DNA of 27,633 bases. Source: a virus. The stretch lies in IMG/VR virus record IMGVR_UViG_3300021139_000110, positions 1 through 27,633 of that record. The stretch is one strand, 5' to 3'. A program made the translations under genes and the position numbers. The notes below the pieces were generated by a model. The model saw only the letters and a list, made by a program, of their open reading frames with translations, was not told the origin of the DNA and did no database searches. How positions within the stretch are numbered: the first letter of the stretch is position 1; each line of letters opens with the position of its first letter. This document shows, piece by piece, positions 1 to 27,633 of this stretch.

Positions 1-71
1 CCTATTGTTGCCGATATTCCAACAATATAAACCAACAACCAAATAAGAACTAATCGGTAATTATTATTCAT
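1..71 (-). CDS. Partial membrane protein, likely lysis cassette (spanin-like?)
   Basis: The gene starts at base 71 and runs off the left edge; 23 codons are visible. Its ATG overlaps the stop of the holin-like gene in an ATGA. The peptide begins MNNNYRLVLIW and continues as a hydrophobic stretch (residues about 6-23), which fits an N-terminal signal anchor or first transmembrane helix. A small membrane protein directly after a holin-like gene is often an inner-membrane spanin (Rz type) or a second holin. The visible part cannot separate these, so the role is inferred from position and hydrophobicity only. Confidence 0.55.
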   Translation of the reverse strand, partial: MNNNYRLVLIWLLVYIVGISATI

Positions 72-274
72 TTTTGCGTAAAGTAATGAGCAATAAAACC
101 AACAAAAGAGCTAATGCCTGAAACAACCATCATGCCTACCCAAAATCCTCCACGACCTTTATTTGCCATAGCAAGCAGTTCTTTAATATCGTGGCGCATT
201 TCTGCAACTTCTCGTTCCATAGCTTCCACTTTAGACCACATTACTCCAATTTTTACTGGATCAATTTCAGACAT
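68..274 (-). CDS. Holin-like small membrane protein (coiled coil plus C-terminal TM)
   Basis: This 68-aa protein has a charged, helical N-terminal half (residues about 8-38, heptad-like with many E, K and R), a short KGRGG linker, and one hydrophobic segment (about 43-64) ending in a short basic tail. This is the layout of XhlA/hemolysin-type phage membrane proteins and of some single-TM holins. It follows the tailspike gene with a 2-nt gap and overlaps the next membrane gene by ATGA, so it sits where a lysis cassette is expected. A holin role is inferred from architecture and position; an accessory membrane protein is the main alternative. No endolysin is visible beside it, so that gene may lie beyond the window. 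Confidence 0.55.
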   Translation of the reverse strand: MSEIDPVKIGVMWSKVEAMEREVAEMRHDIKELLAMANKGRGGFWVGMMVVSGISSFVGFIAHYFTQK

Positions 275-276
275 GA

Positions 277-1011
277 TTAGCTCTTCATAATGAATGCAAG
301 AGCGTAATAAGGAGGCATATTTGCCCCTGATCCGCTTACGCCAGCAGTTGCGTTTGCAACAGTAATTCCTGTTGTTGCAGTATTTGTTGGGAATAGATTT
401 TGTGTTCCACCAACTTCACCTCGCAATATAGTTGGAGAAGTAGTACCAGTTCCATTTCCTTCATTAATTGTATGAACGTGACCTGGATCAGTAACTGTTG
501 CAGTATGAGTATGACTAACAACAATTGCATCTGTAGAACCGCCAGTTTGACCAACTGAATAAGTATTTCCAGCTCCTAAAATAAATGAATTACGCAAATC
601 AGGAGCGCCATTTGTACCGTCACAAAGTTGCCATCCACTAGGAATAGAACCAGTAGAACCTGACCAAATTAAAATACAACCACTAGGAACTGAAGGAGCA
701 GATGATGGAGCATTTTGCAAAATAGGATAAATATTATCCAAAGTTTGAACTGAAGATCCTGATGAAGTTTGTATTACAAATTTGTAAGAATAACCAGCAA
801 GCAACCAAATTTCAGAAGCTGGTCTACCTGAACTGTTTAAAACGATAGGATTAGCATTTGGAATAGTTCCACCGTTATCAGCATAAGTAACTAAAGGAGT
901 AGAACTACCAGCTTGATAAGTATAAATAAGACCACCAGCCAACAAATTACCATTATTGTCAAAAAATGGTTGACCACTATTTCCAACTGGCGATAAAAGT
1001 ACGCTTGCCAT
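277..1011 (-). CDS. Tailspike/tail-fibre protein with head-binding-like N-terminus and collar domain
   Basis: The protein has 244 aa. Residues about 14-95 (FFDNNGNLLAGGLIYTYQAG, then a TYAD...NPIVLNSSGRP stretch and a YKFVI stretch) follow the pattern of phage tailspike N-terminal virion-binding domains, of which the P22 tailspike head-binding domain is the type. Residues about 108-155 (GCILIWSG, PSGWQLCDG, PDLRNSFILGAG) are a phage tail-collar domain. A His-rich stretch follows with HTH (167-169) and HVH (178-180), like the metal-coordinating HxH pairs of trimeric fibres. It ends with the common MPPYYALAFIMK terminus. It probably forms trimers on the virion and contacts the host. The start has a good SD (AAGGA, 7 nt upstream). 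Its position after the ejection genes and before the lysis genes fits a receptor-binding gene. Confidence 0.8.
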   Translation of the reverse strand: MASVLLSPVGNSGQPFFDNNGNLLAGGLIYTYQAGSSTPLVTYADNGGTIPNANPIVLNSSGRPASEIWLLAGYSYKFVIQTSSGSSVQTLDNIYPILQNAPSSAPSVPSGCILIWSGSTGSIPSGWQLCDGTNGAPDLRNSFILGAGNTYSVGQTGGSTDAIVVSHTHTATVTDPGHVHTINEGNGTGTTSPTILRGEVGGTQNLFPTNTATTGITVANATAGVSGSGANMPPYYALAFIMKS

Positions 1012-1012
1012 A

Positions 1013-3592
1013 TTATTTCCTTGTTATATCGTTTAAAGGAGTTTTGCGAATTCCAGCGCCTAACTCAGTTCGTCTTGCAGATTCTTCTGCTGCTGCTTTT
1101 TCTGCTGCAAATGCTTCTTTTTTGGCAGTTCTCCAGTTAGCAAGTTTTCTAATACTTGTACCTACTGGAACGCCTTTAGCTGCCACGTTTACACCATGTT
1201 CAGCTAGACTAGCAGCAACATTTTTTGCGCCTTCAATAAGCTCTTTTTTGGCTTGTTGACGTTCAGATACAACAGCAGTATTGCTAGTGTTTGCCCAACT
1301 TACACCACCACGAGGCTCAGTTAAACGAGCTGCTTCTCCTAAATCACGCAAATCTTTAGCAACTTCATTTCCATGAACTGCTTCTAATTTAGTTCCTAAA
1401 ACTTTATCAAGCTGTTTATTTAAAGCCTCTTGACCAACTTCACCTTTAGAGTTAACTGTTTTATCTTTTAAATCACGAATAGTTCCTGATTTAAGGTTTT
1501 GATGCTCAGGAGAATTTTCTCCTAGTTCTTGCACCAATCGTCTTACATTTACTTCAGGAACATTTTTACCAACAACGTGCTTTTCAAAGAAATTACTTGC
1601 AGCAGGATGAGGAACACCAGCAGCGATTTCTTCAGCGCTTCTTGTATCAGAAATGGCAGATTTAATTGCTGGATTATTTTCAATTAATTGTTTTCTAGCT
1701 CTTACTGCTGCACGAGCTTGATCTGCTAAAGGCTTTAATTGAGCAGCTTGAGGAGATAAAGGAAGATTTTCCAACGCTTCGCGAATAGTATGAGCTGTAG
1801 CAGCTTCTGTACCGCCTTTACGCATTTCAGTAGCTGTAATAGTTCTCAATCGTTCAAAGTTTTCAAAAGTCATTGGTTGACCTTTAGCAAACTTTTCGAG
1901 AGCTGATTTTAATACTTGTGGAGTTGCATCATAAATCAAATCATGATGTAGCTGATCAATTGCATTTTGAGCAAATGTTTTTCCGTCAATTGGAAACTGA
2001 CCGCCATTAGCATCTCTTAGAGCTTGATATTTAGCGCTAATGTCGGATTCACGAGCTGCATCATTAGCTTTTAAACGATCTAAAACAGCGCTCGCATCCT
2101 CAACTTTATTGTTGGTAAATACATCAGGAGCAGCTTTTTCACGAGTTGTTTCAAAGCCTTGAACCAATTTAGGATTTCTTTCCAAGAATGCTTGCTTAAG
2201 ATTTTCATCTTTAGCACGATCATTCCATTCGTCAGACATTTTGCCAACGTCTTGGGTTGCTTGACCTTCAGTAGGATTAATATCCCATTTCTTGAGCTTA
2301 TTGGTATTTTCCAAAGCCTTAAGATCAACTTCATTTGCTGGAACATTTGCAAATTTAGCTTGAATATCAGGATGAGCATTTGCCAATTCAGCTCTGACAG
2401 CGTTTTCGTATTCGGTTGCAGCAGCGCCTATGTTAGGTGCGCCAGCTTCAGCAACTTTAGCAACTGGATTAACTCTAGGAGCATTAACAGCCTTAGCAGC
2501 TTGAAATCCTTCTTGCAAAGCGCCTAAAGTTTGTTTTCCACGCTCAACTACTGGAGCAGCAACTTTGGATACAGCAGAAATTACTGGTTTAGCAACTGCT
2601 TTAGCAGGAGCAACTAATTCACCAGCAGCAAGTTGTTCAGGATGCAAAAGAATGCTTTTTGCAGATTCGCCTACTGCTTCGCCTGGATGTTCATAAAGAT
2701 GCTGTAATCCTTGCTTAATGATTTCGCCTTTATTGGGAGCGTTGTAAAAGTTTTGAATTCCTTTTACAAATTCTTCAGATCCTTTTGATACACGCTCAAC
2801 CATTTCTTTTTTGCCTTCAGCACCACCTAAGTTTGCTTGATAAGCAAGATATGGCGTACTGCCTTTTAAATCTTCTTTGGTAATGCCTTGCAAAGGCTTT
2901 GCTACATCGCTAACAAAGTTTTCTAAATGACTACCTTGCTCACGCATTTTTGCGCCTTGACGAGCAAGTTTAGGATTAAATGTTACAGCGCTGGTATCTT
3001 CAGATCCTGTTGTAGCTTGTTCTTGAGTAGGCTGTAAAGCCTTTTCAAAAGGCGTTAAATTGTCAGAGCTGGTTGGAGCAAAAGACTTTCCATAAATAGC
3101 TTCTGCATCAGCATTATATTTAGGAAACTGACCAGTTTTTGCGCCTATTGTTGAGCCTGGTATTGATGCCCATTGTGTACCAATTAATTTTTTGGCAGTT
3201 GCATGATCTCCACGTCTATAAGCATCTAAAGCTCCTGTATCACGCAAAATACCAATAGCAGCTTTATGCTGACTTTCAGGAGAAAAATCTTCTAAACCTA
3301 GTTTTTTGGATTGTTGATCCCAAGTTGAACCAAGAATTTGATATAAACCAGCAGCATCGCTTGTATCGCCTTTTTTATTAAAAGCTACACGAACTTTAGG
3401 ATGCATTGATAAATCGTCAACAGTTTGACCGCCAACAATAGTGTTTGGAGTTGGACTACCTTCGTATTTATTAATATACGGAAGAAGTTTGCTACCAACC
3501 GCAATATCGTCATCAGTCAAAGGCTGAAGAGTTGTACCTTGAGGCTGTTGTGGTGTTGCTGATGAATCGAGGTAATCGGCAAATAATCCCAT
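1013..3592 (-). CDS. Large ejection/internal virion protein with lambda-R-type transglycosylase domain
   Basis: This 859-aa protein is the largest in the window. Residues about 35-150 match the lambda R endolysin fold by eye: a YEGS segment with Glu44 at the place of lambda's catalytic Glu, VGG followed by DLSMHP, AGLYQIL (81-87), GLEDFSPESQ (99-108), and WASIPG (141-146). The remaining roughly 700 residues are long, helical, Ala/Lys/Glu-rich segments without a recognised fold, typical of DNA-ejection proteins. The domain would cut the glycan strand during DNA entry rather than lyse the cell at the end of infection. The start overlaps the stop of the preceding gene (TAATG). It is the third of three consecutive ejection-type genes, which corresponds to the P22 gp16 position. 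The catalytic call is strong; the ejection role is inferred from size, order and domain. Confidence 0.8.
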   Translation of the reverse strand: MGLFADYLDSSATPQQPQGTTLQPLTDDDIAVGSKLLPYINKYEGSPTPNTIVGGQTVDDLSMHPKVRVAFNKKGDTSDAAGLYQILGSTWDQQSKKLGLEDFSPESQHKAAIGILRDTGALDAYRRGDHATAKKLIGTQWASIPGSTIGAKTGQFPKYNADAEAIYGKSFAPTSSDNLTPFEKALQPTQEQATTGSEDTSAVTFNPKLARQGAKMREQGSHLENFVSDVAKPLQGITKEDLKGSTPYLAYQANLGGAEGKKEMVERVSKGSEEFVKGIQNFYNAPNKGEIIKQGLQHLYEHPGEAVGESAKSILLHPEQLAAGELVAPAKAVAKPVISAVSKVAAPVVERGKQTLGALQEGFQAAKAVNAPRVNPVAKVAEAGAPNIGAAATEYENAVRAELANAHPDIQAKFANVPANEVDLKALENTNKLKKWDINPTEGQATQDVGKMSDEWNDRAKDENLKQAFLERNPKLVQGFETTREKAAPDVFTNNKVEDASAVLDRLKANDAARESDISAKYQALRDANGGQFPIDGKTFAQNAIDQLHHDLIYDATPQVLKSALEKFAKGQPMTFENFERLRTITATEMRKGGTEAATAHTIREALENLPLSPQAAQLKPLADQARAAVRARKQLIENNPAIKSAISDTRSAEEIAAGVPHPAASNFFEKHVVGKNVPEVNVRRLVQELGENSPEHQNLKSGTIRDLKDKTVNSKGEVGQEALNKQLDKVLGTKLEAVHGNEVAKDLRDLGEAARLTEPRGGVSWANTSNTAVVSERQQAKKELIEGAKNVAASLAEHGVNVAAKGVPVGTSIRKLANWRTAKKEAFAAEKAAAEESARRTELGAGIRKTPLNDITRK

Positions 3593-4761
3593 TATCGTGT
3601 CGGCATTTCTACAGTATCAGATTGTTGATTTGGCAAAACTCCCATTAAACGAGCTTTTTTAGCCATCTTAATTAAGCGCTCTTTTTCTGCTGGAGTCATA
3701 CGACTAGCTTGTTCTTTTGCTTCTTCTTCAGTCAAATCTTGGAATAAACGATAGTCATTAACAGAATTGAAGTTTTGAGCTTTTCTGTTGTAAGTCATTG
3801 GATCATTTTCATGCTTAAGCAAATATTGCGCTCTAGCTTGTTTCATGCGCTCAATACCGCTTAATTGGTTTACAACATCATTAATTGCTTTTTGATTCAT
3901 ACCGCTATGAGGATTTGCAACTTCAGCAATTTTCAAAGCTAAATCGGTATTTCCACCAGCCAATTGCAAAATTGCAGCGTTTTTTGCCAATTCTTGAGTA
4001 TTTGCAACTTCTTTTGATCCCAAAGGAATGCCAAGCGCATTAAGAACGCCAGTTGAGAATTCTTTAACACCACCACCAGTACCAGTAAATGCGTGTTTAG
4101 AAAGACCTTTAATGGTTTCCAAAGTAGCAATTCTTGGCTGAGATTCCTGAGCTTCACGCTTTGTATTAACAACGTCATTGGTATATTGCTCAGATTCAGC
4201 TCTAGTAAGGTTTGCTGGTTGTTGTGGTGCGCCTGGCACACCAATTTGACCAGTTGCACGATTTGTCGTAACAACTTGACCACTAGCATTTTGAGAAAAG
4301 GAAGGAAGAGCTGCTTGATATTGTTCAGCAGGAGTTGCATGACTTCTACGAACATTAGCAAGAAGATTTTTATATTCTTTTACTTTTCCTTCTTTAAGCA
4401 ATTTATCAGCTTGATCAAAAAAACCACCATCATTTACAAGATCAGGAACAATTGCTTTTCCCCATTGCTTAGTAGCGTTCAAATCGCCTTTTAAGCCTTC
4501 CAAATCTTCATTGTTGTAGGCATCTGAATTTTCTAATCCAGTTAAAACTCCACTAGCAATATTATTCTTTTTATTTGCAAGCTCTAATTGAGCGCCTTGA
4601 GTCAGAGCTTGTTGCTGCTGAACTTGCAAAGGATTAATTTGCTGTGCTTGTTGATAGGCTTGAGATTGACGAGCAATATTTAACATATCTCCCAAAGAAG
4701 TTTGCTGAGGAGCTTGCGTGTTATAAATGCTTGGATCTAAGGATGTAGTTACTGATGGCAT
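3592..4761 (-). CDS. Putative ejection / internal virion protein
   Basis: This 389-aa protein has no catalytic motif that I recognise. The first 65 residues are rich in Gln and Ala (an AYQQAQQ...VQQQQALTQG stretch), followed by mixed helical segments, a Gly-rich turn near residue 230 (GTGGGVKEF) and a charged helical C-terminus (EEEAKEQASRMTPAEKERLIKMAKKARLMG). Low-complexity, helix-rich proteins between the tail hub and a large transglycosylase-bearing protein are typical of podovirus ejection proteins (P22 gp7/gp20 region). The SD is good (AAGGAATAAAT before ATG). It lies 9 nt after the preceding small ejection-type gene and overlaps the next gene by TAATG, so the three are probably translated as a set. 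Function is inferred from composition and position. Confidence 0.6.
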   Translation of the reverse strand: MPSVTTSLDPSIYNTQAPQQTSLGDMLNIARQSQAYQQAQQINPLQVQQQQALTQGAQLELANKKNNIASGVLTGLENSDAYNNEDLEGLKGDLNATKQWGKAIVPDLVNDGGFFDQADKLLKEGKVKEYKNLLANVRRSHATPAEQYQAALPSFSQNASGQVVTTNRATGQIGVPGAPQQPANLTRAESEQYTNDVVNTKREAQESQPRIATLETIKGLSKHAFTGTGGGVKEFSTGVLNALGIPLGSKEVANTQELAKNAAILQLAGGNTDLALKIAEVANPHSGMNQKAINDVVNQLSGIERMKQARAQYLLKHENDPMTYNRKAQNFNSVNDYRLFQDLTEEEAKEQASRMTPAEKERLIKMAKKARLMGVLPNQQSDTVEMPTR

Positions 4762-4770
4762 ATTTATTCC

Positions 4771-5556
4771 TTATAACTGCGCTGGACTAAAGCCACCAAT
4801 ACCATATCCTGAACCACCCATATTGGTATAGTTGGTTGGAGCAGCATTAATAGCTGGAGCTTGATAGTTTAATGATGCCAAAGAGCTTGTTGTAGGAGTA
4901 GCTGCTGTATTGCTTAAACTAGACAAATATCCAATGTTTCCTAAATTGCTTACAGCACCGCCAATAGTATTTGCTTGACCAATTTGACTTGCAGCTTGAG
5001 CATTAGCAATACCTTGAGTTACGTTAGCAATATTGGTTGCTGTACCAAGTTGAGCATTTGATGTTCCTTGAGCGCCTGACAAGCCCATATTAGCAATTCC
5101 AGCTAATTGATTATAAATATTGGTGCGCTGCGCTTGATAGTTGTTAAAAGCGTTTTGATAGGCATTTCCAGCAAAGTTTTGGTTATATTGAGCCAGCGCT
5201 TGTTGTGCGTTACCGCCTACCAAGCCTCCTGTAGCGTTTGCTGCTGCATTTTGACCAGCTTGACCTTGTTGCAGTTGAAAAGCGTAATTTGGTGCTAAAT
5301 TAGCGTTTAAATCTTGATTATTAAACTGATTTGTAAAATATGGCAGTCCTGGCGCACCAGTTGTAAGTTGATTTAAAGCTGTAGTTCCAGCTTGAGTATA
5401 TGGAGCATAATTTCCTGCTGCTTGTTGACCAGCAGCAAGAAGATTGCTTTGAGCTTGTGCGCCAGCTTGTGCTTGCGTATTCGCAGCATTTTGCTGACCT
5501 TGTGACGTTATGTACGCACCAGCTACGGTAGCTGCTGCGACTGCGCTTAATCCCAT
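4771..5556 (-). CDS. Putative small ejection protein with hydrophobic N-terminus
   Basis: This 261-aa protein is dominated by Ala, Asn, Gln and Gly. Residues about 3-17 form a hydrophobic Ala/Val-rich segment that could be a membrane-inserting helix, followed by a Gln/Ala-rich probable helical region and an Asn-rich middle. The C-terminus is Gly-rich (GGSGYGIGGF). Small proteins of this kind open the ejection-protein block in P22- and T7-like phages and are thought to help form the conduit through the envelope. It has the best Shine-Dalgarno in the window (GGAGG, spacer ATTT, ATG), which suggests high output. The Asn/Gln-rich repeats give no enzymatic signal. Family assignment rests on composition, N-terminal hydrophobicity and gene order. 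Confidence 0.55.
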   Translation of the reverse strand: MGLSAVAAATVAGAYITSQGQQNAANTQAQAGAQAQSNLLAAGQQAAGNYAPYTQAGTTALNQLTTGAPGLPYFTNQFNNQDLNANLAPNYAFQLQQGQAGQNAAANATGGLVGGNAQQALAQYNQNFAGNAYQNAFNNYQAQRTNIYNQLAGIANMGLSGAQGTSNAQLGTATNIANVTQGIANAQAASQIGQANTIGGAVSNLGNIGYLSSLSNTAATPTTSSLASLNYQAPAINAAPTNYTNMGGSGYGIGGFSPAQL

Positions 5557-5588
5557 AAATCCTCCAAATCTCGCCTAATTTTCGCTTT

Positions 5589-6035
5589 TTACAGCATTTT
5601 CGTAAATACTTTATCAACAAATTTATATCCTAAATATTCAAAAAGACGTGAATTGTCTTGATGCACTTTAGTGTTATAAATCACTCTGTTTACTCCTTGT
5701 TCCTTTAGCAAATTGTCTGCAAATTGGAACAATTTAATTCCTGTTCTACCTTTTCGATATTCCTTTTTAAGGTAATAAATATCTTCTTGGGCAGTAATGC
5801 AACTTTTATAATGAATATGAGGAGCTACAAAAAATATAATGTAACCGACCAATTTTTCATTATCTCTACAGCTAATAAATCTTAAACCACCTGAATTCCA
5901 AATCTTTTCATAAGCCTCAAAATCAGGTTCTAAAGCATATTCTTTAGTAACCGATAACTCGTCATAATGCTCATCGATTATCTGTTTCCACTCTTCCAAA
6001 CAAGCCAAATAATCATCGTTTTTAAATTCGATCAT
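5589..6035 (-). CDS. GNAT-family acetyltransferase
   Basis: This 148-aa protein has the usual length of a single GNAT domain. It shows strand 4 and the beta-bulge region (EDIYYLKKEY), then the acetyl-CoA loop and helix (YRKGRTGIKLFQFADNLLKE), and a C-terminal segment (VHQDNSRLFEYLGYKFVDKVF) matching the conserved N-x-x-x-x-x-F/Y-x-x-x-G-F/Y tail. The pyrophosphate loop reads RKGRTG, so Arg replaces the first Gly of the canonical RxxGxG. Its ATG overlaps the stop of the 78-aa gene by ATGA. It sits between the tail-hub genes and the ejection genes, where T7-like phages carry gp13, whose family is placed in the acetyltransferase clan. It could modify a host or virion protein, or be a structural derivative; the substrate is unknown. 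Confidence 0.8.
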   Translation of the reverse strand: MIEFKNDDYLACLEEWKQIIDEHYDELSVTKEYALEPDFEAYEKIWNSGGLRFISCRDNEKLVGYIIFFVAPHIHYKSCITAQEDIYYLKKEYRKGRTGIKLFQFADNLLKEQGVNRVIYNTKVHQDNSRLFEYLGYKFVDKVFTKML

Positions 6036-6268
6036 GGGTTGTAATAAGGCACTTTCATAGGTTTACCAGCTACGGTAATGTTAATAAATCCTGCTGGTTT
6101 AGATGGCAAAGTAGCTGTTCCAGTAGTCGCATTTGTTGCACTTGTAAAATTTAACAAATTTAAAAACCATTGCTGCCAAGCTCTTGTTGGCATTTTAGTA
6201 TTATCGTCTAATAAAGGCGTTACAGGATATGGATTACCTTGAGATATTCCCCAAATTGGATTTGCCAT
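6032..6268 (-). CDS. Small conserved virion-associated protein, unknown function
   Basis: This 78-aa protein begins MANPIWGISQGNPYPVTPLL, has a Trp-rich centre (TRAWQQWFLNLLNF), and ends with a compact beta-like segment (PAGFINITVAGKPMKVPYY). I recognise this kind of ending, a short domain closing with VPYY, from small proteins in tail regions of other phages, but it has no assigned function. It starts at a TAATG overlap with the gp10-like gene and has a strong SD (AAGGAG). It sits directly after the gp10-like hub gene, where P22 has its tail needle gene 26, but it is far too short and lacks a long coiled coil, so it is not a recognisable needle. It may be a minor tail component. Confidence 0.65.
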   Translation of the reverse strand: MANPIWGISQGNPYPVTPLLDDNTKMPTRAWQQWFLNLLNFTSATNATTGTATLPSKPAGFINITVAGKPMKVPYYNP

Positions 6269-8394
6269 TAATTATCTCCTTCTGATGCTTTAAGATTTGC
6301 AGAAATAATTACAGCATTAATTGGGTCTGTAACAACAACTTCAAAAATACGATCTCTAGCTAAACCTAATCTACGCCAAATAATACGATTTTTATATCTA
6401 CCAACTTGACCAATTTGTGACCAATATTCATTACTCCAAGTAGATCCACCATCATTTGACCAACGCAACATAGCTTGAGGAACAGATCCAATGGTTTCCT
6501 GATTAATTGGAGGAGTTGTAATGCCTTCTAAACCAACACCTGGCTGAAACTGAATTTGCAATTCATCAAAATATTGACGTTGAAAATCAGTAACTAAATG
6601 AGGACACCTACGCAATCTTCGTATTTCGTTTCCGTTATCGGTGTAATTATTGGGATCTAATTGATAAATTTGACCATTTTTGTAATCACCAACAATAAAT
6701 ATTCCCTGAAATAAAGCTCCACAATTGGAACGATGGCGATGATAGTTGTTTTGACTATCTACTGAAAGCCATTTATGCCAAAGTTGAGTAGATATGTCAT
6801 ACACCCAAGTTAGGTCTAGGCTTGGGAAAGTTACAACATAACACTCATGACCTTCTAATTGGTATGTATAAGCAATTGCATCTGATACAGTTTGATTTAC
6901 AAGAGTATTTTCGACAGCATGAGTTGATATACGTTGTGGAAAATAGCCATTCATCATTACAATTTCAGACTGACCACGATTATTTTTAGCAACATAAGCA
7001 AATGAATTTCCAACACGAGCTACTGAAAACGGAGCTGCAATTCCATGTTGAGAAGATGAGCCAGGTATGCGTTGAAAAGGAAATGGAAACAATCCTTGAT
7101 CCGACCAAACTTCAGAAGTTGTTTCACCAAGCAAATAAACCTGACCATGATCGCAAATCAACGATACAAGATTATCAGGCCCTGTAAATTTACTAGCATA
7201 AGATAATCCATAAGTTATTGGACTAAGAATATTTGATGCTGCCCATTCTTGGGTATTTGGATAGTTGTAAACAAAATAGTTATCAACAATATCTACTACA
7301 TTTGCGCCAGTAAAAGCTCCATCTGTTGAAGGCAATACACTAAAGTTCAACAAATACATTGTTTCAGAGCTTATTGACTGACTATTATTAATTACATAAT
7401 TTCCAGTACCACCAGTTCCAGTACCAAAAGTTAATGAAAGCTGTAATCCTGTTCCTGATCCATTTGTAGAAGTTGAAGCTGGATTTGTAGGAGTGGATGT
7501 ATATGCTCCAGCATAAGTTTGAGTTAAACCAGTTACAGCTCCTGAACTTACTGAAGTTACTGTATAAGTAGCTGGACTATTTCCATAGACACCGCCTAAA
7601 ACAGTTACGGTATCATTTACGTTATAACCAGTTCCAGCGCTAGAAATTGTTTGACTTAGAACAGTACCTGAACCAAGAGCAGTAATAATTGTATTAGCTG
7701 AAACTCCTGATCCTGTAATTGTTTGACCTGGATAAACAGTACCGCTTGAAACCGCAGATACTGACAAAGTTGTTCCTGAAATGCTTGCCGTAACGATTCC
7801 TGCTACAGCAGCAGAATTCATTGTTTCAGCAGTAGAAATTGTATTGTTTTGACTTAAAGTCCAAGTTGTTCCTGAACCACTAACAATAACTGTTTCATTG
7901 GTAACTCCAACTCCAAAAATTGACTGACCAGCAGCAATAGTTCCTGAAATAACTCTAGTTACAGTTAAAGTTGTTCCTGAAATTGTTCCTTGAAATACAG
8001 CAGCAGATGGATTTGAAATACGCCAAGTATAGCGATAGACTCCATCAACAATATAGACGTTTAAGCCGTTATCTGAAATACCAACTTGATCTGACGAGCT
8101 ATTCAGTTGACCAACAATTGTAGGAGTGAAGCTAGAATTTAATACATAAACATATGCTCCACAAACAACAACGCAATATTTGCCACCACTTACAGTACGC
8201 ATACCACGCACTTGTGCAGAGTTTTGCAAGGTAACAATATTGGTCAATCCAGGCGTAGGATAAAGAGCTACGACTCCTCTTGCTCCTTGACCTTTAGTTG
8301 GATCAATTTCAGGTCTAAAGTTTATACATTCCTGAGCATCTTGATAGATGCTAGGAGCTTCGTATGAAGCACCAACGAATCCAAAATCAGCCAT
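6268..8394 (-). CDS. P22 gp10-like tail hub / packaged-DNA stabilisation protein
   Basis: The 708-aa protein opens with a segment typical of the P22 gp10 family (Phage_stabilise): FVGASYEAPS, QECINFRPEID and ALYPTPGL within the first 50 residues. Matching later parts include FTGANVVDIVDNYFVYN (361-377), TSEVWSDQG, FQRIPGSSSQHGIAAP and DLTWVYDISTQLWHKW. In P22, gp10 follows gp4 on the portal and closes the DNA channel. P22 gp10 has 472 residues; the extra length here is explained by an insert of about 213 residues (134-346) made of beta-rich repeats, leaving roughly 495. The start overlaps the gp4-like stop (TAATG), the same order as in P22. Confidence 0.9.
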   Translation of the reverse strand: MADFGFVGASYEAPSIYQDAQECINFRPEIDPTKGQGARGVVALYPTPGLTNIVTLQNSAQVRGMRTVSGGKYCVVVCGAYVYVLNSSFTPTIVGQLNSSSDQVGISDNGLNVYIVDGVYRYTWRISNPSAAVFQGTISGTTLTVTRVISGTIAAGQSIFGVGVTNETVIVSGSGTTWTLSQNNTISTAETMNSAAVAGIVTASISGTTLSVSAVSSGTVYPGQTITGSGVSANTIITALGSGTVLSQTISSAGTGYNVNDTVTVLGGVYGNSPATYTVTSVSSGAVTGLTQTYAGAYTSTPTNPASTSTNGSGTGLQLSLTFGTGTGGTGNYVINNSQSISSETMYLLNFSVLPSTDGAFTGANVVDIVDNYFVYNYPNTQEWAASNILSPITYGLSYASKFTGPDNLVSLICDHGQVYLLGETTSEVWSDQGLFPFPFQRIPGSSSQHGIAAPFSVARVGNSFAYVAKNNRGQSEIVMMNGYFPQRISTHAVENTLVNQTVSDAIAYTYQLEGHECYVVTFPSLDLTWVYDISTQLWHKWLSVDSQNNYHRHRSNCGALFQGIFIVGDYKNGQIYQLDPNNYTDNGNEIRRLRRCPHLVTDFQRQYFDELQIQFQPGVGLEGITTPPINQETIGSVPQAMLRWSNDGGSTWSNEYWSQIGQVGRYKNRIIWRRLGLARDRIFEVVVTDPINAVIISANLKASEGDN
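7357..7995 (-). repeat. Repeat-module insert in gp10-like protein
   Basis: This segment encodes residues about 134-346 of the gp10-like protein and interrupts otherwise continuous family sequence. It holds one full unit ([20 protein letters not shown], then QSIFGVG...SGSGTTWTLSQNNT, about 134-190), a second unit starting near residue 202 (SISGTTLSVSAVSSGTV), and a unit tail near 325-343 (GTGTGGTGNYVINNSQS). Between the second start and that tail lies a different beta-rich segment (about 250-322). The same unit occurs twice in the neighbouring gp4-like protein. Both regions share an identical 17-nt word (7964-7980 and 9115-9131). Confidence 0.75.
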
Positions 8395-9578
8395 TATCTA
8401 AAGAATCCACCTGAAAGAATCCAACCAGCATCTTTTTGTCTGCTGTTCAAAATAGCATCTGAATAGCGTGAAGATTGTATTGGTTTCATGTTTGTACGTT
8501 TAATCGTTCCTTTGCCTTGAGCTGCATAGGCTGCAATCATTTGAATTTGTGTTGGGTTAGCTTTGCCATACATAGGCATTAAACGCTCTGCTAAACACCA
8601 TCTAAGAGCCATTACATAGCCTTGAGGAAGAACAATATTGTCATACATTGTCGTATATCTTGTGAAAATTGTATCTGCAAACATATGCATTTCACCTTGC
8701 GCTGGATTTGGCCAGACAAACAAATTTCCAAGAGGATCAGATGGTTGGTAATACAACGCTTTTGGCCATGGGCCGTTTAGCGTTTTTAAGCCAATCATTT
8801 CATAATTTTCTACGTTTAAAACAGCTACTGGATAGTCTAAACCACCGTTGTAAATAGGAATTCCATTAGAAGTTGTATTAACACGAACAAATGCAGAGTT
8901 AATAGCTAATGGTCTTTGATAATATCCAGTAATGATAATTGGAGTAATTGTTCCAGTAATCGTTGTGCTGCTTGTAGTCTGACTTGTTCCAACAGTATAA
9001 GTACCAGTATCTCCAGCTCCGCTTACAAAAGCCGTAATTGTTGTTCCTGTAGTAACTCCAGTTCCGCTTAAAACAGATCCGATACCAATAACACCTTGAG
9101 AAATTGCTGTTACTGTTAAAGTTGTTCCTGATATAGATCCAGTAAAAATTGGAGCTACGGTAGTATTTTGCGTGTTTGTGGTATATGTTCCAGCTTCATT
9201 TACCTGACCTCCAGCTCCTGATCCAAAAGCAACAATAGTAGTTCCTGAAGCAATTCCTGATCCAGCAATAGTCATTCCAAGCGCAATACCGCCTGAGTTA
9301 AGAGTATTAACTGTAAGAGTGTTTCCTGATAATGTTCCTGTAAAACTAGATTTAACTTGACCGCCTGGACCAATTGTATATTGGGTTTGACCACTTACTA
9401 TAGGAAAAATAATTTCTGTTTTGTAGCTCAACATCATATCTTCGTTTGACCATTGATCGATCATATCGTTCAACATATCAAACGCATCTTGAGCTGCATC
9501 TGCTGTAGGTGTTTCACCAGCTTCCAAAGCTCCAATATCTTTTAAGGCTCTACTAATAATGTCATATGGTTGAGTCAT
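8394..9578 (-). CDS. P22 gp4-like tail accessory (head-completion) protein
   Basis: The 394-aa protein starts with [19 protein letters not shown], then a [20 protein letters not shown] helix and a [20 protein letters not shown] stretch, the recognised N-terminal half of the P22 gp4 tail accessory factor family. Family-like sequence resumes near residue 217 ([15 protein letters not shown]) and includes [12 protein letters not shown] and [19 protein letters not shown]. In P22, gp4 binds the portal, provides the platform for gp10, and has been reported to have peptidoglycan-hydrolysing activity; P22 gp4 has 166 residues. The extra length here comes partly from an insert (residues about 76-212) holding two copies of the module also found in the gp10-like neighbour. 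The SD is AAGGATTAAAA before ATG. Confidence 0.87.
8943..9353 (-). repeat. Repeat-module insert in gp4-like protein (two copies)
   Basis: This region encodes residues about 76-212. Copy 1 begins [20 protein letters not shown] and copy 2 begins [20 protein letters not shown]; both continue through a GSGxGxxTxI core, a GSGAG turn and a GTYTxxxxQ(N/T)T end, with a unit length of about 68 residues. The insert lies between [11 protein letters not shown] and ITGYYQRPL, both of which read like normal gp4-family sequence. It is probably a surface-exposed beta decoration. Confidence 0.75.
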
Positions 9579-9587
9579 TTTTAATCC

Positions 9588-9893
9588 TTAAATCGTAAAA
9601 GTATTTGCAAGCCAGGGAAATTCTACTTTTTGATTTTTTTCTATGTCTTTGAGTTGTTTTAATAAGTTTTGTTTAATACCATTTATCTGATCTTCAGAAT
9701 GATCATTATCAAGCAAATCAACTAAATCTGATTCTTTTATTTCTGAAAAAGGTTTGTTATTTAAGACTTTAGAAAATGAATAATATCCTTCTGTATCTAC
9801 TGTATTTTTTCCATCAGTAGCAGAAAGATTATATTTAACGGAAATTGATTCATCACCGTTAGAAATTAATTCTAAAATTGACCATTTAAACAT
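9588..9893 (-). CDS. Small conserved phage protein, unknown function
   Basis: This 101-aa acidic protein begins MFKWSILELISNGDESISVKY, continues with NTVDTEGYYSFSK and ends WLANTFTI. A similar layout (an MFxWxI start, a VETEGYWxF-like centre and a C-terminal PWLPxxF-like end) is familiar from small proteins near tail-fibre genes in other phages, but I know of no assigned function. It overlaps the preceding 134-aa gene by 8 nt and lies just upstream of the gp4-like gene, so it is probably co-translated with the fibre group. It has no signal peptide, membrane segment or cysteine cluster. A fibre-assembly or virion role is inference from position only. Confidence 0.65.
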   Translation of the reverse strand: MFKWSILELISNGDESISVKYNLSATDGKNTVDTEGYYSFSKVLNNKPFSEIKESDLVDLLDNDHSEDQINGIKQNLLKQLKDIEKNQKVEFPWLANTFTI

Positions 9894-10290
9894 TTATGTT
9901 TATCCATTCTTGTTTTTGTTCATCCCAACCCCAATTACCTTCAGATTTAGGCGCTGGTTTAGGACAAGTCCATAACCATGTTTGTTTCGACAATTCCCAA
10001 CTATTGCATGGAATATTGTTTATATCGATTGGTCTATTTTTATAAAATACGTCATTTTCTTTGTCGTAAATATCACCAATTCCAGCGTAATTTGCTCTTA
10101 ATGCAACTCCACCGTCAGGTGTAAAAGGTGGATTTTCAGGTTGAGGCGCATAATGTACGTTTCCAAAAGTATTGTAGGATGTTTGAATCCATAAAGAAGG
10201 ATCACCAGCATATCCAGCATCAATAAAATCTTGTTCTGCTCTGATAACTTGTGTAACTATTCCGTTTTCAACTTTTGCAAAATGCGCCAT
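9886..10290 (-). CDS. Conserved phage protein, unknown function (fibre neighbourhood)
   Basis: The 134-aa protein starts MAHFAKVENGIVTQVIRAEQ, then has DAGYAGDPSLWIQTSYNTFG, ALRANYAGIGDIYD, and a Trp-rich end (SWELSKQTWLWTCPKPAP, then a GWDEQKQEW stretch). This arrangement is one I recognise from many aquatic phages, including cyanophages, where it is carried near tail or fibre genes without known function. The repeated xWxWxxxxPxP pattern suggests a small beta fold. It follows the glycine-rich adhesin with an 8-nt gap, has an SD of AAGG, and overlaps the next gene by 8 nt. A tail-fibre accessory role is a positional inference. Confidence 0.7.
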   Translation of the reverse strand: MAHFAKVENGIVTQVIRAEQDFIDAGYAGDPSLWIQTSYNTFGNVHYAPQPENPPFTPDGGVALRANYAGIGDIYDKENDVFYKNRPIDINNIPCNSWELSKQTWLWTCPKPAPKSEGNWGWDEQKQEWININV

Positions 10291-10298
10291 TTTTAACC

Positions 10299-11162
10299 TT
10301 AAGCAGTATAACTACCTGAACTTGTCCATTTTAAAATAGTGTTTGAACCTGATGTTGAAATGCTTGGCGAACCTGTGTAATTGCCTGAATAGTTAGCAGT
10401 TGGAACTGTAAACCAAACAGCACCACCAGCTCCGTTTGCACCTGATTGTCCGCCACCGCCAGCACCACCACCGCCACCGCCATAACCAGAACCAGCAACA
10501 GCATTATTAAGACTATCGTTACCACCTTTACCACCTGAACCATATGGGCCTGATCCACCTGAACCGCCTGAACCACCGCCACCGCCACCACCACCACCTG
10601 AGCAGTTTCCATTTCCTGAACCACTACCGCCTGATCTTTGACCACCAGCACCACTACCACCTGAAGAACCACCAGCACCACCAGCAGAGCCTAAGCCAGC
10701 ACCACCACCGCCTGATCCACCAGCACCGCCATTCTCGCCAGGACTTGCAGCCCCATTACCACCACTTGCGCTAATTGAATTACCAGTTGAAGTTCCACCA
10801 GCTCCTCCAAGTCCATTTGCACCTGAACCAGCACCACCAATAGTTACTGTATAAGTAGAACCAACTGTTCCAGTAAAACTTCCGTTGTTGTAATAACCTG
10901 AACCACCGCCACCGCCTCGTGAACCACCTTGATCTCCACCGCCACCGCCACCGCCCCAAGCATCTACAAAAATAGAGTAGGTTGGTGCGTTAGCTTGTGT
11001 TCCGTAAAAATTACTAAAACTGAGTGCGCCTGACGAAAACGTAAATGGGCCACCAGTAGAAGTGTAATAAGTAGTTCCACGATAAGAATTTAAGCTATAT
11101 CCACGACCAAATTCGGTATTTATAGCCGACATTGAAAGTGCGCCTGAAGATGGTAAAGCCAT
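10299..11162 (-). CDS. Glycine-rich tail adhesin
   Basis: This 287-aa protein begins MALPSSGALSMSAINTEFGR, followed by SLNSYRGT, an N-terminal motif seen in many phage tail-tip and fibre proteins. Residues about 70-245 are dominated by runs of 3-9 glycines separated by Ser, Ala and Asn, with an AWGGGGGGGDQGG-type opening. Comparable Gly-rich segments form polyglycine-II bundles in T-even gp38 adhesins such as that of phage S16, where the loops bind receptor. The C-terminus (YTGSPSISTSGSNTILKWTSSGSYTA) looks like a beta cap. It follows the S74 fibre gene with a 2-nt gap. A receptor-binding role is inferred from this architecture. The GGN repeats make the DNA low in complexity and probably prone to expansion or contraction. 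Confidence 0.75.
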   Translation of the reverse strand: MALPSSGALSMSAINTEFGRGYSLNSYRGTTYYTSTGGPFTFSSGALSFSNFYGTQANAPTYSIFVDAWGGGGGGGDQGGSRGGGGGSGYYNNGSFTGTVGSTYTVTIGGAGSGANGLGGAGGTSTGNSISASGGNGAASPGENGGAGGSGGGGAGLGSAGGAGGSSGGSGAGGQRSGGSGSGNGNCSGGGGGGGGGSGGSGGSGPYGSGGKGGNDSLNNAVAGSGYGGGGGGAGGGGQSGANGAGGAVWFTVPTANYSGNYTGSPSISTSGSNTILKWTSSGSYTA

Positions 11163-11164
11163 TT

Positions 11165-13669
11165 TTATGATCCAGTTTTAGGATTTTTCAATGATTCTAC
11201 TTTTGCTTCAAGTTCTTTAATTGCTTCAATTAATAGTGGTACTAAGCGTTCATAACGAACTGTTAAATATTTATCATCAATTGGAGCTGGTGCTACTGTT
11301 TGTGGCATTACTTTTTCAACAGATTGTGCAGTTACACCAACTTCAATTATTGAAGCGTCATAACCTAAAGCTACAGCAGTTTCATTGGCGTGATACATCA
11401 TTGTTTCAATTTGACGTACTTTATCTAAAGCATTTTCAATATCACCAACTTTAGTTTTTAATCTTTCGTCAGAATAATAAGCAGTAATATTATTTGTAGC
11501 TCGAATTTCACCAGCAGTTCCTGATCCTGCTGTTCCAACGCCCAAACTATTCACTTGATAGTTGTTAGAAGTATTTAATGCGTTTGCAGTTGTAGCTGTT
11601 GTAGCAGTTCCACCAATGGATAAGCTAGAAGCAGTACCAGTTAAGCCTGTTCCAGCGCCACTAAATACTGTTGCACTTAAAGTACCAGTTGAAGGTACAA
11701 AACTAAACTTACTTGATGAAGTATATAAGCTAGTAGCTGTTCCGCTAGTAGCAGTTTCCATTGTTGGATAATAAGTAGAACCTGAGCTGGTATTATCAGT
11801 AATAGTTAAACCGCTAGTAATCGTAGTCCAAGTAGGAGCTGCACTAGATCCTTGACTTGTTAATACCTGACCTGATGTTCCAAATCCAGTTGTACCGCTT
11901 GTTGCTGGAGTTGTACCCAAATTGGTTGATAAACCAATTGCACCATTTACGTTAATAACGTGAGCATTCGCACCGCCAGCAGTTCCACTTGCTGCGCCAC
12001 CCCAAGCAAAATACAGTTTATAACCATTTCCTGAACCTACAGAAATATCGCCATCGTGACCTGAGAAATAAACACCATTATTGATGCTATAAAAATCTGC
12101 TGGTGTAGATGAGCTGAAAGTAGAGGAATTCATTCCCATTTCAGCGTAATAACTAGAATCTGTGCCTAAATTGTTAGATACAACATAGTTTGCAGAAGCA
12201 TTAGCTGTATTGCTTTGATTTTGAATAACCAACTGGTTATATGAACCGCTAGTTGTAGAACCAAATGAAGCAATAGTATTTGAAGCATTAAAGCTCAATA
12301 CTGGAGTTGTGCTGGTTACGGTATTTCCACTTAAAGTTGTGAAATCACCGCTTGAACGAGTCGTAGCACCAATAGAAACGCCATTTAATGCGCTTACTGT
12401 TGATCCTAATGCTTGTAAAGTAGAGCCAAAAGTGATGCTTGAATTAGTTAAAGAGCTATTTCCAATATTGCTTAAAGTATTGCTTGAACCGCTAATAGTT
12501 TTATTAGTTAAAGTTTGAATACCAGTTAAAGTAGCAACGGTACTATCAATAGCGATTGTTACAGCAGAAGATCCGTTGTAGCTTGTTCCGCTTAATCCTG
12601 TTCCAATAGTCAAGGCATTAGGAGCAGCAGCAGTAATTGTTGCGCTACCACCTAAAGAAATAGATGAACCGTTGATGGTAATAGAGCTATTTGCTAGTTG
12701 AGCATTAGTTACAGTACCGCTTAAAGCTGTTGTAGGAATGCTTGTAGATGCTGTTACAGCTCCTGTACCGTTACCATACAAATAACCAGTTAAAGAGCTT
12801 GCGCCTGTACCACCGTTAGCTACAGCAACAATTCCTGTTACGTTTGCAGCGTTTCCGCTAATATTTCCGCTAACTTGCGATCCTGAAATAGCAATTGAAG
12901 TGTTTGTAACAGAAGTTACTTGACCACTTGCATTAGTAGTAAATACAGGAACAGTAGATGCAGATCCATAAGTTCCAGCAGTTCCTACTGGAGTAATGCT
13001 AAATTGATAACCAGTAAGAGTTAAACCAGTTCCTGCTGTATATGTAGAAGATACAGAGAAATTGCTCCAATTCATTGCTGTTGTACCAAGAGTACCGCCT
13101 GGTTGCGCTGTGCAATACCAAGCAGAGCCTTGTTGTGAACCATATTCAACAAATACTAATGCGCTGACATATTGCGCCCAAGTTGTGCAACCAGTTGCAT
13201 AAGTCCAAGCACCACTAGAAACAGTATAAATACCGTTTTGAGCAGAGTTTGACTGATTTTTAACCAATACTGTATTACCAGCAACAAGACTTACTCCATC
13301 GACAGTTTGTAATCCTGAAAGAGTAATGTTGCTGTTTAAAGTAGCAGCAGTTACTGGATTTTTCCAACTAATGCCAGCAGCATAAGATTGAAGAGTCAAA
13401 AAGTTAACAATATCAGTTGCGTTGGAAGCATTGGTGCTAATAGTTCCAGTTGTAGTTGCGATATTGGTAAAAACACCAGTAGAAGGACTGCTCGATCCAA
13501 TTGGAGAGCTGTCTAACGTACTGTTAGTAATTGTCAATCCTGATTGAATAGGATTAGACGTGGCATAAAAAGGCTTATTTTGACCTATGAAAGTATTAAA
13601 AGTACCGTCAAGATTAAAATAAGCCTGAACAGGCAGTAAATTCTGTGTTACAGAATCGTTAACAGCCAT
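11165..13669 (-). CDS. Tail fibre with C-terminal S74 self-cleaving chaperone
   Basis: This 834-aa protein has an N-terminus (LPVQAYFNLDGTFNTFIGQN, then PFYATSNPIQSGLTI) that probably anchors it to the virion. The shaft is Ser/Thr/Gly-rich beta repeats with classic units such as LTGIQTLTNKTISG and TPSTGVFTN-like segments. The last 102 residues are a peptidase S74/endosialidase-type intramolecular chaperone: SDERLKTKVGDIENALDKV, then GVTAQSVEKVMPQTV and YERLVPLLIEAIKELEAKV. By analogy with endosialidase (Ser911/Lys916), Ser733 and Lys738 would form the cleavage dyad and release the chaperone after trimer folding. It is probably the main host-range fibre. It lies between small virion proteins and the Gly-rich adhesin, rather than at the end of the late genes as in P22. 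Confidence 0.9.
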   Translation of the reverse strand: MAVNDSVTQNLLPVQAYFNLDGTFNTFIGQNKPFYATSNPIQSGLTITNSTLDSSPIGSSSPSTGVFTNIATTTGTISTNASNATDIVNFLTLQSYAAGISWKNPVTAATLNSNITLSGLQTVDGVSLVAGNTVLVKNQSNSAQNGIYTVSSGAWTYATGCTTWAQYVSALVFVEYGSQQGSAWYCTAQPGGTLGTTAMNWSNFSVSSTYTAGTGLTLTGYQFSITPVGTAGTYGSASTVPVFTTNASGQVTSVTNTSIAISGSQVSGNISGNAANVTGIVAVANGGTGASSLTGYLYGNGTGAVTASTSIPTTALSGTVTNAQLANSSITINGSSISLGGSATITAAAPNALTIGTGLSGTSYNGSSAVTIAIDSTVATLTGIQTLTNKTISGSSNTLSNIGNSSLTNSSITFGSTLQALGSTVSALNGVSIGATTRSSGDFTTLSGNTVTSTTPVLSFNASNTIASFGSTTSGSYNQLVIQNQSNTANASANYVVSNNLGTDSSYYAEMGMNSSTFSSSTPADFYSINNGVYFSGHDGDISVGSGNGYKLYFAWGGAASGTAGGANAHVINVNGAIGLSTNLGTTPATSGTTGFGTSGQVLTSQGSSAAPTWTTITSGLTITDNTSSGSTYYPTMETATSGTATSLYTSSSKFSFVPSTGTLSATVFSGAGTGLTGTASSLSIGGTATTATTANALNTSNNYQVNSLGVGTAGSGTAGEIRATNNITAYYSDERLKTKVGDIENALDKVRQIETMMYHANETAVALGYDASIIEVGVTAQSVEKVMPQTVAPAPIDDKYLTVRYERLVPLLIEAIKELEAKVESLKNPKTGS

Positions 13670-13678
13670 AATAATTCC

Positions 13679-14032
13679 TTATGATTGATCTGCCATTGGC
13701 ATTACATATAAAGTTCCGCTAGTACCGATTGCAGTAATCGAAAATACTGGTGGAACAGCAATGACTGTTGGTTGTGACATTGCAACGCCCAAAACAAAGC
13801 TCTGACTAGAATTACCGCCAGTTGGCAATACTGCTGCTGCTGCTGTTGCACCTGATCCTAATGGAGCTGGAGCAATAGTAACAGCGACAGGATTAGCGCC
13901 TGTATTCAAGAATCCGCAATAGTTAACTTGGTCATTACCAGCAGGAGTGATGGTAACAGCAGTTGAGCTAGTGCCTGAAACAGAAATAGCTGTAGTTGGG
14001 CCTACAAAACGATAAACGGATGTATTAGCCAT
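13679..14032 (-). CDS. Small beta-rich virion protein, unknown (decoration-like)
   Basis: The 117-aa protein is rich in Ala, Val, Thr, Gly and Ser, with alternating beta-strand patterns (ISVSGTSSTAVTITPAG, NTGANPVAVTIAPAP, FSITAIGTSGTLYVMP). There is no hydrophobic helix and no catalytic motif. The pattern fits small capsid decoration or head-tail beta-sandwich proteins. It sits between another small beta-rich gene and the tail fibre, with a 9-nt spacing on both sides and an AAGGATTAAAA SD identical to that of the gp4-like gene. A structural role is likely; the exact site in the virion is unknown. Confidence 0.6.
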   Translation of the reverse strand: MANTSVYRFVGPTTAISVSGTSSTAVTITPAGNDQVNYCGFLNTGANPVAVTIAPAPLGSGATAAAAVLPTGGNSSQSFVLGVAMSQPTVIAVPPVFSITAIGTSGTLYVMPMADQS

Positions 14033-14041
14033 TTTTAATCC

Positions 14042-14368
14042 TTAAGCTGCGTTAGTAGGCAAAACTGTGCCTTCTAAGCGATCAACAGCCAAAATATAAG
14101 TACCAGCAGCAGGAGTTGCTGATGAACCAGTAGAGTTGCTAAATTGAATGCTTAAAACACCAGCAGCAGATACCCAAGCATTAGCAATGCCAACACCAGT
14201 AGTTTGTGCGCCATTTAAAGATACATTTACGCAGTCATTTACTTGCAAACCAGCAATACTAAAGGTTTGAGTTGCTTGCGTTCCTGAAACAGCAGCAGGA
14301 GTTAAAGAAGGATATACAAGAAACGATTGGTAAATGTTTCCACGCAGAATTGTGGTTTGTAAAGACAT
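14042..14368 (-). CDS. Small beta-rich virion protein, unknown (decoration-like)
   Basis: The 108-aa protein opens MSLQTTILRGNIYQSFLVYP and continues with beta-like segments (QTFSIAGLQVNDCVNVSLNG, VLSIQFSNSTGSSATPAAGT). Its central QTFSIAGLQVND...VSLNG stretch reads like a small beta-barrel or decoration fold. It is the first gene after an intrinsic terminator and follows a consensus -10 hexamer, so it may open a separate fibre transcript. The SD is AAAGGAAAAATC before ATG. Its small size and place close to the coat gene suggest a capsid-surface or fibre-base part. This is inference, as I do not recognise a named family. Confidence 0.6.
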   Translation of the reverse strand: MSLQTTILRGNIYQSFLVYPSLTPAAVSGTQATQTFSIAGLQVNDCVNVSLNGAQTTGVGIANAWVSAAGVLSIQFSNSTGSSATPAAGTYILAVDRLEGTVLPTNAA

Positions 14369-14407
14369 GATTTTTCCTTTGCAAAGAAAACCTAAATAGG
14401 TTCACTA

Positions 14408-14413
14408 ATTATA
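14408..14413 (-). promoter_or_regulatory. Perfect -10 hexamer behind terminator
   Basis: Read on the minus strand this is TATAAT, about 40 nt upstream of the 108-aa gene start and just after the terminator at 14424-14457. No good -35 exists at 16-18 nt, because that position falls inside the terminator stem. It could be a promoter needing an activator or a phage-specific factor, or chance in AT-rich DNA. Confidence 0.3.
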
Positions 14414-14423
14414 TTTCTAAATA

Positions 14424-14457
14424 CGAAAAAAGCCACCTTTTTGGGATGGCTTTTTCG
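14424..14457 (-). terminator. Intrinsic terminator (possibly bidirectional)
   Basis: On the minus strand the stem CGAAAAAGCCA pairs with TGGCTTTTTTCG around a loop of about 11 nt, with one bulge, and a run of six T lies in the 3' arm. The A-run on the 5' arm makes it symmetrical, so it could also act on the plus strand. It begins 17 nt after the stop of the 148-aa gene and separates the capsid genes from the fibre block. Confidence 0.75.
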
Positions 14458-14473
14458 CACTCATTTACTCAGA

Positions 14474-14920
14474 TTAATAGTAACCTGGGCTTAAGTCGTA
14501 GCCATAAACATAAACATCAACAGTAGCTGCTGCTGTAGCAGAAGATACGTTGAAATATAGTTTCTGAGCTGTGTCAGCAGTATTAGCTGTAGTTGCACCT
14601 GAAACTGTTACATATGGTGCGCCAGTATTGCTGGTCAAAGCTGCTTGACTCAAAATAGCTGTACCGTTTTGAGCTGCTGCTGTGTAAACACCGAAATGAA
14701 CAGAAGAAACGTCTACTGCCAAGCCTGTTGTTGGACTTACACCGTTAGCGATAACAACAGAAACTGGAACATACAAAGCGCTGTTGATAACTGGAACGAT
14801 GGTATCGCCTAATGCTGCTACGCTCAATCCTTTTTGAACAGCGATTACACGCAGAGCTTGTTGGCTGTTCAGATTCGATGGATGAGTTGAATTTGTTACT
14901 GCTGGTCCTGGATTACTCAT
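14474..14920 (-). CDS. Small beta-rich protein next to coat gene (possible decoration or head fibre)
   Basis: This 148-aa protein is rich in Ala, Val, Thr and Ser. After a flexible N-terminus (about 18 residues) comes a helical piece (SQQALRVIAVQKGLSVAAL) and then beta-like segments (YVPVSVVIANG, PYVTVSGATTANTADTAQ, ATVDVYVYGYDL). It is the only gene between two terminators: the coat terminator 25 nt before its start and the 14424-14457 terminator after it. It is therefore expressed either by read-through or from its own unseen promoter. A decoration or minor capsid protein is the best guess from position and composition. The SD is AAGGAATAAATC before ATG. Confidence 0.6.
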   Translation of the reverse strand: MSNPGPAVTNSTHPSNLNSQQALRVIAVQKGLSVAALGDTIVPVINSALYVPVSVVIANGVSPTTGLAVDVSSVHFGVYTAAAQNGTAILSQAALTSNTGAPYVTVSGATTANTADTAQKLYFNVSSATAAATVDVYVYGYDLSPGYY

Positions 14921-14944
14921 GATTTATTCCTTAAAAATGTTTTT

Positions 14945-14971
14945 AAAAAGGAAGGACTTTTACATCCTTCC
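14945..14971 (-). terminator. Intrinsic terminator directly after coat gene
   Basis: On the minus strand a perfect 7-bp stem GGAAGGA/TCCTTCC with an 8-nt loop is followed at once by TTTTT. It starts about 10 nt after the coat stop codon. Partial termination here would make coat mRNA more abundant than mRNA of the downstream tail and fibre genes. Confidence 0.85.
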
Positions 14972-14980
14972 AATTAGCTA

Positions 14981-16222
14981 TTAAGCAGCGATACGGCAAG
15001 CCAACTCAGGATACAAGTTAGCCCAACCATACAACACATCCAAACGTGTAGGAATGGAATCGTTATTGATTGTATATTGCCTTACAACTCGCATGGACAA
15101 ACCAATTTCTTTGTCAGAAGCACGACCAGCGAAATGAACGCCTTCAGGTAGCTCAAGGTCAGCTACTGCTAAAGTGAACGCATTACGATGCATCATAATA
15201 TTCTGTGGAGAAACAGCGCCAGTATTGTTGAATGGAGTTACAACAGCAGTTGTGCTTGTAGAACCGATCACTACGTTTTGGAACTGACCAGCAGAAATGA
15301 TAGCTGGAGAAACGGTGATGTTAGTTGCAGAAGTACCTACTGAAGTTGTAGACAATACAACAAATGAACGCAGTTTGTTTGAACCATAAGCCTGACGGTT
15401 CTGTGGGTTGGCTGCATAAATGCCAGCGATTGTGAATGTATCACCAGCATTCAGAGTAGAAGCAGAAGATGCTTTGATCTGAATAGTAGATGAAGAAGCC
15501 CAACCTGAAGTCAAGTAACCAACTTGTGCAGTTGTGTCAGCAGACAAAGTGTTGCCTGAATAGCTACCGAAAGTTTGTGAAACCACGTTTTGATCGAGTT
15601 TCCAGTTAACGCCAGCAGAATCGCGACCCATCAAGCCTTTACGATATTGTTCGCCAATTGCTTCTTGTGGAACGAACAAACCTTTCAAGCTGTCAACGAT
15701 AGTTGCAGAAGTAAATGGCTCAACGATGCATGAACGACGACCATCACGAGGAGCGCCTTCAGAATCAAGGTAAGCACCAGCAGTCAGGTAAGTAATCAAA
15801 CCAGTTGGAGGTGTACCAGCAACGCCAACGATGTTTGCTGTGTTAGCAGCAGCTTGAGCCATACCATCTCTATCGATCTTATTTGCAATCGCTGCTACGG
15901 CCGGTTTCAGCACTCGATCAGAAAACATATCGAGCGAGAGAGCTAAGTCCTGGGTCGTAAATTGGGTATCCACATGGAACTGCGTGGAGAGAGTTACAGG
16001 GACAGAAGTTTCGTTGAAATCTTCTACGTTAAGCGCTGGGCCTGTAGTTCCGATGAAACGACCAGGTTTTCTTACGTTAACGGTTGCGCCAATCTTGGCC
16101 CCGACAACAGCGAACTGATCATCATAGTTACGATCAACTTCAGAAGTAAAAGTCAATTCGTTTTCGAGAACCATAAGGGCCTCGTTGGTGATTTTGCTAA
16201 TTGTTAATAAATTATTACTCAC
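14981..16222 (-). CDS. Major capsid (coat) protein, P22 gp5-like
   Basis: This 413-aa protein is close to P22 coat (430 aa). The N-terminal part (ISKITNEALMVLENELTFTS, then VRKPGRF, PVTLSTQFHVDTQFTTQDLA and KPAVAAIANKIDRD) fits the P22_CoatProtein family. Residues about 220-335 correspond to the inserted I-domain: LNAGDTFTIAGIYAANPQN matches the P22 segment around RGDKISFAGV, followed by a strand ending ITVSPAI. The C-terminus has VLYGWANLYPELACRI, like P22's ALWYGVN region. It starts with GTG, with a strong SD (AAAAAGGAATTATC before GTG); the next Met is residue 17, inside conserved sequence, so GTG is the likely start. It lies directly after the scaffold gene and is followed by a terminator. 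Confidence 0.92.
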   Translation of the reverse strand: MSNNLLTISKITNEALMVLENELTFTSEVDRNYDDQFAVVGAKIGATVNVRKPGRFIGTTGPALNVEDFNETSVPVTLSTQFHVDTQFTTQDLALSLDMFSDRVLKPAVAAIANKIDRDGMAQAAANTANIVGVAGTPPTGLITYLTAGAYLDSEGAPRDGRRSCIVEPFTSATIVDSLKGLFVPQEAIGEQYRKGLMGRDSAGVNWKLDQNVVSQTFGSYSGNTLSADTTAQVGYLTSGWASSSTIQIKASSASTLNAGDTFTIAGIYAANPQNRQAYGSNKLRSFVVLSTTSVGTSATNITVSPAIISAGQFQNVVIGSTSTTAVVTPFNNTGAVSPQNIMMHRNAFTLAVADLELPEGVHFAGRASDKEIGLSMRVVRQYTINNDSIPTRLDVLYGWANLYPELACRIAA

Positions 16223-16249
16223 GATAATTCCTTTTTATAAAAAATTGGA

Positions 16250-17182
16250 TTACCTGATCCGACCAGCTCTACGAGCTTCTTTCCATGCTTGGTAACTACC
16301 ATGAAACTCACCATCTGAGCCTACTGGCGTTTCCATTGCACTTTCAGTTCCTCTAATAGGTCTAATCGGTGCAGGTGCTTTAGACTGCTTAACAACAGGC
16401 TTACTTGCAGCAACAACTGGAGCTTCTTTACGCTCAAATCGTGCTTCCAATTTCCCAATCTCTCTCAAGGCTTTGGAAAGTGGCATTGCTGCTACTTTCT
16501 CAGCGTACTCTTTATCTGATGCAAGCTCATATAGAATTTGTGGCCCTACATCGCTTTCCAAAATAGCATCTCTAATGTCGTTATGAACTTGAACATCAGC
16601 CGATCCTACTAAATCATCAAAATCAGGCAATTCTGCTTTCGCTTTGCTTAGTTTTTCAGTCCAAGTTTTTACTCTCTTGTCGTGTTCTTCTGCTGCTCTG
16701 CGATCTGCTTCTTGCTTGTCACGCTCGTACAACGCCTTTTCGGTTGACCATTCTGCCAATGCTTTTGCATATTCAAACGCATCGTCAAACTGTTCAGCTT
16801 TAGGTTCATCTCCAATCGGATCAACGGATTTAGGTTGAGTTGACCGACCTTCAAATTCTCTAAGTTTTGCTTCTAGAGCTTCTTTTTCAGCTTGAACTTG
16901 AGCAGCTTTTTCTTCTGCTTGTTTTCTTGCTTTAGTTAGCTCTGAAAACCGCTTTTCGAGTTTAGGATTTTGTTTCCGTTCCTCTGTTGCTTTCGTTTCA
17001 GGTTCATTATCTTGTTCACTCTCACCTTCCGCTTCTACAATCGGCTCTGCTTCTACAGGAGTTTCCTCAACTGCTTCTTCAGCCTCAACTGGAGCGTCAT
17101 CGGTAGCTAAACCAAGACGATTCATGTTCCATTCAACTAAATTTTCACTTGTTACTACGTTTCCTGCTTCACGATCTGACAT
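16250..17182 (-). CDS. Capsid scaffolding protein, P22 gp8-like
   Basis: This 310-aa protein matches P22 gp8 in length (303 aa), charge and position. Residues about 27-80 are highly acidic (a VEAEEAVEETPVEAEPIVEA stretch), and about 75-175 is a charged predicted coiled coil (FSELTKARKQAEEKAAQVQA, then RRAAEEHDKRVKTWTEKLSK). The last 15 residues (SYQAWKEARRAGRIR) form a short basic helix, as expected for the coat-binding C-terminus of P22-type scaffolds. It would guide coat assembly and leave before DNA packaging matures the shell. The start has a GAGGAAAA SD 7 nt upstream. The coat gene follows 27 nt later. Confidence 0.88.
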   Translation of the reverse strand: MSDREAGNVVTSENLVEWNMNRLGLATDDAPVEAEEAVEETPVEAEPIVEAEGESEQDNEPETKATEERKQNPKLEKRFSELTKARKQAEEKAAQVQAEKEALEAKLREFEGRSTQPKSVDPIGDEPKAEQFDDAFEYAKALAEWSTEKALYERDKQEADRRAAEEHDKRVKTWTEKLSKAKAELPDFDDLVGSADVQVHNDIRDAILESDVGPQILYELASDKEYAEKVAAMPLSKALREIGKLEARFERKEAPVVAASKPVVKQSKAPAPIRPIRGTESAMETPVGSDGEFHGSYQAWKEARRAGRIR

Positions 17183-17271
17183 GAGTTTTCCTCAAGATTT
17201 TTACCCAATGAACCCATTGGTAGGTCTTACAGCTATAGTTTTACTACACTAAAAAATACAGCGCAATATTA

Positions 17272-17493
17272 TTACAATAAATTAGATAAAGAAGTCATAC
17301 CTTGTTGAGGCTGCGAAACCATTGGATTTATCTGCTGAGGCTGTTGTTGATTTTGTGGTTGTGGAGCAGCCTTTTTTTGTGGCATATCGTACCACTCAGG
17401 CATATTGTAATTTTCGTCTTGGTAAAAATGCTGATGATTTGGAAATTGCTCCAAATAATCTTCCATTCCTAGTCCATTTTCTGATGTAGGCAT
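17272..17493 (-). CDS. Small Gln/Pro-rich protein, unknown
   Basis: This 73-aa protein starts at a TAATG overlap with the GP88-like gene. The N-terminal half is acidic and aromatic (MEDYLEQF...FYQDENYNMPEWYDMPQ); the C-terminal half is Gln/Pro-rich and probably disordered (PQPQNQQQPQQINPMVSQPQ). I recognise no family. An 89-nt untranslated gap separates it from the scaffold gene, the longest non-coding stretch in the capsid block apart from the terminator region. It could be a short assembly adaptor, but nothing in the sequence shows this. Confidence 0.6.
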   Translation of the reverse strand: MPTSENGLGMEDYLEQFPNHQHFYQDENYNMPEWYDMPQKKAAPQPQNQQQPQQINPMVSQPQQGMTSLSNLL

Positions 17494-18677
17494 TATTTCT
17501 CCACTTCTCCGTTATTGTTGAGAATGATATTTCCACGCTTTTGTTTGGCAATACGAACTTCTTTATTCATTGCAATTGGATTGCCTTCTTCGTCACGAGC
17601 TTGTTTTCCACCTTTCATTTTGAACTGTGGATCATAGTGAACAAAAAAGCCATTAGAGTTTTTAGCTGCTGTTTTATCGCCATGAGTTGCAGCTTTGCGA
17701 GCTAGACCGACAATTACGCCTTTTTCATCTAAAGGTCTGAAATCATGCTCATCGCCACTAATTACCTTATATTTCTTACCAGTTTCTTCGTCATGAACAG
17801 TTTCAGGAATAGCTTTTGAATGACTGAATGCCATCGCTACGTTTTGACCTTGTTCTAGCTTATTTCGCATGGAATGCCAGTTTTGATGCTCGTTATCTAT
17901 ATCAACTTTAACGCCATTAACTCCTGCTGGTTGGCTTACGCCTGTAGAGCTGTAAGTTAAATGATGATTAGGAGCAACTGGTTTGCTATTATTCTTGGTG
18001 TAATCGTAAAAAGTTACATCAGGATGAGCTTCCATTAACGATTGGAACATTTTAGGATGTAGGTCAGAAAGCACGTTTAATCGCACTCCTAAATGATTTC
18101 CTTCATATTCTGCAAGCGTTTTTGCTACTTGGATTTGATCATATAATCGAGTGGCAAATTCGCGAGGATTACGCAAAAGAGCTTGCGTTTTTTTGAAATT
18201 AGCTAATCGTGGCCCTAACATTGCTTCTAAATCACGACCACCACCAAATTGGAAATATCCTCCTGAAGTCTTGCCTAGACACTCTTTTTTGCATGACTTG
18301 GAATTTGGACAAGTATTAAACTTTCCTTCTTCATAAGCAGGAGAAAGCGATAATCCAGTAGTTTCTACGCCTCTACCATCAGGTAATTCAACTGCGCCTT
18401 TACCACCAGCTTTTTGGAGCTTACGGTTTTGGCTTAATAAATCGATGACTTTGCCTTCTTTATTGCGACCAATATGCGATGCCATAACTTCAGCAGCGTT
18501 TTTACTGTTCGCTACACGCTCTTTAGTTGGTAAAGAACGATGGTATGCAATAGCTGCATCAAATTCACGCTTTAGGTCGTTAATATTAGGTTGTGGATGC
18601 TGTTTTGACAGCATTCCACGTTTTTCCATCTCTTGACGGTTAAATTCTTCCCTGTTTTTACTGGTAACTGTAGCCAT
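17493..18677 (-). CDS. GP88-family cysteine-motif protein inside the capsid operon
   Basis: This 394-aa protein has the hallmarks of the GP88 (gene product 88) domain known from mycobacteriophages and other phages. LSLSPAYEEGKFNTCPNSKS precedes a C-x5-C-x3-C cluster (Cys123, Cys129, Cys133). Further on, GVRLNVLSDLHPKMFQSLME (197-216) and HPDVTFYDYTKN (218-229) match the family's VRIHDAGDFF and DVRFYAYTK blocks. The N-terminal 90 residues are charged and helical, and the C-terminus is basic. The family has no established biochemistry known to me; three clustered cysteines suggest metal or Fe-S binding, which is inference. It starts at the portal stop (adjoining at 18677) and sits between portal and scaffold, a place where P22 has no such gene. 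Confidence 0.75.
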   Translation of the reverse strand: MATVTSKNREEFNRQEMEKRGMLSKQHPQPNINDLKREFDAAIAYHRSLPTKERVANSKNAAEVMASHIGRNKEGKVIDLLSQNRKLQKAGGKGAVELPDGRGVETTGLSLSPAYEEGKFNTCPNSKSCKKECLGKTSGGYFQFGGGRDLEAMLGPRLANFKKTQALLRNPREFATRLYDQIQVAKTLAEYEGNHLGVRLNVLSDLHPKMFQSLMEAHPDVTFYDYTKNNSKPVAPNHHLTYSSTGVSQPAGVNGVKVDIDNEHQNWHSMRNKLEQGQNVAMAFSHSKAIPETVHDEETGKKYKVISGDEHDFRPLDEKGVIVGLARKAATHGDKTAAKNSNGFFVHYDPQFKMKGGKQARDEEGNPIAMNKEVRIAKQKRGNIILNNNGEVEK

Positions 18678-20758
18678 TAAATAGCTCTTTCTTCAGTTTC
18701 AATTGCAGCGCCTCGTCTAGCATTTGCATCAATATGCGCCAACAACAAAGCAAACTGACCTTTAATGTATTCAATTTCCTTAGCAGTATCAGCTTTGACA
18801 ACAGTATCTGTCTGTTTAGTCGTATCACGCATTTCTACATCATGAGAGTACGCTGTTTGTTTCATGAGTTCACGTTTAGTCATTTCAGCTTGTTTGACTT
18901 GCTCTATATCTTGGCGTTGTTTCATTGCCAATTGAAGCTGTTGAACTTGCTGCGTGAGCTGCTGAATTGTCTGCTTTCCTTGTGCAATTTGCATCTGAAC
19001 CATTGGTGGAATTTCAGATTTATCGTCAATTTGCGCCAATGGATTATTAATTGCTAAACGATCTGCAATTATGTCTGCGCCTGGGAAATCCATATTACGA
19101 ACAAACAGATCACCAGCAACTTGTACGAGCTGAGGATCTGCTGCAAACAGTTGTGTCATAGCTTCAACTGACTCTTGGCGTTTAGAATCATAGCCAGGTC
19201 CTGTATCCATAACCACGTCATAGCGACCAACGCTGGTGTCGTTTAGGATCTTTTCTACGCCATTTTCATCTTTTGAGCGCTGATTTAAAGTCACCAACTC
19301 AGGCTTTCCATCATCGCCAATAATGCGTAAAACACGCTCAGTATCGTAAATATGTGGAATTAAGTCCAACAAAATACGACCACAATAAGCAATAGAACGA
19401 GTCAAGTTGTCATAGAAATGGAAGTTGACCATATCTACTTGTTGCTGTTGACCTTGTAGCGCTTTACCTGAGATATTTCCATTTGGAAGTTCAGAAGGAT
19501 CATAAATACCGACCACAGCTTGCAAATCAGCGCTCATTCCTTGTAAAGCTGCCATTGCTCCAGTTGGAGGAGGCTCAGGTTGCATACGAGTTGGAGGAGG
19601 AGCTGGTTGACCAAGAATGTCTGTCTGCTTATATGTCAGATAAGACATAGACTTGATGTTAGCTTGCGCCCATTCGTTCTCATGACCTTCATCTTGACCT
19701 TCAGCCATAATCCATTTGGCTTTAGGTGCAAGAGCAACTGACTCTGTTAAGCTGGTTGCCCAATAGTTATACATACGCTGAGGATCTTTGGCATTACGAA
19801 CTACACCAAATTTCTTGCGTTTTGAGTCGATTGTTAGCTGAACGCCATAAACAGGAATAATTGGGATGTATTTACCAGCCCAAATGCCTTCTTCAAGGAT
19901 TTGCATTCCTGTGAGCTTGCACCAATGAATTTCCTTTTTATAGGAATCTCTGCGACTAACTTCAAAAATGCCAGCCAACTTCATCATTTCTTCATCAGGA
20001 AGTTCATCTGAATAAACGCTTGTACCATCAGAAAGCAGCACTAATGTTGCTTTTTTCTTAACGGTATAAAAGTATTCAGCAACTCGAATATCTTCCTTCA
20101 TTACCCATTCGTTGTTTGTATCGCCTGTTCCACGAGCGTTAAAGCCTTGATCAACTTCTGCATCAGGATATAAGGTCTTAAAGTTCTTTTTGCTCATCAA
20201 AGTGGTAATTAGCACTTTTTCAGCATCTGAACCATCAGGAAGCAACGAGTTGGGATCAAAATAGACCGTAAATGGATTTTCGATAGGTCTGATGTAGATT
20301 TCCTGCTCAAAAGAGTCAGGAGAAATGTAGTCTGTAGCCACTCGGAAATAACCAAATCCCATTGTTACTGCGTATTTAAACGCCTCATCGTATGCGTGAT
20401 CAGCATTGGATTGGGTTTCGATATGTCTACAAACTCCTGTCAGAATCTCTGCTACTTTGGCATCAGATTCATTATTCATTCCATGCACTTTAATGCGTGG
20501 TCTTTGCTGGCGCTGCTGGTTACAAATTTGATTGATGTAAGCAGCGAGCTTATTAATCGTTAGGCAAGGTCTAGCTTCTAAATTGCGACTATTTTGCGTT
20601 TCGACAGGCCATTGATCTGATCCCAATCCAAATCGTAAATCGTCTAGCGCCTCAGCTCTATTATTGGAATCAACATCGGAACATAGTCGGAGGAACTGTT
20701 TTGCTTCCTCGATACGACCATCATCTTCCATATCGTTTATTGCATCATAATCTGCCAT
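18677..20758 (-). CDS. Portal protein, P22 gp1-like
   Basis: This 693-aa protein is near P22 portal length (725 aa). Family features include the N-terminal AKQFLRLCSDVDSNNRAEAL and DQWPVETQNSRNLEARPCLT, then NKLAAYINQICNQQRQQRPR, a DEAFKYAVTMGFGYFRVATD segment, and IRPIENPFTVYFDPNS. The C-terminal 130 residues are Gln-rich and helical (QQLTQQVQQLQLAMKQRQDI), like the alpha-helical barrel of the P22 portal that projects into the capsid. It forms the dodecameric vertex for DNA entry, binds TerL during packaging and gp4 afterwards. It starts 2 nt after the large terminase stop. In the order TerS-TerL-portal-scaffold-coat, only the GP88-like and 73-aa genes interrupt the P22 plan. Confidence 0.93.
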   Translation of the reverse strand: MADYDAINDMEDDGRIEEAKQFLRLCSDVDSNNRAEALDDLRFGLGSDQWPVETQNSRNLEARPCLTINKLAAYINQICNQQRQQRPRIKVHGMNNESDAKVAEILTGVCRHIETQSNADHAYDEAFKYAVTMGFGYFRVATDYISPDSFEQEIYIRPIENPFTVYFDPNSLLPDGSDAEKVLITTLMSKKNFKTLYPDAEVDQGFNARGTGDTNNEWVMKEDIRVAEYFYTVKKKATLVLLSDGTSVYSDELPDEEMMKLAGIFEVSRRDSYKKEIHWCKLTGMQILEEGIWAGKYIPIIPVYGVQLTIDSKRKKFGVVRNAKDPQRMYNYWATSLTESVALAPKAKWIMAEGQDEGHENEWAQANIKSMSYLTYKQTDILGQPAPPPTRMQPEPPPTGAMAALQGMSADLQAVVGIYDPSELPNGNISGKALQGQQQQVDMVNFHFYDNLTRSIAYCGRILLDLIPHIYDTERVLRIIGDDGKPELVTLNQRSKDENGVEKILNDTSVGRYDVVMDTGPGYDSKRQESVEAMTQLFAADPQLVQVAGDLFVRNMDFPGADIIADRLAINNPLAQIDDKSEIPPMVQMQIAQGKQTIQQLTQQVQQLQLAMKQRQDIEQVKQAEMTKRELMKQTAYSHDVEMRDTTKQTDTVVKADTAKEIEYIKGQFALLLAHIDANARRGAAIETEERAI

Positions 20759-20760
20759 AT

Positions 20761-22062
20761 TTATCCCATCCAGCTTCCTGCTGGCGCATAATTTTTCTTA
20801 ACTGGTCTTGGCTTACGAGGCTCATTGACCATTAAACCCAACATTCGGAACGCATCAGCACCATGACTGTATTGATCGTGAACTGGCTTTTGACTAAACA
20901 TTCCAGTTTCAGGATCTACGTCATAGCGATAATGTCGCAAACAGTTTAATCCATCTTCGCATTTTTGCCTATCAAAATAGCATTTATTGAAGATGGTTCG
21001 AGCTGCGTTGATTGAGTCAACAACTGGAACTCGCTCAAGAATCTGTATTTTTGCTCCTGAAGCTCGGAATATCTCTTCAATAGACCTTCCAGTTCCCAAG
21101 TTTTTAGCTGCTGCATCGTGAGGCAAATAGTGCGTGTCGTAGACATAACCAAATTTCTGTATTTCTGCTAAATACCAGCTAATCGTTTGCTGGTTGTTTT
21201 CTAAATATCGAATGATATGGATAGACTGACCTATGAACTGGAAGAAAAATATGCTCGTATTATCAGCCCAACCGAGATCCCACACCGTAAAAACAGGCTT
21301 GGTTGCATCGTAAGGAACATTGGTAATCCTACCGTCAATCTCAGCAAACTCGACTTGTTTGCCAAATACAGCTCCGTCAACCTGACTTCTTGGAATGCCT
21401 TCCCATACGTTAGCGTAAGCTGCTGGATCTCGTGCCTTAAGCGCTCTGCGTTCAAAATCAAGCACTTGTGGAAAGTAAGGATTGTCTTTGTAGTCTACCT
21501 TTACGACCACCGAATTCTCAGGTGGAGATACAACAAAGCGCTTCCAAGTTTCGTCAGTAGGCAGCTCAGGATTGAAGGAAACCCAAATCTCTGAGCCTTC
21601 TTTACGGATCGTAGGAATAAGAACTTGCCAAGAATTTGAGCTAACTGAGCTTGCTTCCTCTACCCAACAAATATCGATTCCTTCGATAGATTTTACGTTG
21701 TTGGTATTATTTTTAATACCTACAAAGATGAATTCCGTTCCATTTTTGCCTCTAATGCTGGTCTGCGTGATCTCATAGAATGACTGCATTCCAAGCTCGT
21801 AGATTTGGTCTGAGAGCAGCTTATGCACCGAATCCTTCATAGAAGTCATGAATTCGCGAGCGCAGAGTATGCGTAAAGGCTTTCTTGTTCCTTTAGCTAG
21901 TAAAGCTCGTGCGAAACACCAGCTTTTTGCACCGCCTCTTCCACCATAATAAATTCTGTAACGAGCTGAAGGAGGATCAAACAATCCTTCAAACTTTCGT
22001 GGAAAGCGTATCTTAGATACGATCTCTTCAATCGGAGTCGATGAATCTTGCTGGATCTGCAT
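20761..22062 (-). CDS. Terminase large subunit, P22 gp2-like
   Basis: The 433-aa protein carries both terminase domains. ATPase: Walker A GGRGGAKSW (40-48), Walker B IDICWVEEA (129-137, with the Glu pair) and the coupling motif SFNPE (162-166). RNase-H-like nuclease: FTVWDLGWADNTS (258-270) with Asp262 and Asp267, the LPHDAA segment, and HGADAFRMLGLM near the C-terminus supplying the last acidic residue. It cuts concatemeric DNA and drives it into the procapsid. It starts 35 nt inside the small-subunit gene with no clear SD, so it is probably translated by coupling. The relatives suggest headful packaging, but the sequence does not prove it. Confidence 0.95.
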   Translation of the reverse strand: MQIQQDSSTPIEEIVSKIRFPRKFEGLFDPPSARYRIYYGGRGGAKSWCFARALLAKGTRKPLRILCAREFMTSMKDSVHKLLSDQIYELGMQSFYEITQTSIRGKNGTEFIFVGIKNNTNNVKSIEGIDICWVEEASSVSSNSWQVLIPTIRKEGSEIWVSFNPELPTDETWKRFVVSPPENSVVVKVDYKDNPYFPQVLDFERRALKARDPAAYANVWEGIPRSQVDGAVFGKQVEFAEIDGRITNVPYDATKPVFTVWDLGWADNTSIFFFQFIGQSIHIIRYLENNQQTISWYLAEIQKFGYVYDTHYLPHDAAAKNLGTGRSIEEIFRASGAKIQILERVPVVDSINAARTIFNKCYFDRQKCEDGLNCLRHYRYDVDPETGMFSQKPVHDQYSHGADAFRMLGLMVNEPRKPRPVKKNYAPAGSWMG

Positions 22063-22513
22063 CGATAAATGAGATTTCTACACCTTTGAGAAGAGGAGCG
22101 CCATCAGCTCCAGTAATCTCTTGGCGTATTTTTTCAGAGTATTTCTTAGGAAAGCGAGCAGCCATTGATCTAGACCATAATCCAGTATTCAATTTCTCTC
22201 CTTCCTTTGACTCAACTAGGTAGCTTTGAGCCATATCTTCCCACCAAGCGCACTCTAATGCTTGAGCTTCTCTTAAGGCGTGAAAAAATTCCTCATGAGT
22301 ATCTCTCCAATTGCATAAAGTTCTATAAGAAACATGGAGTTGCGATGCCATTTGCTCAAATGACTTACCTTTAGCTCCTAGTTCTATTACTTTCTCGCAA
22401 TAGCTAGGATCATAAAGAGTTGGTCTACCTACAGGATTTGGTGCTACAAGCTCTCCTACTCCTATTTGTGGAGCTAAATTAGGAACTGAGAGAGCCGTAG
22501 CTACTTCCGACAT
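22028..22513 (-). CDS. Terminase small subunit
   Basis: The 161-aa protein has a GRPTLYDPSYCEKVIEL segment (29-45) followed by a helix-turn-helix (SFEQMASQLHVSYRTLCNWR, about 51-70) and an HEEFFHALREAQALECAWWE oligomerisation helix (73-92). This is the usual DNA-recognition unit of Sf6/P22-neighbourhood small terminases. It would recognise the packaging site and recruit the large subunit. The ATG shares one base with the upstream stop (TGATG), and the large-subunit gene begins inside its 3' end. A pac site often lies within this gene, but I cannot point to it from sequence alone. Confidence 0.88.
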   Translation of the reverse strand: MSEVATALSVPNLAPQIGVGELVAPNPVGRPTLYDPSYCEKVIELGAKGKSFEQMASQLHVSYRTLCNWRDTHEEFFHALREAQALECAWWEDMAQSYLVESKEGEKLNTGLWSRSMAARFPKKYSEKIRQEITGADGAPLLKGVEISFIDADPARFIDSD

Positions 22514-22740
22514 CAGGCTACGTTTTGTTCAGCAGTAACTTTAGGAGTACCCAATACTACTGGTGTATCGTCTTGCGCTGGAGTTGCAGCTACTACTGAT
22601 GCTGCTTGAATAGCTTGGACTTGAGGAATAGCTTGTCCTCTGATCTTGGCGATAAGCATAGCTACCTTATCATGAGCTTGAGTTCCTAGAGCTTGTAAGA
22701 TCATTTCTACTTCTGCAATATCGTGGTTTAGGTTAATCAT
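22513..22740 (-). CDS. Small conserved phage protein upstream of terminase
   Basis: The 75-aa protein begins MINLNHDIAEVEMILQALGT, with AHDKVAMLIAKIRGQAIPQV next, so a short amphipathic helical N-terminal half is followed by an Ala/Val/Thr-rich tail that looks disordered. A two-helix protein of this type, with an NHDIAEVExIL start and a KVAxLIxKIxxQ end, is familiar from other phage genomes near packaging or non-structural genes, without known function. The start forms an ATGA overlap with the 48-aa gene before it; its stop overlaps TerS by one base. Function unknown. Confidence 0.65.
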   Translation of the reverse strand: MINLNHDIAEVEMILQALGTQAHDKVAMLIAKIRGQAIPQVQAIQAASVVAATPAQDDTPVVLGTPKVTAEQNVA

Positions 22741-22883
22741 TTCTTTTTACCTTTCTTTTTTTCTGCTTCACGTTTCTCGGAATAGGCAATTGCCAAAGCC
22801 TGAGCTTTTGGTTTTCCTGCTTTCAGCTCTTCCTTCAAATTCGAAACAAAAGCCTTTTTAGTGGTTGATTTTTTTAGTGGCAT
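22737..22883 (-). CDS. Very small lysine-rich phage protein (48 aa)
   Basis: This short gene encodes MPLKKSTTKKAFVSNLKEEL, then KAGKPKAQALAIAY and a Lys/Glu tail ending KKKGKKK. It has a clear SD (AGGAA, about 8 nt before ATG), overlaps the preceding gene by 26 nt and the following one by ATGA, which tiles the gap exactly. Small basic proteins of the type MPLKKxxSxxxxSxNxxExxxAGKPxxQAxAIA are common in phages and have no assigned function. The charge (about 16 Lys) suggests nucleic-acid contact, which is inference. Too short for most gene finders, it is supported by SD, overlaps and family resemblance. Confidence 0.8.
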   Translation of the reverse strand: MPLKKSTTKKAFVSNLKEELKAGKPKAQALAIAYSEKREAEKKKGKKK

Positions 22884-23094
22884 TTTTAGCTTTCCTAGTG
22901 GTTGCCTTCTTTAAAGCTGGTTTTTTAACAGGAAATTCAGCTAATTTCTCTCCTTCAGGTAAATTCCATCCAAAGCTGTATTTCACTTCTAAGTTGTCGC
23001 ACTTCATTTCATGCATTTGGGTTTTATACCAACCAAAATGAGCCATTATCTTTTCAAATAATGATGCTCCATCAACTAATTCGATCTTACTCAT
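22858..23094 (-). CDS. Small protein with basic tail, unknown
   Basis: The 78-aa protein has a folded-looking N-terminal part (MSKIELVDGASLFEKIMAHF...CDNLEVKYSFGWNLPEGEKL) and a Lys/Ala/Thr-rich basic tail (KKPALKKATTRKAKNATKK), reminiscent of histone-like disordered tails that bind nucleic acid. It starts at an ATGA overlap with the GroES-like gene with an AAGGA SD, and its 3' end overlaps the 48-aa gene. I do not recognise a family. Together with the 48-aa protein it makes a pair of adjacent small basic proteins directly upstream of the packaging genes. Confidence 0.65.
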   Translation of the reverse strand: MSKIELVDGASLFEKIMAHFGWYKTQMHEMKCDNLEVKYSFGWNLPEGEKLAEFPVKKPALKKATTRKAKNATKKINH

Positions 23095-23405
23095 GCTAAT
23101 TCCTTATCTTGAATAAAACAAACGTCTTGCCAACTCATGATGAGATAGCGTTCATTATCCTCGAAATACTCAGTAAATTTCAAATATTCGTCTTTCGAGT
23201 CCTTTGCCATTGTTCCAAATCGAACAAATGATCCAACTTCTACTGGCATTGCTTCTCTACGACCATTAGGCAATTTCTTACCAGCTCCTACCGCTACTAC
23301 CGTTCCCATGTTGTCAACTTCGTTCATAACTACTTGAATTATTTGACTTTTTACTCTTTCAATTGGCTTTACTACTATTTTATCGCCCATTGGTTTCAGG
23401 TTCAT
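23091..23405 (-). CDS. GroES-like co-chaperonin (Cpn10)
   Basis: This 104-aa protein has the length and pattern of Cpn10. The start LKPMGDKIVVKP (residues 3-14) matches LKPLGDRVVVKP, and the MGTVVAVGAGKKLPNGR segment (33-49) matches the GxVxAVGxGxxxxxG core. It continues with MPVEVGSFVRFGTMA (53-67) and ends YLIMSWQDVCFI (87-98), matching YLIMREDDILAV. The mobile-loop region (about 18-32) reads VKSQIIQVVMNEVDN; IIQVV would be the GroEL-binding hydrophobic patch in place of IVL. Like T4 gp31 it could replace host GroES so that GroEL folds phage proteins, perhaps coat. It overlaps both neighbours by a few bases. The family call rests on alignment by eye; function is inferred. Confidence 0.8.
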   Translation of the reverse strand: MNLKPMGDKIVVKPIERVKSQIIQVVMNEVDNMGTVVAVGAGKKLPNGRREAMPVEVGSFVRFGTMAKDSKDEYLKFTEYFEDNERYLIMSWQDVCFIQDKELA

Positions 23406-23581
23406 TATTGGATTCCATGAATTGAATAAGGTTCAGATTTGTTGTGTCTTTGCGTGTAATCAACTATTTCCATTATGTTATTCAAGATTTTGGCAGCTAA
23501 ATCGTCACCATTAGTCTTGCAAATGAACTCGACTTCACCATTGTCATCAACTTCTATCGTGATATGCGCTACCGAACTCAT
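23405..23581 (-). CDS. Small acidic protein (58 aa), unknown
   Basis: This short gene fills the space between the zinc/AT-hook gene and the GroES-like gene. It starts at an ATGA overlap and ends at a TAATG overlap, so the tiling is exact on both sides. The peptide starts MSSVAHITIEVDDNGEVEFI, continues CKTNGDDLAAKILNNIMEIV and ends SIHGIQ. A beta hairpin followed by one helix is a plausible fold. I recognise no family. Perfect tiling and in-frame length make it a real gene with good probability. Confidence 0.7.
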   Translation of the reverse strand: MSSVAHITIEVDDNGEVEFICKTNGDDLAAKILNNIMEIVDYTQRHNKSEPYSIHGIQ

Positions 23582-23874
23582 TGAGGATGCTTTCTTGGTC
23601 TGCCTTTCGGCTTAGGAATGACCGTTCCAGCCTCTTGAATGACTTGTTTACGCTTGATTTTCTCTTCTTCGCTTAGTTCGGAGGCAATTTCCAAGTCATG
23701 AACCATATGTTTTATGACAGGAGGAGGAATGACCTTAGAAAACTCACCACACCAATCGGTGCTATGGTGGTTTTTGTATTCAGGAAAACGTCTGCAAGTT
23801 CCCATGATATTGCTTTCAGCATCATAGAAATATATACAGTTACTGCATGAATCTTTAGAATTACTTCCAGCCAT
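23578..23874 (-). CDS. Small zinc-cluster protein with AT-hook
   Basis: The 98-aa protein has four cysteines in a pattern like a small zinc ribbon: CSNC (10-13), GTCRRFP (25-31) and DWCGEF (40-45). The C-terminus reads IPKPKGRPRKHPQ, whose KGRPRK core is an AT-hook that binds the minor groove of AT-rich DNA. I chose the ATG at 23874 because it has a strong SD (GGAG, 5 nt spacer). The in-frame ATG at 23925 has none, lies in a hairpin and would add 17 residues. A DNA-binding regulatory or nucleoid role is inference; the AT-rich genome would offer many targets. The next gene starts at its stop (ATGA). Confidence 0.75.
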   Translation of the reverse strand: MAGSNSKDSCSNCIYFYDAESNIMGTCRRFPEYKNHHSTDWCGEFSKVIPPPVIKHMVHDLEIASELSEEEKIKRKQVIQEAGTVIPKPKGRPRKHPQ

Positions 23875-23902
23875 TAGTTCTCCGTTTACTAATTGGTTAG
23901 AG

Positions 23903-23937
23903 ATGCCCAGTTCACGTCTGGGCATTTCGTTTTTTAC
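23903..23937 (+). other. Strong hairpin with T-run on plus strand
   Basis: A perfect 8-bp stem (ATGCCCAG/CTGGGCAT, 23903-23910 and 23918-23925) with a 7-nt loop lies between two minus-strand genes. The plus strand continues TTCGTTTTTT, the form of an intrinsic terminator. Plus is antisense to the operon here; on the minus strand the hairpin has no T-run. It may stop antisense transcription or act as an mRNA processing or stability element. Confidence 0.55.
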
Positions 23938-24200
23938 ATACCGTCTTGTGCGTGTTCGTAACGCTTATGGCTGTAGCACTCACGCTCACCCATATTGCCG
24001 TCATTCATTTCGCCAAGTTTGCCTTCAAAATTACCAGCATGACTCATTGGTCGGCTGCCCATAGCATCCATACGACCCATACCCATGCCACCCACCAACT
24101 TCAGCTTACGCTCTCCTGAAGCATCAGAAGCGTTAACGCCTTTAGGCTCTTTTTCGCCACTAGCGCCTTTAGTTCCCATCATTGAATCCATCTTACCCAT
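23934..24200 (-). CDS. Met/Gly-rich protein, unknown
   Basis: This 88-aa protein contains about 15 methionines and many glycines and appears disordered. A near-repeat is visible: GKMDSMMGTK (2-11) and GRMDAMGSRP (about 42-51), with GGMGMG between them and an EMNDGNMGE segment later. The C-terminus (ECYSHKRYEHAQDGM) has Cys, His and Tyr that could bind metal. I do not recognise a family. The start is preceded by AAAAGGAAATTATT, a good SD set within an inverted repeat (24211-24222). It lies between the VRR-NUC-like nuclease and the zinc/AT-hook gene. Metal handling or a host-interaction role can only be guessed. Confidence 0.6.
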   Translation of the reverse strand: MGKMDSMMGTKGASGEKEPKGVNASDASGERKLKLVGGMGMGRMDAMGSRPMSHAGNFEGKLGEMNDGNMGERECYSHKRYEHAQDGM

Positions 24201-24210
24201 AATAATTTCC

Positions 24211-24241
24211 TTTTGATCAAAAAGACTAGAAAAGTTCTAGT
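24211..24241 (-). promoter_or_regulatory. Palindrome and small hairpin before the Met-rich gene
   Basis: A perfect 12-nt palindrome TTTTGATCAAAA (24211-24222) lies just before the SD of the Met-rich gene. Next to it an AT-rich hairpin ACTAGA/TCTAGT (24225-24230 and 24236-24241) is followed on the minus strand by TCTTTTTG, a weak terminator shape. The pair could be an operator and an attenuator between the nuclease gene and the Met-rich gene. Confidence 0.4.
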
Positions 24242-24255
24242 TCAGCTATTTTCCT

Positions 24256-24549
24256 TTATTCGCTGGAATTGTCAAGAATCTTTACTATGGTCTGAACTCC
24301 TGCTAAGTCGTGAACTCTGCAAACTGTTGAGCCTTTCCAGTTCATCATAAAAAGGTCTTGAGCGCTAGTAAACTTGGAACGCTCGGAACTCTTAATTTCG
24401 ACCAATAGTGTCTTACCGTTTTTGCCTATAACCAAATCAGGAAAGCCCATACCAATACGAGAAGTATCGAATATGCTGCAACCCAAATCTTTAAAAGCAT
24501 TTACGATCTCCTTATGGTTTGCATCGGTACGTTTAGCGTAATAGGTCAT
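24256..24549 (-). CDS. VRR-NUC / resolvase-like PD-(D/E)XK nuclease
   Basis: This 97-aa protein is a stand-alone nuclease domain of the VRR-NUC/phage resolvase type. It starts with RTDANHKEIVNAFKDLGCSI (7-26), has the conserved GFPDLVIG (35-42, Asp38), LLVEIKSSE (48-56, Glu51-x-Lys53) and FTSAQDLFMMNW (60-71, Gln64). These give the complete PD-ExK-Q set, so it is probably active on branched or structured DNA in recombination or replication intermediates. It is the first gene of the leftward transcript that starts in the divergent promoter region (24549-24616). It has no obvious SD, so translation may be weak or rely on an unstructured leader. Confidence 0.88.
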   Translation of the reverse strand: MTYYAKRTDANHKEIVNAFKDLGCSIFDTSRIGMGFPDLVIGKNGKTLLVEIKSSERSKFTSAQDLFMMNWKGSTVCRVHDLAGVQTIVKILDNSSE

Positions 24550-24577
24550 TGATTTGTAACAAATAAACGGTTAGTAT
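24549..24577 (+). promoter_or_regulatory. Candidate sigma70-type promoter for the plus-strand cassette
   Basis: TTGATT and TAGTAT are spaced by 17 nt, giving a predicted start near 24584, about 22 nt before the phosphoesterase ATG. The hexamers match consensus at 4 of 6 positions each. It overlaps the divergent leftward transcript's leader. Only in vivo start mapping would confirm it. Confidence 0.45.
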
Positions 24578-24588
24578 TCAGTAACTTT

Positions 24589-24616
24589 ATCATAAAGGAA
24601 ATGTTATGGGTTTCAA
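24589..24616 (-). promoter_or_regulatory. Candidate sigma70-type promoter for the leftward transcript
   Basis: Read on the minus strand, TTGAAA and TATGAT (5 of 6 matches each) are separated by 16 nt, with a predicted start near 24582, about 33 nt before the VRR-NUC gene. The promoter reaches into the first codons of the plus-strand phosphoesterase, so the two transcripts start back to back and may interfere with each other. Confidence 0.55.
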
Positions 24617-25583
24617 ATCTCCAGTAACAGATGAGAAGTTTATTGAAATTTGGCGCAAATTAGGAAGTCCATCTCTTGTAGGAAAAGAGATCGGAATGAA
24701 TCCAAGATCCGTAATGAATAAACGTGCAGCTATAGAAATTAAGCATAATATTCAACTTCCAACAACGAATTCTCAACGAGATCCCAAAAAGCCCAAAAAG
24801 ATTGAGCTAACTCCTCATAACGTCAGACGTGGTATTGACGTTGACAAGGTTAAACGAGTCATAGTCTTTTCAGATGCTCACTTTACCGATACAACAACCG
24901 TAGCTTTTAAAGCCTTAATTAAGATGATTAAGGAATTTAAGCCTCAAGTCATCGTATGCAATGGTGACGCATTTGACGGACAAGTATTATCCAGGTTTCC
25001 ATCGATAAATTACGACCAAAAACCAACCGTTTTACAAGAGCTTAACGCTTGTCGTTACCATCTAGATGAGATTGTTAAAAACAAACCAGCAGGATGCGAG
25101 CTGATATGGACTCTCGGAAACCATGATATGCGTTATGAATCTTGGTTAGTTAATAAAGTTCCTGAATATAGTGGAGTTGATGGTTTTAGCCTGAAATTCC
25201 ACTTCCCTGAATGGAAAACGTGCTGGAGCTACTGGATTGGAGAGCATACTGTAATCAAGCACCGTTTTAAAGGTGGAAGAACTGCTGGTTATAGCAATTT
25301 GATGGCTGCTGGCAATACAAACATAATCACAGGTCATACGCACGTTTTATGTTCTAGTCCGATTTCAAATTATCAAGGTACGTTTTGGGGAGTGCAAACT
25401 GGTTGTTTAGCAGATCCATATTCAAGCACCTTTGAGTATTGCGAGGATTCACCAAAAGATTGGCGCTCAGGCTTTGTAATGCTTTCGTTTGATCAAGGTA
25501 AAATGCTAATGCCTGAACTCATTATGGTTTCTGATGAGCAAAATGGTGAATATGAATTTCGAGGAAGTATTCACAAAGTATGA
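24606..25583 (+). CDS. Metallophosphoesterase with N-terminal HTH-like segment
   Basis: This 325-aa protein has all calcineurin-like phosphoesterase motifs: FSDAH (88-92), NGDAFDG (119-125, Asp121/Asp124), GNHD (171-174), KHR (218-220) and TGHTH (242-246). It is therefore probably an active two-metal hydrolase; relatives in phages are DNA nucleases of the SbcD/Mre11 group or phosphatases, and the substrate cannot be told from motifs. Residues about 7-47 (VTDEKFIEIWRKLGSPSLVG, then KEIGMNPRSVMNKRAAIE) resemble a helix-turn-helix, suggesting DNA contact. It is one of only two plus-strand genes, has its own promoter candidate and AGGAAATGTT SD, and overlaps the SprT-like gene by ATGA. Confidence 0.87.
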   Translation: MGFKSPVTDEKFIEIWRKLGSPSLVGKEIGMNPRSVMNKRAAIEIKHNIQLPTTNSQRDPKKPKKIELTPHNVRRGIDVDKVKRVIVFSDAHFTDTTTVAFKALIKMIKEFKPQVIVCNGDAFDGQVLSRFPSINYDQKPTVLQELNACRYHLDEIVKNKPAGCELIWTLGNHDMRYESWLVNKVPEYSGVDGFSLKFHFPEWKTCWSYWIGEHTVIKHRFKGGRTAGYSNLMAAGNTNIITGHTHVLCSSPISNYQGTFWGVQTGCLADPYSSTFEYCEDSPKDWRSGFVMLSFDQGKMLMPELIMVSDEQNGEYEFRGSIHKV

Positions 25584-25927
25584 AAATTACGCCAAAAATA
25601 CTTGAAGGAATTTACCTTACTTTAGCTAAGTGCGAACCATTTACTAAATGGGATTTGCCACCTAGCGAGTTGTGTCGTTTTGAAATAGTAGACGATCATC
25701 AAGTAATGGCAACTTATGAGTTTGATGAAGCAATGGCAAAGCCTCATATCTTTTGCATATCTAAAGCTCGTTGTGGATTTTTTGATACCGTTGTCAGATC
25801 GATGGCGCATGAATTAATTCATTGCAGCAGACATAAATCAGGTAAATGGAACTTGCACGATGCTACTTTCAAAAGGCGCAAAATGCTCGTTGGAGCTTGT
25901 CTTGGGTTTGATGGTCACGAATTGTAA
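25580..25927 (+). CDS. SprT-like zinc metalloprotease
   Basis: This 115-aa protein carries HELIH (77-81), the zincin HExxH motif, followed by the segment HKSGKWNLHDATFKRR in which His93 would be the third zinc ligand, 12 residues after the second. MAHELIHxxxxxxxxxxxHxxxFxxR is the typical minigluzincin/SprT-like core; human Spartan of this wider group cuts proteins cross-linked to DNA. The N-terminal half (FEIVDDHQVMATYEFDEAMA) is the expected beta sheet. It begins at the stop of the phosphoesterase gene (ATGA), so the two are co-translated, and a hairpin terminator follows at once. Role on DNA-bound protein is inference; a simple peptidase is the alternative. Confidence 0.82.
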   Translation: MKITPKILEGIYLTLAKCEPFTKWDLPPSELCRFEIVDDHQVMATYEFDEAMAKPHIFCISKARCGFFDTVVRSMAHELIHCSRHKSGKWNLHDATFKRRKMLVGACLGFDGHEL

Positions 25928-25961
25928 AGTTATTATACTTTTATTGTAAAGTGTAATAACT
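25928..25961 (+). terminator. Long hairpin between convergent genes
   Basis: A 14-bp stem (AGTTATTATACTTT paired with AAAGTGTAATAACT, one G-T pair) has a 6-nt loop and begins one base after the SprT stop. There is no long T-run after it on the plus strand (CTATTTCG), so termination may be partial or bidirectional. The minus-strand 47-aa gene ends inside the right arm. Confidence 0.65.
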
Positions 25962-26103
25962 ATTTCGCCATAAAATACAAACCTACGTTTGCAGTCGAAT
26001 ACGACATATAGGTTATTGCCATTGGTACATTACCTTTAACAAGTTGCTCTATACCGATATAAGCATAAATCAAACCAGTAACGATAATTAGCCAACTAGA
26101 CAT
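25960..26103 (-). CDS. Two-helix small membrane protein (47 aa)
   Basis: The peptide starts MSSWLIIVTGLIYAYIGIEQ, then LVKGNVPMAITYMSYSTANV and GLYFMAK. Two hydrophobic helices (about 4-18 and 27-45) are joined by a QLVKGN turn. Very small membrane proteins of this shape are common in aquatic phages and have no assigned function. It overlaps the 3' end of the Ref-like gene by 8 nt and ends in the hairpin at 25928-25961. There is no strong SD, so it probably depends on coupling. It may act on the host membrane, but nothing shows how. Confidence 0.65.
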   Translation of the reverse strand: MSSWLIIVTGLIYAYIGIEQLVKGNVPMAITYMSYSTANVGLYFMAK

Positions 26104-26365
26104 TTAACAACTCATTGGTGAGTTCGAGGAGCTGCTCTTCTGTCGTATTGTGAGTTCTCTCCCATACTCGCCTTCCAAGCTGGTGAATTCCCAAATGGAA
26201 TCGATGATGTATTGGGCATAACCCAATTGTCGGAGCTGTAGCTCTCTTACCAGCTCTTCGTATATGGTGGATTTCGCAAGGCGTTCCTGCATTGTCTTGC
26301 TTGTAACAGAGAATGCATCCGATCTCTGATATTTTTCTGAAGCGTTCTTTTTCATTTTTAGTCAT
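26096..26365 (-). CDS. Ref-like RecA-dependent nuclease (HNH fold)
   Basis: This 89-aa protein shows GCILCYKQDNAGTPCEIHHI (16-35), then GKRATAPTIGLCPIHHRFHL (39-58) and GIHQLGRRVWE. Cys17, Cys20, Cys30 and Cys50 with His33/His34, His53/His54 and His57 give a zinc-stabilised HNH-type active site like that of the phage P1 Ref family, whose members cut DNA where RecA has paired strands. It is only the catalytic core, without the N-terminal extension of P1 Ref. The family call is by motif. A general HNH endonuclease is the alternative. The gene follows the 150-aa protein by 34 nt and overlaps the 47-aa membrane gene by 8 nt. Confidence 0.82.
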   Translation of the reverse strand: MTKNEKERFRKISEIGCILCYKQDNAGTPCEIHHIRRAGKRATAPTIGLCPIHHRFHLGIHQLGRRVWERTHNTTEEQLLELTNELLNV

Positions 26366-26399
26366 CGAGCCAATGTTTTGCTGGTGATCGTATATTGTT

Positions 26400-26852
26400 T
26401 TATGTTCCTAATGGATGCAAATGCGCTTGAGGTATCCAAAACTGCTCTTCACGATCTTTATCCATTCTTTTCCAGTATTCAGGTTTTTTGCCTTCGCAAG
26501 CATAAATCCATCCTCTGATTGTATACGTTCCATTGATTCCAGTAAGCAAATAAAACTTAATGTTGTCAGGATCGCTTGGCTTAATTCTCAAATCACCAAA
26601 AGAATATGGAGTTGACCTTACTTCTACGTTACCAACATCAGGTGACGGCCAACTAGCTTTGCTCCAAAAAACGCCTAAATGCTTTGCCATTGCACATTCT
26701 GCGAGAGCGCCTTCCATATGTCTTTGCCAAGCCATATTCTGCGACTCTCCAGTATTAGACTTTTTCTTTGCAACTATATCCTCAACTTGTCGAATCATTC
26801 CGACCTGAGCTGCGACATAGATTTCTGATGCTGATAGACTAATTACGGTCAT
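26400..26852 (-). CDS. Conserved phage protein, possible PD-(D/E)XK-like fold
   Basis: This 150-aa protein has a helical HMEGALAECAMAKHLGVFWS (45-64), then PDVGNVEVRSTPYSF (71-85), DLRIKPSDPDNIKFYLLTGI and YTIRGWIYACEGK. The E...D-x-x-x-x-E-V-R arrangement (Glu48 or Glu52, Asp72, Glu77, Arg79) looks like a PD-(D/E)XK core in which Arg takes the place of Lys, as in several phage proteins of unknown function. Activity is uncertain. I use the ATG at 26852 (AGGA, 8-nt spacer) rather than a TTG two codons upstream. It overlaps the preceding 52-aa gene by 14 nt. It lies next to the Ref-like nuclease, so a DNA-processing role is plausible. Confidence 0.65.
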   Translation of the reverse strand: MTVISLSASEIYVAAQVGMIRQVEDIVAKKKSNTGESQNMAWQRHMEGALAECAMAKHLGVFWSKASWPSPDVGNVEVRSTPYSFGDLRIKPSDPDNIKFYLLTGINGTYTIRGWIYACEGKKPEYWKRMDKDREEQFWIPQAHLHPLGT

Positions 26853-26997
26853 CTGCAAAATCCTGAAGCATCAATGCCATTTCAACAATATCAGTAGCAA
26901 GCTCGTAAGCTCGATTGGTATTGTTTTTAAGCATATTGTCTTGGTATTTTTTCAACAGACTCTGAATTACGATAAAAGGTAAAGAATAGTCGCTCAT
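26839..26997 (-). CDS. Small helical protein (52 aa), unknown
   Basis: This gene starts at an ATGA overlap with the 71-aa gene and ends inside the following gene. The peptide is MSDYSLPFIVIQSLLKKYQD, then NMLKNNTNRAYELATDIVEM and ALMLQDFADD. It reads as two amphipathic helices joined by KNNTNR. I recognise no named family. Exact tiling supports it; there is no clear SD, which suits translational coupling. Confidence 0.65.
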   Translation of the reverse strand: MSDYSLPFIVIQSLLKKYQDNMLKNNTNRAYELATDIVEMALMLQDFADDRN

Positions 26998-27209
26998 TTT
27001 GTGCTGCCTCCATAAAGTTGTGCTTCAAGATATTTAATTCCATAGGTAAAACAAGCATTCCATTTTTCGAACCAATAACGAGATTCGGTTTTGTAATGCT
27101 CAATCTCTTTTTGCTGCTCTGCAATAGTTGCTGCTGCTTGATCGCACAAATACAGAGCTGTATCTGATCTAGCGTGATGAAGCTCTTCAATTAAAGTTAC
27201 TACGTTCAT
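26994..27209 (-). CDS. Small coiled-coil protein, unknown (71 aa)
   Basis: The peptide begins MNVVTLIEELHHARSDTALY and continues as a long helix (CDQAAATIAEQQKEIEHYKT, then ESRYWFEKWNACFTYGIKYL). I take the ATG at 27207-27209 because it forms an ATGA overlap with the previous stop and has AAGGA 6 nt upstream. A longer version starting at 27248 would run into the 110-aa gene by 43 nt. The family is unknown; the heptad-like spacing suggests an oligomeric coiled coil. Confidence 0.65.
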   Translation of the reverse strand: MNVVTLIEELHHARSDTALYLCDQAAATIAEQQKEIEHYKTESRYWFEKWNACFTYGIKYLEAQLYGGSTK

Positions 27210-27538
27210 ATCGTTCCTTTCCTTCGATTGCTCGATAATGTTTGCCATAATTCCGTAATACGGATCTCGGTACTGCGTTTGTTGTCCAAAATCTTGAACT
27301 CTTTGTATGCCTCAGTCCATAACTCGACTGCATTGGCGTATTTAAGGCTCGCTAAGGCTTTTGCATCTCTTTCGGCTACTGTGCCTTCAGCCACTAGAAA
27401 AGAATGCGCTTTAGCTTGTTTAATGGCTTCCTCAAGCCTTTTAACTTCCGATCCTAAAGCTGCGTGTTCTTCATCGGTGCTGGATAGGTAAATTAAGGCT
27501 TTTTCTACTCTGTCATCGTTAAGCTGTTCTAAGTTCAT
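27206..27538 (-). CDS. Conserved coiled-coil phage protein, unknown function
   Basis: This 110-aa protein has an N-terminal charged helix (YLSSTDEEHAALGSEVKRLE, about 17-36), AEGTVAERDAKALAS (50-64), and a C-terminal LDNKRSTEIRITELWQTLSS followed by NRRKG. I recognise this layout, ending NKRxTxxIxIDxWRxxxSNRRKG, from many phage genomes, usually among recombination or replication genes, but it has no established function. It starts at an ATGA overlap with the partial gene on the right and ends at one with the 71-aa gene. Rough position suggests replication or recombination support. Confidence 0.75.
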   Translation of the reverse strand: MNLEQLNDDRVEKALIYLSSTDEEHAALGSEVKRLEEAIKQAKAHSFLVAEGTVAERDAKALASLKYANAVELWTEAYKEFKILDNKRSTEIRITELWQTLSSNRRKGTI

Positions 27539-27633
27539 TTCTCTTGTGCCTTTCTTAGTATTGCTCTGCCCAATTCAACAGGAAAGTTTCTCCAACCACC
27601 ATCGGATTTTTTAGATTCTGTTAAAGCAAAGTC
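27535..27633 (-). CDS. Partial gene, C-terminal 32 aa only
   Basis: The frame is open to the right edge and ends with TGA in an ATGA overlap with the next gene. The visible end (DFALTESKKSDGGWRNFPVE, then LGRAILRKAQEK) is charged and helical. Too little is present to name it. Its exact overlap with the next gene shows that the small-gene operon continues beyond the window. Confidence 0.6.
   Translation of the reverse strand, partial: DFALTESKKSDGGWRNFPVELGRAILRKAQEK

Follow-up and report, generated by a model that had tools for sequence, protein, structure and literature searches.

Does a pair of overlapping phage genes that runs against everything around it merely bring two enzymes side by side, or does it encode a nuclease and a protease that act together on DNA? 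This question was raised by a 27.6 kb fragment of a P22-like podovirus, a 27,633-base IMG/VR virus record that was analysed over its whole length (the window) and carries P22-like portal and terminase genes. A phosphoesterase gene and a SprT-like gene (24606-25927, plus strand) are its only convincing plus-strand genes; the remaining convincing genes all lie on the minus strand, and the other long plus-strand open reading frames are antisense to minus-strand genes.

The gene pair and its surroundings

An earlier note, made from the sequence alone, had described the two genes as an inverted, ATGA-linked cassette, which was borne out with correct coordinates, including those of a 14-bp hairpin ending at 25961 (Table 1). 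The ATGA overlap suggests that the two genes may be translationally coupled.

Table 1. Features of the gene pair and its flanks in the window.
Feature	Position	Strand	Details
Divergent flanking gene, Hjc/VRR-NUC-like small nuclease (context, outside the pair)	24256..24549	-	phrog_93 endonuclease 5e-8; phrog_5702 Holliday junction resolvase 3e-5
Candidate sigma70-type promoter, TTGATT-17-TAGTAT	24549..24577	+	8/12 match; TTGNNT-16/17-TANTAT recurs in relatives
Ribosome binding site AAGGA	24595..24599	+	Sequence; similar motif at the same position in most relatives shown
Calcineurin-like metallophosphoesterase, phrog_221 type (MPE221), with N-terminal three-helix HTH-like domain; proposed nuclease	24606..25583	+	325 aa
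ATGA start/stop overlap of the phosphoesterase and SprT-like genes	25580..25583	+	Sequence
Minimal SprT-like zinc metalloprotease, HExxH...H, without zinc ribbon	25580..25927	+	115 aa
AT-rich hairpin, 14-bp stem, 6-nt loop, between convergent genes	25928..25961	+	Fold z-score -5.1
Convergent flanking gene, Ref-like RecA-dependent HNH nuclease (context)	26096..26365	-	PF16786 1.6e-8

The pair is set in a recombination/resolution gene cluster, with an Hjc/RusA-like gene on one side and a Ref-like gene on the other. MW202674, a complete relative, has RusA in the position of the divergent nuclease, and a Ref-like HNH nuclease gene adjoins its pair as well; it encodes Erf and SSB, while no DNA polymerase is annotated. 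Such a setting suits a part in the processing of DNA ends or in recombination. The pair's place in this cluster and its near-universal presence among the sampled loci make the likeness to a moron, proposed for its layout, a loose one. A prophage origin was rejected, a scan of genome contigs giving just three matches, on MAG contigs.

The pair had further been credited with a promoter of its own and with a long terminal hairpin. A strict sigma70 consensus scan upstream of the pair gave no site at the 9/12 threshold; the case for the weaker 8/12 element, the -35 part of which runs into the divergent gene's start codon, comes from conservation, as the element is found upstream of relatives with either MPE221 or the DnaQ-like exonuclease Exo403 (see below) as the first gene. 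The hairpin is present and is kept in a close relative (L129), but it is not general in the family and has no good T-run, so its reading as a terminator is weak, and it was ruled out as a defining part of the unit.

Elsewhere in the window, a phage-encoded GroES-like co-chaperonin (23091-23405, minus strand; phrog_3188, 1.3e-10), which is annotated in MW202674 as well, and a GP88-family protein adjoining the portal gene (17493-18677, minus strand; PF17338, 7e-21) were recognised. An 88-aa Met/Gly-rich open reading frame without a PHROG match lies near the divergent nuclease gene (23934-24200, minus strand).

The two proteins

The calcineurin-type phosphoesterase is intact, as had been claimed. 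It matches Pfam PF00149 with 37.3 bits (cut-off 21.5; 5e-9) and phrog_221 with an E-value of 6e-31, the metal site of the calcineurin-like superfamily (D-x-H / G-D / G-N-H-D / H / G-H-x-H) is complete, and its residues D90, H92, D121, N172, H173, H219, H244 and H246 are invariant in 40/40 diverse relatives. The structural model (pLDDT 86) displays a phosphoesterase core and three N-terminal helices, confident at residues 9-19, 22-29 and 33-47. These helices agree with the HTH-like N-terminus noticed earlier, but no HTH family matched this part of the protein.

The best match of the model was archaeal PolD DP1 (Z 14.6 over 212 residues), a 3'-5' proofreading exonuclease, followed closely by Mre11/SbcD (Z 12.6-13.3) and by YfcE, Vps29 and LpxH (Z 12.6-14.1). 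With all of these within about 2 Z units of DP1, the fold alone is no proof of a nuclease. SbcD aligned with the phosphoesterase at E 2.5e-7 and appeared in the PDB sequence search at just E 0.05, and an SbcC/Rad50 ATPase was neither found among the open reading frames of the window, which is a fragment, nor annotated in the complete MW202674. The comparison with SbcD drawn in the earlier note is too specific, the model being about as near to DP1, YfcE, Vps29 and LpxH as to Mre11/SbcD. With DP1 and Mre11/SbcD the phage enzyme shares the calcineurin phosphoesterase fold and a complete metal site; unlike them, it carries the N-terminal HTH-like domain, and an SbcC/Rad50 or polymerase partner was unseen.

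For the smaller protein, the call as a SprT-like zinc protease stands. It contains the HELIH motif and a third histidine, H93, and the zinc site formed by H77, E78, H81 and H93 is invariant in 64/64 diverse SprT relatives, making up four of the eight invariant residues in all; F97 of the H-x3-F motif is nearly so. The window protein itself gave no match to Pfam PF10263, while family members in the same alignment matched Pfam SprT (L136 at 5.6e-9, L041 at 1.6e-7). In a profile comparison, the SprT alignment matched E. coli YggI weakly (probability 5%), and a PDB sequence search placed Spartan on top, weakly (E 0.015). The model (pLDDT 96.9) gave no significant PDB match with Foldseek alone; with VIA-align, human Spartan ranked first (6mdx, Z 11.5, 101/115 residues; 6mdw, Z 11.4), ahead of the next family at 9.8. 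The SprT metalloprotease fold was thus matched in the comparison with Spartan that had been suggested, over residues 40-152 of 6mdx only: the phage protein ends at residue 115, and the zinc-binding subdomain of Spartan is absent. Both genes of the pair are under purifying selection, with dN of 0.04-0.16 against a dS that is mostly above 1 and often saturated.

Conservation of the pair and exchange of its partners

Loci were fetched via one gene at a time and the partner was examined afterwards, taking the best 80 per query; as they come from related phages, largely of one freshwater phage group, the following counts are not independent observations. Conservation as neighbours had been set beforehand as a test able to refute the unit, and the pair survived it from both sides. 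A nuclease-type gene lay directly upstream in 134/136 SprT-fetched loci with upstream sequence (best 80 per query), namely MPE221 in 111, the phrog_284 phosphoesterase MPE284 in 12 and Exo403 in 11. In the reverse direction, again among the best 80 per query, a protease gene directly followed the phosphoesterase in 78/80 MPE221-fetched loci (73 SprT and 5 HslV-like, the other two having an acetyltransferase), the corresponding figures being 78/79 for Exo403 (73 SprT and 5 HslV-like) and 76/77 for MPE284 with SprT as the partner. The junctions are tight: the 4-base overlap occurs in 106/137 unique MPE221-SprT pairs and 41/45 unique Exo403-SprT pairs, and the 234 unique SprT-nuclease combinations mostly show it.

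Beyond this group of phages, most occurrences of MPE221, Exo403 and MPE284 lack SprT. Homologues in mycobacteriophage and Gordonia phage belong to the same PHROG family as the window phosphoesterase (phrog_221), but no SprT partner was present in the Gordonia, Microcystis and two Manatee Spring phages examined. The SprT genes of two GenBank phage records are unannotated (L458 3951-4292 in MW202674; L462 2989-3333 in MW202713).

The upstream position is thus occupied by three families, the phosphoesterases MPE221 and MPE284, the latter HTH-bearing and labelled 'exonuclease' in phrog_284, and Exo403, a DnaQ-like phrog_403 exonuclease with a zinc ribbon. The DNA-binding additions, HTH-like or, on Exo403, the zinc ribbon, are found on the nucleases and not on the protease. 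The downstream position mostly holds SprT, sometimes an HslV/proteasome-like protein and rarely an acetyltransferase; a GNAT acetyltransferase was seen in two loci and a methyltransferase inserted ahead of SprT once, so this is not strictly a protease slot. The HslV-like call is based on phrog_1040 (1.6e-26), on the conserved N-terminal Thr, Asp and Lys of HslV (T2/D16/K32, with AIGSG) and on a shuffle z of 6.7; profile comparison with E. coli HslV was weak, and HslV was absent among the matches of a PDB sequence search.

On the SprT tree, the upstream nuclease family changes at least 21 times when only branches with a support of at least 95 are counted, and 34 times with a cut-off of 80. More than one nuclease family is present in 12/44 SprT clusters, and SprT proteins up to 99% identical yet have different nuclease partners. 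Alternatives appear to exclude one another in near-full-length genomes: MPE221 was found in none of 8 Exo403 genomes, Exo403 in none of 21 MPE221 or HslV genomes, in which a positive control worked, and SprT in none of 10 HslV genomes (two positive controls). The HslV-like gene stands either before or after MPE221, and about one third of the HslV loci with flanking sequence have none of MPE221, MPE284 or Exo403 adjoining. In MW202713 the order is reversed, with SprT followed by MPE284 at a TAATG overlap; no IMG/VR relatives of this SprT were found. In a distant phage group, the gene that comes after SprT, holin and lysozyme is Exo403 in MW202481 and a different phosphoesterase in IMG/VR relatives.

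Near-universal pairing in the sampled loci together with partner exchange is much stronger than adjacency. That a DnaQ-like exonuclease can stand in for the phosphoesterase, and an HslV-like protein for SprT, favours 'nuclease plus protease' on grounds other than mere neighbourhood. The chief argument for a phosphoesterase that acts on nucleic acid, and for cooperation between the two products, is this repeated exchange within a functional class.

Two further arrangements were observed. Some larger phages have an HslV-like gene followed, with an overlap, by an HNH-like one, the two running against the flanking structural genes (L335 3001-3781; L356 3001-3778); this would be a further case of a protease gene beside a nuclease gene, the HNH-like call being made by eye from the motif, with no Pfam match. 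A run of phrog_2139 exonuclease, HslV-like gene and MPE221 was seen in L302 (281-2561) and about 23 similar loci.

Proposed function, alternatives and known systems

We give even chances to the reading that the pair is co-expressed as a single nuclease-protease unit whose target is protein-bound DNA. Through its HTH-like domain, the phosphoesterase would bind phage or damaged DNA, and it would then trim or cut the strand, 3'-5' exonuclease or end-nuclease activity being the most likely. The SprT protein, a minimal protease devoid of Spartan's zinc/DNA-binding subdomain, would be recruited to this site to cleave protein that is joined to the DNA or blocks it. In this way, the two might release ends or forks of phage DNA for use in recombination and packaging. 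We infer the catalytic activities of both proteins and their physical cooperation, as well as that the nuclease delivers the protease and that the substrate is a DNA-protein adduct. In other systems, SbcCD/Mre11 nucleases cut close to protein-blocked ends in cells (PMC6265447), and crosslinked protein is digested by SPRTN; crosslinks are a target of MRN as well as of SPRTN, their epistasis not being established (PMC9240642). The interpretation as a crosslink-repair or protein-stripping device, put forward in the earlier note, is partly supported. A broader proposal, which we hold more tentatively, is that of a phage adduct-clearing module with two freely exchangeable slots, one for the nuclease (either of two phosphoesterase families, or the DnaQ-like exonuclease) and one for the protease (SprT or HslV-like), in which the pairing is kept and the nuclease lends DNA binding to a stripped-down Spartan-like protease.

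The clearing of DNA-protein adducts is the best candidate mechanism, attack on host proteins or anti-restriction being possible alternatives. Under these alternatives, the protease would cut host or defence proteins bound to phage DNA, and the nuclease would attack host nucleic acid or a nucleotide signal. Iyer et al. 2021 favoured host-protein targets for the SprT proteins of jumbo phages because of their patchy distribution, and some phage calcineurin-like phosphodiesterases have been linked to the countering of nucleotide signals (PMC7824862); ArdC, with its Spartan-like metalloprotease domain, defeats type I restriction (PMC7213743), and frequent partner swapping is compatible with an arms race. 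In the sampled loci of this phage group, however, the pair is near-universal and not patchy, it is under strong purifying selection between recombination nucleases, no PADLOC family was matched, and replacement by a DnaQ-like exonuclease is hard to reconcile with the hydrolysis of cyclic nucleotides. We regard such a role in host takeover or counter-defence as the main rival reading, though a less likely one.

We consider it still less probable that the combination is a by-product of the gene pool, with a hotspot between conserved flanks collecting accessory genes and the two proteins acting separately. GNAT and methyltransferase genes do occur in the slot, nucleases are common in these phages, and even the flanking nuclease varies (Hjc-like or RusA); the number of unique combinations with their overlaps, the mutual exclusion, the reversed order in MW202713 and the looser pairing in the distant phage group speak against it. 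That the pair helps to degrade the host nucleoid for nucleotide supply seems very improbable: from general phage biology, a protease and a nuclease would suit the breaking of protein-covered host DNA, but the protease is minimal and Spartan-like, and other genes for host degradation were unrecognised in the window or MW202674.

Proteolysis-coupled repair of DNA-protein crosslinks is well studied in eukaryotes. If the adduct-clearing reading holds, one nuclease and one minimal protease in a phage would be a compact model of this repair. The natural replacement series of three nuclease and two protease families offers a ready test of which activities need the pairing, and leads to the prediction that phrog_221 proteins, annotated in phages simply as 'metallo-phosphoesterase', function as nucleases. 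Each of the families is already known, and phage SprT-like proteins are present in the literature searched (PMC12363180, PMC7824862), in which neither the nuclease-protease pair nor an interchangeable two-slot pairing was found described.

Among known systems, Spartan/SPRTN has the HExxH...H metalloprotease subdomain that was the best structural match of the SprT model; the phage protein differs in having 115 aa, 12% identity, no zinc-binding subdomain and a nuclease-type gene beside it. ArdC of plasmid R388 is likewise a Spartan-like metalloprotease tied to DNA, but it joins the protease to an ssDNA-binding domain within a single protein and has glutamate in the role of the third metal ligand, the consulted part of its description mentioning no nuclease partner (PMC7213743). 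In E. coli K-12, the SprT homologue yggI (sprT) lies directly upstream of endA (L474, 2756-4055), a SprT protein gene beside an endonuclease gene; unlike the phage pair, these are separated by a 94-base gap, the SprT protein is full-length with a zinc ribbon, and the nuclease is unrelated.
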